DNA of 64,000 nucleotides from Burkholderiales bacterium (lineage in GTDB: Bacteria > Pseudomonadota > Gammaproteobacteria > Burkholderiales > Burkholderiaceae_D), in the NCBI GenBank assembly GCA_016200895.1, contig JACQDX010000124.1:1-64000 (forward strand), read 5' to 3'. Below, piece after piece: positions 1 through 64,000 of this stretch; within the stretch, counting starts at the first letter, position 1; each line of letters begins with the position of its first letter. The position numbers and the translations under genes were made by a program. Below the pieces are notes generated by a model. It was not told where the DNA came from, made no database searches, and saw only the letters and a program-made list of their open reading frames with translations.

Positions 1-1037
1 TATTTCTCGGAAATGGTTTTGGCTTCAAGGCGTATCGCTCTTTCCAGTTCCTTACCTGCCTGCGCCACGCCCTCAGCATCGGCACGCTCCGCCGCATCAA
101 TCAGGCGCTCATACTGTTCTTTGGGAAATTTCGCATCGATGGGCATCCATACCGGTGCCCTGTTCTCTTCCTTGCCAGGCAGCTTGATGGCGAACTCCAC
201 CCTTTCACCTGAGCCTGGTATGGTTTCTACGTTCTTGGCATACTGGTCTGGCGTCAGCATTTGTTCCAGTATCATTTCCAGTTGCACTTCACCCCAGGTG
301 CCACGGGTTTTCACATTCGTCAGCACGCGCTTGAGATCACCTACACCTATCGCAAGCTGCTGCATTTCACCCAGGCCCTGATGCACTTTTTCGAGGCGGT
401 CAGAAACCAGTTTGAATGATTCACCAAGACGCTGTTCCAGCGTGGCATGCAGTTTTTCATCAACGGTCTTGCGCATTTCTTCGAGCTTGCCTGCATTATC
501 TGCCTGCAATTGCTGTATTTTTTGTTCCAGCGTGGCGCGTATTTCATTCATGCGCTGGGCATTTGATTCTGTCAAAGCAAGCAAAGTTTGATTCAGGCTG
601 TCACCAAAGCGTTTCAGGCTTTGCCCTTGCTCATCACGGGCGACCTGCCCTTGCAGGATGAAAGCCTGCCTGAACTGCTCCAGTTGCTGGGCATTGGTTT
701 CATTGAGTTTCACCAGTTGCTGAGAGAAAGCATCGATCTGGTTATTTTGCAGCGTAGCCACGCTGGTCAACTGGGCAGCCAGGTTTTGCTGTAACTGGCC
801 AAAGCTGCCAGACAATTCCTGGCGACCCGTTTGTGCTGTCAATTGCACTTGCTCTCTTAATGCGCGCTCACTGCGTTCTTGCGTCATTTGCGACTGCTGT
901 TGGGTCTGACGCAGTTGCTCCTGTATGGCAGCTATGCCACCTGCATCCTGAGTGCCGGACTTGCGCAGCAATAGTAAAATATTCAAGACCACTGCCAGCG
1001 CAGCCAGCAAAAGTATCAGCACCTCAAACAGACTCAT
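1..1037 (-). CDS. rmuC: DNA recombination protein RmuC (3' part cut by window edge)
   Basis: This is the N-terminal 345 codons of RmuC, a membrane-anchored, coiled-coil protein of the PD-(D/E)XK nuclease superfamily implicated in limiting DNA inversions. The start (MSLFEVLILLLAALAVVLNI) gives one transmembrane anchor. A long Gln/Glu-rich coiled coil follows (about residues 30-200). The conserved RmuC core then begins, with RGTWGEVQLEMILEQML and later WMPIDAKFPKEQYERL. The reading frame stays open to base 1, so the C-terminus lies outside the window. It is probably the last gene of the leftward run that includes the truncated haemoglobin gene 58 bp upstream. Identification is from the conserved core; the nuclease role is family knowledge. 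Confidence 0.93.
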   Translation of the reverse strand, partial: MSLFEVLILLLAALAVVLNILLLLRKSGTQDAGGIAAIQEQLRQTQQQSQMTQERSERALREQVQLTAQTGRQELSGSFGQLQQNLAAQLTSVATLQNNQIDAFSQQLVKLNETNAQQLEQFRQAFILQGQVARDEQGQSLKRFGDSLNQTLLALTESNAQRMNEIRATLEQKIQQLQADNAGKLEEMRKTVDEKLHATLEQRLGESFKLVSDRLEKVHQGLGEMQQLAIGVGDLKRVLTNVKTRGTWGEVQLEMILEQMLTPDQYAKNVETIPGSGERVEFAIKLPGKEENRAPVWMPIDAKFPKEQYERLIDAAERADAEGVAQAGKELERAIRLEAKTISEK

Positions 1038-1095
1038 AGAAAAATATTCAGGTGAAAAAGGGATATCAAATTGCGAAACTTAGAAACTTAAAAAC

Positions 1096-1509
1096 TTAAC
1101 CAGGGCGGTTACGCATCCAGTCAGCCGTCTGATAAAACGATTGCATCAAATGCTGCTGCAAATCTTCACTGACACCGGTGTCCTGCATGGCCCAGGCCAT
1201 GCAGCGCAGCCATTGATCACGTTCACTGCTGGCGATGGCATAAGGTAAATGACGGGCGCGCAGGCGTGGATGACCAAATTGCTCTATATACAGATCAGGG
1301 CCACCCATCCAGCCTGACAAGAACCAGAACAGCTTGTCGCGAGATCCATCCATGGACGTGGGATGCAGTGCGCGTATGCCAGCAAATTCCACTTCCAGTT
1401 CCATCAAGTCATAAAACCGGTCAACCATCTCACGTAGTTTTTCTGCGCCACCCAGCAATTCATATAAATTGACCTGGGCTTCTTCATTATTTTCAACTTC
1501 AGTATTCAT
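1096..1509 (-). CDS. group II truncated haemoglobin
   Basis: A 137-aa 2-on-2 globin that binds haem and O2/NO in the cytoplasm. The family is linked to NO detoxification or O2 and redox sensing. Visible marks are the B/C-helix segment VDRFYDLM, the FLSGWMGGPDLYIEQFGHP stretch, and the F-helix motif RARHLPYAI, whose His is the proximal haem ligand. It is followed by RDQWLRCM, which carries the Trp at G8 typical of group II. Length is normal for the group. It lies between the YfcF-type GST gene (34 bp upstream) and rmuC, so co-transcription is likely. Family assignment is firm; the physiological ligand is not readable from sequence. Confidence 0.9.
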   Translation of the reverse strand: MNTEVENNEEAQVNLYELLGGAEKLREMVDRFYDLMELEVEFAGIRALHPTSMDGSRDKLFWFLSGWMGGPDLYIEQFGHPRLRARHLPYAIASSERDQWLRCMAWAMQDTGVSEDLQQHLMQSFYQTADWMRNRPG

Positions 1510-1543
1510 GTCATCGCTTATTTAAAACCACTCTTAAAACAAC

Positions 1544-2176
1544 TCAGAGTGCTGGCCTTGCCTGATTCACCCACAATTGCACGGCAGGCCTTTGCCATTG
1601 CTGAGCTGCGAATCTGACTAATTTTTCAGGTACATGATCGCCATGCAGCGCAAGACGGTTAATCATCAAAGCGAGATCCAGATCAGCAACCGTCCAGTCA
1701 CCGAAGAGGTTTCCAGCATTGTCTGGCACCAGTGATTCACCAACCAGGAACAATTGCGCCGCGGCTACCCTGGCAGCATCAGACAAGGGCTCCAGCTTCT
1801 TGCCATAAAAAATCACCTGGGTATTTCGCTCTACCCGTATAGGCATCAGTGCGCTGCGTATCCAGGCTTGTACTTGCCTTGCCCTGGCGCGGGCTTGCGT
1901 CTCTTTGGGATAAACAGGCCTCTGAGGAAATACTTCTTCCAGATATTCGGTAATCGCTGAAGATTCGGACAAGGCAAAACCATTGTGCACCAGGGTAGGC
2001 ACGCGCTGCGTCAAGGACGTAGCGGCATAATCAGGTGCGTGCTGGGCATCTGCTTCCAGGTCCACCGTGAGCAAATCAAAGTCCAGACCTTTTTCATGCA
2101 GGGTGACGAACACCGACATTGCGTAAGGGCTGGCAAATTGTGAATCCACATAGAGTTTGATGTCTTGTTTTTGCAA
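1544..2176 (-). CDS. yfcF: glutathione S-transferase, YfcF type
   Basis: A 210-aa cytosolic GST with an N-terminal thioredoxin-like domain (about residues 7-85), carrying the cis-Pro segment RVPTLVHNGF and the glutathione-binding ELSESSAI-like stretch (here ALSESSAITEYLE). An all-helical C-terminal domain follows. The segments RARARQVQAWIRSALMPIRVER and DLDLALMINRLALHGD closely match the E. coli YfcF pattern as I remember it. YfcF has GSH-dependent peroxidase activity and helps against peroxide. The gene sits 38 bp downstream of the FtsX-type permease and upstream of the truncated haemoglobin, in a probable single transcript. The exact substrate is unknown. Confidence 0.85.
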   Translation of the reverse strand: MQKQDIKLYVDSQFASPYAMSVFVTLHEKGLDFDLLTVDLEADAQHAPDYAATSLTQRVPTLVHNGFALSESSAITEYLEEVFPQRPVYPKETQARARARQVQAWIRSALMPIRVERNTQVIFYGKKLEPLSDAARVAAAQLFLVGESLVPDNAGNLFGDWTVADLDLALMINRLALHGDHVPEKLVRFAAQQWQRPAVQLWVNQARPAL

Positions 2177-2214
2177 GATAAATCCTTTTAAATTAATTCA
2201 ATAGCGCGCTTCGA

Positions 2215-4713
2215 TCAAGCCTCACGAAGGCTCTGCAGAGGCGGCTGATTCAAGACATTGCGCAAACCCAGCCACCCACCTACCACAGCGCAAGTAGCGC
2301 CAACAAACAAGCCTGCCAACCACACCAAAGGCGAGAAAGTCCATTCAAAATTGAAACTGAAGCGCGCCAATGCCCAACCTATGGCGGAGGCACCTGAAGC
2401 CGCCAATACGCCGGACAAACCACCTATCAGCAAAAATTCTATCCACTGCGCCTGTGATAATTGCTTGCGGGTCGCGCCCAAGGCACGCAAAAGTGCAGCT
2501 TCACGCATACGTACATCTTGCGAACCCGCCAGCGCTGCATACAACACCAGCACGCCAGAAGCCAGCGTGAACAGGAACAGAAATTCTACTGCCGTAATCA
2601 CCTGGTCCAGCACATCCTGCATTTGCTTGATCATGGCACCAACATCTACCACGGTCAGGTTAGGGAAATCACGCATGAAGCGATTGACAAACGTTTTATC
2701 TGTTTCTGGCAAACGGAAAGCCGTGATCCAGGTCTGCGGCATATCGACCATGGCTTTAGGGTTGATGATGACAAAGAAGTTCACCCGCATGGAACCCCAA
2801 TCAAGCTTGCGCAGACTGGTGATGGTGGAAGTCACTTGCTGACCGGCGATATCGAAAGTCATCTTGTCGCCCAGTTTCAGTTTCAGGGTCTTTGCTATCC
2901 CCTCTTCCACCGACGCCTCGGCTTCCGTTGCCTTGCCATCGTCATACCAGCGACCAGCAGTGATCTTGTTCAGGGCAGGCATGTCAGGCATGGTAGACAA
3001 ATTGAATTCGCGGTCCACCATGCGCTTGGCCTGGTCTTCTATATAGGTTTCGCCAGTGATTTGCTTGTCATTCAAGGCAATCAGACGCCCGCGTATCATG
3101 GGATAAAGCTGGGGTTTTCCAAAGGCATCCAGTTGTTTGGCGATATCTGCTTTTTGATCTGGCTGTATGTTAATGACAAACTGATTTGGCGCATCAGCCG
3201 GGGTGGCTTTTTTCCACGCAGTGATCAAATCACCACGCACTACAGTCAATAACAGCAAGGCCATCAAGCCCAGGGCCAGGGAAACGACTTGTACAATTGT
3301 TGCACCAGGCCGTCTTTGCAGAGCAGTAATAGCGAAACGCCAGGCAGAATGTGCGAATAATGTACGCATGCGCTTGAGTGAGAACATGCCCAGCCAGGCA
3401 ACGAGCGCGAATACAAGTAACCCGACCAGAAAGCCAGCCGCGGTCATCAGACCCAGCTTGATATCAGCCGTTTGCCACAGTAACAAAGCCACGAACATGC
3501 CAAGGCCGCAGGCATAAGTCACCAGCGTCATTGCCTTGGGTGCGTCCTGCTCACGTCGTATCACGCGGTTATGCGGCACATTTCGCAATTGCAAAATCGG
3601 TGGCAAGGCAAAACCTACCAGTAACAACAAGCCTGTGGCGATACCCTGCACGGCGGGCAAGAAATTCGCATCTGGCAAATCCTTGGCGACCAGCTTGCCC
3701 AACCATTCGAGCAAGACATAATGGCCCGCATAACCCAGCAGTACACCGGCGATACTGCCCAGTAAGCCCAGGACCAGGAACTCAATCAGATACATGGACA
3801 TGACCTGGTTTTGCGTCAGCCCCAGGCAACGCAACATGGCGCAGGCATCCAGATGGCGCAGCATGAAGCGTCGCGCCGCCATGGCAATCGCAACTGCAGC
3901 CAGCATGGCTGACAACAGGCTCACCAACGACAGGAATTGGTCTGCTCTGTCCAGAGTAGCGCGCATTTCGGGGCGGCCCGACTCCAGTGATTCCAGGCGT
4001 ATGCCTTTGAGTTTTTCACTGTCTATTTTGCCTTGTAGTTCTTTTTGATAGGCAGCGATGAGTTTGGTGTCACCTGCCATGAGTAAACGATAAGTCACAC
4101 GGGAGCCATTTTGTATCAGTTTACTGGCAGGTATATCTGTCAGCGATATCATGGCGCGTGGCGCAAAATTCATGAAACCGGCACCGCGGTCTGGTTCTGT
4201 GCCTATGGTCTGGGTCACCGTCAATTGCAGCTCACCCAGTTTGATTTTTTGGCCCACATTCAAATTCAAGGCTGACAGCAAGGCGGGATCTACCCACACT
4301 GTGCCAGGCTGCGGGACGACATCCGTAGCAACTTCTGTTTCACCCTTGTTCAATTTCAACTTGCCGCGCAAGGGGTAATCTGCACTCACTGCTTTTAACG
4401 AGACCAGGCGGGATATCGCTTCATCACCCTCGCCCGCCAATGCCATGCTGGGAAAGACCACGGTTTCCGCCGTCTTGAAGCCGCGTTTTTCTGCTTCTTG
4501 CCGCCATTCTGGCTTGATAGGTTGATCAGCCGCGACCAGCAAGTCAGCACCGAGCAACTGGTGCGCATCGCGGTTGAGGCCGCTGCGCATCCTGTCAGTA
4601 AAGAATCCGACCGAGGCCAGGGAGGCCACGGCCACCATCAAGGCAATCAGTAAAAAGCGCAGCTCACCAGCACGCCAGTCACGCATCGTCATACTGAGAG
4701 AGAGTTTGAACAT
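2215..4713 (-). CDS. ybbP: ABC transporter permease, YbbP/FtsX type
   Basis: An 832-aa inner-membrane permease of the MacB/FtsX (type VII ABC) class. It has an N-terminal membrane helix (about 20-40), a large periplasmic domain, an FtsX four-helix unit around 260-420, a second periplasmic domain, and a C-terminal FtsX unit around 700-830 with the conserved REAALLRALGATRKQL. The frame opens earlier (4770), but ATG at 4713 is preferred: it begins MFKLSLSMTMRDWRAGEL like other YbbP proteins and has AAGG just upstream. The family works with an ATPase (YbbA) and often the lysophospholipase TesA. Neither is adjacent here. Substrate unknown; a role in extracting lipophilic compounds is only inferred. 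Confidence 0.88.
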   Translation of the reverse strand: MFKLSLSMTMRDWRAGELRFLLIALMVAVASLASVGFFTDRMRSGLNRDAHQLLGADLLVAADQPIKPEWRQEAEKRGFKTAETVVFPSMALAGEGDEAISRLVSLKAVSADYPLRGKLKLNKGETEVATDVVPQPGTVWVDPALLSALNLNVGQKIKLGELQLTVTQTIGTEPDRGAGFMNFAPRAMISLTDIPASKLIQNGSRVTYRLLMAGDTKLIAAYQKELQGKIDSEKLKGIRLESLESGRPEMRATLDRADQFLSLVSLLSAMLAAVAIAMAARRFMLRHLDACAMLRCLGLTQNQVMSMYLIEFLVLGLLGSIAGVLLGYAGHYVLLEWLGKLVAKDLPDANFLPAVQGIATGLLLLVGFALPPILQLRNVPHNRVIRREQDAPKAMTLVTYACGLGMFVALLLWQTADIKLGLMTAAGFLVGLLVFALVAWLGMFSLKRMRTLFAHSAWRFAITALQRRPGATIVQVVSLALGLMALLLLTVVRGDLITAWKKATPADAPNQFVINIQPDQKADIAKQLDAFGKPQLYPMIRGRLIALNDKQITGETYIEDQAKRMVDREFNLSTMPDMPALNKITAGRWYDDGKATEAEASVEEGIAKTLKLKLGDKMTFDIAGQQVTSTITSLRKLDWGSMRVNFFVIINPKAMVDMPQTWITAFRLPETDKTFVNRFMRDFPNLTVVDVGAMIKQMQDVLDQVITAVEFLFLFTLASGVLVLYAALAGSQDVRMREAALLRALGATRKQLSQAQWIEFLLIGGLSGVLAASGASAIGWALARFSFNFEWTFSPLVWLAGLFVGATCAVVGGWLGLRNVLNQPPLQSLREA

Positions 4714-4829
4714 AGTTACCTTGCCATTACAGAAATAAGAAAAAAGCGATGCATGCAAAATGCAAAACACGGCACAACTTTAAAGTAGTGTCGAAAAACA
4801 GTCTTTAGTTCAAATATTGTTATGCTTTT

Positions 4830-6083
4830 TTACTCAGATGCCAGCGCATTCGCAAAATCATCCAGCAAATCCTGGGTATCTTCTATACCAACTGACACGC
4901 GTATCAGGGAATCGGCTATCCCCATCTCGGCCCTGCGTTCTGCCCCCATCTCAAAGAAAATGGTGTGCGCAACCGGAATAACAAGGGTGCGTGTATCACC
5001 AAGATGCGTTGCATTAATCGCCAACTTCAGGCGATTCAGGTAATCAAAACAATCAATTTCTGGTTTTAACTCAAAGCTGAACAAGGCACCATAGTCCCCA
5101 AACAATTCTGTGGCCAGGGCATGCTGGGGATGGTCTGGCAAGCCAGGATAATGTACTGTCGCCACACGCGGGTCAGCGGCCAGCATTTGTGCCAATGCCA
5201 TGGCATTGGCACATTCCCTGTCCATGCGCAGGGCGATGGTTTCTGCGCCGACTGCTACCTGGTGAGCAGCGTCTGGCGAAAGCGATGCACCAAAATCACG
5301 TAGAGCCTTGGCCCTGATTTGTGCCAAGCCTTGCATTTGTACAGGCTGTTTGCGGAAATTGCTTGCGATATTTGGAAAACCACTCCAGTCAAACAAGCCA
5401 GTATCCGTCAAGGCACCACCCAGTACATTGCCATGTCCGGCGATAGATTTAGTGAGGGAATTGACAACAAGACCTGCATATACAGTCTTGGGCTGGAACA
5501 GATAAGGCGAAGTCATGGTGTTATCAACCACAAACAAGATGCCTTTTTCACGGCACAGCTCACCTATCTTTTTCAAATCAGCGATTTGCGTGCGTGGATT
5601 GGCGATGGTTTCGACAAACACCATGCGAGTCGCTGGCGTCAGTACGACTGCGACCTGGCTTACATCAGTGGCATCCACCAGTGACACATCTACACCCTGC
5701 CCAGCCACGGTTTGCCACAAGCTATTGGTATTGCCAAACAAGAATGAGGAAGACACTACATGGTCACCCTTGCGCAACAATGCCTGGAACACCGCACCAA
5801 TGGCCGCCATACCGGTTGCAAATGCGATGGTAGCCAGCCCGCCTTCCATCTTGCTGATTTTTTCTTCCAGCGCAGAGACTGTAGGATTGCCCTGCCGGCC
5901 ATAGCGGTAGCCAGATTGCTTATTCTGGAAGACAGCTGCCAGATCACGCGCATCGCTGTAGCCATACATGACCGAGGTATGAACAGGCTTATGAATAGAG
6001 CCGTGCTCTATGTCTTTTTGCCTGTCGCTATGCAGAATAGTGGTGGTAAAGCCGTATTTGGGTGATTGAGGTGTCGTGCTCAT
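4830..6083 (-). CDS. Cys/Met-metabolism PLP-dependent enzyme (cystathionine gamma-synthase family)
   Basis: A 417-aa fold-type I PLP enzyme. The motif SLTKSIAGHGNVLGG near residue 212 holds the Schiff-base lysine. SGYRYGRQGNPTV and the substrate-phosphate region typical of the family are also present. Members are cystathionine gamma-synthase, O-succinyl- or O-acetylhomoserine sulfhydrylase and methionine gamma-lyase. They use activated homoserine with cysteine or sulfide to make cystathionine or homocysteine. The sequence does not let me choose among them. It is transcribed leftward, 116 bp upstream of the ybbP-like gene, and is insulated from the upstream hydrolase gene by a strong terminator. 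Confidence 0.85.
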   Translation of the reverse strand: MSTTPQSPKYGFTTTILHSDRQKDIEHGSIHKPVHTSVMYGYSDARDLAAVFQNKQSGYRYGRQGNPTVSALEEKISKMEGGLATIAFATGMAAIGAVFQALLRKGDHVVSSSFLFGNTNSLWQTVAGQGVDVSLVDATDVSQVAVVLTPATRMVFVETIANPRTQIADLKKIGELCREKGILFVVDNTMTSPYLFQPKTVYAGLVVNSLTKSIAGHGNVLGGALTDTGLFDWSGFPNIASNFRKQPVQMQGLAQIRAKALRDFGASLSPDAAHQVAVGAETIALRMDRECANAMALAQMLAADPRVATVHYPGLPDHPQHALATELFGDYGALFSFELKPEIDCFDYLNRLKLAINATHLGDTRTLVIPVAHTIFFEMGAERRAEMGIADSLIRVSVGIEDTQDLLDDFANALASE

Positions 6084-6108
6084 AATGCCGGGAAATGAAT
6101 GAGAAAAT

Positions 6109-6149
6109 AAAAAGCGAGTTCTGGGAGTTTAACCCAGAACTCGCTTTTT
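6109..6149 (-). terminator. intrinsic terminator after the alpha/beta hydrolase gene
   Basis: A perfect 17-bp inverted repeat (left arm 6109-6125, right arm 6133-6149) with a 7-nt loop and A/T runs at both ends. It starts 34 bp past the hydrolase stop codon and lies before the start of the next leftward gene, so it ends the hydrolase transcript. Confidence 0.9.
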
Positions 6150-6182
6150 CATTCTTGTACCGAGGCAGCAAGGCTGGCTAAA

Positions 6183-7076
6183 TCAATCCTTAAGCAAGAA
6201 AGCCTCTATCAGCTCTGCCAATTTCTCTGGCTGATCATGATGCAGCATGTGTCCAGCATCGAAAATCATCTCTTTTTGCAATTGAGGTATATGCTCCAGA
6301 CGCCTGTCTATTTCAACACGCGCTTCTTCTTTAGGCCCCATCCAGTGCCAGACATTGGTGTCATCCGCCTCCATCCACAACACTGGCGCAGTAATTTTTT
6401 GCCAGCAGGCCATGACCTCTTCCACTCTGTATAAGAGTGGGCTGGTTTGCTTGTGGGCAGGATCACCCAAAATTTCCCAGCAACCGGGACTGGTTTCTTT
6501 AGCCCAATGGGCAGAAAGAAATGCCGCTCTTTCGTCCGACAGGCGTGGATTGGTTTTTTGCAAACGGGCGGCTACTTCTGCTTGCGAAGCATAAGTACGC
6601 AGGCCAGCCTGGTTTTCCAGCTCATTCAGCCATTTTCTGTAACGCCCTGGCGCCTGCTTGGGATGCGTCACCGGCATGCCAAAGCCTTCCAGATTAATGA
6701 ACTTGCGCACACGCTCAGGGCGCACGCCTGCATACAGGCCCGCGACATTCGCACCCATGCTATGGCCCAACAGGTTCACGGATTCATCCGGCGAAATACG
6801 CCTTAGCAGCGCATCCAGGTCACCCAGATAATCCGGGAACCAGTAAGTATCGACATTGGGCGATTCAGTCAATCCAAAGCCGCGCCAGTCAGGTGCAATC
6901 ACTTGCCAGTCTTGCTTGAGGCAATCGACGACGAACTGGAAAGACGCAGACACGTCCATCCAGCCATGCAGCATGATGATCTTGGGTGCATCTTCACGCC
7001 CCCAACTGCGCACATGGTATTGCAGGCCACGGATATCAAGAAAGGACGTGCGTGAAGGCTTGAATAGAGGATTCAT
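6183..7076 (-). CDS. alpha/beta hydrolase
   Basis: A 297-aa alpha/beta-hydrolase-fold protein without a signal peptide. The oxyanion motif is MLHGWMD and the nucleophile elbow is LLGHSMGAN (Ser near 105). A late FDAGHMLHHD supplies the catalytic His, and an Asp in WMEADDTNV is the probable acid. DWRGFGLTES is the typical strand-5/helix region. The substrate cannot be predicted; esterase, lactonase and epoxide hydrolase relatives share these motifs. It is a single-gene unit: a divergent acyl-CoA synthetase gene starts 145 bp upstream, and a strong hairpin terminator follows. Confidence 0.85.
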   Translation of the reverse strand: MNPLFKPSRTSFLDIRGLQYHVRSWGREDAPKIIMLHGWMDVSASFQFVVDCLKQDWQVIAPDWRGFGLTESPNVDTYWFPDYLGDLDALLRRISPDESVNLLGHSMGANVAGLYAGVRPERVRKFINLEGFGMPVTHPKQAPGRYRKWLNELENQAGLRTYASQAEVAARLQKTNPRLSDERAAFLSAHWAKETSPGCWEILGDPAHKQTSPLLYRVEEVMACWQKITAPVLWMEADDTNVWHWMGPKEEARVEIDRRLEHIPQLQKEMIFDAGHMLHHDQPEKLAELIEAFLLKD

Positions 7077-7221
7077 AAGAATTTAATATTTTTCATCTGG
7101 AAATACAGGGAAACGACAGCCTGTACAGCGCATTATCAAGTAGCATGATACTAATGCCTCAGGGCACTTGCAGCACAATCATACAATAGCACGACCGTTC
7201 GATTATTATAACGGAGACAGG

Positions 7222-8946
7222 ATGAAGCAGTTGAACAAACTCAAAGACAAGACTAAAAACGATACAAAAGCTGATCATCTTGCCCAAGTTGACCATTACG
7301 AGCAGCTTTACCACGAATTCAGATGGGATGTACCCAGCAATTTCAATATTGCAGAAGCCTGTTGTCACCGCTGGGCGGCAAAGCACAAACATGCAAAGAA
7401 GACGGCCATCCTGTATGAAGACAGTGAAGGCAATAGCCGTCGCCTGACTTACCTGCAATTGCATGAGCAAGCCAACCAGCTTGCCAACCTGTTGTTGCAG
7501 GAAGGCATACAGCGTGGTGACGTGATAGCCTGCATCTTGCCACAAAGGCCGGAAACCGCCATCACCATCATGGCTTGCCTGCAAATTGGAGCCATCGTCA
7601 TGCCCTTGTCTTTTTTGTTCGGGCCAGAGGCGCTCGAATACCGGCTGCAGCACAGCCAGTCCATCGCTATCGTGTTGGATGGTAGTGGCATCAAGGCATT
7701 TGAAGAAATCCGCAGTCGCTGTCCCGACCTGAAAACCGTAATTACTGTTGATTGCGACACCAGCGACGACATGCCCCCTTGCATAGACTGGGAAACACAT
7801 GTACCCAACATGCCCGTCACCGCCCGCATTGCCGATACCCGTTCCAGTGATCCCGCCATCCTGATTTATACCAGTGGCACTACTGGCGCGCCCAAGGGAG
7901 CATTGATACCGCATTCAGCGATTATCGGTAACCTGACTGGCTTCGTGGCATCGCAAAACTGGTTCCCGCAAGACGAAGATGTATTCTGGTCACCTGCGGA
8001 CTGGGCCTGGACTGGCGGCTTGATGGATGCCCTGTTACCTACCCTGTATTTTGGCAAACCCATCGTTGGCTATCAGGGGCGGTTTACTGCAGAGACTGCT
8101 TACTACCTGTTGGAGAAATACCAGGTCACAAATACCTTCCTGTTCCCCACGGCCTTGAAAATGATGATGAAGGCAGAGCCCAAACCCAGGAAAAAATACA
8201 AACTCGTCCTGCGCGCCATCATGACTGCGGGTGAAGCCGTTGGTGATGCAGTCTTCAACTGGTGTGAAAAGGCCTTGCACATCACTCCAAATGAAATGTT
8301 TGGCCAGACTGAGATGAACTACATCGTCGGTAATAGCCATCAGCTGTGGCCAGCCAAACCCGGCAGCATGGGGCGACCTTATCCAGGCCACAGGGTGGCC
8401 GTCATTGATGACGACGGTAAGGAAGTGGCAAATGGCGAGATTGGTGAAGTTGCCATGAGCCGCTATGATACCTACGGCCATCTTGATCCTGTATTCTTCC
8501 TGGGCTACTGGAAGAACGATACTGCAACCCGCAATAAATTCACTGGCGACTGGTGCAGGACGGGCGACCTGGCTACCCGCGATACAGACGGCTACCTGTG
8601 GTATCAAGGCCGGGCGGATGATATGTTCAAGGCTGCCGGTTACCGCATAGGCCCTTCAGAAATCGAGAATTGCCTGGTCAAGCATGCGGCGGTGGCAAAC
8701 GTGGCTGTCGTGCCAAAACCGGACAAAGAGCGTGGCAATGTCGTCAAGGCTTATGTGGTGTTAAGCCAGGGCTACCAGGGTGACGATGCGCTGGTCAAGG
8801 AATTGCAAGACCATGTGCGTGGCAAACTGGCGCCCTATGAATATCCCAAAGAGATAGAATTTATCGATGCCTTGCCTATGACCACCACGGGCAAAATACA
8901 GCGACGCATATTACGGTTGCGTGAAGAAGAACGCGCAACGAAATAA
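7222..8946 (+). CDS. acyl-CoA synthetase (AMP-forming, acetyl/medium-chain type)
   Basis: A 574-aa adenylate-forming ligase that activates a carboxylic acid with ATP and CoA. The P-loop is LIYTSGTTGAPKGALIPHSA near residue 213. The A5-type motif MFGQTEMNYIVGN, the hinge-region TGDLATRDTDGYLWYQGRADD, and the C-terminal PMTTTGKIQRR with the catalytic Lys are all present. It lacks the long N-terminal domain of canonical Acs and resembles medium-chain acyl-CoA or propionate-type synthetases. The frame is open from 7168, but ATG at 7222 is chosen because GGAG lies 5 nt before it. The preceding in-frame codons are not family-like. Substrate chain length is undetermined. Confidence 0.88.
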   Translation: MKQLNKLKDKTKNDTKADHLAQVDHYEQLYHEFRWDVPSNFNIAEACCHRWAAKHKHAKKTAILYEDSEGNSRRLTYLQLHEQANQLANLLLQEGIQRGDVIACILPQRPETAITIMACLQIGAIVMPLSFLFGPEALEYRLQHSQSIAIVLDGSGIKAFEEIRSRCPDLKTVITVDCDTSDDMPPCIDWETHVPNMPVTARIADTRSSDPAILIYTSGTTGAPKGALIPHSAIIGNLTGFVASQNWFPQDEDVFWSPADWAWTGGLMDALLPTLYFGKPIVGYQGRFTAETAYYLLEKYQVTNTFLFPTALKMMMKAEPKPRKKYKLVLRAIMTAGEAVGDAVFNWCEKALHITPNEMFGQTEMNYIVGNSHQLWPAKPGSMGRPYPGHRVAVIDDDGKEVANGEIGEVAMSRYDTYGHLDPVFFLGYWKNDTATRNKFTGDWCRTGDLATRDTDGYLWYQGRADDMFKAAGYRIGPSEIENCLVKHAAVANVAVVPKPDKERGNVVKAYVVLSQGYQGDDALVKELQDHVRGKLAPYEYPKEIEFIDALPMTTTGKIQRRILRLREEERATK

Positions 8947-8957
8947 TACAAACTAGC

Positions 8958-9605
8958 TCAGTGCTGCGCCAACACCGTGGCACTGACCAGGCTGGCAACC
9001 TGGTCCAGCATATCGCTGATGGTCTTGCCATACAAAGTGCTATTGAACGCTGCACCATCGAAAGTATGTTCACGCCCTATACTCACATTCCCCGCAACTG
9101 TATTTGAAAACTCTTGCTGCGCCAGTAGCTGGCCAGTACGTGCATCATAGATACGCACATCCAGTTCTATGGCACGGGTTCTTTTTTGCGTCAGGCCAAA
9201 CAGATTAGTGTCTATCTTGGTACCCGCATTGCGTATCTCACCGGAGACAATGTAGCGGCTGGCATAAGTTTGCCCGAGTTGCTGCAAGAGATTCACTGGC
9301 GGATGATCCTGTTGCCAGTCAAACGACAACAAATCAGGCGAGGTACGCACCTGCACTTGCCGTTCACGCATGAGCCTGCGGGCAATCGCCTTGGGAAAAC
9401 CCTGTGAAGCGTCATCAATATCCAATACCTGCACAGGCTTATTAACAGCAAAGCCTGTCAACACCAATGCCTTATTGTGTGGCAAATTTGGCGGCAAACC
9501 GGGATCGGTCATTTGCGCGATGGAGTGCGCAGAAAAGAATGCGCCGAGTAAAATTAACACGATCCGGTTTACCATTGAACTTATTGAGCCTATGCGTGCT
9601 GTCAT
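8958..9605 (-). CDS. exported protein with FlgT-middle-like domain
   Basis: About 215 aa with a signal peptide (hydrophobic core IVLILLGAFFSAHSIA). The mature part has GFPKAIARRLMRERQ, SPDLLSFD, YIVSGEIRNAG and RAIELDVRIYDARTGQLLAQQEF. This pattern is shared with the middle domain of the flagellar outer-membrane-ring protein FlgT and with CsgG/LpoB-like periplasmic proteins. I call it a FlgT_M-like envelope protein. Whether it serves the flagellum here is unknown, as no flagellar genes are in the window. ATG at 9605 is used; the frame extends to a TTG at 9617, and ATG 9575 is also possible. It is convergent with the acyl-CoA synthetase gene. Confidence 0.6.
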   Translation of the reverse strand: MTARIGSISSMVNRIVLILLGAFFSAHSIAQMTDPGLPPNLPHNKALVLTGFAVNKPVQVLDIDDASQGFPKAIARRLMRERQVQVRTSPDLLSFDWQQDHPPVNLLQQLGQTYASRYIVSGEIRNAGTKIDTNLFGLTQKRTRAIELDVRIYDARTGQLLAQQEFSNTVAGNVSIGREHTFDGAAFNSTLYGKTISDMLDQVASLVSATVLAQH

Positions 9606-9711
9606 AACATTCTTCAATGCAAGTGGTTTATCTTGATTACGACAGTAACAGCAACAACTTTAAGCATCCATTACAATCCTTCATTCATTAACCTGCCTTG
9701 GCACCATATCC

Positions 9712-10245
9712 ATGAGTTCATCTTTGATCATTGCGCTAGTCAAATCCGACGATGCCGCTGCCGTACTCGCATTTGAACAGGAAAACCGCGACCATTTTGA
9801 AGAATGGATAGCCAGCCGCGGCAATGATTTTTATTGCCTGCCAGAAGTGCGTTCCAGCCTGGAGCAGGCGCAATATCTGGCCAAGGCCAATCGCGAATAT
9901 CACTACCTGGCCTGGATAGAAAATGAAGTCGTCGGCCGCATCACACTGCGCGGCGTTGAGCAAGATCAATACCACAAGGCTTTCCTGGGCTACCGCTTCA
10001 GCCAGCGCCATGGTGGACATGGTTATGCTACGGCAGCAGTCAATGCAGTGGTCAGCCAGGCATTTGAAGAACTCAAACTGAACCGGATTGAAGCAACTGT
10101 CATTATCGACAACCTGCCATCCCAGGCCATCATGCGCAAATGTGGCTTCAGGGAGTATGGCCACTCGCATGCATCTGTCTTTCGCAATGGCGTATGGCTG
10201 GATATGCTGCACTATGAAAAACTGAATACAGTGCGCCCAGCCTGA
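9712..10245 (+). CDS. GNAT family N-acetyltransferase, RimJ/RimL type
   Basis: A 177-aa acetyltransferase. The acetyl-CoA-binding region is YRFSQRHGGHGYATAAVNAV (about 98-117), and the second conserved stretch is LNRIEATVIIDNLPSQAIMRKCGF (about 125-148). This is the RimJ/RimL pattern used to acetylate the N-terminal amine of ribosomal or other proteins, or small amines. Substrate unknown. It is a monocistronic plus-strand gene, divergent from the FlgT-like gene. Confidence 0.85.
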   Translation: MSSSLIIALVKSDDAAAVLAFEQENRDHFEEWIASRGNDFYCLPEVRSSLEQAQYLAKANREYHYLAWIENEVVGRITLRGVEQDQYHKAFLGYRFSQRHGGHGYATAAVNAVVSQAFEELKLNRIEATVIIDNLPSQAIMRKCGFREYGHSHASVFRNGVWLDMLHYEKLNTVRPA

Positions 10246-10352
10246 TTGCGGCTCATCCCCAGAATTTTGCAGTTCATCGCAATGCGTGGGCAGGGGCAGG
10301 TGAAATTGGTAATACTGGGACCAGTGCAAAACACTTACCACTGGAGAAACTC

Positions 10353-10973
10353 ATGCGCCGTTTATTGTTGATATCTGCCCTGCTGATTAGTTCTACTGCA
10401 TTCGCTGACGAACAAACCCGTAACCTGCCCGCCTTCAAATCCATTAAAACCCGCAGCGCATTCAGCCTGGTGGTGGAAGTTGGCAAACCCCAGTCTGTAC
10501 AGATCAAGGGCAATGAGAGGTTCGTCAATAATGTCATTACTGAAGTCATCGGCGATGAACTGGTCATTTCATACAAAGAAAAGAATTCCATCAAAATCAA
10601 TGACAACTCCCAGGTCATCATCAGCATCCCGGAGATGAGCAGGTTCAAGATGGAAGGTGCGGGTAAAACCATACTGAACAATCTCTCTGGCCCCCACTTT
10701 GCCTTGTCTTACGAGGGTGCTGGCATGCTGGTTGCCAATGGCAAGGTCAAATCATTTACCTTACGGGCCGAAGGTGTGGGCCTGGTAGAAACCAAGGATT
10801 TGATTGCCGAGCAAGTGGATGTACGCATAGAAGGCATAGGTTCGGTATCGGTCAATGCACGCGAGAGTCTGAATGCGTCAGTACAAGGCATAGGCAGCCT
10901 GACTTATTATGGCCGCCCACGCAATGTCAGCAAATCTGTCGATGGCATAGGCTCGGTGCGTGCAGGAGATTAA
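10353..10973 (+). CDS. exported GIN-domain (DUF2807) protein
   Basis: A 206-aa exported protein with a clear signal peptide (MRRLLLISALLISSTAFA) and a DUF2807/GIN domain, also called the putative auto-transporter adhesin head. The mature part starts with RNLPAFKSIKTRSAFSLVVE and ends in short repeats around GxG: VRIEGIGSVSV, ASVQGIGSLTYYG and KSVDGIGSVRAG. These are expected to form stacked beta strands. A PLxG-like ligand or activity is not known for the family. GGAG lies before the start. It converges on the DUF455 gene with only 18 bp between stops. Confidence 0.75.
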   Translation: MRRLLLISALLISSTAFADEQTRNLPAFKSIKTRSAFSLVVEVGKPQSVQIKGNERFVNNVITEVIGDELVISYKEKNSIKINDNSQVIISIPEMSRFKMEGAGKTILNNLSGPHFALSYEGAGMLVANGKVKSFTLRAEGVGLVETKDLIAEQVDVRIEGIGSVSVNARESLNASVQGIGSLTYYGRPRNVSKSVDGIGSVRAGD

Positions 10974-10991
10974 ACACGATTTACTAACTTT

Positions 10992-11798
10992 CTAAGCGTT
11001 CGCCGCTTCCTGCAAGGCACGCAGTTCATCTTCATCAAACCCCGCTGCCCTCCTGCCTTCCAGATTAAAAGGTCCCCGCACTGGCGGGGCCTTGTATTTG
11101 CGGGTCATCTCGGCATATGTCGAAATGATATCCAGCCCCTGCTCTGCACAAAGCTTCTTGTACCAAAAATTGCCGATGGCGACATGACCAATTTCATCGT
11201 GCAAGATAATCGCCAGAATATCGGTAGCAGCCTGATCACCTGCCTGCGCCAGTTTGGCCATGACTGCAGGTGTCGCATCCAGGCCACGTGCTTCCAGCGT
11301 GCGTGGTACGAGGGCAAGACGGGCCAATAGATCACCCTTGGTTTTCTCTGCCATTTCCCACATGCTGTTATGCGCCGGGAAGTCTCCATAAGCAAAGCCC
11401 TGGCTACGCAAATGACCAACCAGCAATTGGAAGTGATAGGCCTCTTCCTTGACCACTTTCAACCAATCCAGGTAAAACTGCTCAGGCATGCCAGCAAAGC
11501 GCCAGATGATGTCTGCCGCCAGATTGACTGCATTTAATTCTATGTGCGCCAGTGCATGAATGAGCACCGCCCTGCCTTCTACCGTATTCATGGCGCGACG
11601 GCCTACTTTACCCGGCGGCACCAGTTCGGGCTTGCTCAAACGCCCAGGTATGCCTCCCGGCTCTGTAAAAACTACATCAACATCCAGCAGGGACTCCTTG
11701 AGAATTGCATGGATAGCCTCACATTTACGATGAGGATCTGGTTCCAGTACTGCAGCCAATGCGCATGCTCTTAACTCATTAATAACTTTATCTTTCAT
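10992..11798 (-). CDS. DUF455 family ferritin-like protein
   Basis: About 268 aa, all-helical, of the DUF455 family related to the ferritin-like/MiaE di-iron fold. Possible metal ligands are visible in ALAHIELNAV, VKEEAYHFQLL and LHDEIGHVAIGN, matching the E...ExxH...E...ExxH arrangement of di-iron proteins. The reaction catalysed is not established for this family. An in-frame ATG also exists at 11804; neither start has a strong ribosome-binding site. The promoter region upstream has been invaded by the inverted-repeat element at 11851-11993. Confidence 0.8.
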   Translation of the reverse strand: MKDKVINELRACALAAVLEPDPHRKCEAIHAILKESLLDVDVVFTEPGGIPGRLSKPELVPPGKVGRRAMNTVEGRAVLIHALAHIELNAVNLAADIIWRFAGMPEQFYLDWLKVVKEEAYHFQLLVGHLRSQGFAYGDFPAHNSMWEMAEKTKGDLLARLALVPRTLEARGLDATPAVMAKLAQAGDQAATDILAIILHDEIGHVAIGNFWYKKLCAEQGLDIISTYAEMTRKYKAPPVRGPFNLEGRRAAGFDEDELRALQEAANA

Positions 11799-11850
11799 AT
11801 ACATGTGAAGCCAGGCAAGTAAGCCCGCCGGGGTTTACAATACTGCTTTA

Positions 11851-11993
11851 GAACCTGTTTACGATCTGTAGCGAGCATCAGCGGGGTCAGGCAACATAAA
11901 ACGCAGCGCAAAAAGCGGAATGTACTCTATAGTGCATTTTGAGCAGCACATGAGCCCCGATCACGTTCGCGCAGTAAGATCGTAAGCAGGTTC
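11851..11993. mobile_element. MITE-like element, 143 bp with 17-bp terminal inverted repeats
   Basis: The left end 11851-11867 (GAACCTGTTTACGATCT) is repeated inverted at 11977-11993 with one mismatch (T/C). Inside the ends, imperfect complementarity continues (AGCGGGGTC against the GATCGGGGCTC complement). The flanks carry TTA on both sides (11848-11850 and 11994-11996), consistent with a 3-bp target duplication. No open reading frame of note is inside, so it would be non-autonomous. A TNA duplication resembles some IS5-family groups, but I cannot assign the parent. It lies between divergent genes and ends 33 bp before the gamma carbonic anhydrase start. Confidence 0.7.
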
Positions 11994-12026
11994 TTAGCCA
12001 ATAATGCGCCATTTTACGGAACAATC

Positions 12027-12551
12027 ATGCCCATTTACCAATTCGGTGACCTAGCCCCTGAAATTGCTGCATCCGCCTATATTGCCGACAGCGCCAACAT
12101 CATAGGCAAAGTCAAGATAGAAGCCAATGCCAGTATCTGGTTTGATGTCACCATACGCGGCGATAATGAATTGATTACCATCAGCGAAAACAGCAATGTA
12201 CAGGAAGGCAGCATTTTACATACTGATCCTGGCTATCCCATGGTGATAGGCAAAAATGTGACTGTCGGCCATCAGGCCATGCTGCATGGCTGCACCGTAG
12301 GTGATGGTTCATTGATAGGCATACAGGCTGTAGTGCTGAACGGTGCGAAGATAGGCAAAAACTGCCTGGTTGGCGCTGGCGCACTGGTCACGGAAGGCAA
12401 GGAATTCCCGGACAACTCCCTCATTATAGGCTCACCCGCCAAAGTGGTCAGGACACTGGGCGAAGCAGATATTGCCGGCCTGCAGCGCAATGCGGACACT
12501 TACGTAAAACGCGGGCAAGCCTTTAAAACTCAACTGAAACGCATAGACTGA
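12027..12551 (+). CDS. gamma-class carbonic anhydrase family protein (YrdA/PaaY-like)
   Basis: A 174-aa left-handed beta-helix protein built from hexapeptide repeats (for example IIGKVKIEANASIW and SLIGIQAVVLNGAKIGKN). His ligands are visible in ILHTDPGYP and VTVGHQAMLHGC, which match the three zinc-binding histidines of gamma carbonic anhydrases. Homologues act as trimers; many have weak or no CO2 hydration activity, and some are thioesterases. It lies 13 bp upstream of hslO and is likely co-transcribed with it. Nine of its 19 Ile codons are ATA. The promoter must lie within or just after the MITE-like element that ends 33 bp upstream. Confidence 0.88.
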   Translation: MPIYQFGDLAPEIAASAYIADSANIIGKVKIEANASIWFDVTIRGDNELITISENSNVQEGSILHTDPGYPMVIGKNVTVGHQAMLHGCTVGDGSLIGIQAVVLNGAKIGKNCLVGAGALVTEGKEFPDNSLIIGSPAKVVRTLGEADIAGLQRNADTYVKRGQAFKTQLKRID

Positions 12552-12564
12552 TTTAGCGATAACA

Positions 12565-13491
12565 ATGACCGATACTCTACAAAAATTCATGTTCGAACAT
12601 GCCGGTGTACGCGGCGAAATGGTCGAGCTGACTCATACCTGGCAACAAACCCTGGCACGCAAAACTTATCCTGCTGCAGTACAAACCATACTGGGCGAGT
12701 TGATGGCTGCATCAGCCCTGCTGTCAGCCAACCTCAAGTTTGATGGCACCATGATCATGCAAATCCATGGCGATGGCCCGGTCAAGTTGCTGGTGGTAGA
12801 ATGTGATGCTGAGTTGAAAATGCGTGCCACTGCCAAACTCAGTGAGCATGCCGATATTGCGGAAGATGCCAGTCTGACTGACCTGATCCATTCACATGGT
12901 AAAGGTCGTTTTGTGATTACGCTCGACCCGAATAATAAATTGCCAGGCCAGCAGGCTTATCAGGGCATCGTACCACTGGATGGTGACAGCATTGCGACTG
13001 TCATAGAAAACTACATGCAACGCTCTGAGCAACTCGACACCAAGCTGTGGCTGGCGGCTGATGACCAGGTCGCGCGCGGCATGCTGCTGCAAAAACTGCC
13101 AAAAACCGGTGGTGCTGAAGCCCAAGTGGAAGATGAAACCGAAGCCTGGAACCATGCCGTCATGCTCGGCGATACCCTGAAGCGGCCTGAATTGCTGAGT
13201 ACAGGTATAGATATACTCATGCACCGTTTATTCTGGGAAGAAACCATACGTGTATTCGACCCTTTGCATCCGCAATTCCAGTGCAATTGCACGCGTGAAA
13301 AAGTCGGCGATATGCTGAAAATGCTGGGTGAAGAAGAAATACAGTCAGCCATCGCTGACCTTGGCACGCTGGATATCAATTGTGATTTTTGCGGCAAACA
13401 CTATGGATTCGACAAGGTGGATTGCGCGCAGTTGTTCGTTGCCAGCACACTAACAGAAGGCACGCTGGCCGCGCCTGAAATCAAGCATTAA
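12565..13491 (+). CDS. hslO: redox-regulated chaperone Hsp33
   Basis: A 308-aa cytoplasmic holdase activated by oxidation. The C-terminal zinc switch is complete: CNC near residue 233 and CDFC near 270, giving the four cysteines that release zinc and form disulfides under peroxide or bleach stress. N-terminal features include FEHAGVRGEMVELTHTW and GDGPVKLLVVEC. It follows the gamma carbonic anhydrase gene with a 13-bp gap and is terminated by a strong hairpin. Confidence 0.95.
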   Translation: MTDTLQKFMFEHAGVRGEMVELTHTWQQTLARKTYPAAVQTILGELMAASALLSANLKFDGTMIMQIHGDGPVKLLVVECDAELKMRATAKLSEHADIAEDASLTDLIHSHGKGRFVITLDPNNKLPGQQAYQGIVPLDGDSIATVIENYMQRSEQLDTKLWLAADDQVARGMLLQKLPKTGGAEAQVEDETEAWNHAVMLGDTLKRPELLSTGIDILMHRLFWEETIRVFDPLHPQFQCNCTREKVGDMLKMLGEEEIQSAIADLGTLDINCDFCGKHYGFDKVDCAQLFVASTLTEGTLAAPEIKH

Positions 13492-13499
13492 TATCTAAC

Positions 13500-13529
13500 G
13501 GTCTGGCGACCATTGTCGCCAGACCCTTT
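13500..13529 (+). terminator. intrinsic terminator after hslO
   Basis: An 11-bp perfect GC-rich stem (13500-13510 with 13515-13525), CATT loop, followed by CTTTTCC. It begins 8 nt after the hslO stop codon. Confidence 0.9.
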
Positions 13530-13642
13530 TCCTCCAGAATCCGTCTTGAATTCATCACTCTGCAAGGCAATTTAATCACATAAGCCAATTCCAAATTTTA
13601 TTTTCTGCCATTGTTGAAAGCTCATTTTTCAGGAGACTTTTC

Positions 13643-14077
13643 ATGATTCAGCAATGGCATAAAGTAAATCAAGCAAGTCCAGCCAAGCTGCAACGCGGCC
13701 TGGATATTGTGCGCATCGGTGTCGCATTGATTATTTTGATCCACCCTCTGCATGGCTACACTCACCCGGCAAATATCCCGCTCTTTGGCGAGTTCCTGAC
13801 CGAACTGGGATATCCCTTTGGCACCGCCCTGGCATGGCTGGTCTTGCTGGTGCAAACTGCCAGCAGCCTGGCATTGCTGATCAATCGCTTTATCGTACCT
13901 GCCTGCATAGGCCATATCGTCGTCATTTGCTTTGGATTAGTCCATGTACACGCCCAAAACGGCTGGTATGTCGTCGGCGCGGGTCAAGGCGGCATGGAGT
14001 GGGGGTTTATTTTGCTGAGCAGCCTGCTTGGTGTGATGTGGGCATATTGGCCTCAACGAGATAAAAAAGACAAATAA
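13643..14077 (+). CDS. DoxX-family membrane protein
   Basis: A 144-aa inner-membrane protein with four predicted helices: IVRIGVALIILIHPL, ALAWLVLLVQTASSLALLI, the segment around CIGHIVVICFGLVHV, and GFILLSSLLGVMWAYW. This matches the DoxX family, whose members are linked to thiosulfate:quinone oxidoreduction or unknown redox roles. AGGAG lies 8-9 nt before the ATG. It is flanked by the hslO terminator and the MerR promoter, so it is probably monocistronic. Function is not predictable beyond family. Confidence 0.75.
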   Translation: MIQQWHKVNQASPAKLQRGLDIVRIGVALIILIHPLHGYTHPANIPLFGEFLTELGYPFGTALAWLVLLVQTASSLALLINRFIVPACIGHIVVICFGLVHVHAQNGWYVVGAGQGGMEWGFILLSSLLGVMWAYWPQRDKKDK

Positions 14078-14108
14078 ATCAGACAATAAAAATATTTTCA
14101 AAAAACCT

Positions 14109-14139
14109 TTGACCCTGACATAAGGTGAGGCTTTATAGT
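14109..14139 (+). promoter_or_regulatory. MerR-type promoter with 19-bp spacer
   Basis: The -35 TTGACC (14109-14114) and -10 TATAGT (14134-14139) are separated by exactly 19 bp, the over-long spacer typical of MerR-activated promoters. Within the spacer, CCTGAC and GTGAGG form a near-perfect dyad around ATAAG. It lies 25 bp before the MerR-family gene, suggesting that the regulator controls itself and the MFS gene. Confidence 0.75.
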
Positions 14140-14163
14140 CTGCTTCACTGAAGGAGATCAGGT

Positions 14164-15207
14164 ATGTTATTGAAAATCGGTGAACTGGCCAGCCGCACAG
14201 GCCTGACCATACGCACGCTACATCATTACGACAAAATTGGCTTGCTCAAGCCGTCTGCACGCTCAGAGGCAGGTTATCGTCTCTATGACAGATCAGATAT
14301 CAAACGCCTGCATCATATCCAAGCCCTGCGCCGCCTGGATTTGTCATTGGCAGAAGTTGGCGACGTCATCAATGGTGCAGGCAATGACTTGCAATGCGTG
14401 ATAGACGAGCAGATTTCAGGTCTGGATCAGCAGATAACCCAAAGCATGGAATTGCGTGACAGGCTGCGAGAACTGTCACGCTTACTGAAAACCAATAACG
14501 AACCCAATCTTGAGTATTGGCTGTCGACGCTCGAAATGATGAGCTTGATTGGCAAATATTTCAGCCGCGATGAAATCTTGCGTTTGCGTGAACTGGAGTT
14601 GCAGGCACAAAGCAAGGTTGACACGCATATGCCGCCTTTTATCCAGGCTGGGCGAGTTTTACTGGATCAGAAAGTACCACCAAGTGACCCAAGAGCCAAG
14701 CAATTGGCCAAGAAGTGGGTGCGCGTCATGAGCACAATAATGCCTGACCCCGCCCTACTTAGCAAATTCACCCAGATGCATAGAAAAGAACCATCTTTGC
14801 AGTCCTTAAGTGGTGTGGATGATGAAATGATAGATTTTATTACCAAGGCGTCCATTGAGGTCAGGTATGACATTTATTGCAAATATCTGAGCGAAGAAGA
14901 ACTGCAGTATTTTCGCAACTCCTTCTTTAAGAATAACGAAACCTGGGCACAGGTTTTTGCAGAAGTCAGGCAGAAAATGACGCTGAACTTACCACCAGAA
15001 CATCCCGATGTACAAGCATCTTTAATCAAGTGGCGCACTTTATTCATGGACGCATGGGGCAATCATTTACCTACCATGCTCAAAGTCAGAAGCATTCATG
15101 AAAAAGAACCTGAACTAAGTATAGGTGGTGGTCTGACGCCGGCATTAATTGTCTACGCCCGTCAGGGATTGGCCTTTTTGGAAAAAAGTCATCCTCTGAA
15201 GTCATAA
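14164..15207 (+). CDS. MerR-family transcriptional regulator with large effector domain
   Basis: A 347-aa regulator. The N-terminal winged helix is canonical (LKIGELASRTGLTIRTLHHY, then GYRLYDRSDIKRLHHIQALR), followed by the dimerisation coiled coil (about 75-120). The remaining 220 residues are helical and larger than in metal-sensing MerR proteins. They are comparable to drug-sensing types such as TipA, but I see no cysteine metal site. The effector is therefore probably an organic compound. The downstream MFS transporter gene starts 10 bp after the stop, which supports regulation of efflux. GGAG precedes the ATG. The self-promoter with a 19-bp spacer lies immediately upstream. Confidence 0.88.
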   Translation: MLLKIGELASRTGLTIRTLHHYDKIGLLKPSARSEAGYRLYDRSDIKRLHHIQALRRLDLSLAEVGDVINGAGNDLQCVIDEQISGLDQQITQSMELRDRLRELSRLLKTNNEPNLEYWLSTLEMMSLIGKYFSRDEILRLRELELQAQSKVDTHMPPFIQAGRVLLDQKVPPSDPRAKQLAKKWVRVMSTIMPDPALLSKFTQMHRKEPSLQSLSGVDDEMIDFITKASIEVRYDIYCKYLSEEELQYFRNSFFKNNETWAQVFAEVRQKMTLNLPPEHPDVQASLIKWRTLFMDAWGNHLPTMLKVRSIHEKEPELSIGGGLTPALIVYARQGLAFLEKSHPLKS

Positions 15208-15217
15208 GGAAAACAAA

Positions 15218-16540
15218 ATGAACAATGTAAATACAAACCAAACCGACAATGCGCGCAAAGGTATATTCAAGGACAGTAATTTCCTGTGGATGATAGGCGG
15301 TGGTGCCATCTCCATGCTGGGGGACCAGTTCACTTTAATTGCCCTGCCCTGGCTGGTGCTGAAGATGACTGGTGACACCCTGATACTCGGCATCGTGCTG
15401 GCGCTGATTAGTGTGCCACGCGCCTTGTTGATATTGCTGGGTGGCGCAGTGGTTGACCGCTACTCACCCAAGACAGTGATGATGCAGACCAAGTACATCA
15501 ATACCATGCTTCTGGGTATACTGAGCGCCCTGATTTTTTACGGCAAGCTGGAATTATGGATGGTGTACGTGCTGGCGCTGGGTCTGGGTATCTCGACTGC
15601 CTTCAGCATACCTTCAGGCACATCCATGTTGCCACGTGTGGTCGCACCGGCCCAGTTACAATCTGCGAATGGCACCATGCTGGGTATGCGCCAGTTGACC
15701 ATGTTTATCGGTCCTGTACTGGCTGGCTTACTGATTGCCCTGTTTGGTACGGATGGTACACATGAGCAAGGCATGATCAAAGATGCTCAAGGATTGGCAG
15801 CGGCTTTCTTTTTTGATTGCTTCACTTACGCTTTTTCTGCCTGGACACTGAGCAAGGTCAGGATGAATGATGGCATGTCCGCGCCGCCTGGTTCAGGTCC
15901 TGCCGGACAAAAGCCAGCGCTGCTGCAGTCCCTGGCAGAAGGCTTGCATTATTGCTGGAATGAGAAACAGTTGCGCAGTTGCTTTATCTATTGGTCTGCA
16001 ATCGCCTTCTTCATCATGGGGCCAATACAGATTGCCTTGCCAGTGATGGCAAATCAACTCAGCAATAGCGCCAGCGCGCTGGGCTTGCTGGCAGGCTCAC
16101 ATGGTGCAGGCACTTTATTGGGCATGGCATTGGCAGGTATGAAACCTAATCTGCGCTTTGGCAATCTGGGACGCACCATCTTGCTGGTCGATTTTATTGT
16201 GGGTATCTTGTTTATCCCCATGGGCCTGATCAGCGCCAGTTGGCAAGGTGCGGGCATACTGTTAAGTGTGGGCATATTGGGCGGATTTTTGCATGTGGCA
16301 GTATTTACCTGGGTACAAAAACAGGTACCACCGAATATGATAGGTCGCGCCATGAGTATGTTCATGTTTATCTTCATGGGCATAGGGCCGGTCTCGGCGG
16401 CATTCACAGGCTGGCTGCTGCGCGGCATCACTATTCCGCAATTATTCATGGGTAGTGGCAGCCTGTTGATACTGATCGTCATCATGGCAACGCAAATCAG
16501 CCCTATCACGAGGGTGACGGACAAGCGCGCCGTCGCATAA
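15218..16540 (+). CDS. MFS transporter (EntS/MFS_3-like efflux)
   Basis: A 440-aa 12-helix transporter. It opens with ISMLGDQFTLIALPWLVL in the first helix. The loop 2-3 signature region is GGAVVDRYSPKTVMM. FSIPSGTSMLPRVVAPAQLQSANG is the pattern of the MFS_3 group, which includes the enterobactin exporter EntS and macrolide exporters. It is coupled to the upstream MerR gene (10-bp gap), so drug or metabolite efflux under inducer control is likely. The substrate is unknown. Confidence 0.85.
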   Translation: MNNVNTNQTDNARKGIFKDSNFLWMIGGGAISMLGDQFTLIALPWLVLKMTGDTLILGIVLALISVPRALLILLGGAVVDRYSPKTVMMQTKYINTMLLGILSALIFYGKLELWMVYVLALGLGISTAFSIPSGTSMLPRVVAPAQLQSANGTMLGMRQLTMFIGPVLAGLLIALFGTDGTHEQGMIKDAQGLAAAFFFDCFTYAFSAWTLSKVRMNDGMSAPPGSGPAGQKPALLQSLAEGLHYCWNEKQLRSCFIYWSAIAFFIMGPIQIALPVMANQLSNSASALGLLAGSHGAGTLLGMALAGMKPNLRFGNLGRTILLVDFIVGILFIPMGLISASWQGAGILLSVGILGGFLHVAVFTWVQKQVPPNMIGRAMSMFMFIFMGIGPVSAAFTGWLLRGITIPQLFMGSGSLLILIVIMATQISPITRVTDKRAVA

Positions 16541-16559
16541 GCGCCAACCAGAAACTGAC

Positions 16560-16856
16560 TCAGGCTGACAATATTTGCCGCACTAAAGCCTGAGTCACTT
16601 CTGCAGACATATCATTCATGTCCAGAACAATATCGAAATGATGTCTATCCTGGACTTCATACACATCCACTTTAATTAATATTATTTTCACGCAGCAGGC
16701 AGGCTGGCATAAGCCTGAGTCTGAAGTCGAAAACCCGCCGTCTCCGACATATTCCCTGACAAACTCCATGTAATCCGCCACTGTGGCGCGGGCATTATAT
16801 TGAACATTCCTTTCTTTGCGACTGGCAAAAATGCAAGGCGAATTCTGCTTCCTCAT
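16560..16856 (-). pseudogene. probable remnant of an alpha/beta hydrolase with internal deletion
   Basis: A 98-codon open frame. The first part (QYNARATVADYMEFVREY) looks like the start of kynurenine-formamidase-like alpha/beta hydrolases. The end (YEVQDRHHFDIVLDMNDM, then EVTQALVRQIL) looks like their C-terminus with the catalytic His. The nucleophile elbow and most of the fold are missing between them, so I read it as a gene that lost about 200 codons. It could instead be an unrelated small gene. A perfect 10-bp inverted repeat (16557-16566 with 16587-16596) overlaps its 3' end. Confidence 0.4.
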
Positions 16857-17200
16857 GATTATTTATTGAAGTATGTGCATGCTTTCCAAAAAACAACAAT
16901 TCTATTGTTAAATCGGGTTAATTTGAATAACAATTAATTTTCATTGAGCTTAACTTTTCAAGGTTTAGCTCTATTATATAAATGATGAATAATTAAACCG
17001 GATGATTGAGGCGCTTACAGAAATACTCTGCATAGGTTTAAAACCTGCCCAATATCTGAACTGCTGGTCAGGGGTTCATTACATACTAAATTTGCCATAT
17101 CCATTTGGCGTTTTGATCCAACAGGGATTTTTTGCTCAGCTGTTTCAAGGTACGAGAAGTCATCATCGATCGTCAACCAGCATCAAATCAGGAGGCACCC
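16857..17200. other. AT-rich intergenic stretch without recognisable gene
   Basis: Between the hydrolase remnant and the Cache protein gene. The first 150 bp are strongly AT-rich. The rest contains short open frames with no coding character. It presumably holds the promoter of the downstream Cache gene; I see no clear -35/-10 pair or operator. Confidence 0.4.
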
Positions 17201-17686
17201 GTGAAAAAAACTTACCTCGCATTCGCTTTGGGATTAATTATTGCTACCTCGCCTGCTTACACGTCCGCCAACGAAAGAAGTACCGAAGCTGACGCTTTGG
17301 CATTGATACAAAAAGCTCAGGAATACATCAAAAAAAATGGCGTTGAAAAATCCATTGCTGAGTTTAATAAACTAGATAGCCCTTTCAACACCATCAGCGA
17401 CATCAATAAAAAAGGGGATCTGTACCTTTATACAATTGATCAAAAAGGCTATCAGGCTGTCCACGGAAAAAATCCAAAAATCGTTGGCAAAACCATGATA
17501 GACATGCGTGATCAGGATGGCGTGTATCTGATCAAGGAAATGGCAGAGAAATGCTTCGCCAATGGCAAAGCCTGGGTTGCTTATCGCTGGCCCAACCCAG
17601 TTACCAAAGATCTGGAAAAGAAAAAAGGATATGTAGAAAAAGTTCCAGGGCAAGATTTCTGTCTGGGAACAGGAATATATTATTAA
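17201..17686 (+). CDS. small exported single-Cache-domain protein
   Basis: A 161-aa secreted or periplasmic protein. The GTG at 17201 is chosen: AGGAGG lies 5 nt upstream and it begins a clean signal peptide (VKKTYLAFALGLIIATSPAYTSA). The mature part is a single Cache domain: YIKKNGVEKSIAEFNKLDSP, DLYLYTIDQKGYQAVHGKNP, IVGKTMIDMRDQDGVYLIKEM and KGYVEKVPGQDFCLGTGIYY. This is the pattern of sCache_2 ligand-binding modules that bind small carboxylates. It has no output domain. The next gene is a Cache-containing histidine kinase, so it may be an accessory binding protein, but that is inference. Confidence 0.8.
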   Translation: MKKTYLAFALGLIIATSPAYTSANERSTEADALALIQKAQEYIKKNGVEKSIAEFNKLDSPFNTISDINKKGDLYLYTIDQKGYQAVHGKNPKIVGKTMIDMRDQDGVYLIKEMAEKCFANGKAWVAYRWPNPVTKDLEKKKGYVEKVPGQDFCLGTGIYY

Positions 17687-17833
17687 GAAAAACTCAGGCT
17701 TGTGTTTGAGAGAAGATGTAAAAACTCTTTGCGTGAGTATCAATGTAACAGTGGATCAATAAAACAAAACGCAATATCTGACGATCTCCCTTGACAAGCA
17801 GAAACCAGGAAGCAATTACAGGAAGGAACTTGC

Positions 17834-20107
17834 ATGGCAGTATCGGCTGAACGGCCAAAAATTGCTAGCGTGATTTTCCTGTTACTTGCAGGTCTGTCAA
17901 TTGCCGCCATTATTTTGCAAACCTGGTGGGCTATCTCGCAAGACCGGAGCGTTACTTTTAGATCTGAATATGAAAATGGCCTGGTTGCTGTTCGCCTGCT
18001 GGAAGAACATGCGACCCAGACGCTGCGCGAGGCGGATGGCAACCTGAGCACGGTCATCAATGCCATACAGTCCATCAGCCGCGAACGTGAACTCAATGAC
18101 GATATCATCCGCGTACTGATTGCCAAGGCACAACCCTTCAACAAGGTATTGAAAGCACTGCAATACGTCAATCCTTCAGGCAAAGCCTTTGTCAGCACCA
18201 TAGACTACCCAGCCTATCAAGTCGATGCAGATGAAAGAACCTATATTCAGCTATTGTTGAAACATCCTGAAATCAGGCATGCAGTCATCGGTCATCCCTT
18301 TCAGCGCTTTTATGATACTGAACTTGTGGTACCCATCGCACGCAATCTGTTTGCTGATAATGGCAAACATTTAGGCATCATCAGTACAGACATCAGCGTT
18401 TCTTATTTCAGCTCTGTGTATGCCAGGGTTGCTAAAGACAGCAAGGCCATGGTCTCCTTGTTCACTGAAGATGGTACTGTCATCGTCCGCTTCCCCTTTG
18501 ATAAAGAATATGTGGGCAAAGAAATCCGACAGTCACCGATTATCAAGAATTTGCTCAATCTGGCTGTTGAAGGTGGCTTCAGAGACAGTCAGTTTCTTGA
18601 TGAAAAAAATCAAATAGAACGGCTATACACTTATCGCAAGATCACTGGTTTTCCTATTGTTTCCGTATTTGCGCGTGACAGTGACTCGATACTGGCAGCA
18701 TGGCGTGACCGCACACGTGACCGCATCGTGTTTTCAAGCGCTACAATATTTTTACTGAGTATACTGACATTTTTACTGTGGCTACACATACGTCGACTAC
18801 AGCGTTCTGAAGATTCACTGAGAAAATCTGAAATGTCACTTCGCATTAGCGAAAACAAATTCGTTAATCTATTCAAATATTCTCCAGTCCCGCTGGCATT
18901 AATCACGTTGAACAATGATAAATTTGTAGAAATCAACGATAACCTTGCCAGGCAGACTGGCTTTGCCACCAGTGAAATGCTGGGTAAAACCCCGCAGGAA
19001 TTGCAACTATGGGAAAATATTTCATTAAGGCCTGCGTATCTGAAATTGCTCAACGAACAAGGCTTTGTTGACCAGTTTGAAATGCGGTTCCGCTACAAGG
19101 ATGGCAGCGTAGCGACTTGCTTATTGTCTTCACGTTTACTGGAGTCAGATGGCGACAAAATGGTCATTTTTTCACCTATAGATATCAGCCGTATTCGCGA
19201 CATAGAAAACGAAATGCGTCAATTGAATTCCGAACTGGAAGAACGCGTCAGACAACGTACCAATAGCCTGGAAAAAACCAATGGAGAGTTAGAGATTGCG
19301 CTCGACAGTTTGACTGCAATGCAGGATGAGTTGATACGCTCTGAAAAAATGGCGGCCCTGGGTTCACTGGTCGCAGGCATCGCTCATGAACTCAATACCC
19401 CCATAGGAAATAGCGTCACCGTTGCCTCTACCATACAAGATCATGCAAACAGCATGGAGAACGAATTATCAAGCAGTCAGCCACGCCGTTCCATCCTTGC
19501 GCAATTGACCCAGGAAACCATCAAAGGCGCAAACATACTGGTGCGTAATCTGGATAGAGCAGCCCAACTCATTGTTAGTTTTAAACAGGTTGCAGTAGAT
19601 CAATCCGGCAATCACAGACGGCGATTTAATCTGAGTACCACCCTGCATGAAATTCTGCTTACCCTTGAACCCATGTATAGCAGGAGCAAACATCACTTGC
19701 ATATTGAGCTGACGCCTGAGGTCATAATGGAAAGTTATCCGGGCGCGCTGGCGCAAATTCTCACCAACTCTGTCAATAATTCGCTGACGCACGCCTTTGA
19801 GCATAAAGAGCATGGGAATATGTATCTCAAGACCAGGCTTTGTGGAACGAATCAGGTAGAGATTATCTTCAGTGATGACGGTACTGGTATTTCGCCAGAG
19901 CATCTGGCACGCGTATTTGACCCCTTCTTTACGACAAAACTGGGGAAAGGCGGATCAGGCCTGGGTATGCATATCGTCTACAACCTGGTCACTGATGTAC
20001 TGGGCGGTAAAATAGAACTCAACAGTGAGCCAAACCAGGGGACAACGTTAAGCTTGCTATTGCCGCTGAATGCGCCCGTTAAACAAACTGACAGATTTGC
20101 AGCATAG
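17834..20107 (+). CDS. sensor histidine kinase with dCache, PAS, HisKA and HATPase domains
   Basis: A 757-aa membrane kinase. TM1 (about 12-33) is followed by a periplasmic double Cache region to about 295, then TM2 (IFLLSILTFLLWLHI, near 305). A PAS domain lies at about 340-455, a coiled coil to 500, and the H-box MAALGSLVAGIAHELNTPIG with the phospho-His near 516. The ATPase has N (ILTNSVNNSLTHAF), G1 (FSDDGTGISPEHLARVFDPF) and G2 (GKGGSGLGMHIV). No receiver domain and no adjacent response regulator gene exist, so the partner is encoded elsewhere. It senses an extracytoplasmic small molecule, probably a carboxylate or amino acid by family. The small Cache gene is 147 bp upstream. Confidence 0.92.
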   Translation: MAVSAERPKIASVIFLLLAGLSIAAIILQTWWAISQDRSVTFRSEYENGLVAVRLLEEHATQTLREADGNLSTVINAIQSISRERELNDDIIRVLIAKAQPFNKVLKALQYVNPSGKAFVSTIDYPAYQVDADERTYIQLLLKHPEIRHAVIGHPFQRFYDTELVVPIARNLFADNGKHLGIISTDISVSYFSSVYARVAKDSKAMVSLFTEDGTVIVRFPFDKEYVGKEIRQSPIIKNLLNLAVEGGFRDSQFLDEKNQIERLYTYRKITGFPIVSVFARDSDSILAAWRDRTRDRIVFSSATIFLLSILTFLLWLHIRRLQRSEDSLRKSEMSLRISENKFVNLFKYSPVPLALITLNNDKFVEINDNLARQTGFATSEMLGKTPQELQLWENISLRPAYLKLLNEQGFVDQFEMRFRYKDGSVATCLLSSRLLESDGDKMVIFSPIDISRIRDIENEMRQLNSELEERVRQRTNSLEKTNGELEIALDSLTAMQDELIRSEKMAALGSLVAGIAHELNTPIGNSVTVASTIQDHANSMENELSSSQPRRSILAQLTQETIKGANILVRNLDRAAQLIVSFKQVAVDQSGNHRRRFNLSTTLHEILLTLEPMYSRSKHHLHIELTPEVIMESYPGALAQILTNSVNNSLTHAFEHKEHGNMYLKTRLCGTNQVEIIFSDDGTGISPEHLARVFDPFFTTKLGKGGSGLGMHIVYNLVTDVLGGKIELNSEPNQGTTLSLLLPLNAPVKQTDRFAA

Positions 20108-20180
20108 AAAACACTAATCCATGAATATACAATTCATGGCAATAGATATCGATAGACTGGGGAAATTAAAACAAGAAGTT

Positions 20181-20276
20181 GGCGAGCCTGATCTGCGGCA
20201 CTTGCGGTAAGTGACTGTGGCTGCTTCGTTCCCGACCTGACCAGATTGGCCACGCCGCAATGCGCAGGGGCCCGCC
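20181..20276 (-). ncRNA. ffs: signal recognition particle RNA, small bacterial type (4.5S)
   Basis: On the minus strand the sequence contains GGTCAGGTCGGGAACGAAGC followed by AGCC, the conserved SRP RNA apical region (Ffh M-domain binding; GGAA-like tetraloop replaced by GGAACG form). The ends pair: 5' GGCGGGCC (20269-20276) with 3' GGCTCGCC (20181-20188), including one G-U pair. This makes a 96-nt hairpin RNA that targets signal-peptide-bearing ribosomes with Ffh. A perfect TATAAT lies 7 nt before the 5' end. A T-rich run follows the 3' end. Confidence 0.92.
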
Positions 20277-20283
20277 AAACCGC

Positions 20284-20289
20284 ATTATA
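20284..20289 (-). promoter_or_regulatory. -10 element of the SRP RNA promoter
   Basis: A minus-strand consensus TATAAT, placed 7 nt upstream of the inferred 5' G of the SRP RNA (20276). The matching -35 (CTGCAA at 17-bp spacing) is weak. The fit to the RNA end supports both calls. Confidence 0.7.
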
Positions 20290-20503
20290 TCGTATCGAAC
20301 ACAAACTTGCAGCATTCGGCTTAACAAATCCAGGGCTTACCCTCACAGGCTTTGTTTAAACGCTTCAATCCTTCATTTTTCACTTCCATCCCCGCCTGAG
20401 GCCATTTCATCGCATCTTTCCATTTGCGCATTCTATTTACATAAGATATACCTGCCCGCGCCAACTGCGCAAGGAATCGTTCAATCACAAAAGGGACAAA
20501 GGC

Positions 20504-21412
20504 ATGGAACTTCGCATACAGCAGCTCTCAAAAAAGTATGGCAATGGCGTACAAGCACTTAATGATATCAACCTGACCATACCCGCCGGTATGTTTGGCT
20601 TACTGGGACCAAACGGTGCAGGCAAATCAAGCTTGATGCGTACGCTGGCAACTTTGCAAGATGCAGATTCAGGGACTGCAATGCTCGATAGCATCAATAT
20701 CCATGAACAAAAAGATCATATCCGCCGCTTGCTTGGCTATCTGCCACAAGATTTTGGTCTCTATCCCAAGGTCAGTGCCTATGACTTACTGGATCATTTC
20801 GCTGTCTTGAAGGGTCTGGATAATCGAAAACAACGCAAAGAGGTGGTTGAGGCCTTGCTGCATCAAACCAATCTCTACAATGTCAAAAACAAGCATCTGG
20901 GTGGTTTTTCTGGCGGCATGCGGCAACGCTTTGGCATTGCCCAGGCCTTGCTTGGCGACCCAAAACTAATCATCGTTGATGAGCCCACTGCTGGCCTGGA
21001 CCCAGAAGAACGAGTGCGCTTTCACAACTTGCTGGCTGACATAGGCGCTGAAAAAATCGTCATCCTGTCCACCCATATCGTGGATGATGTGGCTGACCTG
21101 TGCAACAACATGGCGGTCATCAACAAAGGCCAGGTAATACTGACCGGCCAACCACTTTCTTTGATCGCGCAGATACAGGGCAAAATCTGGAAACGTTTTA
21201 TAGAGAAGACTGAACTCGCAGCCTGCCAGCAAAAATATCAACTCATCTCCAGTCGCCTGACCTCAGGCCGCACGCTTATCCACGTGTATGCAGATACGCA
21301 GCCAGATGACGACTTTGAAACCACTCAAGGCAATCTGGAAGATGTGTATTTCGCTGCGATGGCCGGCTTGCTGTCCAGCCCTGTTGCGATGCCAGTTCAA
21401 CACACAGCCTGA
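20504..21412 (+). CDS. ABC transporter ATP-binding protein
   Basis: A 302-aa ABC-2 type ATPase. Walker A is GPNGAGKSS (about 38-46), the signature is LGGFSGGMRQRFGIAQALL, and Walker B is LIIVDEPTAGLDPEER. The H-loop is ILSTHIVDD. The C-terminal 80 residues are the variable extension common in the CcmA/NatA group. The permease/M1-peptidase fusion gene starts 10 bp after the stop, so the two form one transporter. It energises export or rearrangement of an unknown substrate across the inner membrane. Confidence 0.92.
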   Translation: MELRIQQLSKKYGNGVQALNDINLTIPAGMFGLLGPNGAGKSSLMRTLATLQDADSGTAMLDSINIHEQKDHIRRLLGYLPQDFGLYPKVSAYDLLDHFAVLKGLDNRKQRKEVVEALLHQTNLYNVKNKHLGGFSGGMRQRFGIAQALLGDPKLIIVDEPTAGLDPEERVRFHNLLADIGAEKIVILSTHIVDDVADLCNNMAVINKGQVILTGQPLSLIAQIQGKIWKRFIEKTELAACQQKYQLISSRLTSGRTLIHVYADTQPDDDFETTQGNLEDVYFAAMAGLLSSPVAMPVQHTA

Positions 21413-21421
21413 GGAGTCGTC

Positions 21422-24400
21422 ATGTTAGCGATACTCATGTTTGAGCTGCGCCAGAAATCCCGCAGCCTGTCCACTTATATCTATTTTCTGGTTTTCTTTT
21501 CCCTGGCTTTACTATGGATGGCAGCCGCAGGCGGCTTATTTGCTGGTGCATCGATCGGTTTTGGCGGCAAGGTGAATGTCAATGCGCCAGTAGCGGTTTT
21601 TCAAAGTGTTACCTTCCTTGGCTATCTCGGCATCAGCACGGTTGCTGCATTGATGGGACAAGCGACACACCAGGATATCGAACATCACACCTGGCATTTT
21701 TTCTACAGCGCCCCCATCACCAAACTCCAATATCTTGCAGGTCGCTTTTTGGCTGCCCTGCTGATCAGTATTATCATCTTTTCTGCTCTCGGTCTGGGTG
21801 CATGGCTGGGTTGTTATTTGCCAGGTATAGAAGCAGTCAGGCTGGGCGCTGTGCAACCCTTGTCGTACCTGATACCTTATATATATGCGATATTGCCAAA
21901 TTTTATAATTTTTGGCGGCGTTTTCTTTACCCTTGGCGCACTTACGCGCCGCATGATGCCAGTATATGTGTCCAGCGTGCTGTTAATTATCGGCTATCTG
22001 GTCGCCCGTTCATTGCGGGCTGATCTGGACAACAAGACTATCGCTGCCCTGCTTGATCCCTTTGGTTCTTCTGCCGTCAGCATGATGACTGAATACTGGA
22101 GCATAGTCGACAAGAATACCCGCCAGATTGCCCTGGATGGCGTTTTCCTCATCAACCGCCTGATATGGCTAGGCCTTGGTGTCGCCAGCCTGACGCTCTG
22201 CTACTGGCGCTTCAAATTCGCAACAATCAACACGGCAGGCAAGCAAAAGAAAGAAACGCTTGCGATCTTGCCTGCCACGATACAGCCGCAAAAAGTCACT
22301 CCCAATTTTTCGAATAACAGAATCTTGAAGTTGCTGTATGCCGAAAGCATGCTGAATTTGCGGGAGTCCGTAAAAAACGTGTATTTCATCGTCATGCTAC
22401 TGGCTGGCGTTTTGTTCATGTTTGCGATTTCCACTTCCATCACTAAAATGTTTGGCACGCCCACTTATCCTGTAACTTATGCGGTGCTGGAGATTCTTGG
22501 TAGCAGCTTTGGTATTTTCATGCTTGCCATCACCACCTTTTACGCCGGTGAACTGGTGTGGCGTGAACGGGATGCGCGCATTGCGCAATTGCTTGATGCA
22601 CTGCCCATTCCCAACTACCTGCCATTCACAGCAAAGCTGATCGCGCTGATTGCCCTGCAAGGCATCATGCTCTTTGTACTGATGTTGTGCGGCATCCTGC
22701 TACAGACTATTAAAGGCTATACCAATTATGAAATAGCCCAGTATGTACAGCAGCTGTTTTTGATGCAATGGCCGGAATATGCCTTGTTGGCTGTGCTCGC
22801 GATTTCCTTGCAAGTCATCGTCAATCACAAGTATCTGGCTTACTTTTTAATCGTGCTGTATTACGCTGCCACGATAGCCTTGCCTGCAATGGGTATTGAA
22901 CATCCCATGTTCCGGTATGCAGTGACACCATCCATCACTTACTCTGACATGAATGGCTATGGTCACATGCTGGCCGTCTCCCGCTGGTACTTGAGTTACT
23001 GGACTGGTGCTGCGCTAATCCTGGTCAGTCTGTCTTTGATGATGTGGGTACGTGGCACTACCACAGATTTCCGCCTGCGCTTGCGCCTTGCAAGACAGGC
23101 TTTCACAGGGGGCAATCCGATTTTACTGGCGACTGGCACCAGTGTTTTTTTGCTGGCAGGCGCCGCAATTTTTTACTTTACAAATATTCTTAATCCCTAC
23201 CAGAACCAGTTTGCACAACAAACTGACAACGCCAACTATGAAAAACTCTATAAACAATATGCTAGCCAGGCACAACCACGTATCAGCGATGTCAAACTGA
23301 ATGTAGACATCTATCCTGAAACGCGTAGTACGCATATCAAGGGAAGCTATCACCTGATTAATCGTAGCAAGCAGGCAATACAAGAGATTTTTATTACGCA
23401 AAAAGAAGATGTAGACATCATCAAGATGGAATTGGATTTTGCCAATGAAAAAAATATAGCTGATAGCAAGCTGGGGTTTCATAGCTACAAACTAAAAAAA
23501 CCTCTGACAGCGGGTGAAAAATTGAATCTCAATTTTGAACTTGATATCGCACCCAAAAACTTTCTCGGCATGAGCCAGGGCAGCCCTCTCAACTATAATG
23601 GCAGCTTCTTCAACAGCATGCTAATGCCACATATAGGCTATCAGCCAGCAATGGAACTCAGGGATGATAAAACGCGGCGTGAGCATGGCTTGCATGAAAA
23701 AGAAAGAATGGCAGAACGGGATGATCCCAAGGCATTGGAAAACAACTACATTGCCAATGATGCCGACTGGATCAATTTCGACGCAGTGGTATCCACCTCT
23801 GCAGATCAAATGGCAGTGGCCCCGGGTACTTTAAAACGCCAATGGCAAGAGCATGGCCGCAACTATTATCACTACGCGCCAGAACAGCCTATCTTGAATT
23901 TTTATGCCTTCCTGTCAGGTCGCTATGAAGTGAAGCAAGCGCAGTGGCAGAACATTCCCATAGAAATCGATTATCACAAAGGACATGAATACAATGTAGA
24001 CCGCATGGTGAAAGGCGTGCAAAAGTCACTGGATTACTACACCAAGAACTTTGGCCCCTACCAGCACAAACTGGTCCGTATCATTGAGTTTCCACGCTAT
24101 GCCAGATTTGCCCAGGCTTTCCCTAACACCATACCTTTTTCAGAAAGCATAGGTTTCATTGCCCGCGTCGATGACAATAATCCCAAGGAAGTTGATTATC
24201 CTTTCTATGTAACGGCACATGAAGTCGCCCATCAATGGTGGGCACATCAGGTCATCTCTGGCAATAGCAAAGGCGGCACCGTGCTGGTAGAAACCCTGGC
24301 ACAGTATTCGGCCCTGATGGTCATGAAGCATACCTATGGCGATGCAACCATGCGGCGCTTCCTGCAGTTTGAACTGGACAGGTATTTGCAAGGCCGCAGT

Positions 24401-24991
24401 CAGGAAAGGAAAAAAGAATTGCCACTGGCACAAAATGAAAATCAAGACTATATCCACTATGCCAAAGGCAGTCTGGCCATGTACTTGCTGCAAGACCAGA
24501 TAGGCGAAGATAAAGTCAATCAGGCCCTACGCGAAGTCATCGCCCGCCATGCCAACAAGGGCGCGCCTTACCCTAGCAGCACGGCACTGACCAGGGCCTT
24601 ACGCGAGGTCACGCCAGCTGAGCAGCAATATGTGATTGATGATCTGTTTGAATCCATCACCCTGTATGAAAATCGCGCCATTTCAGCAACCGCCAAAGTC
24701 TTGCCGGATGGACAGTACGAAGTAACACTCAAAGCCACCAGCAATAAACTCAAGGCAGATGAATTAGGTGTGGAAAAAGAAGTCAAATTGAAAGACTGGA
24801 TGGATGTTGGGGTTGATAACAAAGACGGCAAACCCTTGCTGCGTCAACGCCAGCTTATCAATCAAAAAGAAATGGAGTTCAAACTCGTCGTCAAAGGCTT
24901 ACCTGCTAAAGCTGGCATAGATCCGGATATCAAGTATGTGGACCGCAAATCAGATGACAATTTGGTCAAGATCGAAATAATGGGCAAGTAA
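21422..24991 (+). CDS. ABC-2 permease fused to M1-family aminopeptidase domain
   Basis: A 1189-aa fusion. The N-terminal half has about 12 membrane helices in two ABC-2 permease blocks (about 15-260 and 310-590). A further helix at about 570-590 leads to an extracytoplasmic C-terminal M1 metallopeptidase domain. The zinc site is HEVAHQWWAHQ near residue 932, with the third ligand Glu in VETLAQYSALM 19 residues after the second His. The usual GxMEN exopeptidase motif is replaced by the AFPNTIPFSESIGF region, so peptide specificity may be altered. It is paired with the upstream ATPase gene. The fusion family is known from genomes, but I know of no assigned substrate. Confidence 0.9.
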   Translation: MLAILMFELRQKSRSLSTYIYFLVFFSLALLWMAAAGGLFAGASIGFGGKVNVNAPVAVFQSVTFLGYLGISTVAALMGQATHQDIEHHTWHFFYSAPITKLQYLAGRFLAALLISIIIFSALGLGAWLGCYLPGIEAVRLGAVQPLSYLIPYIYAILPNFIIFGGVFFTLGALTRRMMPVYVSSVLLIIGYLVARSLRADLDNKTIAALLDPFGSSAVSMMTEYWSIVDKNTRQIALDGVFLINRLIWLGLGVASLTLCYWRFKFATINTAGKQKKETLAILPATIQPQKVTPNFSNNRILKLLYAESMLNLRESVKNVYFIVMLLAGVLFMFAISTSITKMFGTPTYPVTYAVLEILGSSFGIFMLAITTFYAGELVWRERDARIAQLLDALPIPNYLPFTAKLIALIALQGIMLFVLMLCGILLQTIKGYTNYEIAQYVQQLFLMQWPEYALLAVLAISLQVIVNHKYLAYFLIVLYYAATIALPAMGIEHPMFRYAVTPSITYSDMNGYGHMLAVSRWYLSYWTGAALILVSLSLMMWVRGTTTDFRLRLRLARQAFTGGNPILLATGTSVFLLAGAAIFYFTNILNPYQNQFAQQTDNANYEKLYKQYASQAQPRISDVKLNVDIYPETRSTHIKGSYHLINRSKQAIQEIFITQKEDVDIIKMELDFANEKNIADSKLGFHSYKLKKPLTAGEKLNLNFELDIAPKNFLGMSQGSPLNYNGSFFNSMLMPHIGYQPAMELRDDKTRREHGLHEKERMAERDDPKALENNYIANDADWINFDAVVSTSADQMAVAPGTLKRQWQEHGRNYYHYAPEQPILNFYAFLSGRYEVKQAQWQNIPIEIDYHKGHEYNVDRMVKGVQKSLDYYTKNFGPYQHKLVRIIEFPRYARFAQAFPNTIPFSESIGFIARVDDNNPKEVDYPFYVTAHEVAHQWWAHQVISGNSKGGTVLVETLAQYSALMVMKHTYGDATMRRFLQFELDRYLQGRSQERKKELPLAQNENQDYIHYAKGSLAMYLLQDQIGEDKVNQALREVIARHANKGAPYPSSTALTRALREVTPAEQQYVIDDLFESITLYENRAISATAKVLPDGQYEVTLKATSNKLKADELGVEKEVKLKDWMDVGVDNKDGKPLLRQRQLINQKEMEFKLVVKGLPAKAGIDPDIKYVDRKSDDNLVKIEIMGK

Positions 24992-25012
24992 TTTCCCGCA
25001 TAAGCCAGAACA

Positions 25013-25040
25013 AAGGCGAACCTCAAGGGTTCGCCCTTAT
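25013..25040. terminator. bidirectional terminator between permease-M1 and TonB receptor genes
   Basis: An 8-bp stem GGCGAACC (25015-25022) with GGTTCGCC (25028-25035), extended by A/T pairs and followed by a short T-rich tract. It lies between two convergent genes whose stops are 24991 and 25061. Confidence 0.75.
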
Positions 25041-25060
25041 CATTTCAACACACGCTATTA

Positions 25061-27160
25061 TCAGAATCTGGCATGCAGGCTGACACGCAAGGCACGCGGT
25101 GAACCCGGTGTGATATTGCTGTTGCTATTGGCAAAGGCATAGTATTTCTTATCGAGCAGATTCTCTATATTTACCTGCACATTCACCGCTTTATTCAGCG
25201 TGTAATATATAGCTGCATCCAGGCGACTAAAACCCGGCACAGTCACAGCATTATCCGTCGCGGCAAAGATCGCACTGCGATACACAATGCCCAGACCGAC
25301 GCCCAAAACGGGGTTGAAGTCATGGCGACTCCATAAGGAGGCGCTATGCTGCGGCACCTGCGCCAGTGTGACACCTGCCAATACTGTGGCCGACTGCGTC
25401 TTGGTGATCTTTGCATCCTGATAGGCGTAGCCTCCCATGATGCTCCAGTCCCGGTTGATTTTGCCATTGAATCCCAACTCCAAACCTTTGCTGCGCTGAC
25501 CATCCACCAGGATGGATCTGCTGGCATCTGTCGGATCGGCAATGGCGACATTGCTACGATCAAGTTGATAAATGGCGGCACTGACCGACAGATCTGGATT
25601 AATATCCCATTTGGCGCCCAGCTCCAGATTCTTGAATTCTTCAGGATCAAGATTTTTATTGCTCAGGCTCAGGGAAGATAATTGATCTCCGGCACGCGGT
25701 ACATAGGCCAGACCGCAACTTGCATAGACCGATACTTCCTTGAAAGGCTTGAATACCAGACCTAGACGTGGCGAAACAGGGGCATCCGTGGTTTTCAGAT
25801 TTTCTGCTGTGCGTTTGTTGGTGAAATCCACATCAAAACTGTCGCGACGCAAACCTGCAACCAACTGCCAGTGCGGCGAAAATGTTATCTGGTCTTGCAC
25901 ATAAATTGACTTGCTGGTAACTGTGCCACTGTTATTCGCATCCGTTGCAGACGGTTTAAAAGTTACCGGCGAATTTGCCATTGGACTCGATAATGGTGCA
26001 TTGCTGGATGTAATATTAGGGCCAATGGTAAGGAAGTAAGCAGTATTACGCAGGTTATCGGTTTCCTGGCGACCCAACTCCAGGCCAGCCACAAATTTGT
26101 GATTTATGCCGCCTGTATCCAGGGTAAAGATCAGATCAGTCTGATTAAAAAAGTTCTTGCGCTGAGTTGCATTGTTATAACCGGACAGAGCGACCATCGT
26201 GCCTGCAGTATTCAGGCTGCCCGGCACAATGTTTTGATAAAACTTGTCGTACCCGGCGTAGCGCATGCGGTTACGCACAGTCCATCCCTGCCCAAAATCA
26301 TGGTCTACAAGCGCCGATATCGCATCGACCCTGGCCCTGGTAGTATTGATGTCGGGATTACCAAAAAAGGTGCCTGCATCGGTATTCAAGGGGCGTCCTT
26401 GGTAGGAAGGCACACCACGGTCAGCCGTTCTTTCATCCGTGAAATGTTCATAGGCGAGAGCAAGCAAAGTGTCCCTGCCAAGACGCAAGGACAAAGCCGG
26501 ATTCACGCCAGAACGCTTGAGTTTGAAACCCTGGCGATAACTGCCAGAATCCTCAACGACGGTATTGATACGCATGGCTGTACTGTCAGTAAGACCCTGC
26601 CCCATATCCACAGTCATGCGACGATGGTTCCATGAGCCCAAAGCAATACTGGCTTCACGCACAAGTCGCCATTCAGGTTGCTTGGTGACGCGATTGATGA
26701 CACCACCAGAACCGCCTCTGCCAAAGATCATTGCATTTGATCCTTTTAAGGCTTCAACGCTATCGATATTGTAAAAGTCCCGGTAATACTGCACATCATC
26801 ACGTATGCCATCAACATAAAAATCACCCGTAGAACTATTACCGCGAAATACGGCTGTATCGCGGTTACCTTCCCCCTGGGCTGCAACAATACCAGGCACA
26901 TAGCGTATGACATCACTTAGACTTTGCATGCTCTGGTCACGGATCAGGTCTTTACTGATGACAGTTACTGCCTGAGGTGTATCAAGCAGCTGGGTATCGG
27001 TTTTGTTGGCCGTTGTCGTCGATTTGTGGTGATAGGTTTTCCCGGCGACGCCGGTAACCTTCACTTCAGGTAATGCGGCTTCAGATGACGTTGACTGGGC
27101 AAAGACTGGCAAAATTGCACCGCTTAGCACAACAGCCAGAGGGATCAGACAGGCTTTCAT
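25061..27160 (-). CDS. TonB-dependent siderophore receptor
   Basis: A 699-aa outer-membrane receptor. A signal peptide ends near AVLSGAILPVFAQS. The plug domain has the TonB-box region LPEVKVTG and the siderophore-receptor signature TQLLDTPQAVTVISKDLI, then DVIRYVPGIVAAQGEGNRD and FGRGGSGGVINRVTKQP. The 22-strand barrel ends with a C-terminal Phe (RVSLHARF), as in outer-membrane proteins. The pattern is that of Fiu/FhuE/FpvA-like ferric-siderophore receptors. The exact siderophore is unknown. A Fur-like palindrome lies about 85 bp upstream, consistent with iron repression. No siderophore synthesis genes are in the window, so it may take up xenosiderophores. Confidence 0.9.
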   Translation of the reverse strand: MKACLIPLAVVLSGAILPVFAQSTSSEAALPEVKVTGVAGKTYHHKSTTTANKTDTQLLDTPQAVTVISKDLIRDQSMQSLSDVIRYVPGIVAAQGEGNRDTAVFRGNSSTGDFYVDGIRDDVQYYRDFYNIDSVEALKGSNAMIFGRGGSGGVINRVTKQPEWRLVREASIALGSWNHRRMTVDMGQGLTDSTAMRINTVVEDSGSYRQGFKLKRSGVNPALSLRLGRDTLLALAYEHFTDERTADRGVPSYQGRPLNTDAGTFFGNPDINTTRARVDAISALVDHDFGQGWTVRNRMRYAGYDKFYQNIVPGSLNTAGTMVALSGYNNATQRKNFFNQTDLIFTLDTGGINHKFVAGLELGRQETDNLRNTAYFLTIGPNITSSNAPLSSPMANSPVTFKPSATDANNSGTVTSKSIYVQDQITFSPHWQLVAGLRRDSFDVDFTNKRTAENLKTTDAPVSPRLGLVFKPFKEVSVYASCGLAYVPRAGDQLSSLSLSNKNLDPEEFKNLELGAKWDINPDLSVSAAIYQLDRSNVAIADPTDASRSILVDGQRSKGLELGFNGKINRDWSIMGGYAYQDAKITKTQSATVLAGVTLAQVPQHSASLWSRHDFNPVLGVGLGIVYRSAIFAATDNAVTVPGFSRLDAAIYYTLNKAVNVQVNIENLLDKKYYAFANSNSNITPGSPRALRVSLHARF

Positions 27161-27244
27161 GAATATCCTTACATATCAGTTAGTCTTACTGGCTGGCTGA
27201 TAGGCAGGGCTATTTGGCTGGCAAATTGATGAGTTGCCATCATA

Positions 27245-27269
27245 AATGCGAATTAGTATTATTTGCATT
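27245..27269 (-). promoter_or_regulatory. Fur-box-like palindrome before the TonB receptor gene
   Basis: A 25-bp imperfect palindrome whose ends are AATGCGAAT and ATTTGCATT, with an AT-rich core containing AGTATTATT. It resembles the 19-bp Fur consensus (AATGA-AAT-N-ATT-TCATT). It lies 85 bp upstream of the receptor start, within the 322-bp intergenic region shared with the divergent M3 peptidase gene. The site is plausible rather than certain; no other operator stands out in the region. Confidence 0.5.
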
Positions 27270-27482
27270 GATACCTGTCAAGCAATCTCTTCTGGCATGG
27301 AAAATGGTAAATATATTTCCAAATTTGCTTTCCAACTGTGAACTTTCAGACCAAAATACTGCCTCACGTGCAGGGGCAATATAACAACACTGAAAAGTGT
27401 GGATATCAGATAAGCAATAAGGCCCTGCCCTGCATTTGTTGTACATCCATTAATCTAAAAAATCCAAACTGGACCATAAACC

Positions 27483-29345
27483 ATGCATAAACATCTTGTT
27501 CGCAACTTGTTCGCTGTTGCATTGACCATGCCAAGCTTTGCCTTTGCTGCTCATCCCAGCGAGACGGAAGCAGACCGCTGGAATTTAAATGACATGTATC
27601 AGACCAAGGCTGATTGGGACAAAGATGCGATGACGCTGGAGGTGCAGTTAAAACAGTTTCAAACCTGTAGCGGTCATCTGGGTGACAATATCGCGCGTCT
27701 CAAGACTTGCCTGGACATGAATGCTGACTTGTGGAAGCGCTATGCCCGTCTGTCCAGCTATGCATTTCAGTTCCGCGATCAGGATACTGGCGACAATGCC
27801 GGCATGGACCTGGGGCAGCGCTCGGACATTTTGGGCAGTAAAGTGGAAGAAGCAACGTCTTTCCTCAGGCCAGAAATTTTGAGTATAGGCGCCAAGAAAA
27901 TACAGGCTTTTCAAACCAAAGAAAAAGGTTTGAAAATCTATGCCCATCAACTGGATGATATCTTGCGCTCTGGCCAGCATACCCTGGATAAAAAAGGGGA
28001 AGAAATTGTTGCCACCTTTGGCATGGCAACCAATACGGCCAGCGCAGTGTATTCCACCTTGTCAAATGCTGATATGCCCTGGCCCAAGGTTAAATTATCA
28101 ACAGGTGAAGAAGTACGCATAGATCAGTCCGCCTATACGAAATACCGCGCCGCGCCCAACCGTGCTGACCGCCAACTCGTATTTGATGCATTTTGGGGTA
28201 AGTGGAAAGAATTTGAACGCAGCTATGGCGTTACTTTTTACGAACAGTTAAAACGCGATTCAGCTTATGCCAAGATACGCAATTATCCAGATTCACTGAC
28301 ACAGGCACTGGATAACAACAAGTTACCACGCGAAGTTTACGACACGCTGGTGACGCAAACTCGTGCCAATCTCCCTACCCTGCATCGCTACTTCAAATTG
28401 CGCGCCAAGCTGCTTGGCGTCAAAGACCTTCGTTATTTCGATATCTATCCACCGCTGGTGTCTGGCGATTTCAAATATCCTATTAAGGACGGTATCAAAC
28501 TGATGCTGGAGTCCGTCAAGCCGCTTGGCGATGACTACACCAAGGCAATGGCAAAAGCCACGACTGAACGCTGGATGGATGTCTATCCACGTCCTCGCAA
28601 ACGCTCAGGCGCATATATGAATGGCGCAGTTTATGACGTGCATCCATACCTGCTGTTGAATTACAACGACGACTATGAGTCTGTCTCGACCCTGGGACAT
28701 GAATGGGGTCACGCCATGCATTCCTACCTGGCCAATAAGCATCAACCATTCATCAGCGCTGACTACCCCACCTTCACGGCAGAAATTGCTTCGACGACCA
28801 ACGAAGTCTTCTTGCTCGACCATATGCTGAAGATCGCGAAGAGTGATGATGAGCGTTTGCTATATCTGGGCTCGGCATTGGAAAATCTGCGCGGCACTTT
28901 CTTCCGCCAGGCCATGTTTGCCGATTTTGAGCGTGAAGTACATGCCAAGGTGGATAAAGGTGAATCCTTGACGGGTGAAGCATTGTCGAAAATCTATGGC
29001 GACATCCTGAAAAGCTATCATGGTGATAAAGAAGGCGTCATGAAGATAGACGATACTTATGCCGTAGAATGGGCGTATATTCCCCATTTCTACAATCGCT
29101 TCTATGTATTCCAGTACGCCACTTCCATCGCTGCCGGATCCATGTTTGCAGATGAGATTTTGAAGGGCCAAACTGGTGCCAAAGATAAATACCTGAATAT
29201 CCTGAAAGCTGGCGGTTCTGCTTACCCTTATGAACTGGTCAAGAGCGCAGGTGTTGATCTGGCCTCACCTGCTCCTTATCAGGCAGTGTTCGTGCGCATG
29301 AATAAAATCATGGATCAAATTGAAGCAATACAAGCGAAACGTTAA
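27483..29345 (+). CDS. exported oligoendopeptidase F (M3B family)
   Basis: A 620-aa zinc oligopeptidase. The active site is LGHEWGHAMHSYLAN (HEXXH near residue 405), followed by the third ligand Glu in FTAEIASTTNEVFLL. The N-terminus is a signal peptide (HLVRNLFAVALTMPSFAFAA), so unlike cytosolic PepF this copy should act in the periplasm or outside. PepF enzymes cut peptides of about 7-17 residues. It stands upstream of an S46 dipeptidyl peptidase gene in the same orientation, with a terminator between. Together they suggest stepwise breakdown of imported or environmental peptides. Confidence 0.9.
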   Translation: MHKHLVRNLFAVALTMPSFAFAAHPSETEADRWNLNDMYQTKADWDKDAMTLEVQLKQFQTCSGHLGDNIARLKTCLDMNADLWKRYARLSSYAFQFRDQDTGDNAGMDLGQRSDILGSKVEEATSFLRPEILSIGAKKIQAFQTKEKGLKIYAHQLDDILRSGQHTLDKKGEEIVATFGMATNTASAVYSTLSNADMPWPKVKLSTGEEVRIDQSAYTKYRAAPNRADRQLVFDAFWGKWKEFERSYGVTFYEQLKRDSAYAKIRNYPDSLTQALDNNKLPREVYDTLVTQTRANLPTLHRYFKLRAKLLGVKDLRYFDIYPPLVSGDFKYPIKDGIKLMLESVKPLGDDYTKAMAKATTERWMDVYPRPRKRSGAYMNGAVYDVHPYLLLNYNDDYESVSTLGHEWGHAMHSYLANKHQPFISADYPTFTAEIASTTNEVFLLDHMLKIAKSDDERLLYLGSALENLRGTFFRQAMFADFEREVHAKVDKGESLTGEALSKIYGDILKSYHGDKEGVMKIDDTYAVEWAYIPHFYNRFYVFQYATSIAAGSMFADEILKGQTGAKDKYLNILKAGGSAYPYELVKSAGVDLASPAPYQAVFVRMNKIMDQIEAIQAKR

Positions 29346-29399
29346 AATACCAAGTAGTTCAAACAGGAATTAATAAAATCCCTGGACATGAAAAAACCC

Positions 29400-29435
29400 T
29401 GCCTCTTCCCGTAACAGGGAGAGGCAATTTATTTT
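29400..29435 (+). terminator. intrinsic terminator after the M3 peptidase gene
   Basis: TGCCTCTTCCC (29400-29410) pairs with GGGAGAGGCA (29417-29426), with one bulged base and a 6-nt loop, followed by ATTTATTTT. It ends 27 nt before the S46 peptidase start codon. Confidence 0.75.
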
Positions 29436-29452
29436 CAAGTAATGGAAAAACA

Positions 29453-31615
29453 ATGCAAAAGAAATTCTTATTAGGACTTACGCAAAATTGTCCCAGCAAG
29501 GCGCAGCGACGAAGACAGTACTTTAGTACGGCTAGGAGCTGCAACGCAGCTGGGGCGGTTTTGCGTAAGTCCTACTTATTTCTAAGTCTGGCAATTCCTG
29601 CCCTGTCCTTCGCGGCAGAAGGTATGTGGACCTTGGACAATTTGCCGACCTCCAGATTGCAAGCAGAATACGGCTTCAAGCCCACTACAGAATGGATCAA
29701 GAACACCATGTTAAGCTCGGTCAAGCTACCTGGCTGTTCTGGTTCTTTCGTCTCCAAAGATGGCCTGGTCATGACCAATCATCATTGCGCGTCTGGCTGT
29801 ATAGAACAGTTATCGACAGCCAAACAAAATTATGTAGGAAACGGCTTCCTGGCTAAGAAGCGTGAAGAAGAACAAGTTTGTCCAGCACTGGAATTAAACC
29901 GACTGGAAGACATCAGCGATGTGACAGACGACGTGAAGAAAACCACTGCGGGTCTTGAAGGTGCAGATTTCAAACAGGCACAAAATGCCATCTATGCCAA
30001 ACTGACGTCCGCCTGCGTAGGTGACGACAAGGAAAAAACCCGTTGCGATATCGTCGATCTTTATCATGGTGGCCGCTATCATCTGTATAAATACCATCGC
30101 TATGCCGATACCCGCCTGGTATGGGCACCAGAAAAATCCATCGCTTTTTTTGGTGGCGACCCGGACAATTTCAATTTTCCCCGCTATGACCTCGACATCA
30201 CCATGTTGCGTGTGTACGAGAACGGCAAACCGGCTGAAATCAAAAATTTCTTCCCTTTCAGCAAGACCGGGGCACAAGAAGGTGAACTGACGTTTATTAC
30301 TGGTCACCCTGGCTCCACCCAGCGTCAACTGACTATGGCACAATTGAACAGCTTGCGTGATATTGGCCTTATCGACAACTTGCAACATTTAGCAGAATTG
30401 CGCGGTGTGCTCACGCAATATCGCAAGACCAGCGCAGAAGCAGCGCGCACCGCTGATCACCTGTTATTCAATACAGAAAATAGCTATAAGGCTGGCATTG
30501 GCAGACTGAAAACCCTGCTGGCCCCAGAATTCATCGCCCGCAAGCAAGCAGAAGAAGCTGCCTTGCGCCAGTTTGTTGATTCCAGGCCAGAACTCAAGAC
30601 AAAAGTCAGCGGCGCCTGGGATACCATTGCCAGGGCTCAGGAAAACTACCGTCAGTTACATAGAATCTCCAGCATGACAGAAGGAGGAGCCGCTTTCTCC
30701 AGCGACTATTTCCGCATCGCCCGCAATCTTGTTCGTGCGGCAGATGAAAAAATAAAAAACAATGCTGATCGCTTGCCAGAATTTACCGATACGCGCCTGC
30801 CTGGCGTGCAGCAAATGGTGTTTTCAAAAGCGCCAATTTACCCGGAATTCGAGAAAGTCAAACTGACACACTCCCTGACCAAGATGCGTGAAGACCTGGG
30901 AACCAATCACGCATTCGTCAAGCAGGTATTAGGAAAACTCTCGCCCGATCAACTGACAGAAAAACTGGTCAGCAAAACCCGTCTGGCGGATATTGAATAC
31001 CGCAAAACCTTATGGAATGGCGGCAAGGAGGCCATTGTGCAGTCTGATGACCCTTTCATCAAACTGGCCTTGGCAGTCGACGCTGAATCTCGTAGCGTAC
31101 GCAAGCGCATGGAACAGGAAGTACAGACAGTAGTGCAAAAAAATTCAGAATTGATTGCACAAGCCCGTTTTGCCCAGACCGGCACCAGTGTGTATCCTGA
31201 CGCTACCGGCACCCTGCGCCTGTCTTATGGCGAGGTCAAAGGCTGGCAGTCTGGAGAGAACACCGTCAAACCTTTTACCAATTTTGCAGGGGCATTTGAG
31301 CATGAGACTGGAGCCTATCCATTTGCCTTGCCTGCGTCCTGGCATGTAGCCAAAAGTAAGCTGAATATGCAACAGCACTACAATTTCGTGAGCAATAATG
31401 ACATCATAGGCGGCAATTCTGGCAGTCCCCTCATCAACAAGAATGGTGAAATTGTCGGTCTGGTCTTTGATGGCAACATCCACTCTCTGGGTGGTGCTTT
31501 CTGGTTTGATGAACGCAGCAACCGTAGTGTCGCCGTACACAGTGGCGGCATACTGGAAGCAATGGATAAAATTTACCATGCCGAGGAATTGCTGAAGGAA
31601 TTAAACGGCAGGTAA
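29453..31615 (+). CDS. S46 family dipeptidyl peptidase (DPP7 type) with MITE inside the signal peptide
   Basis: A 720-aa serine peptidase that removes dipeptides from peptide N-termini. The catalytic His is in TNHHCASGC (near 108) and the Ser is in GGNSGSPLINKNGE (near 655). The residue 18 after the Ser, in LVFDGN, is Gly. By family knowledge this marks DPP7-type (hydrophobic/aliphatic P1) rather than DPP11 (Arg, acidic P1). The first six codons and residues from about 43 would join to a textbook signal peptide (MQKKFLFLSLAIPALSFA). A 102-bp inverted-repeat element plus 6-bp duplication now adds 36 codons in frame. A TTG at 29561 inside the element could restart translation at MRKSYLFLSLAIPALSFA. 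Export may thus persist. Confidence 0.88.
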   Translation: MQKKFLLGLTQNCPSKAQRRRQYFSTARSCNAAGAVLRKSYLFLSLAIPALSFAAEGMWTLDNLPTSRLQAEYGFKPTTEWIKNTMLSSVKLPGCSGSFVSKDGLVMTNHHCASGCIEQLSTAKQNYVGNGFLAKKREEEQVCPALELNRLEDISDVTDDVKKTTAGLEGADFKQAQNAIYAKLTSACVGDDKEKTRCDIVDLYHGGRYHLYKYHRYADTRLVWAPEKSIAFFGGDPDNFNFPRYDLDITMLRVYENGKPAEIKNFFPFSKTGAQEGELTFITGHPGSTQRQLTMAQLNSLRDIGLIDNLQHLAELRGVLTQYRKTSAEAARTADHLLFNTENSYKAGIGRLKTLLAPEFIARKQAEEAALRQFVDSRPELKTKVSGAWDTIARAQENYRQLHRISSMTEGGAAFSSDYFRIARNLVRAADEKIKNNADRLPEFTDTRLPGVQQMVFSKAPIYPEFEKVKLTHSLTKMREDLGTNHAFVKQVLGKLSPDQLTEKLVSKTRLADIEYRKTLWNGGKEAIVQSDDPFIKLALAVDAESRSVRKRMEQEVQTVVQKNSELIAQARFAQTGTSVYPDATGTLRLSYGEVKGWQSGENTVKPFTNFAGAFEHETGAYPFALPASWHVAKSKLNMQQHYNFVSNNDIIGGNSGSPLINKNGEIVGLVFDGNIHSLGGAFWFDERSNRSVAVHSGGILEAMDKIYHAEELLKELNGR
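29473..29574. mobile_element. MITE-like element inserted in the S46 peptidase signal-peptide codons
   Basis: The ends are inverted repeats: AGGACTTACGCAAAA at 29473-29487 and its complement at 29559-29573, with further similarity inward (TTGTCCCAGC against CCGCCCCAGC). Inside are two small palindromes (GTAC TTTA GTAC and AGCTGC AAC GCAGCT). The flanks repeat CTTATT (29467-29472 and 29575-29580). Removing the element and one copy restores a normal signal peptide in frame. An alternative reading is a TA target (element 29474-29572), which would shift the frame. The element has no transposase, so mobility would need one in trans. Confidence 0.8.
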
Positions 31616-31640
31616 TATCCACTGCAGTAAGAAGCCAAAG

Positions 31641-31672
31641 AGCCATGCTGGTGCATACCTGCGTGGCTTTTT
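31641..31672 (+). terminator. intrinsic terminator after the S46 peptidase gene
   Basis: AGCCATGC (31641-31648) pairs over 8 bp (one G-U) with GCGTGGCT (31661-31668), 12-nt loop, followed by TTTT. Confidence 0.65.
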
Positions 31673-31702
31673 AATTAATAATATCATCACAGTTCAACAT
31701 TT

Positions 31703-31716
31703 TTGATCCTGATCAA
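31703..31716 (+). promoter_or_regulatory. perfect FNR/ANR-type box upstream of haemerythrin gene
   Basis: TTGATCCTGATCAA is an exact match to the FNR/ANR consensus TTGAT-N4-ATCAA. Its centre is about 66 bp before the haemerythrin start codon. A site at -41.5 would put the transcript start near 31751, compatible with activation under low oxygen. Confidence 0.75.
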
Positions 31717-31775
31717 CAGCTCTCCCCCTTCGACAAAGTAAAGTAAGGAAAAGAATAGTAAGGAGGCTCTTCATC

Positions 31776-32375
31776 ATGTCAGTCAGAAATATCTACCCTG
31801 CTTCGCTGCGCATCATTCAGGATGAGCATGAGCACCTGTCTTCTGTCATACAAGGCATGCGCTATTTTGTCAGGCAAATAGAGAGCGGTGGCAATGCGCC
31901 TGATTTGAAGGTTTTCCGTGCGATGCTGTACTACATCATGGAATATCCCGAAAAAGTCCACCATCCCAAGGAAGACCAATACCTGTTTGCCAAAATCAAG
32001 GAAAGAACGCATCAACTCGACAGCGAGCTCGATGCTTTAAGCGAACAACACAGCAAAGGTGAGCTGATGGCGCACAAACTGTTTCATGCATTGCTGGATT
32101 ATGAGTTTGGTGGAAAACCTGCTTTCGCACAGTTTCGTGATCTGGTAGAGCAGTATGCCCTTTTTTACTTTGCCCACATGCGGGCAGAAGAAGAGCGCAT
32201 CATGCCTGTAGCCAGACAAGTACTGAATGACAAGGACTGGAAAGAAGTAGATGCAGCATTTCTGGAAAACCGCAAAATGCTGGATGATGCTGGCAATCGT
32301 TATAGATACGAGCAACTGTTCTCACTCATCGTCAATATCGCTCCTGCACCTATCGGTGTTGGAGATCCTATTTAA
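31776..32375 (+). CDS. haemerythrin domain-containing protein
   Basis: A 199-aa soluble four-helix protein with the metal-binding pattern of haemerythrins: IIQDEHEHL, VHHPKEDQYLF (the HxxxE-like pair), EQHSKGELMAHKL and FAHMRAEEERIMP. It should hold a non-haem di-iron centre that binds O2 or reacts with NO or peroxide. AGGAGG precedes the ATG. The perfect FNR box upstream suggests induction at low oxygen, fitting O2 handling or nitrosative stress. It is a single gene convergent with the EamA transporter (7 bp between stops). Confidence 0.88.
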   Translation: MSVRNIYPASLRIIQDEHEHLSSVIQGMRYFVRQIESGGNAPDLKVFRAMLYYIMEYPEKVHHPKEDQYLFAKIKERTHQLDSELDALSEQHSKGELMAHKLFHALLDYEFGGKPAFAQFRDLVEQYALFYFAHMRAEEERIMPVARQVLNDKDWKEVDAAFLENRKMLDDAGNRYRYEQLFSLIVNIAPAPIGVGDPI

Positions 32376-32382
32376 GCAAAAC

Positions 32383-33279
32383 CTAGCGCCGTGAAGACAG
32401 GAAAATGCCACCAACAATGCACATGAAAGCCAGCGCATGAAATACATGTGGCGTTTCCCCAAGAAATGCGGATGACATCAGGGCTGCAAACAAGGGAGTC
32501 AGGTTATTGAAAAAAGCGGCGATATTGGGCCCCACTCTTTGCACACCCAGGCCCCAACAACGAAAAGCAATCACTGCCGGACCGACAGCAACAAAAGCCA
32601 GGGCAGCGAATAGCATGGGGCTCCAGTGTATGGCCGGCTTGGTCACCGCCCATTCAGTCGCAGAGAACAGGCCGGACCACAATACACCAAAGCTGACTTG
32701 CGCGAGTAAAAAATCAGCCCAGTGATTACGTAATTCACCGTCATTACCGCGCGTCAGCAACCAGCTATACACTGACCAGGTGATAGTGGCAATGATCATG
32801 AAAATATCACCAGGAACCAGATGCAGCGACAGCAATTGTCTTATTTCGCCACGGCTTAAAACGATCAACACGCCAACTATAGACAATACCGCCCCAGCCA
32901 ATTGCCAACGCGAGACCTTGGCCTGGAAGAACAGGCTACCGACCATCATCATCCACACCGGCATACTGGCGGCAACCAGGGTGACATTGATCGGTGTGGA
33001 ACTCTGCAAGGCCAGGTATTGCAAGGCATTGTACAAACCCACACCCAGCAAACCCAGAACAGCAAAGCGCCGCCAGTTACGCCACAACATGCTGTCACGG
33101 CGATAAATGTGGAAAGCCATGGGCAGGAGTATCAAAAAGGCCAATACCCAACGTATGAAGTTCAAGGTGATAGGCGGCACCATCTCATGAATCATGCGCC
33201 CGACGACAGCGTTACCCGCCCAGAGCAAAGGCGGTATGACAAGCAAGAAGATCGTTGCGGGGTTCAATTTATGATTCAT
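32383..33279 (-). CDS. EamA/DMT-family transporter
   Basis: A 298-aa 10-helix drug/metabolite exporter with two EamA repeats (about 8-140 and 155-290). It begins IFLLVIPPLLWAGNAVVGR, carries LNFIRWVLAFLILLP, and in the second repeat VQRVGPNIAAFFNNLTPLF and SAFLGETPHVFHAL. ATG at 33279 gives the usual short N-terminus; the frame also contains an ATG at 33291. Substrate unknown; relatives export amino acids or metabolites. It converges on the haemerythrin gene and sits downstream of hrpA on the same strand. Confidence 0.85.
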   Translation of the reverse strand: MNHKLNPATIFLLVIPPLLWAGNAVVGRMIHEMVPPITLNFIRWVLAFLILLPMAFHIYRRDSMLWRNWRRFAVLGLLGVGLYNALQYLALQSSTPINVTLVAASMPVWMMMVGSLFFQAKVSRWQLAGAVLSIVGVLIVLSRGEIRQLLSLHLVPGDIFMIIATITWSVYSWLLTRGNDGELRNHWADFLLAQVSFGVLWSGLFSATEWAVTKPAIHWSPMLFAALAFVAVGPAVIAFRCWGLGVQRVGPNIAAFFNNLTPLFAALMSSAFLGETPHVFHALAFMCIVGGIFLSSRR

Positions 33280-33413
33280 GAATATCAGCATGCCTATAAA
33301 AAAGCAGGCAGTATCAGGTGTATTAACCTGTCTGCCTGCCCTCAGCATACAACAAGCAAACAAGCTTTGCCTGCGGCCATGCTATTACTCATTTAATGCT
33401 GATCTATTGACGG

Positions 33414-36400
33414 CTATCGCTGCAAACTTTCCCACACTTTTTGCAGGCGCTTGACAGACACCGGCATGGGAGTACGCAGTTCCTGCGCAAACAATGAAAC
33501 CCTGAGTTCTTCCAGCAACCAGCGGAACTCCAGCAACTTGGGGTCTGCATCAACTCCCGTCTTGCGTGGATGGCGTTGCCAGGCCTGGGCCACACTATTC
33601 CATTCAGCCAGCAGTTTCTGGTCACGCGCCGGATCGGCACGTAGCTTGTCCATGCGTACCGTGATCGCCTTCAGATAACGCGGAAAGTGCGACAACTGGG
33701 TGAAATCATTTTCCGCGATAAAGTGCTTGGTCACCAGCATCTGCAATTGCGCCTGCATATCAGCAGCAGCTTGCGCATGCGCCTTGATGCCTTGCAGTTT
33801 CTTGGGCAGGCCATGGTATTCGGCCAGTATTTGCGCGGCTGTGCGGGCAATTTCATTAGCCAGCAAATTCAATCTCGCCTTGCCCTCGTCACGGCGCTTA
33901 TTGAATTCACCTGAATTCGCAGGTAAAGGGTTTTGCAAAAAAGCACTTTCTATCGCGACCTGGATAATCTGGTCACGCAATTCCTCTTGCGAACCCAGGG
34001 CCATGAATTGCATACCCATCTGCTGCAAGCCAGGGATATTTTTTTCCAGGAACTTGATTTGCTCTTTTAATTGCAAGGCAAACAGGCGTCGCAAACCTAT
34101 GCGGTGTATGCGGCTTGCCTCATCCGGATCATCAAACACTTCGATATGGCAATGCGTAAGCTTGTCCACCAGTGCCGGATAGCCAATGAGCGTTTGCTTG
34201 CCTTGCTGGACTTCCAGCAACTCGGGCAGACTGTCGAAAGTCCAGGCTGTCAGGTTTTCCTGCTTAAATGCCGGTATTACGGCATTAGTCTGTACGTTGG
34301 CAGTTGCAGGTTTCCCCGCATTGCGGACTGATTTCTCTTCTGCCGCAGCAGCCTGCTTGGTCGCAACGGGACTCGTATCCAGCAAAGCCAGTTTCTCGGC
34401 GCTGGCAATACGCTGAAAACTCTCGCGTGCCTGCCCACCAAATTCTGCGCGCAGGCTGGCCAGGTTACGCCCCATTTCCAGTTGACGGCCATGTTCATCA
34501 ACGACTTTGAAGTTCATCGTCAAATGCACAGGCACGGTCTCAAATTTAAAATCCGTGGTCTTGCATAGCAAGCCTTTTTGCTCGCGCATATCGGCAATCA
34601 CGGCATCGAGAAAATTGCCTTTGCCAAAATCATTACGCTCACAAAAACCAGCCGCATATTCCGGGATGGGTACGCAGTGACGACGTATTTTTTGCGGCAA
34701 GGACTTGATCAGCAAATGTACCTTTTCCTTGAGCATACCGGGTACCAGCCATTCACAGCGGTCTGCCGATACCTGGTTCAGTGAAAACAAAGGCACAGTC
34801 AATGTCACACCATCGCGTGGGCTGCCTGGTTCAAAGTGATAACTGAGTTGCAAAGCCACCCCCGACACCTGCATGGTCTTGGGGAATAGATCTGTAGTGA
34901 CGCCTGCTGCTTCATGGCGCATTAACTCGTCCTTGTTCAGGTACAAGAGCTTGGGATTGGCTTTGGTCGCTTCCTTATGCCACTCTTCAAACAGCACGGC
35001 GTTGTACACATCGGCTGGCAAGTGCTGATCATAAAAAGCCACGATCAGTTCTTCATCCACCAGCACATCCAGGCGGCGTGATTTGTGTTCGAGGTTTTCG
35101 ATCTCGCGCACCAGTTTCTGGTTATACGCAAAGAAAGGGGCGCGGGTGTCAAACTCGCCTTCGACCAGCGCATCGCGGATGAACATCTCACGCGCCTCTG
35201 CAGGATGCGTCAAGCCATACTGGGTGCGGCGCTGGCTATATACAACCAAGCCATACAAAGTGGCACGTTCAAAGGCAGATACCTGACCTGCACGCTTTTC
35301 CCAGCGCGGCTCACCGTAGGATTTTTTCAGCAAATGCTCGCCGATTTTTTCCAGCCATTCAGGATTGATCTGGGCGATGCAACGGCCATACAAACGTGTG
35401 GTATCCACCAGTTCAGCCGCCATGATCCAGCGCCCGGCTTTTTTGACCAAAGTAGAACCCGGCCAGATATAAAATTTAATGCCACGTGCGCCAAGGTAAT
35501 GCGCTTCTTCATCTGACTTGTAGCCGATATTGCCCAGCAAGCCCGTTAGCAGAGACAGATGCAATTGTTCATAGGTAGCTGGTGCTTCATTCAAACGCCA
35601 GCCCTGCTCTTTGACGATGGTCAGCAATTGCGAATGCACTTCACGCCATTCGCGCAAGCGCATCTGGCTCAGGAAATTGGCGCGACAATTATCTTGCAAC
35701 TGGCGATTGGTTTTTTTATGCTCGATAGCATCTTCAAACCATTTCCAGATTTTCAGGTAAGACTGGAATTCAGACTTTTCATCGGCAAATTTCTTGTGCG
35801 CCATGTCCGCCGCAGCCTGCGCCTCCATAGGGCGGTCACGCGGGTCTTGCACCGACAAGGCAGCAGCAATAATCAACACTTCCTGCAAGGCCTGGTTGTC
35901 ACGCGCAGCCAGGATCATGCGGCCCACGCGCGGGTCCAGCGGCAGTTTCGCCAACTGCCTGCCAACCGGCGTCAGCTGATTGACTTCGTCCATGGCTCCC
36001 AGTTCTTGCAGGAGCTGGTACCCGTCAGCAATCGCCCGGCCTGGTGGCGGCTCTATGAAGGGGAAAGTCTCGACATCAGTCAGGCGCAGAGATTTCATGC
36101 GCAAAATAACGGCTGCGAGGGATGAACGCAAAATTTCTGGCTCGGTAAACTTTGGCCTTTGCAAATAATCCTGCTCATCGTACAGGCGTATGCAAACACC
36201 AGCCGCAACACGGCCGCAACGACCGGCGCGCTGGTTGGCAGCCGACTGGGCGACTGCCTCTATCTGCAGTTGCTCGACTTTATTCCGGTAGCTGTAGCGC
36301 TTGACGCGTGCCAGACCGGCATCGACGACATAGCGTATGCCGGGCACAGTCAGCGAGGTTTCAGCCACATTGGTCGCCAGGACGATGCGGCGTGCATTCG

Positions 36401-37577
36401 ATATCTTGAATACCCGCTCCTGCTCTTGCGCCGACAGACGCGCAAACAAAGGCAAAATCTCTACATGCGGTGGATGATGTTTGCGCAAGGCTTCAGCAGC
36501 ATCACGAATCTCACGCTCACCCGGCAAAAATACCAGTACGTCACCAGAACCGACACGGCACAACTCATCAACGGCATCAGTGATCGCCGTCATCAAATCG
36601 CGCTCTTTATCTTTCTCTGTGTCCTGAATCGGGCGATAGCGCACTTCTACCGGATACAAACGGCCCGATACTTCGATCACGGGCGCTGGCTTGGGCTCTG
36701 CACCCCTCGTATCTGCAAAGTGATTGGCAAAGCGCTGTGCATCTATCGTGGCTGAAGTGATGATGATCTTCAGGTCACGGCGCTTGGGCAGCAATTGCTT
36801 GAGATAGCCAAGCAGAAAATCAATATTCAGGCTGCGCTCATGCGCCTCATCGATAATGATGGTGTCATATTGTTTTAACAGCGGATCAGTCTGGGTTTCT
36901 GCCAGCAAGATACCGTCCGTCATCAGTTTGACGGATGCGCCCTTGCTCAGGGTATCGGTAAAACGGACTTTAAAACCAACATGCTCACCCAGCGGCGAAT
37001 TCAATTCTTGCGCAATACGTTTGGCGGTGGACGAGGCAGCAATCCGGCGTGGCTGGGTATGGCCTATCATGCCTTTTTGACCGCGCCCCAGCTCCAGGCA
37101 AATTTTGGGTAATTGGGTGGTCTTGCCTGAACCAGTTTCACCACAGACGATAATGACCTGGTGTTTTTGCAAAGCCTCGGCAATTTCTGCCCGTTTGCCG
37201 GATACCGGCAACTCTTCAGGATAACTTATCGTAGGTAAGGGATTGCGAAACGGCAAAGCAGGCTCTTCCCTGGCTGGCGCAACTGGTTTTTGCTGCTTGT
37301 TTTCCCTGCTGTTTTCTTTACCACTGGCACGCCCCGGCTGAGCCGCAGCTTGAGGCGTAGTGGATTTTTGGCGAGGTGCTTGCTGCCGTCCATGCTGCAC
37401 TTTCGGCACACGAACTTGTCCAACACCACTGACGTCCAGCGGTTTGTTTTCCGGTACTTCAGACTTCGCGGTGGCCTCACGCAATTGTTGTCGAAGCTCT
37501 CGCAATCCCGATAAACCATCTATCGCACCGGGCATTGCTTTTTGGGGGGAGTTTTTTGGTGTTTGATTTGAAGACAT
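33414..37577 (-). CDS. hrpA: ATP-dependent RNA helicase HrpA
   Basis: A 1387-aa DEAH-box helicase. Low-complexity basic N-terminus (1-110), Walker A GETGSGKTTQLPK near 146, DEAH in IIIDEAHERSLNIDFLL near 240, and motif III SATIDAQRF. The motif VI region is QRAGRCGR, followed by the HA2/ratchet and OB-fold parts and the long C-terminal DUF3418 region typical of bacterial HrpA. It unwinds RNA and helps resolve stalled ribosomes and process mRNA. It is about 90 residues longer than E. coli HrpA, mostly from the N-terminal extension. Confidence 0.96.
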   Translation of the reverse strand: MSSNQTPKNSPQKAMPGAIDGLSGLRELRQQLREATAKSEVPENKPLDVSGVGQVRVPKVQHGRQQAPRQKSTTPQAAAQPGRASGKENSRENKQQKPVAPAREEPALPFRNPLPTISYPEELPVSGKRAEIAEALQKHQVIIVCGETGSGKTTQLPKICLELGRGQKGMIGHTQPRRIAASSTAKRIAQELNSPLGEHVGFKVRFTDTLSKGASVKLMTDGILLAETQTDPLLKQYDTIIIDEAHERSLNIDFLLGYLKQLLPKRRDLKIIITSATIDAQRFANHFADTRGAEPKPAPVIEVSGRLYPVEVRYRPIQDTEKDKERDLMTAITDAVDELCRVGSGDVLVFLPGEREIRDAAEALRKHHPPHVEILPLFARLSAQEQERVFKISNARRIVLATNVAETSLTVPGIRYVVDAGLARVKRYSYRNKVEQLQIEAVAQSAANQRAGRCGRVAAGVCIRLYDEQDYLQRPKFTEPEILRSSLAAVILRMKSLRLTDVETFPFIEPPPGRAIADGYQLLQELGAMDEVNQLTPVGRQLAKLPLDPRVGRMILAARDNQALQEVLIIAAALSVQDPRDRPMEAQAAADMAHKKFADEKSEFQSYLKIWKWFEDAIEHKKTNRQLQDNCRANFLSQMRLREWREVHSQLLTIVKEQGWRLNEAPATYEQLHLSLLTGLLGNIGYKSDEEAHYLGARGIKFYIWPGSTLVKKAGRWIMAAELVDTTRLYGRCIAQINPEWLEKIGEHLLKKSYGEPRWEKRAGQVSAFERATLYGLVVYSQRRTQYGLTHPAEAREMFIRDALVEGEFDTRAPFFAYNQKLVREIENLEHKSRRLDVLVDEELIVAFYDQHLPADVYNAVLFEEWHKEATKANPKLLYLNKDELMRHEAAGVTTDLFPKTMQVSGVALQLSYHFEPGSPRDGVTLTVPLFSLNQVSADRCEWLVPGMLKEKVHLLIKSLPQKIRRHCVPIPEYAAGFCERNDFGKGNFLDAVIADMREQKGLLCKTTDFKFETVPVHLTMNFKVVDEHGRQLEMGRNLASLRAEFGGQARESFQRIASAEKLALLDTSPVATKQAAAAEEKSVRNAGKPATANVQTNAVIPAFKQENLTAWTFDSLPELLEVQQGKQTLIGYPALVDKLTHCHIEVFDDPDEASRIHRIGLRRLFALQLKEQIKFLEKNIPGLQQMGMQFMALGSQEELRDQIIQVAIESAFLQNPLPANSGEFNKRRDEGKARLNLLANEIARTAAQILAEYHGLPKKLQGIKAHAQAAADMQAQLQMLVTKHFIAENDFTQLSHFPRYLKAITVRMDKLRADPARDQKLLAEWNSVAQAWQRHPRKTGVDADPKLLEFRWLLEELRVSLFAQELRTPMPVSVKRLQKVWESLQR

Positions 37578-37807
37578 AGCACTGTGGATTATCCCAGATT
37601 TTTAAGCCGAGCAGGAAATGTTGCATTACCTGCCATGATCTGCACATTAGCATGCTGTTTTCGCATGAGCAAAATGCCAATGAATGCTTTTAACCACAAG
37701 CGTGAATTCATATAAATAAATCCCTACTTTATTTATCCTATAATGAAATCGACGCGTGTCCATGCTGCGCCCAATGTCAAAATCAAGCTATGCGGGGGAG
37801 ACAAAAA

Positions 37808-38962
37808 ATGAAAACCTGGATAACGCTGTTCTTCAGCATGTTGCTCACTGCCTGCGCCAGTCAGCCCAGCCAAAAAATCAGCCACCTGCAATTAAATGAC
37901 CAAGGTTTTACCCCGTCAACAAAGACAGTCAATATTGACGAGGTAATGGCGCTTAGCAATGAAATGCGCTCTTATCTGAAAAACGACATCAGCCCCCAAT
38001 TACGAATTAAATCGCCACAAAGAGCCTTGTTTGACGCGCTGTCCACCAAAGGCCAGATCAAGCTTGAATATGATGCCGAAATCACACGCAATGCAGCACA
38101 GGCATTCAGCGCGCGCTCAGGCAATTGCTTGTCGCTGGTACTGATGACCGCAGCATTTGCAAAAGAACTTGGTATGGACGTGCAATATCAAAATGTACTT
38201 GTTGAAGAGTCATGGAGTCGCAATAACGACATCTATTTTGCTGCTGGGCATGTCAATATTGTATTGGGGTATAAATCAGCATTCAAAGGCTTTACCCAGG
38301 AATATTCACAGGCCATGGTGATCGATTTCCTGCCACCTAAAGACCTTAAAGGACAACGCGCTGAACTGATAAAAGAAGCAACCGTCATCGCCATGTATTT
38401 CAATAACCGTGCAGCAGAATCATTGGCACAACAGCAGGTCAACGACGCCTACTGGTTTGCCCGCGCCGCCTTGATGAGCGCCCCTGATTTTACTGCTGCC
38501 TACAATACGCTGGGTGTGATCTATAGACAGCATGGGGATTTAGCGTTGGCCGAGAATGTGTTCAAACAGATACTAGGCGAAGATACAGAAAATATCATGG
38601 CACTCAGCAATCTGGTCGAGGTGTTACGCAAAACCGAACGCCGCACTGAAGCACAGGTTTATCTGAGTCGTCTGGAAAACTTGCAACCCTACCCCCCTTT
38701 CCATTTCTTCAACAAGGGTCTGGCCGCCATGGAGCGTGGGGACTATGCAGAAGCCAAAACCCTGTTTAAACGTGAAATCAGGCGCGATCCCAACTATGAT
38801 GAATTTCATTTATGGCTGGCACTGGCACATTTAAGGCTGGGTGAAACCTCGGATGCAGTAGATGAACTGACGTTGGCCAAGGCCAACAGCACAACCCGTA
38901 AAGCGCAAAATCTTTACGCCAGCAAGCTGGAGAAAATCAAGGCAACGTACTCGCATAATTAA
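37808..38962 (+). CDS. lipoprotein with papain-like C-H-D triad and TPR repeats
   Basis: A 384-aa lipoprotein. The signal peptide ends in the lipobox LLTAC (MKTWITLFFSMLLTAC). The first domain has SGNCLSLVLMTAAFAKELG (Cys near 107), AGHVNIVLGY (His near 148) and MVIDFLP (Asp near 173), the order of a transglutaminase-like/papain fold. The second half (about 215-380) holds TPR units, for example AAYNTLGVIYRQHGDLALAE and AAMERGDYAEAKTLFKRE. ATG 37808 is chosen because GGGGGAG precedes it; the frame opens at 37790. Possible roles are protein cross-linking, peptidase or a degenerate scaffold; none is established. TATAAT occurs at 37739-37744. Confidence 0.75.
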   Translation: MKTWITLFFSMLLTACASQPSQKISHLQLNDQGFTPSTKTVNIDEVMALSNEMRSYLKNDISPQLRIKSPQRALFDALSTKGQIKLEYDAEITRNAAQAFSARSGNCLSLVLMTAAFAKELGMDVQYQNVLVEESWSRNNDIYFAAGHVNIVLGYKSAFKGFTQEYSQAMVIDFLPPKDLKGQRAELIKEATVIAMYFNNRAAESLAQQQVNDAYWFARAALMSAPDFTAAYNTLGVIYRQHGDLALAENVFKQILGEDTENIMALSNLVEVLRKTERRTEAQVYLSRLENLQPYPPFHFFNKGLAAMERGDYAEAKTLFKREIRRDPNYDEFHLWLALAHLRLGETSDAVDELTLAKANSTTRKAQNLYASKLEKIKATYSHN

Positions 38963-39093
38963 AGCATTGCCTATAACTCATGGTGCACAACTGACGGTTA
39001 CAGACCTGAGGTCTTGGCTGCGATGACAACAATGTGGAAATCCGACCACGTTGTAATCCCATGCGTTTTTGCGTCTCAGATTATAATTGGCGG

Positions 39094-40404
39094 ATGGAAA
39101 ATCCCGTTCAATTCGTTCAATGGTTGCGTTCAGTCGCCCCCTATATTCATGCCTTCCGTGGAAAGACCTTTGTGGTCGCATTTCCCGGCGAACTGGTCAT
39201 GGCAGGTGCCCTGCCAGTTCTGGCGCAAGATTTATCACTTTTACATGCACTTGGCATCAAGATCGTCATCGTCCATGGTTCACGACCCCAGGTTGCAGAA
39301 CAATTGGCTTTACGTAATGTAGAAGGCCGCTTTCATAATGGCATACGCATTACCGATACAGCAGCGCTGGAATGTTCAAAAGAAGCTGCCGGTGAGTTGC
39401 GCCTTGATATTGAAGCTGCATTCAGCCAGGGCTTGCCCAACACGCCTATGGCCCACTCGGCGATACGTATCATTTCTGGCAATTTCGTCACAGCAAAACC
39501 GATAGGCATAGTCGGTGGAGTGGATTTTCAGTTGACTGGTATCGCCCGCAAAGTGGCGTATGACACCATTCACCGCATTCTTGATGCGGGCAACCTGATC
39601 TTGCTTGGCCCGCTGGGTTTCTCACCGACTGGCGAAGCATTTAACCTGACCATGGAAGACGTGGCGGTATCGACCGCCACTGCCTTGCGTGCCGACAAGC
39701 TGATTTTCATCTCTGAAACACCGATGATGGTAGACCAGGACAATGATGAAATCCGCGAATTGTCTTTCATGCAGGCCGAGTTGGAATTAAAAGCCGGTTA
39801 TTTGCCGCTGGACTCTGCGTTTTACTTGGAGCATGCGATCAAGGCTTCGCGCGGTGGTGTGCCACGTATCCATATCGTGCCTTATCAAATGGACGGTTCG
39901 GCCCTGCTGGAATTATTTACCCATGATGGCGTGGGCACAATGGTGTCTTCAGAAAACCTGGAAAGCCTGCGTGAAGCCACGATTGAAGACGTAGGCGGCA
40001 TCATCAAACTGATAGAACCGCTGGAAGCCGACGGCACTCTGGTCAAACGTGGCCGTGAGCTGATAGAGCGCGAGATCAATTACTTCTCGGTCATAGAGCA
40101 TGATGGTGTGATATTTGGGTGTGCAGCGCTGTATCCGTTCCCGTTCGAGAAAATGGCAGAAATGGCTTGCCTGACCGTCAACCCGGATGTGCAAAGCCAG
40201 GGAGATGGCGAGCGCATCCTCAAACATATGGAAAAACGCGCACGCCGGGCTGGTTTCCATAGCCTGTTTGTGCTGACGACGCGCACCGCACACTGGTTCC
40301 TGAAACGCGGCTTTGTTAGTGCATCATTTGATGATTTACCTAAAGACAGGCAAAAAATGTATAACTGGCAACGCAAGTCTTTGGTTCTGATCAAGCAACT
40401 CTAA
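39094..40404 (+). CDS. argA: amino-acid N-acetyltransferase (N-acetylglutamate synthase)
   Basis: A 436-aa enzyme of the first arginine-biosynthesis step, acetyl-CoA + glutamate to N-acetylglutamate. It has an N-terminal amino-acid-kinase domain (RGKTFVVAFPGELVMAG, then IVIVHGSRPQVAEQL) that binds arginine for feedback. The C-terminal GNAT domain has EMACLTVNPDVQSQGDGERI and FVLTTRTAHWFLKRGF. The start at 39094 (MENPVQFVQWLR) matches the family start; earlier in-frame ATGs at 39034 and 39061 add non-conserved residues. It is followed 84 bp later by the yggX-type gene. Confidence 0.93.
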   Translation: MENPVQFVQWLRSVAPYIHAFRGKTFVVAFPGELVMAGALPVLAQDLSLLHALGIKIVIVHGSRPQVAEQLALRNVEGRFHNGIRITDTAALECSKEAAGELRLDIEAAFSQGLPNTPMAHSAIRIISGNFVTAKPIGIVGGVDFQLTGIARKVAYDTIHRILDAGNLILLGPLGFSPTGEAFNLTMEDVAVSTATALRADKLIFISETPMMVDQDNDEIRELSFMQAELELKAGYLPLDSAFYLEHAIKASRGGVPRIHIVPYQMDGSALLELFTHDGVGTMVSSENLESLREATIEDVGGIIKLIEPLEADGTLVKRGRELIEREINYFSVIEHDGVIFGCAALYPFPFEKMAEMACLTVNPDVQSQGDGERILKHMEKRARRAGFHSLFVLTTRTAHWFLKRGFVSASFDDLPKDRQKMYNWQRKSLVLIKQL

Positions 40405-40488
40405 GCCACTGCCCGTATAATTCAGCCTGATTTAAGACTTGGCAAGATTTATCAAGATTCATAGAGATTTACATTAAGGAGCACCATC

Positions 40489-40761
40489 ATGGCCCGTACG
40501 GTCCACTGCATTAAACTAGACAAAGAAGCCGAAGGCCTGGACTTTCCACCTTACCCAGGTGAATTGGGCAAAAGGATTTATGAAAGTGTATCAAAAGAAG
40601 CCTGGGCCGCCTGGCTCAAGCACCAGACCATGCTGGTGAATGAAAACCGCCTGAATCTGGCTGATACACGCGCCCGCAAATATCTGGCAACCCAGATGGA
40701 AAAGCATTTCTTTGGCGATGGTGCTGATGCTGCTACCGGCTATGTCCCACCGACAGAATAA
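40489..40761 (+). CDS. yggX: Fe(2+)-trafficking / oxidative damage protection protein YggX
   Basis: A 90-aa protein with the hallmark start [21 protein letters not shown], containing the single conserved Cys, and the family segments [16 protein letters not shown] and [13 protein letters not shown]. YggX protects iron-sulphur clusters from oxidants and may carry iron. AAGGAG precedes the ATG. Downstream is a strong palindrome terminator shared with the convergent carbonic anhydrase gene. Confidence 0.95.
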
Positions 40762-40796
40762 GTAAACGCTTCATTTGCGACATATTAGCTGCACAC

Positions 40797-40832
40797 AAAT
40801 AAGAAAGCCCGCATCTGCGGGCTTTCTTATTT
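40797..40832. terminator. bidirectional terminator between yggX and beta-carbonic anhydrase genes
   Basis: A perfect 17-bp inverted repeat (40797-40813 with 40816-40832), GC-rich core AGCCCGCA, and A/T-rich outer arms that give U-tracts in both directions. Confidence 0.92.
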
Positions 40833-40846
40833 CAAAGCGGACTATA

Positions 40847-41593
40847 TCAATAAAATTCTATCTTGCCAGTTTCTACATCCAGCATGGCACCGATGATTTT
40901 GATCTGGCCTTTGTCCGCCATTTCTTTCAATATCACACTCTTTTCTGTGACTGCCTTGACCGTCATCTTGACGTTCATCTCTGCCACAGCGTCGACAAAA
41001 TGATGATTTGCTGAAGTACGGTCGCTACCATGCGTATCTGGCGTAGCTTTCACCGCAGGCATGATCTTGGCCACCAATTGTGTCAGGTTACCCAGATTGG
41101 CATTATCGCACGCACCCTTGACGGCGCCACAATGTGAATGACCAAGAATGACGATAGTTTTGGAACCGACAACCTTGGCGGCATATTCTAGACTACCAAG
41201 TATGTCTTCATTGACGATATTACCGGCCACCCTGGCAGTAAACAAGTCACCTATGCCTTGATCAAACACCAGCGTCGGCTCAGAGCGTGAGTCTATGCAA
41301 CTGACTATGCTGGCGAAGGGGAATTGTCCATCCCTGCCACTGGTTTTCACCTGCCCTGGCAAATCGCGTTTGAGCATATTGCCAGATACAAAACGCTGGT
41401 TACCTTCTTTCAACATCGTTATGGCAACATCGGGGCTGATCTTGCTTTGCATGGCCTGCGTCATTGACACATTAATGGCAGGCTGGCTTGCCGTTGGCGA
41501 TTGTGTAGCACAGGCTGAGAGCAACAATGCTGCCGTCAGTGTGGCAAAGAAACTTAACGACGTGGCTGTTTTTTTATTTGTATTCGTGTTCAT
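40847..41593 (-). CDS. lipoprotein beta-class carbonic anhydrase
   Basis: A 248-aa beta-carbonic anhydrase with a lipoprotein signal (TLTAALLLSACATQ), so it should be tethered to the membrane on the periplasmic side. The zinc site is complete: SCIDSRSEP (Cys plus the Asp-Arg dyad) and GHSHCGAVKGAC (His and Cys). It interconverts CO2 and bicarbonate. ATG 41593 is favoured: AAGGAG lies 9 nt upstream and it opens the signal peptide. The frame is open further up without a family-like sequence. It sits 101 bp downstream of rpiA start-side neighbour genes on the same strand but has its own leader. Confidence 0.9.
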   Translation of the reverse strand: MNTNTNKKTATSLSFFATLTAALLLSACATQSPTASQPAINVSMTQAMQSKISPDVAITMLKEGNQRFVSGNMLKRDLPGQVKTSGRDGQFPFASIVSCIDSRSEPTLVFDQGIGDLFTARVAGNIVNEDILGSLEYAAKVVGSKTIVILGHSHCGAVKGACDNANLGNLTQLVAKIMPAVKATPDTHGSDRTSANHHFVDAVAEMNVKMTVKAVTEKSVILKEMADKGQIKIIGAMLDVETGKIEFY

Positions 41594-41694
41594 TTGCACC
41601 ATCTCCTTATAAAATTGAATAACAGATGACTTCTTATTCCCCTGCAATTGCACATATTTACAGCAGACCAACCTGAAGTATTCCCTTGCTGAAT

Positions 41695-42366
41695 TCAGAA
41701 CTGCAAGGTTTTAACACCTTCTGCAGTCCCCAGCAGGCAAACATTTGCACCTTGACGCGCGAACAAACCGACCGTCACCACACCCACGATATTGTTAATC
41801 TGAGCTTCCATAGCGAGCGGGTCCTGGATTTGCATACCATGCACATCCAAAATCATATTGCCATTGTCGGTCAGCAATGGTTGCCCATCTTTCAAACGCA
41901 AACGCGCCTCACCGCCCAAAGCATTGAGCTTGCGTGCGACGACTGCATGCGACGTGGGTATCACCTCTACCGGCAAGGGAAATTTGCCCAACACATCCAC
42001 CAGCTTGGAACCGTCAGCGATACAGATAAATTTTTCAGCAACTGATGCAACGATTTTTTCACGTGTCAATGCTGCACCGCCCCCTTTGATCATGGCACCT
42101 TGTGGCGTTATTTCATCCGCGCCATCAATATACACTGGCATGGATGTCACTTCATTCAAATCCAGCACGGTAATACCATGAGAACGCAAGCGTGCTGCCG
42201 TCACCTCGGAAGAGGCAACAGCTGCTTTGATTTTGTGTTTGATCTTGGCCAGTTCCTCGATAAAAAAGTTCGCTGTAGAACCTGTCCCTACGCCAACAAT
42301 TTCACCTTCTACTACATAAGCAATTGCCGCCTGGGCGACAGCAAGTTTCAATTCGTCTTGAGTCAT
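41695..42366 (-). CDS. rpiA: ribose-5-phosphate isomerase A
   Basis: A 223-aa enzyme interconverting ribose-5-phosphate and ribulose-5-phosphate in the pentose phosphate pathway. Conserved signatures are [16 protein letters not shown] (phosphate binding), YIDGADEI, and [20 protein letters not shown] with the catalytic acid region. The length matches the family. It is a leftward gene between the srkA-type kinase and the carbonic anhydrase. Confidence 0.96.
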
Positions 42367-42458
42367 GGTGCGTTTCCATCATAGTTTAAAAAATGGCGGG
42401 ATTTTACAGTATGGCCTGACTTATTAGGAACTTGATCAAGAACGAGACTAAAACAGTA

Positions 42459-43466
42459 TTAAATTTGCCACAATGGTGCTTCATCCATTAAAGCAACCTG
42501 CTCGCGCAGTTCAAGTATCCGGTCTTGCCAGTAACGCTGGCTGTTGAACCATGGAAAGGCAGCCGGAAAAGCCGGGTCACTCCAACGCTGCGCCAGCCAG
42601 GCTGAATAATGGATAAGCCGCAAGGTGCGCAAGGCTTCTATCAAATACAACTGACGCGGCTCGAATTCAAAAAAATCTTCGTAACCCACCAGAATATCGG
42701 TCAACTGGCTTTGCATTTCGCTACGGTCGCCCGATAACAACATCCATAAGTCTTGTATGCCAGGCCCCAAGCGACTGTCATCAAAATCGACAAAGTGGGG
42801 GCCCGCTTCAGGCCCGGACTCCAGCCACAAGACATTACCCAAATGGCAATCACCGTGCAGGCGCAGTTGCTGCACATCGCCTGCCCTGTCGTAACAAGCA
42901 CGAATACCATCTAAAGCCTGCTGGCTGACACTGGCGTAGGCTGCCATCAGGTCAGGCGGAATGAAATCATGTTCCAGTAGCCATGCACGTGGCAAGACGC
43001 CAAAGCTTTGGGGATTCAGCGCTGGCCTGAATGCATAGCTGGCAGTAGCACCGACAGCATGTATACGCCCTATGAAACGGCCCAACCATTCCAGGGTGGC
43101 CGGGTCACCGGTTTCAGGCGCGCGACCACTTTGGCGCTTGAACAAGGAAAAACGGAAGCCTTGATAGTGACGCAGGCTATTGCCATTGTCTGCTTGCAAA
43201 GCAGCAATGACAGGAATTTCGTGCGCCTGTAACTCAGTGACGAAGTCATGTTCCTCCTGTATTGCTTCATCTGACCAGCGCAAGGGGCGATAAAACTTGG
43301 CGATAATGGGAGAAGCGTCCTCTATACCTATCTGATAGACACGGTTTTCATAGCTGTTCAGGGCCAGCATGCGGCCATCGCTACGTAATCCACTGCTTTC
43401 GACGGCATCAAGGACTAATTCGGGTGTCAGCCCGGCGAATGAATCTGGGGGAGTAAAATCTGTCAT
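42459..43466 (-). CDS. srkA: stress response kinase A (SrkA/YihE family)
   Basis: A 335-aa APH-like Ser/Thr kinase. The catalytic loop is [12 protein letters not shown] and the metal-binding motif is [17 protein letters not shown]. The Lys region is [16 protein letters not shown], as in E. coli SrkA. The family counters programmed death under stress, with the MazEF connection described for E. coli. ATG 43466 starts [16 protein letters not shown], the conserved N-terminus; the frame is open to 43526. It lies upstream of rpiA on the same strand. Confidence 0.92.
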
Positions 43467-43577
43467 GTCGCTATTGTACGTGTCTGTCAGTGCGTTCGAT
43501 ATAAAAGTCCTGCACAGCCAGCACACAAAGCGCTAAACTTCCGGTATTTTCATACTTACCTTTTCAAGAGTCACGCC

Positions 43578-44279
43578 ATGCATCTCGACGAACCACTAAG
43601 CGACAAAGAATTCAATGAACTCGACAAATTCCTGATGTCAGAAAAAGTCGGTGACGATGGCATGACCATGGATGCCCTGCACGGCTACCTGACCGCCATT
43701 GCCCTCGGCCCTGAAGTGATACCCATGGCTGAATGGCTGCCACTGGTGTGGGGCTTGCCTGACCAGGGCGAACCCAAGTTCAAGAACGAAAAAGAAATGC
43801 AGCGCGTTACTGGCCTGGTAGCCCGCTTCATGAATGAAATACAGATTACCTTTGAAGTTGCACCACAAGAATACGAACCCCTGTTTTGCGTCATGGAGCA
43901 AAATGGCAAGGAATTGATCGATGGCGAGACTTGGGCCTGGGGCTTTTGGGAAGGCATGCAATTGCGCGAAGAGGCCTGGGAAGCAGCCTGGGAATCCGAG
44001 GAAATCGGCCCTTTACTCCAACCTATCTACCTGCTGGGTGCAGAAGAGATAGAAGAAAGTGAATTAAAATTTGTCGATACACCAGAAAAATGCCACGAAC
44101 TGGCGTTGACGCTGGAAGCCTCTATTCCTACAATACGCCGCTTCTGGGCACCTTTGCGCAAGTCTGGTGTCACCACGGTCAAACGTGAAGCCCCAAAAGT
44201 AGGCAGAAATGATCCCTGCCCTTGTGGCAGCGGCAAAAAATACAAAGTCTGCTGCGGTGCCGAGCCTATCCTGCATTGA
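43578..44279 (+). CDS. YecA/UPF0149 family protein with SEC-C zinc motif
   Basis: A 233-aa protein with an N-terminal UPF0149 domain ([20 protein letters not shown], then [18 protein letters not shown]) and a C-terminal SEC-C motif ([21 protein letters not shown]). The latter binds zinc as in SecA, and in YecA it mediates ribosome and SecA-related contacts. Acts in the cytosol. Divergent from srkA. Downstream there is a GAAA-capped hairpin before the acyl-CoA-binding gene. Confidence 0.88.
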
Positions 44280-44316
44280 TCAACTATTAATCATCTGCAA
44301 AACCTGCGAACCTGCA

Positions 44317-44381
44317 GCGCTGGAGGGAAACCTCTAGCGCAAAACTGTCCCGCCTGCATGTCTTCATGCTATTTTTGCGCT
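44317..44381 (+). promoter_or_regulatory. two mutually exclusive hairpins before the acyl-CoA-binding protein gene
   Basis: Hairpin A: GCGCTGGAGG (44317-44326), GAAA tetraloop, CCTCTAGCGC (44331-44340), a full 10-bp stem with one G-U. Hairpin B: AGCGCAAAA (44336-44344) with TTTTGCGCT (44373-44381), enclosing a smaller GCATG-TCTT-CATGC hairpin. A and B share 44336-44340, so only one can form. They lie 38 nt after the YecA-type stop and 26 nt before the next start. This may be a switch, an attenuator, or merely the 3' end of the upstream transcript. Confidence 0.4.
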
Positions 44382-44406
44382 TCTTAATAACATGCTGGAG
44401 ACTACC

Positions 44407-44661
44407 ATGAGCTTGCAAGAACAATTCACCCAGGCACAAGCCGATTCCAAAAACCTGCCCGAGCGTCCGGACAATATGACTTTGCTGAAAATCTATGCCC
44501 TGTTCAAACAAGGCAGCGCTGGCGACGCCACTGGTGACCGCCCTGGCATGACCGACTTTGTCGGCCGCGCCAAGTTTGATGCCTGGGCTGGCCTGAAAGG
44601 CACTACCCAGGAAACAGCGATGCAGCAATATGTTGATCTGATCAACGAACTCAAAGGCTAA
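44407..44661 (+). CDS. acyl-CoA-binding protein
   Basis: An 84-aa ACBP, a four-helix protein that binds long-chain acyl-CoA esters in the cytosol. Conserved residues are in EQFTQAQADSKNLPERPDN, LKIYALFKQGSAGDATGDRP and KFDAWAGLKGTTQETAMQQY. ATG 44407 is used, with GGAG 6 nt before; an upstream in-frame ATG at 44392 is less likely. ACBPs are common in eukaryotes and occur in a subset of proteobacteria. Its neighbour at 53.6 kb, PHA depolymerase, also feeds acyl-CoA pools. Confidence 0.92.
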   Translation: MSLQEQFTQAQADSKNLPERPDNMTLLKIYALFKQGSAGDATGDRPGMTDFVGRAKFDAWAGLKGTTQETAMQQYVDLINELKG

Positions 44662-44670
44662 GATTCCGTC

Positions 44671-45642
44671 TTAAGCAGAAGGATTGAGCCAATCCCTTGG
44701 CTTGCCCTCAGTCAGACCAGCGATCAGGTTGTCTGCCGCACGGTTTGCCATTGCCCGGCGTGTTGCCTCAGAGGCGCTGGCAATATGCGGTGTCAGGACG
44801 ACATTATCCAGTGTCAAAAAATCTGGATGGAATTTGGGTTCATTCTCAAATACATCCAGGCCTGCTGCCGCAATCCGTTTTTCACGCAAGGCTGCAATCA
44901 GGGCTTGATCATCGACAATACCGCCACGCGCCAGATTAACCAGCGTCGCACCCGGTTTCATCATGCACAATTCCGCTGCACCTATGGTGTGATGCGAAGC
45001 AGCTGAATATGGCAGCACCAGTACTATATGGTCTGCTTGCTGCAACAACTCTTCCTTGCTTACATATTGTGCATTATTTGCATAGGCTTCTTGCTCGGCA
45101 CTGAGGCGGGAGCGGTTGTGATACATGACCTTCATATCAAAACCAGTGGAACGCCTTGCAATGGCCTGCCCTATTCTGCCCATGCCGATAATACCCAGGG
45201 TGGCACCATGCACATCAGCACCCAGGAAAGAATCGTAGCGCCATTTAGTCCAATGACCGGCACGTAGCCAATGTTCAGACTCTGTCACGCGTCTCGCAGT
45301 TGCCATCAACAAAGCCCAGCCAAAATCAGCGGTGGTTTCATTCAAGACTTCGGGTGTATTACTAGCCATGACGCCATGGGCTGTGCAAGCAGCAAGGTCA
45401 ATATTGTCATAACCAACCGCCATACTGGCAACAACTTTCAATTCTGGCAATTGCTGCAATAATTCAGTATTGATTTTCGCACTGGCCGTCGCCAGGGTGC
45501 CGACCTTGCCTTTTAGTTTGGTAGCGAGTTCAGCTGGAGAAAAAATAATGTCTTCCTGATTCGACTCCACCTCAAAATACTGTTCCAGCTTCGTCAACAC
45601 TTCAGGAAAAATGGCACGTGTTACCAGGATTGCAGGCTTCAT
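44671..45642 (-). CDS. D-2-hydroxyacid dehydrogenase (glyoxylate/hydroxypyruvate/2-ketogluconate reductase type)
   Basis: A 323-aa NAD(P)H-dependent reductase. The Rossmann motif is LGIIGMGRIGQAIARR (about 150-165), and catalytic Arg is in NLARGGIVDD, Glu in DVFENEPKF and His in LTPHIASASE. It is closest in pattern to GhrB. ATG 45642 (MKPAILVTRAIFPE) is the family start; the frame opens at 45726. Substrates are probably glyoxylate, hydroxypyruvate or 2-ketogluconate. It converges with the ACBP gene (9 bp between stops). Confidence 0.9.
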   Translation of the reverse strand: MKPAILVTRAIFPEVLTKLEQYFEVESNQEDIIFSPAELATKLKGKVGTLATASAKINTELLQQLPELKVVASMAVGYDNIDLAACTAHGVMASNTPEVLNETTADFGWALLMATARRVTESEHWLRAGHWTKWRYDSFLGADVHGATLGIIGMGRIGQAIARRSTGFDMKVMYHNRSRLSAEQEAYANNAQYVSKEELLQQADHIVLVLPYSAASHHTIGAAELCMMKPGATLVNLARGGIVDDQALIAALREKRIAAAGLDVFENEPKFHPDFLTLDNVVLTPHIASASEATRRAMANRAADNLIAGLTEGKPRDWLNPSA

Positions 45643-45947
45643 GTCTGGCCTTAAAATAAAAATATCAAAAACAAATGCTGAAAATACCCGTCCGCCCCAT
45701 GGCAAACAAGCTCGATGCTGCATCATATCGGCATCATACCGTTTACATACCGTTTTTTCTTGCAGAGTTATGGCAGTTCAACAACTTTCATCCTGGCTAT
45801 AATTCCTGCAAGAAAATTCATGCAGATGAGGCAAATCAATCCATAAGTCTTAACTTAGGCCTACAATTGCACACTCAGGATAAACTCCAGAGGCAAAGTC
45901 CACTGATGCGGCTGCATTTGCTTATGCGCAAACTATATAAGCCTGAT
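45643..45947. other. intergenic stretch with no supported gene
   Basis: Between the divergent hydroxyacid dehydrogenase and ferredoxin genes. A 92-codon open frame (45675-45953) has no family-like pattern and no good ribosome-binding site, so I treat it as chance. The fdxA promoter follows. Confidence 0.5.
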
Positions 45948-45976
45948 TTGTGAGAACTGCTAAATTGCCTTAAAAT
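45948..45976 (+). promoter_or_regulatory. sigma70-type promoter of fdxA
   Basis: The -35 TTGTGA (45948-45953) and -10 TAAAAT (45971-45976) have a 17-bp spacer. The transcript would start near 45983 with a 75-nt leader containing a GCAGCC/GGCTGC hairpin (45987-46019). Confidence 0.6.
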
Positions 45977-46056
45977 ACAAGGCTTTGCAGCCCTGAGCCT
46001 GTTTTTGCGCTTAGGCTGCGCCTAAATCCCGAATTTTTAGTTTAGATTGGACTGTT

Positions 46057-46380
46057 ATGACCCACGTTGTGACCGAATCCTGCATCCGCTGCCGCTATAC
46101 CGATTGCGTGGATGTGTGCCCGGTGGACTGCTTCCGTGCTGGCCCGAATTTCCTGATCATTGATCCAGACGAATGCATCGACTGCGCCGTGTGCGTTGCA
46201 GAGTGCCCGGCTAACGCCATTTTTGCTGAAGAAGATGTGCCGGCAGATCAACAGCAATTTATCAAGATCAATGCCGACCTGACCCGCAAATGGCCGTCGA
46301 TTACCAAGACCGTTGCTCCTTTGCCAGATGCTGACGACTGGAAAGACGTCAAAGACAAATTGCAATATCTGGACAAATAA
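46057..46380 (+). CDS. fdxA: seven-iron ferredoxin FdxA
   Basis: A 107-aa ferredoxin with a 3Fe-4S and a 4Fe-4S cluster, cytosolic electron carrier. Cluster ligands are in SCIRCRYTDCVDVCPVDCF and DECIDCAVCVAECPANAI, and the C-terminal extension (INADLTRKWPSITK) is that of the Azotobacter FdI/FdxA class. The following gene encodes a ferredoxin-NADP reductase, so the two should exchange electrons. Confidence 0.95.
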   Translation: MTHVVTESCIRCRYTDCVDVCPVDCFRAGPNFLIIDPDECIDCAVCVAECPANAIFAEEDVPADQQQFIKINADLTRKWPSITKTVAPLPDADDWKDVKDKLQYLDK

Positions 46381-46454
46381 GTATCTGGGAAAGCAATATG
46401 GGCTTTTGCTAATCGGCTCAAACAAATCCGCAATATCAGGAATCATCTCGTCGT

Positions 46455-47525
46455 ATGGAAAACAAACAAACTACTGCGGTTAACGCCGCCATTGAAGCAG
46501 ATGCCGTCATCATAGGCGCGGGCCCCGTTGGCCTGTTCCAGGTATTTGAACTCGGCTTGCTCGAAATCAAAGCACACGTTATTGACTCCCTGGCAGTCGT
46601 CGGCGGCCAATGCGTGGAATTGTATCCAGACAAACCTATCTATGACATCCCAGCTGTGCCAGTATGCACAGGCCAGGAACTGACAGACAATCTGTTGAAG
46701 CAAATTGAACCATTCGAGCCGACTTTCCACTTGGGTCAGGAAGTGACCCTGGTTGAACGCCGTGAAGATGGTCGCTTTGACCTGGAAACATCGGCAGGCA
46801 CACGCTTCATCACCAAAACCATTTTCATCGCTGCTGGCGTTGGCTCCTTCCAGCCACGCACTTTGAAAGTTGAAGGCATAGAAGCTTTTGAAAACAAACA
46901 GGTGTTCTACCGCGTAAAAGACCCTACCCAGTTCCATGGCAAAAACCTGGTGATCTGTGGCGGTGGCGATTCTGCGCTGGACTGGGCATTGAACCTGGTT
47001 GGCAAGGCTGAATCCGTGGTGGTATTGCACCGCCGTGAAGATTTCCGCGCTGCACCGGCTTCTGTCGCCAAGATGAAAGAACTCTGCGACAACTATGAGA
47101 TGCAATTGACCATAGGCCAGGTCACAGGCATAGAAACCAAAGACGATGTACTGTCTGAAATCAAGGTTACTGGTGCTGATGGCGTCACACGCCGCATGCC
47201 ACTGGATACTTTGCTGGTATTCTTTGGCCTGTCACCAAAACTCGGCCCTATCGCCGAATGGGGCCTGGACATTGAACGCAAGCAATTGAAGGTCGTCAAT
47301 ACCGAGAAGTTTGAAACCAATGTGCCTGGCATTTTTGCCGTGGGTGATATCAACACCTACCCTGGCAAGAAAAAACTCATCCTGTCCGGCTTCCATGAAG
47401 CTGCACTGGCTGCGTTTGGTGCTGCACCGTATATTTTCCCTGACAAGAAAATCCACATGCAATACACCACTACATCGCCAAAGCTGCACAAAATCCTGGG
47501 TGTGGAAACACCGGTTTTCGATTAA
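46455..47525 (+). CDS. ferredoxin-NADP+ reductase, TrxR-like type
   Basis: A 356-aa FAD/NADP flavoenzyme without the redox CxxC of thioredoxin reductase. The FAD-binding motif is [18 protein letters not shown] near the start, and the NADPH motif is [17 protein letters not shown] near residue 160. The C-terminal FAD motif is [15 protein letters not shown]. It transfers electrons between NADPH and ferredoxin. It is 74 bp downstream of fdxA, and they likely share a transcript. A hairpin terminator follows. Confidence 0.93.
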
Positions 47526-47543
47526 TACCGGAACCACCCAATC

Positions 47544-47579
47544 AAAAAAAGCGCAAGGATTTTCTTTGCGCTTTTTTTA
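47544..47579. terminator. bidirectional terminator after the ferredoxin reductase gene
   Basis: AAAAAAAGCGCAA pairs with TTGCGCTTTTTTT (about 13 bp), with a short AT-rich loop and long A/T runs on both arms. It lies between convergent genes (stops 47525 and 47631). Confidence 0.88.
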
Positions 47580-47630
47580 TTCCTGAAACCTGATCCCGCT
47601 CTGAGTCCCAGGCAACAGCTAGCCAGCCCT

Positions 47631-48755
47631 TTAATTCACTGGCACATGCGAGTCCGACTCCTTGAATTGATTGGCAATTTGCCGGAACTCTTCAGTAATC
47701 TCCAGGAAGGCATCCAGGATATCAGGGTCAAAATGCGACCCATGTCCCTTGCGCATGATGCCGATCGCCTCTTCATGTGAAAATGCGGGCTTGTAGACGC
47801 GGCGCGATATCAAGGCGTCGTATACGTCAGCCACAGCCATCAGGCGCGCAGACAAGGGTATGGCATCGCCCACCAGGTTTTCCGGGTACCCTGAGCCATC
47901 CCATTTCTCTTGATGGGAATAGGTGATTTCACGGGCGAAGCGTAAAAACTCATTACTCTCACCCAGATACTTCTCTACCGAGAGTATGGTTTCACGCCCA
48001 TAGACAGTATGCAGCTTCATGACTTCAAATTCTTCTGAAGTCAGCTTATCGGGCTTCAGCAAAATATTATCGGGAATCCCCACTTTACCTATGTCGTGCA
48101 GTGGTGCCGACTTGTACAGCAAGTCTATATTTTCATCTGTCAGTTCATTGTTGAAACGCGCATGGTTTTTCAGTTTGCGAGCTAACGCAGCGACATAATT
48201 CTGCGTACGGCGAATATGGTTACCTGTTTCATTGTCCCGGGTCTCGGCCAGTGAAGCCATGGCCATGATGATGGCGTCCTGCATCTTGCCCAGCTTGCGG
48301 GTTCTGTCCCGCACCAGGCTTTCCAAATGTTTGTTCTGATCTTGCAATAAATGGCGCGCCCTGACCAGATTCAATTGCGTTGCGACTCTTGCGAGCACAA
48401 TGGGTGGGCTGATGGGTTTGCTGATGTAATCAACCGCCCCCAGACGCAGCCCCATTTCTTCATCCTGCACCTGGCTTTTAGCCGTCAGGAAGATAATGGG
48501 AATATCCGAGGTGGCAGGATCCATCTTAAGGCGGCGGCAGGTTTCATAGCCATCCATTTCCGGCATCATGACATCCAGCAAGATCAGATCAGGACCCGGT
48601 AGACTGGACGCAATTTGCAAAGCCTTCAAACCATTGGTAGCGATCTTGATCTTGTATTGATCCTTCAACAGCCCCGACAACAGTGAAATATTGTCGGGTG
48701 TGTCGTCAACTATCAGGACTACCTGTTTGGCATTTTGATCGAATACTTCATTCAT
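47631..48755 (-). CDS. response regulator with HD-GYP domain (c-di-GMP phosphodiesterase)
   Basis: A 374-aa two-domain protein. The receiver domain (about 8-130) has VLIVDDTPDN and phospho-Asp in LILLDVMMPEMDGYE. After a helical linker, the HD-GYP domain (about 160-355) has the HD pair in SAPLHDIGKVGIPDNILLKP and the GYP triad in SHQEKWDGSGYPENLVG. It resembles RpfG, which hydrolyses cyclic di-GMP. It is encoded 72 bp downstream of the hybrid kinase, in a likely two-gene operon. The kinase's Hpt domain is the probable phosphoryl donor. Confidence 0.92.
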   Translation of the reverse strand: MNEVFDQNAKQVVLIVDDTPDNISLLSGLLKDQYKIKIATNGLKALQIASSLPGPDLILLDVMMPEMDGYETCRRLKMDPATSDIPIIFLTAKSQVQDEEMGLRLGAVDYISKPISPPIVLARVATQLNLVRARHLLQDQNKHLESLVRDRTRKLGKMQDAIIMAMASLAETRDNETGNHIRRTQNYVAALARKLKNHARFNNELTDENIDLLYKSAPLHDIGKVGIPDNILLKPDKLTSEEFEVMKLHTVYGRETILSVEKYLGESNEFLRFAREITYSHQEKWDGSGYPENLVGDAIPLSARLMAVADVYDALISRRVYKPAFSHEEAIGIMRKGHGSHFDPDILDAFLEITEEFRQIANQFKESDSHVPVN

Positions 48756-48827
48756 ACATCACCCCGATAAGAAGTAGCTGCCCCCGCATTCTCGTGAACG
48801 CCATGCATCAAACTGGATACCATCAAA

Positions 48828-51800
48828 TCAAAGTATTTCATAACCGAGGTTCTTCGCACTATTGCTTAATAAGTTCAGGGCAACATCGTAGTCAAACTGC
48901 CTGACTGCACGCATGATTTGCTTTTGCACATCAACGCCAAAGGCATTGGCAATCATATCTCCTGACTCTAACAGCAAGTCGACCGCTTCGCCATCGTAAT
49001 CACGCAACAAGTTACAGCATTTTACAAGTAAGTCTTGCATGAGTTCATGATTAACCGGTAACAGCTCTACCACCTTGGCTTCGGTTTTGCTTGAGGATTT
49101 TTCCAGCGCCAATACCTGGTCTATGGCATTGATGGTGATCAGCATGGTTTGTGCGCATCCATCAAGCGCTGGTGCCAGTTCCACTATATTGGCATTGTCA
49201 TGTAATTTCAATTCAAGTTCTGCCGCATAAGGTTGTATGGCTTTGGCACCTATCAAACCAGCCACTCCCTTGAGTGTGTGCGCCAGACGCTCGGCCAGCA
49301 AATGGTCACCCGCCTCCAGGGCATTACGGATATGTTCAACCACATTGCGCTGGTCATCGCAAAAACGCGATAACAGCTCAAGATAAAATGAACGGTTGCC
49401 GAGAGTGCGACTCAAGCCCTCTTCAACATCAATTCCCTCGATCAGCAAGCTGTTGCTGATGTCTTGTATCGGTACTTGCACATTATCAAAATTGCTGCCA
49501 GTTACGTGATCAGGACACCAGTGCGAAATTGCGTGGTACAACTCCTTGGGATTAATAGGCTTGGCGAGATGCGCATTCATGCCGGATGCAAAGCAGAGCT
49601 CGCGCTCTTCCACCATCGCATGCGCCGTCATGGCGACGATGGGCAAATCATCAAAGCGGGTATCTGCGCGGATTAAGCGGGTGGCTTCGTGTCCATCCAT
49701 TTCCGGCATCTGCACATCCATGAAGACCACGCCGTAGTACTCAGGATTGGTCTTATTCACCATGTCCACTGCGATTTTGCCGTTACCGGCAATATCGACG
49801 GCAACTCCTGCAGCCTCCATCAACTCACGGGCAATTTGTTGATTGATTTCATTGTCTTCAACCAGCAACACACGCAAATCAGTATATTTGGGTACCAGGA
49901 TGCCGTGACTGACAGGTATGGCGTAATTAGTACTGGAAAATAATTCAACCAGGCAATCCACCAGGGTAGATGCATTCACGGGCTTGGTTAAAAATCCGTC
50001 AGGCAAAGCGATATCATCCCGGTAGCTGACCTCTTCACGCCCATGCGCGCTGACCAGCACCATCAAGGGCGCAGGCTGCAGGGAGCCATCGCGCTTCAAG
50101 TAAGTAATGAGCTCCAGCCCATCCATTTCTGGCATACGCAGGTCAGTGAATATCACACCATAAGGGTAGGTAAGACTGCACTCCCTGACAGCCTGCAATG
50201 CAGCCGCACCACTATTGACGACATCAATATCGACAGGCAATTCGGATAATATTTCCTGCAGAATCTCGGCAGCAGCAGGATTGTCATCAACAATCAATAA
50301 ACGCATGCCATTGATGGCTCCTGGCACCACCTGGCGCTGCACGACTGGCTGGGCAATACCAAACCATCCCGTGAAATATACGCAGGTGCCGCGCCCGGCT
50401 TCGCTGCGCAGGGCAATCTCGCCCCCCATTAATTCGACCATCCCTTTGGAAATCGACAAGCCCAATCCTGTGCCACCAAATTTGCGGGTCGTCGATTCAT
50501 CAGCCTGACTGAAGGGGCGGAACAATTTATCCGACTGCTCTTCCGACATGCCTATGCCGGTATCACGCACTTCAAACTTGAGTTTGACTTTGCCGCCAGC
50601 CATTTCCAGCGTCTGGCAGGTCACATAGATTTCTCCCTGCTCGGTAAATTTGATGGCGTTGTTGATGAGGTTGATCAAGACCTGCCCCAGTCTCAGTGGG
50701 TCACCATTCAGATATCGAGGAATATCCGGCGGTGCGCGGAACAGGAATTCCAGTCCCTTCTCATCAGCTTTATCAGTGGTTACTGCAGAGATATTGTTGA
50801 GCACATCGTCAAGATTGAAATCAACCTGCTCAATATTCAGCTTGCCTGCTTCTATCTTGGAGAAGTCCAGAATATCGTTGATGATGCCCAGCAAGGAAAT
50901 GCCTGCCTTGTGGATTTTGTCCACATAGTCTTTTTGCTTGGGATTGAGTTCCGTCCTTAGCGCCAGATGGGCCATGCCTATTATGGCATTCATGGGCGTG
51001 CGGATTTCATGGCTCATATTCGCCAGGAACATGGATTTGGCTTCCGTCGTCTCTTCTGCATGACGGCGCGCCATTTCGGCTTCTTTCAACTCATTTTGCA
51101 TTTGCAGAGTTTGCAGACGTATCTGCTCAGCCATGCTTTCCTTGAGTTGGGATTCCAGCAATTTCCTCTGCGTGATATCCGAGACGAAGGACAAGGTGGC
51201 CGGACGCCCTTCCCAATCGATCATGACTGCAGACAACTCTACCCAAATGATGGAACGGCTCTGATTATTTTCGATACGGAAGTGGTAGTACTGCTCAACA
51301 TCTTCGCCACGCAAGCGCCGTGTGTGATGATCTATAACCATGGGTCTGTCATCTGGGTAAATCGCCGTAATGAAAGACATTTGTGCCAGTTGTTCTGCAC
51401 CGTACCCAGTCAGACTTTGCACACGTGGATTGGCAAAAACAATGCGGCCATCCTGCACCACCAGAATACCTTCTGTCACATTATTGATGAGCTGCCGGTA
51501 GTGTTGTTCCGACTTGCTCAAATCTTCCTCGAGTTGGCGGCGGGCAGAAATGTCCATGACCACCCACACCGTGCCATGGGTCAGGTTGGTTTTATCAACG
51601 GCACGACCTGAAAAATGCACCCAGAACAAGGAACCGTCACTACGCCGCATTTTCAGCTCAGTTTCGTAGGCTACCCCTTTGTGGACGGCCTCGTTGACCA
51701 GTGCGCCTGATTCCAGATAAGCCTCGCGCGACTCATAGAAAGGCTCCAGAGAAGCACCAAGTACATTATCGCGCGCGACACCAAATATCTGGCACAAAGG

Positions 51801-53120
51801 TGTATTCACCCATTGCACGCGCCCCTGGTTATTCAGGAAAACCATACCGACGATGGAATTTTCCAATATAGTTTCACGCTCTGCCAGTATCCGCTTAAGC
51901 TCGTCTTCCAGTTGGCGGCGCTCAACCATGGCACGTTCAGCCATGCGGCGTGCCAGCTCTGCTTCTTTTAACTCATTCCTGATGTGCAGGGTTTGTACAT
52001 GCACTCGCGTTGCCAGTCCTTGCGCCTTGGCAAACAGGTCGAGATAACGCTTTTGCTCGTTATAGGCCTCCTTCCATTCACCCAGCTCAGTAAATATCTC
52101 CGACAATTCCTTGATAGCCCGCAGTGGCATATAGATATAGCCATTGCCGCCGACTTCATCAACGGCACGGCGCAAATCACGTATGGCTTCCGGATAACGT
52201 TTGTGGCTGCGATGCAGATGACCACTGACCCACCAGCTATAAGGCTTCAAGTGTTTATCCTCAAAGCTGTCCAGCAGGCCCATGGCGGCTTCACTGAGCT
52301 TGTCGGCTTCTTCTACCTGACCACGCATCGCCAGCGTATAAGCAGCCACTGACAGGCAAAATGCGCGGCTGGAATTATCGGCATTCTCACCGCTCTTGAT
52401 GCCGCCTATATACGAGGCTATTGCCTGATACGCCTCTTCATATTTGTCGAGTGATACCTTGCACAAAGCCAGCATGGTCGACACAAAAGGTGCCAGCCAG
52501 CGCTCGCTGGAATTGACCGCAATATCCCTGGCTTCTTGCAACAGGACCTCGGCATCTTCTGCATTGCCGCTGACATAAAAAATTTCACCCAGATTGGCTG
52601 TTACTTGCGCGACGCGATTGGGTATTTGCAATGCACGTGCGTCATTCAATGCAGTGTAAAAATGACGTATGGCTTCTTCTGTATACCCCAACTCCTGCGA
52701 CAATATACCCAGGGTGTTATAAACGACGACAGAAATACGGCTAACCTTCATGCGCAAGGCTGGTACGATGCGTGAATGACACAGGGCATAAGCATCCTGC
52801 ACCTGGCCACGGCGACGCCATACCGCCACTGTGCCAAACAGTGCAAATGCCATGCCGTCATGCTCATCTACTGACTCGAACAAAGTCGCTGCACGATCAA
52901 ATACGGGTGCAGCCTGCTCCATGTGATCATCAAAGTAATCAGCAAAGGCATCAATCAGATCTGCAGCAATCAATGCTGCGGGGTTGGATTTACCAGGTTC
53001 TTGCTGGCGCATGGCAACGGCAATCTTGCGGCCATCTGCCGGGTTATCGCGCATCAAGTCCAGTGCGTCGAGACAAAGCTCGCGCCAATGGATTTCTGCT
53101 AGAGAACTATCTTTACTCAT
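48828..53120 (-). CDS. soluble hybrid histidine kinase: TPR-PAS-PAS-HisKA-HATPase-REC-REC-Hpt
   Basis: A 1430-aa phosphorelay kinase with no membrane helix, so it senses in the cytosol. An N-terminal TPR-like domain (1-about 380) precedes a coiled coil, then PAS (about 410-530) and a second PAS/PAC (about 535-660). The H-box is MSHEIRTPMNAIIGMAHLAL (His near 703), followed by the ATPase with RDTGIGMSEEQ and GGTGLGLSISKGM. REC1 is near 935-1060 (TDLRMPEMDG) and REC2 near 1080-1200 (MDVQMPEMDGHEATR). Hpt has LAHTLKGVAGLIG near 1282. About 100 extra residues finish the protein. It is paired with the HD-GYP gene. Confidence 0.92.
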   Translation of the reverse strand: MSKDSSLAEIHWRELCLDALDLMRDNPADGRKIAVAMRQQEPGKSNPAALIAADLIDAFADYFDDHMEQAAPVFDRAATLFESVDEHDGMAFALFGTVAVWRRRGQVQDAYALCHSRIVPALRMKVSRISVVVYNTLGILSQELGYTEEAIRHFYTALNDARALQIPNRVAQVTANLGEIFYVSGNAEDAEVLLQEARDIAVNSSERWLAPFVSTMLALCKVSLDKYEEAYQAIASYIGGIKSGENADNSSRAFCLSVAAYTLAMRGQVEEADKLSEAAMGLLDSFEDKHLKPYSWWVSGHLHRSHKRYPEAIRDLRRAVDEVGGNGYIYMPLRAIKELSEIFTELGEWKEAYNEQKRYLDLFAKAQGLATRVHVQTLHIRNELKEAELARRMAERAMVERRQLEDELKRILAERETILENSIVGMVFLNNQGRVQWVNTPLCQIFGVARDNVLGASLEPFYESREAYLESGALVNEAVHKGVAYETELKMRRSDGSLFWVHFSGRAVDKTNLTHGTVWVVMDISARRQLEEDLSKSEQHYRQLINNVTEGILVVQDGRIVFANPRVQSLTGYGAEQLAQMSFITAIYPDDRPMVIDHHTRRLRGEDVEQYYHFRIENNQSRSIIWVELSAVMIDWEGRPATLSFVSDITQRKLLESQLKESMAEQIRLQTLQMQNELKEAEMARRHAEETTEAKSMFLANMSHEIRTPMNAIIGMAHLALRTELNPKQKDYVDKIHKAGISLLGIINDILDFSKIEAGKLNIEQVDFNLDDVLNNISAVTTDKADEKGLEFLFRAPPDIPRYLNGDPLRLGQVLINLINNAIKFTEQGEIYVTCQTLEMAGGKVKLKFEVRDTGIGMSEEQSDKLFRPFSQADESTTRKFGGTGLGLSISKGMVELMGGEIALRSEAGRGTCVYFTGWFGIAQPVVQRQVVPGAINGMRLLIVDDNPAAAEILQEILSELPVDIDVVNSGAAALQAVRECSLTYPYGVIFTDLRMPEMDGLELITYLKRDGSLQPAPLMVLVSAHGREEVSYRDDIALPDGFLTKPVNASTLVDCLVELFSSTNYAIPVSHGILVPKYTDLRVLLVEDNEINQQIARELMEAAGVAVDIAGNGKIAVDMVNKTNPEYYGVVFMDVQMPEMDGHEATRLIRADTRFDDLPIVAMTAHAMVEERELCFASGMNAHLAKPINPKELYHAISHWCPDHVTGSNFDNVQVPIQDISNSLLIEGIDVEEGLSRTLGNRSFYLELLSRFCDDQRNVVEHIRNALEAGDHLLAERLAHTLKGVAGLIGAKAIQPYAAELELKLHDNANIVELAPALDGCAQTMLITINAIDQVLALEKSSSKTEAKVVELLPVNHELMQDLLVKCCNLLRDYDGEAVDLLLESGDMIANAFGVDVQKQIMRAVRQFDYDVALNLLSNSAKNLGYEIL

Positions 53121-53655
53121 TCTACTCAGCTCTTCAGAAAGATATGATGCAATGAAAAATCAAATTTGGATCTATGAAGATCTATATATCTCTGCGTATG
53201 GCCTGCACGCAAGCTCTGGTGCAGATAGCTATTCTTTTGCCAGACTCTATACTTCCAGACGCTATACATACTGCAATATTAATGCGAGTGACCTGCTTAT
53301 GGATGAACATAGCCAGAAACTGTGTCTTTTAACCGAATAAATAAGCAAATCCACCAATTTTAAGTTTTGGGAGAGCCAAAGAGACGGCTAAAGAATGACC
53401 AATTCATGAAAAATAACTTAAATTTCAACATTTCCACAAGAAATCATTGCATATAAATCAATAATTTAACATTAATTCACACCAACAACTTGCGCAAGTC
53501 TTTTGCTGAGCCAAAAATTTTTAAAACTGGTTTATGATGCATTGCAACAGTTCGATTAAGTGTTTTTTCTAAGCTTGCTTCGCTCTGTGTCATTTGACCT
53601 TAGCTATCCTGTTTTTGCCAAGTGAGTGCACGGCCCCTTATTTGAAAGATTCACT
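53121..53655. other. AT-rich intergenic region between divergent kinase and phaZ genes
   Basis: About 535 bp with promoters presumed for both neighbours. The middle (53390-53500) is very AT-rich. I see no convincing gene, repeat or operator. A 118-codon plus-strand frame (52984-53340) overlaps the kinase and has no family pattern. Confidence 0.5.
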
Positions 53656-54891
53656 ATGCTTTATCAATTTCATGAGCTCAATCGCGCCTTTTTGAATCCC
53701 CTGACTCAATGGGCAGAAGCATCTTCAAAACTGTTCACCAATCCAGTCTCGCCATTGGCGCACACGCCTTATTCACAGCGCATAGCTGCAGGCTATGAAC
53801 TACTGTTCCGTCTGGGCAAAGACTATGAAAAACCAGAATTCGGTATTACGTCTACCACCATAGACAAGCAAGAAGTCGAGATTGCACAAAGTACAGCGGT
53901 GATCAAACCTTTCTGCAAATTGCTGCACTTTAAAAAAGTCCTGAGCGACAAGGAACTGACAAAACTGAACCAGCCCAAGGTGCTGCTGGTCGCCCCCTTG
54001 TCTGGTCACCATTCAACGTTGTTGCGCGATACTGTACGCGGCTTGTTGCCAAAGCATGATGTGTATATCACTGACTGGACTGATGCACGCATGGTGCCTT
54101 TGTCTGCCGGTCCTTTCCATCTGCATGATTATATTTATTACGTCCAGGATTTCATCCATTTCCTGGGTGCAGGTACGCATGTAATCTCAGTGTGCCAGCC
54201 GACTGTGCCGGTATTGGCTGCAATTTCCCTGATGGCGACTGCCAAAGATCCTTTACTGCCAAAGACCATGACGCTCATGGGTGGTCCTATTGATCCACGT
54301 AAATCACCGACACAGGTAAACAATCTGGCGACAGAAAAGAAATTCTCCTGGTTTGAAAACACTGTGATCTACAACGTGCCGGCAAATTATCCAGGCTATG
54401 GTCGCAAGGTCTACCCTGGCTTCTTGCAGCACACTGGCTTTGTTGCCATGAACCCTGATCGTCATGCGCAAAGTCACTGGGACTTTTACCAGCACCTGAT
54501 ACAGGGTGATGATGAGTCTGCCGAGCAGCATCGTAAATTCTATAATGAATACAATGCCGTACTGGACATGCCAGCTGAATACTATCTGGACACTATTAAA
54601 TCCGTGTTTCAGGAATTCCGTCTGCCGACTGGCACCTGGGAAATTGAAGGCAAGCTGGTCAGACCGCAAGATATCAAGAACGTTGCCCTGTTCACGGTAG
54701 AAGGTGAACTCGATGATATCTCTGGTCCCGGCCAAACTCAGGCTGCGCATGATTTGTGCAGCGGCATCCCTGCCAATATGAAACAGGATTATGTCGCACC
54801 TGGCGCAGGACATTACGGTATTTTCTCTGGCCGCCGCTGGCGCGATATTATTTGTCCAAAAATCGGCGAATTCATTAAAGAACATTCTTGA
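53656..54891 (+). CDS. phaZ: intracellular polyhydroxyalkanoate depolymerase
   Basis: A 411-aa enzyme of the PhaZa1 type that mobilises stored PHB granules. The nucleophile is the Cys in HVISVCQPTVPVL (near residue 180) rather than Ser, as in Ralstonia PhaZa1, with the Asp in VEGELDDISGPGQ and the His in GAGHYGIFSGRRW. It starts MLYQFHELNRAFLNP, typical of the family, so ATG 53656 is used; the frame begins at 53626. The gene implies that the organism accumulates PHA, though no synthase is in the window. Confidence 0.94.
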   Translation: MLYQFHELNRAFLNPLTQWAEASSKLFTNPVSPLAHTPYSQRIAAGYELLFRLGKDYEKPEFGITSTTIDKQEVEIAQSTAVIKPFCKLLHFKKVLSDKELTKLNQPKVLLVAPLSGHHSTLLRDTVRGLLPKHDVYITDWTDARMVPLSAGPFHLHDYIYYVQDFIHFLGAGTHVISVCQPTVPVLAAISLMATAKDPLLPKTMTLMGGPIDPRKSPTQVNNLATEKKFSWFENTVIYNVPANYPGYGRKVYPGFLQHTGFVAMNPDRHAQSHWDFYQHLIQGDDESAEQHRKFYNEYNAVLDMPAEYYLDTIKSVFQEFRLPTGTWEIEGKLVRPQDIKNVALFTVEGELDDISGPGQTQAAHDLCSGIPANMKQDYVAPGAGHYGIFSGRRWRDIICPKIGEFIKEHS

Positions 54892-54907
54892 TCCGCACTT
54901 CATAAGT

Positions 54908-54942
54908 AAAAGCCACGACCCTTAAAGCGTCGTGGCTTTTTT
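54908..54942 (+). terminator. intrinsic terminator after phaZ
   Basis: AAAAGCCACGAC pairs with GTCGTGGCTTTTTT, 12-bp stem, loop of about 9 nt, starting 17 nt after the stop codon. Confidence 0.88.
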
Positions 54943-54985
54943 GTTTGTAGCCTCTGATGTTTAGAGGGATAATCACGGCTCCCTA

Positions 54986-55702
54986 TTGTTTCTTGTGATC
55001 ACCGTGCCAGATTCTCTTGCAGACCAGCTGGAAAATGCCCTACCGCAAACCCAATGCACCAAATGCGGTTACCCCGCTTGTCGCCCTTATGCTGAAGCCA
55101 TCGCCAATGGCACAGCCAACTACAATCAATGCCCGCCAGGTGGCCAGGAAGGTGTAGTACGTCTTGCCAGCATACTGGGCAAAGCCGTCATTCCACTGGA
55201 TATCAGCCATGGACTTGAGCGCGAAAGACCGGTAGCGAAGATAGAAGAAGCCTACTGCATAGGTTGCACCCTGTGCATACAAGCCTGCCCGGTCGATGCC
55301 ATTATCGGTGCGCCCAAGCAAATGCATAGCATCATCAGTGAACTGTGTACCGGCTGCGATCTTTGCGTTGCCCCCTGCCCTGTCGATTGCATCAGCATGC
55401 TCCCCATTACCACAGGTAGAACTGGCTGGGACGCCTGGAGCCAGACACAAGCAGATCAGTCACGCCAACTTTATACATTGCGCAATCAGCGCCTTATACG
55501 TGAAAAACAGGAAAATGATGATCGCCTGACTGCCAAGGCTGCGGCCAAGCTGGCTTCACTAGAAGCGGAGCCTGCGATGAGTGCCGAAGAAATCACCAAT
55601 AAAGAACGCAAGAAAGCCATCATTGCAGCAGCCATAGAAAGAGCACGCATTAAGAAACTGCAAGCGCAATCCGAAGATAAAGCACAAGGTGATAAAGAAT
55701 GA
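54986..55702 (+). CDS. rsxB: RnfB/RsxB-type ferredoxin
   Basis: About 238 aa. The N-terminal part has the RnfB FeS domain CTKCGYPACRPYAEAI with Cys in NQCPPGG. Two 4Fe-4S motifs follow: YCIGCTLCIQACPVDAI and LCTGCDLCVAPCPVDCI. The C-terminal 90 residues are charged and helical. Unlike canonical RnfB it has no N-terminal membrane helix and the other rnf/rsx genes are absent nearby. The start is uncertain: TTG 54986, GTG 54995 and GTG 55004 are all in frame and none has a clear ribosome-binding site. It overlaps nth by 4 bp (ATGA), so translation is coupled. The reductant for Nth's FeS cluster or another partner is unknown. Confidence 0.88.
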   Translation: MFLVITVPDSLADQLENALPQTQCTKCGYPACRPYAEAIANGTANYNQCPPGGQEGVVRLASILGKAVIPLDISHGLERERPVAKIEEAYCIGCTLCIQACPVDAIIGAPKQMHSIISELCTGCDLCVAPCPVDCISMLPITTGRTGWDAWSQTQADQSRQLYTLRNQRLIREKQENDDRLTAKAAAKLASLEAEPAMSAEEITNKERKKAIIAAAIERARIKKLQAQSEDKAQGDKE

Positions 55703-56346
55703 ATGCTGCAAAGCGCCAGGCCATTTTTGAACGTCTGCGACAACAAAACCCTCATCCAACCACAGAACTGGAATACACAACGCCATTTGAATTATTGATC
55801 GCTGTCCTGTTGTCGGCACAGGCCACTGATGTATCAGTGAACAAGGCTACCCGCCTGCTTTATCCGGTGGCCAACACGCCCAGGAAAATCCATGCTCTCG
55901 GTGTCGATGGACTGATCCCTTACATACAAACCATAGGCCTGTTCCGCACCAAGGCGAAGAACGTGATTGAGACTTGCCGCATCCTGATGGCTGAACATCA
56001 TAGCGAAGTGCCGCGTCAGCGCGAGGCGCTGGAAGCCTTACCGGGTGTGGGCAGGAAGACCGCCAATGTAGTCATGAATACCGCCTTTGGCGAACCAACC
56101 ATCGCGGTCGACACACACATATTCCGTGTCTCCAACCGCACTGGCATTGCGCCCGGCAAGAACGTCGATATTGTCGAACAAAAATTAATGAAGTTTGTTC
56201 CGGCAGAATTCAAACAGGACGCACATCACTGGCTAATACTGCATGGCCGTTACACTTGTATCGCCAGAAAACCCAAGTGCTGGAATTGCATGATTGCCGA
56301 TCTGTGTGAGTTCAAGCAAAAAACACCTCTGCCTGAAACGGTCTGA
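55699..56346 (+). CDS. nth: endonuclease III
   Basis: A 215-aa DNA glycosylase/AP lyase that removes oxidised pyrimidines. The HhH motif is ALPGVGRKTANVV with the catalytic Lys. The Asp lies in FGEPTIAVDTHIFRV. The 4Fe-4S cluster ligands are in RYTCIARKPKCWNCMIADLC at the C-terminus. The start ATG overlaps the rsxB stop. The terminator downstream is shared with the convergent nitroreductase gene. Confidence 0.96.
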   Translation: MNAAKRQAIFERLRQQNPHPTTELEYTTPFELLIAVLLSAQATDVSVNKATRLLYPVANTPRKIHALGVDGLIPYIQTIGLFRTKAKNVIETCRILMAEHHSEVPRQREALEALPGVGRKTANVVMNTAFGEPTIAVDTHIFRVSNRTGIAPGKNVDIVEQKLMKFVPAEFKQDAHHWLILHGRYTCIARKPKCWNCMIADLCEFKQKTPLPETV

Positions 56347-56373
56347 ACAATCTGAAAAGCGACAACAGAAAAG

Positions 56374-56409
56374 CAAAGCGCCTGCAAAAAATTGCAGGCG
56401 CTTTGTTTT
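56374..56409. terminator. bidirectional terminator between nth and nitroreductase genes
   Basis: A perfect 14-bp stem (56374-56387 with 56392-56405), AAAA loop and a following TTTTA. It serves both convergent genes. Confidence 0.9.
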
Positions 56410-56440
56410 ATTTCAAATGTTTAAGTAACAGGCAAGATGA

Positions 56441-57022
56441 TCAGACGATCTTGCAAGCCTCATCAAAACTCAAACGTGGTGAGCGCGGAAACAGTTGCTG
56501 CGCATCGCCATAACCCAGACTGCAAATGAAGTTAACCTTGACTGTGGTACCAGAGAAAAATGCGGCATTGAGCTTGTCTGCATCAAAACCTGACATAGGA
56601 CCGCAATCCAGCCCTACTGCGCGCGCTGCCAGCATGAAGTAAGCCCCTTGCAGCGATGAGTTACGAAAAGCCGTCGCATCGATGCTGGCCTGGTTGCCAA
56701 CAAACCATGAGCGGGCATCGGCATGCGGGAATAACTGTGGCAGCTTTTCAAAAAACTCCATATCCATGCCTATGATGGCAGTCACTGGTGCAGCTTTGGT
56801 TTTTTCAAAATTACCTTGCGAAACACAGCCCAGCAATTTTTGCTTTTCTGCATCTGACCTGACAAATACGATACGTGCCGGGGAACAATTGGCAGAAGTG
56901 GCACCCCATTTCATCAAATCATATATTTCTTGCAATTGCGTATCTGTGACAGGTTTGTCCAGCCAGGCATTGTGGGTACGCGCATTGGTGAACAAAGTAT
57001 CAAGAGCATCTTTGGATAACAT
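56441..57022 (-). CDS. nitroreductase family protein, malonic semialdehyde reductase (RutE) type
   Basis: A 193-aa FMN-dependent reductase. The RutE-like features are [39 protein letters not shown] and [20 protein letters not shown], followed by FICSLGYGD. In E. coli, RutE reduces malonic semialdehyde from pyrimidine breakdown. No other rut genes lie nearby, so a general nitro/aldehyde reductase role is equally possible. Divergent from the DUF1841 gene. Confidence 0.82.
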
Positions 57023-57133
57023 GGAGTATTCCTTTCAAATAATCGGGGGATAATAACCCAAGTCGTCAAAAGCTTCAGGGCAGCAAAAGAAAATACCTTT
57101 TACAATAGGCGCACTTTTTAATTTGGACTTGCC

Positions 57134-57562
57134 ATGTTCACCCCTAGCCAGCACGATGTACGCCGTTTTTTTTGTGAGACCTTCAGGAAAACCCGCGAAA
57201 ACCTGATACTGACGCCTCTGGAAATCATTGCCTCTGACTGGATCAGGCAACATCCTGAATATGACCATGATCTGGCGGATATAGAACAGGCCTTGCAAGC
57301 CAACTACAGTGTAGATCAGGGCCAGACCAATCCATTTCTGCACCTGTCCATGCACTTATCAATCGCCGAGCAAATCTCGGTTGATCAGCCGCCTGGCGTT
57401 AAACTGGCATTTCAGATACTGGCCAGAAAACATCAGTCTGAACATGAGGCACACCATGAAATCATGGAATGTCTGGGTGAGATGATCTGGAATTCACAAA
57501 GGACAGGCCTGCCGCCGGATGGACAAGCGTATATTGAATCATTAAAGATGCGCTGCAGCTAA
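57134..57562 (+). CDS. DUF1841 family protein
   Basis: A 142-aa cytosolic protein of a family seen mainly in beta- and gammaproteobacteria. The pattern is MFTPSQHDVRRFFCETFRK near the start, then PLEIIASDWIRQHPEY and NPFLHLSMHLSIAEQISVDQ, and a His-rich segment (HQSEHEAHHEIMECLGEM). Function unknown; the His/Glu clustering could bind metal, but this is inference. Followed by a terminator shared with bamC. Confidence 0.85.
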   Translation: MFTPSQHDVRRFFCETFRKTRENLILTPLEIIASDWIRQHPEYDHDLADIEQALQANYSVDQGQTNPFLHLSMHLSIAEQISVDQPPGVKLAFQILARKHQSEHEAHHEIMECLGEMIWNSQRTGLPPDGQAYIESLKMRCS

Positions 57563-57617
57563 CTTATCTATCCATTTGCAACATAATTTGCAGCTACGTT
57601 TTCTGGTGACACAAAGC

Positions 57618-57645
57618 AAAAAAGCGAGGCTGAGCCTCGCTTTTT
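57618..57645. terminator. bidirectional terminator between DUF1841 and bamC
   Basis: GCGAGGC (57624-57630) and GCCTCGC (57634-57640) with TGA loop, flanked by A6 and T5. It lies between convergent genes (stops 57562 and 57660). Confidence 0.9.
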
Positions 57646-57659
57646 CATATGACAAGCAA

Positions 57660-58823
57660 TTACTTCAGTTGATCGTTCAAGAGTTGCAGGATTTTATCTG
57701 CCACTGGTGAGGATTCGACCTTGCCGTCACTGCCATGTACGGATACCTGGCTGGTTTCGCCAGTAGTCGTGTTCTTGACCAGAATGCGGTATTTCTGCGC
57801 ATTCTTGGCGGCATCACTGGATGAGCCGAACGAGAACAGACGGGAGAAGAAGCCTTCGCTGGCACCTTTGGTCTTGGCATCGATGTCCTGGTCAACATAA
57901 CGGACAAAGTACAAGCCCTGGGAACGGTCACGGTCTTCTACTGTGAAGCCGATACGATCCAGCGCCAGGCCTACCCTGCGCCATGAGCGGTCAAATGCCT
58001 CATCCACTTCAACAAAAGTTTTGCCATCAACCTTCAACAATTGCGCGTGTGGCTTGCCTGATGTGCTAGGTGCCGCTACGGCTGTCTTGGCTTTTTCACC
58101 ATCCGTACCCAGACGCACCATCAGGCGTGACAGGAATTCAGCTTCCAGGCCAGGATCAGCGGCACGTGGTGTCCATACCGTACCATCCTTTTGCGCACCA
58201 ACCAGCACTTCTTGCGCGCCGCGATGGCTGATATAAATTTCTACTTCGCCATTTGGGCTACGTTCAATACGGGTGCGGAATTTATCGCGCTCGCCTGTGG
58301 AGTACAGAGAGTCGAGCACTTTACCCAGAGTACTACGGATAATATCCTGAGGGATTTTAGCGCGATTTTCTGCCCAATCGGTCTCCATGACGCCAGCTTC
58401 CTGATTTTCTACATTGATCAGGAAACCCAGTTCTTGCCAAAAGTCTTTCAACTGCGGCCACAATGCTTCAGGTGTGTCTTTGACTACCAGCCAGCGGGCA
58501 TTGCCATTGCGCTCTATACGCATGTTCTGGACTTGCTTAGGCGCGACCACACCAGAGTTACTGGCGACTTTGTTTCCTCTTTCAAGGTTATAGCTTGAGG
58601 CTGTAGCACTGCTTTTGTTTGCTTCAGGGACGGAAAAACGACTGTCGCGTCGAATTTGCGTCAAGTCTGGTGGCACCTCAAGGGATGCGGTCGTTGCCTT
58701 ACTGGCGCTTCTATAGTCGATCCGGTTTGGTTCGAGAATATTGCCGATTGAACTACAGCCAGTCAAACCTGCCAGCGCCAATGCGCCTATGATGCCGTTT
58801 TTAGCAACAAAGCTTTTTGCCAT
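57660..58823 (-). CDS. bamC: outer membrane assembly lipoprotein BamC
   Basis: A 387-aa lipoprotein of the BAM complex that folds outer-membrane proteins. The signal peptide ends with the lipobox LAGLTGCSS. The Cys is followed by the unstructured N-terminal segment that binds BamD (EVPPDLTQIRR). The two helix-grip domains follow (RWLVVKDTPEALWPQLKDFW near 110-220, and FVEVDEAFDRSWRRVGLALD near 270-380). ATG 58823 starts MAKSFVAK. It follows dapA by 83 bp as in E. coli, so the dapA-bamC arrangement is conserved. Confidence 0.93.
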   Translation of the reverse strand: MAKSFVAKNGIIGALALAGLTGCSSIGNILEPNRIDYRSASKATTASLEVPPDLTQIRRDSRFSVPEANKSSATASSYNLERGNKVASNSGVVAPKQVQNMRIERNGNARWLVVKDTPEALWPQLKDFWQELGFLINVENQEAGVMETDWAENRAKIPQDIIRSTLGKVLDSLYSTGERDKFRTRIERSPNGEVEIYISHRGAQEVLVGAQKDGTVWTPRAADPGLEAEFLSRLMVRLGTDGEKAKTAVAAPSTSGKPHAQLLKVDGKTFVEVDEAFDRSWRRVGLALDRIGFTVEDRDRSQGLYFVRYVDQDIDAKTKGASEGFFSRLFSFGSSSDAAKNAQKYRILVKNTTTGETSQVSVHGSDGKVESSPVADKILQLLNDQLK

Positions 58824-58906
58824 GTGAAAGTCCCTACGTATTAGTATCAAGTATCAATTAAAACTGCGTGAAGCAAACGTGCAAGTTTCCAAGCCGTTCA
58901 GGGGAG

Positions 58907-59791
58907 TCATTGTAATACACCCGCCTCACGCATCGCTGCGCGAACGGTTTCATGATATTGCTCAGCCATAGTAACCAAAGGCAAACGAATACCAGTTGGT
59001 ATCAAACCCATTTCCACCATCGCCCATTTCACTGGCAAGGGGTTGGGCTCAATAAACAATTTATTGTGCAAAGGAATCATGCGATTATTGATGGCAACTG
59101 CTTCCTTGACATCACCGCGCATGGCAGCCGCGCACAATTCATGCATGGCTTTAGGAGCAACGTTGGCGGTTACCGAAATATTACCTTTGCCACCGTACAG
59201 CATCAGCGCCACTGCAGTTGCATCATCACCCGAATACACAGCAAAAGATGCAGGTGCCAGGCGTATCAAATCTGTACCTCTGGCGATATTACCTGTTGCA
59301 TCCTTGACACCAATAATGCCAGGAACTTGCGCCAGACGCAGTATAGTCTCATTCGACATGTCTGCAACCGTACGGCCAGGTACATTGTACAAAATGACAG
59401 GGATATCAACCGATTCAGCAATCTTTTTGAAGTGCTGATACATACCTTCCTGAGTAGGACGGTTGTAATACGGTACGACTTGCAAAGAAGCATCAGCACC
59501 GGCTTGCTTGGCGAACTTGGTCAGGTTGATTGCTTCTTCCGTTGAATTACCACCGGAACCGGCAATGATAGGGATGCGTTTATTGGCATGTTCTACTGCC
59601 ACGCGTATTAATTCGCAGTGTTCCTCAACAGAAACAGTGGGAGACTCACCTGTCGTGCCAACGATGACGATGCCGTCTGTGCCTTCGGCGATATGCCAGT
59701 CTATCAATTTGCGCAAACAAGGCAAATCAAGACTGCCATCTGCATGCATGGGGGTTACGATCGCAACCAGACTACCCTGAATCTTTGTCAT
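58907..59791 (-). CDS. dapA: 4-hydroxy-tetrahydrodipicolinate synthase
   Basis: A 294-aa class I aldolase of lysine and diaminopimelate synthesis, condensing pyruvate with aspartate semialdehyde. The Schiff-base Lys is in GVKDATGN (near 161). The family signatures [28 protein letters not shown] and [11 protein letters not shown] are intact. Start [15 protein letters not shown] is standard. It is upstream of bamC and downstream of a methyltransferase gene on the same strand. Confidence 0.96.
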
Positions 59792-59890
59792 GTTAATGCA
59801 AGAAAAAAGTAAAACCCTGATTGTAGCGGATACGCTGCTAATCGGGGCGCAAATAGCTGGAATAAGCCTCTAAACTTGTGAGCATTTACT

Positions 59891-60484
59891 TCAAAGCTTA
59901 TCCAAAACACTGATTTTTTCAGTTTTTCTGGCACAAATACGTTGCACCATGGCTGGCTTTGGTTGCTCAACATAGCAATCTTCATAAGCGACGATGGACA
60001 TAGTCACTTCAGGATTAGACTGCATTTGCGCAAGAAGTTCGCCCGGACGCAATAAAAAAGCGGGATTAGAGGGTTTGCCAAAATTTTCATTACCGGCAGC
60101 AAAGGTCTCGTAAATCAATAACCCATCCGGTTTCAGGCTGGCCAGCAAATGCGGGAATAATGGACGGTGCAGGTAATTGCAGACGACGATGGCGGCGAAA
60201 CTATGATCAGCAAAAGGCCAGTCGTATCCGGCATCTCCGAGCTCCAAGTCATGTTCTTTGGTTGCTATGCCAGCAGCGAGCATGGCAGGCAAACTATGAG
60301 TATCTCTATCCAATGCCAGCACAGACAAACCAAGGGAATTCAAGTAAAAACTATTTCGCCCTGTACCACACGCGAGATCAAGTACTTGCCCCGAACCTTC
60401 CAGGAGCAAGTGTTGAAAACGCCTGAGCCAGTCAGATGGCCGATGTAGTGACGAGGTCACCATTGAAACTCCCGGAAATGCCAT
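59891..60484 (-). CDS. class I SAM-dependent methyltransferase
   Basis: A 197-aa methyltransferase. The SAM-binding motif I is VLDLACGTGRNSFYL near residue 34, followed by LALDRDTHSL, DLELGDAGYDWPF and AIVVCNYLHRPLF. It is a TehB/UbiE-like small enzyme; the substrate is unknown. It lies 6 bp downstream of the site-2 protease gene, so the two are likely in one transcript. A second in-frame ATG at 60463 is possible. Confidence 0.85.
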   Translation of the reverse strand: MAFPGVSMVTSSLHRPSDWLRRFQHLLLEGSGQVLDLACGTGRNSFYLNSLGLSVLALDRDTHSLPAMLAAGIATKEHDLELGDAGYDWPFADHSFAAIVVCNYLHRPLFPHLLASLKPDGLLIYETFAAGNENFGKPSNPAFLLRPGELLAQMQSNPEVTMSIVAYEDCYVEQPKPAMVQRICARKTEKISVLDKL

Positions 60485-60490
60485 ACACCG

Positions 60491-61165
60491 TCAACTCCCT
60501 CCCAATAAAATAGTGACAGGGTACATACAAAGCGATAGCAGGAAATTCGCCGCCAACATTACTGGAACCATCCAGAATTTCAGTATATTCATCATTGCCA
60601 ACCCCATGACGATAAAGAAACCGTAGGGCTCGATCTGAGCAAATTTATAGGCGAGATTGTGCGGCAACAAACTGAATAATATGCGACCGCCATCCAACGG
60701 CGGGACAGGAAACAGATTGAAGGCAAACATCATAAGATTTACTATCACCCCAGCATTTGCCATATTGAGGAAGAATTCCTCCTCAACATGCAGTCTCTGG
60801 AGCAATGCAGCGAATAAGAGCCAGGCAAACGCCATGATCAAGTTGGCTGCCGGCCCAGCCAATGCCACCCACGCCATGTCGCGCTTAGGTTTCTTTAAAT
60901 TGGAATAGTTAATTGGAACTGGTTTTGCATATCCAAACAGGAATCCACTGCCTGTAGAAATGTAAATAACCGCCAGAACAATAGGAATCAGGATGGTGCC
61001 TACTGGATCAATATGCACCATGGGATTCAAGCTCACCCGGCCCTGACTATAAGCTGTCAAGTCACCAAAATACTTGGCTACATAGGCATGTGCTGCCTCA
61101 TGCAAGGTAATTGCAAAAATAACTGGAAGGGCATAGATGGTGATTGTTTGAATTATCAGTTCCAT
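60491..61165 (-). CDS. site-2 protease family zinc metalloprotease (M50)
   Basis: A 224-aa inner-membrane protease with about six helices. The zinc site is ITLHEAAHAYVAKYFGD in the first helix (HEXXH near 22), and the second is FPVPPLDGGRILFSL, with the DG motif in a later helix. The short form without a PDZ domain is widespread; substrates are unknown. It is preceded by the YciO-type gene and followed by the methyltransferase gene on the same strand. Confidence 0.9.
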   Translation of the reverse strand: MELIIQTITIYALPVIFAITLHEAAHAYVAKYFGDLTAYSQGRVSLNPMVHIDPVGTILIPIVLAVIYISTGSGFLFGYAKPVPINYSNLKKPKRDMAWVALAGPAANLIMAFAWLLFAALLQRLHVEEEFFLNMANAGVIVNLMMFAFNLFPVPPLDGGRILFSLLPHNLAYKFAQIEPYGFFIVMGLAMMNILKFWMVPVMLAANFLLSLCMYPVTILLGGS

Positions 61166-61218
61166 TGAAGATTTCTATCTAAGTGAATCATTGAAGAGAG
61201 CGCTGCAGTGCCCTGCAA

Positions 61219-61842
61219 TCACAATCCGAACAATGCAATATCGCCACGCCCCTGGCGCACCAGTTCCGGAGTGCCGCCAGTCATATCGATCACGGTCGTC
61301 GGTACCAGACTGCAAGCCCCGCCATCAATCACCAGATCAACCAGTTTTGACAGCCTGTCCCTGACCTGCTCAGGATCAGTCAAAGGCTCTTCTTCATCAG
61401 GCAAAATCAGTGTTGTGCCCAGCAAGGGTTGCTTCAATTCTTCCAGCAAGGCATGGGTGATGGAATTTTCTGGCACGCGCAAACCTATCGTTTTGCGTGA
61501 AGGGTGACTCAAGCGACGCGGCACTTCCTTGGTCGCTTCCAGTATGAAAGTATATGGGCCAGGTGTCGCTGCTTTCAACATGCGGTACTGGCTATTGTCA
61601 ACTTTGGCATAGAGTGCAATTTCTGAGAGATCGCGGCACAGCAAGGTCAGATGATGTTTTTCATCAACACCACGGATTTTGCGCAAACGCATGACTGCGT
61701 CCTTATCATCGAGATGACAAACCAGCGCATAGCAAGAATCCGTAGGCAAGGCAACGATGCCGCCATTATCAATAATCTGCACTGCCTGCCTGATCAACCT
61801 CAGTTGCGGATTATCAGGGTGAATTTGAAAAAATTGGCTCAT
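61219..61842 (-). CDS. Sua5/YciO/YrdC-family protein (YciO type)
   Basis: A 207-aa protein of the threonylcarbamoyl-AMP synthase fold. The pattern is IDNGGIVALPTDSCYALVCH, KIRGVDEKHHLTLLCRDL, LKAATPGPYTFILEATKEVP and RLSHPSRKTIGLRVPEN. It resembles YciO more than the essential TsaC, and it sits near the PHP gene as yciO does in E. coli. Whether it makes the tRNA t6A intermediate is uncertain. Confidence 0.87.
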   Translation of the reverse strand: MSQFFQIHPDNPQLRLIRQAVQIIDNGGIVALPTDSCYALVCHLDDKDAVMRLRKIRGVDEKHHLTLLCRDLSEIALYAKVDNSQYRMLKAATPGPYTFILEATKEVPRRLSHPSRKTIGLRVPENSITHALLEELKQPLLGTTLILPDEEEPLTDPEQVRDRLSKLVDLVIDGGACSLVPTTVIDMTGGTPELVRQGRGDIALFGL

Positions 61843-61894
61843 AAAAAGAATAAAGGCGGTAGCTCAGCTACCGCCGCAAAATAATGACTAAAAA

Positions 61895-62770
61895 TTAACG
61901 CATGTTCTGTAGTGCGGCAATACGTTGTTCAAGTGGTGGATGCGAGGAGAATAAAGCACTCCAGCCCGGTGTATCACTAATGCCGGACGCCGCCATGGAT
62001 TTTGGTAACTCACCCGGCTGCAAACCACCCAGCCTTGCCAGCGCATGCATCATGGGCTGGCGGTTACCCAGCAAGTTCGCCGAACCGGCATCTGCACGAA
62101 ATTCCCGCTGACGCGAAAACCAGGCGACGATCATCATTGCAGCAATCCCAAACAGGATTTCACATACGAACACCGTGATCATATAGCCTATACCCGGCCT
62201 GTCATCATCACCATTGCGAAATACTGCCTTATCGACGACATAACCGACTACCCGTGCCAGGAAAACGACAAAAGTATTCAGCACACCCTGTATCAAAGTC
62301 ATGGTCACCATATCGCCATTGGCAATATGCGCAACTTCATGACCGAGTACGCCTTCTACCTCTTCCCGCGTCATGCCATCCAGCAAGCCTGTGGAAACAG
62401 CAACCAGTGCTGAATTTTTAAAAGCGCCGGTGGCAAAGGCATTTGCCTCGCCATTATATATCGCCACTTCGGGCATACCGATACCGGCTCTTTCTGACAG
62501 GGCTTTGACAGTATTAACCAGCCACAGTTCATTAGAGGTAGACGGAGATACTATGACCTTCGCACCAGTTGACCATTTTGCCATAGGCTTACTGATCAGC
62601 AAGGAGAAAATAGCACCGGTAAAGCCAACTACCAGAGAAAATGCCAACAGTGTCGACAATTGCAGGCCATTCGCGGTGAGAAACCGGTTAACGCCCAACA
62701 CTGAGAGCACAACTGACATGACGGCGATCACCGCCAGATTTGTCAGCAAGAACAGGACTATACGTTTCAT
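61895..62770 (-). CDS. htpX: membrane zinc protease HtpX
   Basis: A 291-aa inner-membrane M48 protease that degrades misfolded membrane proteins. Two N-terminal helices ([19 protein letters not shown] and a second near 40) precede the zinc site [17 protein letters not shown] (HEXXH near 138). Two further helices follow, then the third ligand Glu in [17 protein letters not shown] 62770 has a strong GGGAGG site 6 nt upstream; the frame is open to 62800. In E. coli htpX is induced by CpxR under envelope stress. I see no clear CpxR site here. Confidence 0.95.
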
Positions 62771-62845
62771 GAGCACCTCCCATAGAAACACACGATTCAT
62801 ACCCTGTTAAATATGGCTTAAGCCCGCGTTTTCAAGGCAGCGCTT

Positions 62846-63700
62846 TCAAGTCAGAGACCACTGCTCCCACACTGGCAGAGCCATTTTTGGTAAAGCTGGC
62901 AAGCGCCCTATATCCACCTCTGCATCTTGCGGGGAATGGAAATCAGAGCCACGCGAGGACAAAAAACCATAGTGGGTGGCAATTCTGGTGTATTCATCAT
63001 ACTGATCTACGGTATGACTGCCCGTTACTGTTTCTATTGCCAGGCCACCAAGATTTTTAAATTCGGTAAAAAAGGCGTCATATGCCAACGGGCTCAGGTC
63101 ATAGCGCCCCGGATGTGCTACCACGGCCACACCACCAGCACCACGTATCCAGCCAACAGCCTCACCCAGAGTTGCCCAGCGATGCGGCACGAAACCGGGC
63201 TTGCCGTCCGCCAGATAATGCCTGAACACATCGGACACTGTGGCACAGGCACCAATCTCCACCAGGTAACGGGCAAAGTGTGAACGCGAAATCAGGTCAG
63301 GGTTACCGACATATTTGAGCGCCCCTTCATAGCTGTTTGCTATTCCGGCCTTGCTCAACAGTTCTGCCGCCATATCACGTGCACGGCGCTCACGGCCTGA
63401 GCGCGTTTGCGCCAGGCCATTGACCAGATCAAGATTGGTTTCATCAATATTGAGACCAACGATATGAATAGTCTTGCCAGCCCAGGTGATAGAAATTTCG
63501 ACACCAGCGATATAGCCCATACCCAGATCAAGGGCGGCTGAGCGCGCCTCACGGATGCCGCGCACCTCATCATGGTCAGTCAGCGCCCAGACATCTACGC
63601 CATTTGCCTTGGCACGTTCTGCCAGTTGTGACGGCGTCAACACGCCATCAGAGACGATGGAATGACTATGCAAATCGACATTTAATTCTGGAGATAACAT
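62846..63700 (-). CDS. PHP-domain phosphoesterase (YciV / RNase AM type)
   Basis: A 284-aa metal-dependent phosphoesterase. The PHP motifs are DLHSHSIVSDGVLTPSQLA and LTDHDEVRGI, then GVEISITWAGKTIHIVGL, AVVAHPGRYDL and SRGSDFHSPQDAEVDIG. E. coli YciV (RNase AM) removes 5' nucleotides from rRNA precursors and hydrolyses 3',5'-bisphosphonucleotides. GGAG precedes the ATG. It heads the leftward run with htpX, YciO-type and site-2 protease genes. Confidence 0.9.
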   Translation of the reverse strand: MLSPELNVDLHSHSIVSDGVLTPSQLAERAKANGVDVWALTDHDEVRGIREARSAALDLGMGYIAGVEISITWAGKTIHIVGLNIDETNLDLVNGLAQTRSGRERRARDMAAELLSKAGIANSYEGALKYVGNPDLISRSHFARYLVEIGACATVSDVFRHYLADGKPGFVPHRWATLGEAVGWIRGAGGVAVVAHPGRYDLSPLAYDAFFTEFKNLGGLAIETVTGSHTVDQYDEYTRIATHYGFLSSRGSDFHSPQDAEVDIGRLPALPKMALPVWEQWSLT

Positions 63701-63787
63701 GGTGAATACTGTAAAAAATCAGGCTGACGGTGTTCATTATTTCCAGACTGCCTGTTTTAGCCAGGAATTACTTATGTATATACACCT

Positions 63788-63907
63788 ATGCACCGCCCTA
63801 CCCAAGTATTGTACTCCCCATGGTGGGATCGTGCTGCACTGCACGATATTTTGCCTGATCACCTCACCTACAGCTTCATCTCTACCCGTAATGTCCATGT
63901 GGTATAG
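63788..63907 (+). CDS. possible 39-codon small ORF or gene fragment
   Basis: The frame ATG 63788 to TAG 63905-63907 would encode 39 residues (YSPWWDRAALHDILPDHLTY in the middle). The composition looks protein-like, and the frame lies beyond the PHP gene start. I recognise no family and see no strong ribosome-binding site. It may be a small gene or a remnant of a larger one. The last 90 bases of the window hold nothing I can support. Confidence 0.2.
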   Translation: MHRPTQVLYSPWWDRAALHDILPDHLTYSFISTRNVHVV

Positions 63908-64000
63908 GTTTTGGATGTGTTGTAATCAATACGGTTAAGTGTGTCCGAATTAACTATACTACCGCTCTGGTAATCATTCGCTCGCATATTATTGGCTGAC

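Follow-up and report, generated by a model that had tools for sequence, protein, structure and literature searches.

A 103-bp repeat of the MITE type lies in frame within the signal-peptide codons of an S46 dipeptidyl peptidase gene from a bacterium whose genus we judge to be Undibacterium by its closer S46 relatives (U. pigrum, Undibacterium sp. TS12 and U. hunanense). The gene stands in a window of 64,000 nucleotides (contig JACQDX010000124.1 of assembly GCA_016200895.1), for which an earlier sequence-only reading had proposed that a mobile element either became part of the protein's N-terminus or installed a new start. The mobile-element part of that proposal is right, and the new start is possible but disfavoured. 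In the reading that we prefer, with a probability of about 0.55, the element is a passenger: the native ATG would still be used, and a 54-residue signal peptide would be removed to leave the mature enzyme unchanged. The interest of the case lies in a second, independent signal-peptide landing site and in a core shared with the Correia elements of Neisseria.

The insertion point is at bases 15-19 of the S46 gene, in codons 5-7 (Table 1). The element is short, with ends written as TAGGACTTACGC and inverted arms of 26 nt each that are 88% complementary, and it carries no transposase: in its six frames, none exceeds 34 codons. By anatomy it is a MITE, with a Correia core under ends and a duplication that are not those of Correia elements, and it is no protein invader of the kind represented by Rickettsia palindromic elements (RPEs). 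An Rfam scan of positions 29000-30000 gave one match, which is below the gathering score and outside the element.

Table 1. Positions, within the window, of the element, the S46 gene and the features around its start.
Feature	Position	Strand	Basis
Hairpin then T-rich stretch, between M3 and S46 genes	29400..29426	+	Terminator scan: 2 sites found, 0.6 expected in shuffles
S46 dipeptidyl peptidase gene	29453..31615	+	ORF; Pfam PF10459 E 7.6e-216, residues 54-718
Native ATG start	29453..29455	+	Context ATGCAAAAGAAA identical in L032-L037
Target-site duplication, left copy CTTAT	29467..29471	+	Exact 5-bp duplications in 51/85 parsed copies
MITE-like element, 103 bp	29472..29574	+	Inverted arms; repeat family in same genome
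Left terminal inverted repeat (TAGGACTTACGCAAAA...)	29472..29497	+	Inverted-repeat analysis
CAG codon where 27/49 same-size copies (S46 copy among the 49) have T = TAG	29504..29506	+	Copy alignment
Right terminal inverted repeat (...TTTTGCGTAAGTCCTA)	29549..29574	+	Inverted-repeat analysis
GGGG and in-frame TTG, candidate new start, in right-hand repeat	29552..29563	+	Sequence; paired in hairpin
Target-site duplication, right copy CTTAT	29575..29579	+	Exact 5-bp duplications in 51/85 parsed copies
Hydrophobic part and apparent cleavage region of signal peptide (LFLSLAIPALSFA), intact	29576..29614	+	By eye

The element belongs to a repeat family of the same genome. A 32-base right-end pattern, allowed up to 3 mismatches, occurs at 76 places (37 forward and 39 reverse; control 0), and a DNA search returned at least 40 copies with 95-100% identity (42 matches, two of them weaker reverse readings of listed copies; the best 40 of 145 candidates were scored). 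We fetched 92 loci of the genome and parsed 85 elements; where a locus yielded none, either it was too close to a contig edge or the search, which allowed 3 mismatches per end, met no two ends at a spacing of 50-320 bp. The parsed elements measure 102-104 bp (49 copies), 111-117 bp (8), 180-198 bp (21) or other lengths (7), and their ends are alike. Their flanking duplications are 5 bp long in 51 copies, 4 bp in one and 3 bp in one, with none of 3 bp or more in the remaining 32, and the duplicated 5-mers are 89% A+T, against 51% for the window. The sequence-only reading had placed a 102-bp element between copies of CTTATT (6 bp); its total of 108 bp stands, and we moved the boundaries to 103 bp and CTTAT because duplications in the family are typically 5 bp and never longer. 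With these arms and duplications, the claim of a MITE-like element with a target duplication inside signal-peptide codons is borne out.

Longer relatives of about 180-198 and 255-275 bp with common ends, at L069, L070, L074 and others, form several size classes. At L082, L083 and L120, repeat ends are found no more than about 150 bases from a terminus of contigs C142, C144 and C47, which looks as though the assembly had broken at the repeat. The search for a parent insertion sequence was narrow, covering the DDE_Tnp_1 family, and none of the eight DDE_Tnp_1 loci in the genome carried a pair of family ends. Only two end pairs in the loci examined were 600-2600 bp apart (L073 and L090), each of them consisting of two separate short elements; likewise, among the matches listed for six relatives, inspection by eye found no end pair with the spacing of an insertion sequence beyond two short elements. 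Searches with the element gave no match in the phage collection and one in the plasmid collection, on a Massilia plasmid.

Relatives preserve the empty site. Eight orthologues with 64-90% identity, found within the genus among 43 genomes searched (G021, G022, G015, G028, G010, G024, G041 and G026), all lack the element and have, by eye, an ordinary signal peptide; partial second matches in G024 stood outside this comparison, and L061-L063, whose printed sequence is the same as that of L034-L036, were counted once. The U. pigrum site reads ATGCAAAAGAAATTCTTATTTCTGAGTCTG, matching the S46 gene minus the element and one CTTAT. The normal signal peptide that had been rebuilt from the letters, by removing the element and one repeat copy, is thus the arrangement found in U. 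pigrum.

The S46 gene has 720 codons, 36 of them from the insertion, and its frame is stop-free through the inverted repeat, in agreement with the earlier claim of an in-frame insertion. Its product scores 719.4 bits with PF10459, for which the cut-off is 22. TNHHC and GNSGSP, which we take to be the catalytic His and Ser motifs of S46 enzymes, are present at positions equal to those in four orthologues, and the downstream part is unaltered, with 664 residues from GMWT onward here and in each of four orthologues. Values of dN/dS against four orthologues are 0.046-0.078, at dS values of 0.81-1.32 that are near saturation (two further orthologues dropped out). Changes specific to the branch of this gene number 78.7 synonymous to 14.3 nonsynonymous, and those on the G021 branch 84 to 14. 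As comparisons among orthologues, these figures show that the gene is constrained; should the insertion be recent, they would reflect the time before it, and so cannot prove that the gene still works.

The open frame has a simple origin. Since 103 bp of element and 5 bp of CTTAT add 108 bp, every 103-bp copy keeps the frame by length, and the S46 frame is open partly because CAG stands in place of TAG. The deciding column reads T in 27, C in 20 and G in 2 of the 49 same-size copies, of which 11 are open in the S46 frame and 37 when the equivalent frame is read on the opposite strand. Among the 48 copies of this size besides that in S46, the closest to it is L002, which differs by a single base and likewise has C, so the open allele probably came from the source copy and was not selected within the gene. 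The mean chance that a coding insertion is open and preserves the frame, taken across copies, phases and orientations, is 0.20; the in-frame outcome is therefore by itself no marvel, and the majority of coding insertions were presumably lost. We considered the element's open frame as a sign of coding selection and rejected this idea on the strength of the TAG-bearing copies and the chance of 0.20.

How the family meets other genes was read from the empty sites. Few copies turned up within recognisable genes. For 27 of the 85 parsed copies (28 rows), the empty site is spanned by an open frame that has a start and 110 codons or more, and 13 of these 27 have the element fewer than 25 codons past a possible start. 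Among those 13 frames, read by eye, S46 alone resembles a true insertion past a natural start; the other real-looking frames (e.g. L008, L027, L069, L072, L096 and L101) have their natural start beyond the element, and the rest resemble chance frames. At L008, L027 and L096 the element lies shortly upstream of what appear by eye to be the starts of secreted or lipoprotein genes, outside the signal peptide. Elsewhere, an EamA transporter gene is broken by a 111-bp member (L073:416-526) with a CTGAA duplication and loss of frame, and a 182-bp member (L109:1167-1348) follows a truncated phosphonate-binding protein gene. Pfam, which recognised the EamA and phosphonate-binding pieces, assigned no family to another six ORFs from flanks or fusions, of which this genome contributed four and other genomes two.

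Few bacterial mobile elements have turned into protein parts; RPEs are the main example, and their case leaves open how proteins tolerate them. According to PMC10969869, RPEs are palindromic repeats that protein-coding genes can harbour in frame, gaining a peptide from them. RPEs are often in frame, whereas the Undibacterium family offers one clear case among 85 parsed copies. On that count, which genes without a Pfam match may escape, we rejected a protein-invading family in the style of the RPEs.

In other genomes we inspected 36 loci among the matches listed, chosen mainly for long open frames (L064-L068, L139-L159 and L172-L181). Most long frames through the element were set aside there as elements that precede a natural start (L064, L139, L140 and L141; by eye) or as unlikely antisense frames. 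One locus holds a second in-frame signal-peptide insertion, in an LpxR gene (PF09982, E 1.2e-42) on contig 19 of G024 (L145:1-943, minus strand) that runs off the contig. This element (L145 801-903) equals the S46 element in length, is flanked by an exact TTTTA duplication and has the opposite orientation relative to its gene; all seven LpxR orthologues displayed by a motif search lack it (11 loci fetched besides L145). The hydrophobic stretch is intact in both cases and directly preceded by Arg-Lys-Ser-Tyr, of which Arg-Lys-Ser comes from the terminal repeat. With loci selected in this way, two cases are no proof of enrichment. They suggest that signal peptides may accept such insertions since they are normally cleaved off and discarded, and two insertions of opposite orientation in unrelated proteins suggest a rule, namely that the discarded part is where in-frame insertions survive.

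For the S46 gene, our preferred reading runs as follows. A non-autonomous MITE-like element, of a family with dozens of copies in the Undibacterium genome, inserted at codons 5-7 and duplicated five AT-rich bases; with 108 bp added and no TAG, the frame survives, and translation from the gene's own ATG would continue. The 36 added residues would lengthen the positively charged n-region into that of a 54-residue signal peptide, with a net charge of +9 over the 41 residues ahead of the hydrophobic stretch by hand count, and signal peptidase would cut at the old site. A working 41-residue n-region is an assumption, and the n, h and c regions are putative, assigned by eye. The signal peptide would be a tolerant landing site since it is discarded, and the element a passenger that brings no regulatory gain.

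Alternatively, the insertion could be harmful: expression or export might be lowered by the hairpin and by the length and charge of the n-region, and the gene would then be a hypomorph or an early pseudogene in this strain. The predicted fold of 29453-29600 is very stable, at -64.8 kcal/mol, and its long hairpin begins 19 nt after the A of the ATG, where it could depress translation or draw RNase III. Two other S46 genes in the same genome, with 32% and 29% identity, might compensate for a loss, and the EamA and phosphonate-binding genes described above are broken with copies in or at them. Yet the 720 codons contain no stop or frameshift, and the branch has no excess of amino-acid changes, although a recent event would look identical. 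On balance we consider harm possible but unlikely.

A further alternative, and the second half of the earlier proposal, is that the right-hand terminal repeat provides a working start, with GGGG at 29552-29555 and TTG at 29561 opening MRKSYLFLSLAIPALSFA. Both motifs are present as had been described, the frame is right, and the resulting short signal peptide looks ordinary. Predicted Shine-Dalgarno pairing is better at the TTG (-5.6 kcal/mol) than at the native ATG (-3.3), and the LpxR gene shares the TTG-CGT-AAG-TCC arrangement, in frame before the hydrophobic part, with -4.0 at the TTG versus -0.4 at the ATG. TTG is, however, a weak start codon, and in the predicted fold of 29346-29760 TTG and GGGG are unpaired at 0.001 or less, that is, more than 99% paired in a transcript from upstream, versus 0.465 unpaired for the native ATG. 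A model transcript starting at 29505 would leave the TTG 0.271 unpaired, but the GGGG just 0.013, and a promoter consensus scan of 29250-29750 found no match within the element; its one match, at 29320-29348, compares with 0.6 expected in shuffles. We favour the native ATG because an upstream transcript would hold both arms, with TTG and GGGG predicted to be paired and the ATG partly accessible, and we regard the new start as quite unlikely.

The terminator-like hairpin between the M3 and S46 genes ends 26 nt upstream of the S46 ATG and raises the question of S46 transcription. A similar GAGAGGCAATTTATTTTC stretch, with the same ATTTATTTTC tail, also precedes the gene in L032-L034 (the hairpin was folded here only).

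Whichever way round it is read, the element finishes with a G-rich tract and then TTG-CGT-AAG-TCC-TA, giving fMet-Arg-Lys-Ser-Tyr in both cases seen. The terminal repeat could on this basis be a portable signal-peptide head, with a hairpin-hidden start that would be freed on cutting of the stem by RNase III, a cleavage reported for Correia transcripts; an element landing in phase immediately ahead of a hydrophobic region would then supply a ready n-region and start, and would make secreted-protein genes RNase III-dependent. We think this very improbable. An assembly error or a chance repeat in place of a true insertion is hardly credible: the assembly is a draft of 151 contigs, with repeat ends near the ends of C142, C144 and C47, but the site is mid-contig, the exact duplication is as long as in 50 other copies, the empty site is matched, and even the nearest same-size copy differs by a base.

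Compared by description only, the element is like MITEAba12, ERIC and Nezha in being short, with inverted ends and many copies. MITEs of that type lack a transposase of their own; the Undibacterium element differs in that the narrow search found no parent insertion sequence with its ends. To the Correia elements of Neisseria (CREE, or nemis) it is similar in being roughly 100 bp long, with inverted ends, in forming a strong RNA hairpin, and in its core. The core at 29497-29548 aligns with that of Correia elements as CAAGGCG...AGACAGTAC...TAGTACGGC.AGG..GCAACGC. With one N. gonorrhoeae copy the element reaches a score of 39 (shuffle maximum 29), and it reaches 39 too with a sequence that we take to be the Correia core alone (shuffle maximum 35); 0 of 1000 shuffles attained the score in either comparison. 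Against one Cupriavidus copy the score is 38 (shuffle maximum 27, 1000 shuffles), and against a Massilia copy 77 (shuffle maximum 27, 1000 shuffles), the latter copy having been found through likeness and so being no independent test. These shuffle tests argue for a conserved core, as similarity and not as proof of common descent.

The sequence taken as the Correia core occurs with 100% identity at 40 or more places in each of two Neisseria gonorrhoeae records (filed as plasmids, 2.17 Mb) and with 83% identity at 5 places in each of two Cupriavidus metallidurans records; it had no match in the phage collection. The terminal repeats differ by eye, with the Undibacterium ends given in Table 1 and TTATAGTGGATTAA in the Neisseria copy, and the duplications are of 5 bp, versus TA for Correia elements in Neisseria. 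PMC2649163 describes CREE of two lengths, 104-108 bp and 153-157 bp, and the binding of their transcripts by RNase III.

The ends of the Neisseria (L183), Cupriavidus (L182) and Massilia (L184) copies differ among themselves as well, the latter two being AGAGGCGCTATCAAAATGA and CGGCTAAGAGCGCCTAACAAAACCGTCA. In betaproteobacteria, these alignments thus place a Correia-like core between ends of at least four kinds; with one copy per genus compared, convergence of cores is possible. One core is seemingly paired with several transposition systems. We found no description of such a core with many ends in the literature, including the available parts of PMC2649163, PMC5039591 and PMC10969869, and no report of the terminal repeat sequence, of an Undibacterium MITE or of an in-frame MITE in a signal peptide. 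The comparison ties a repeat that is abundant in an environmental genus to the Correia core of Neisseria, here with other terminal repeats, and would open that core's origin and function to testing outside pathogens. A peptide query from the element found a match in 26 of 195 genomes, spread over 10 of the 44 genera of the host's family, its own genus included.
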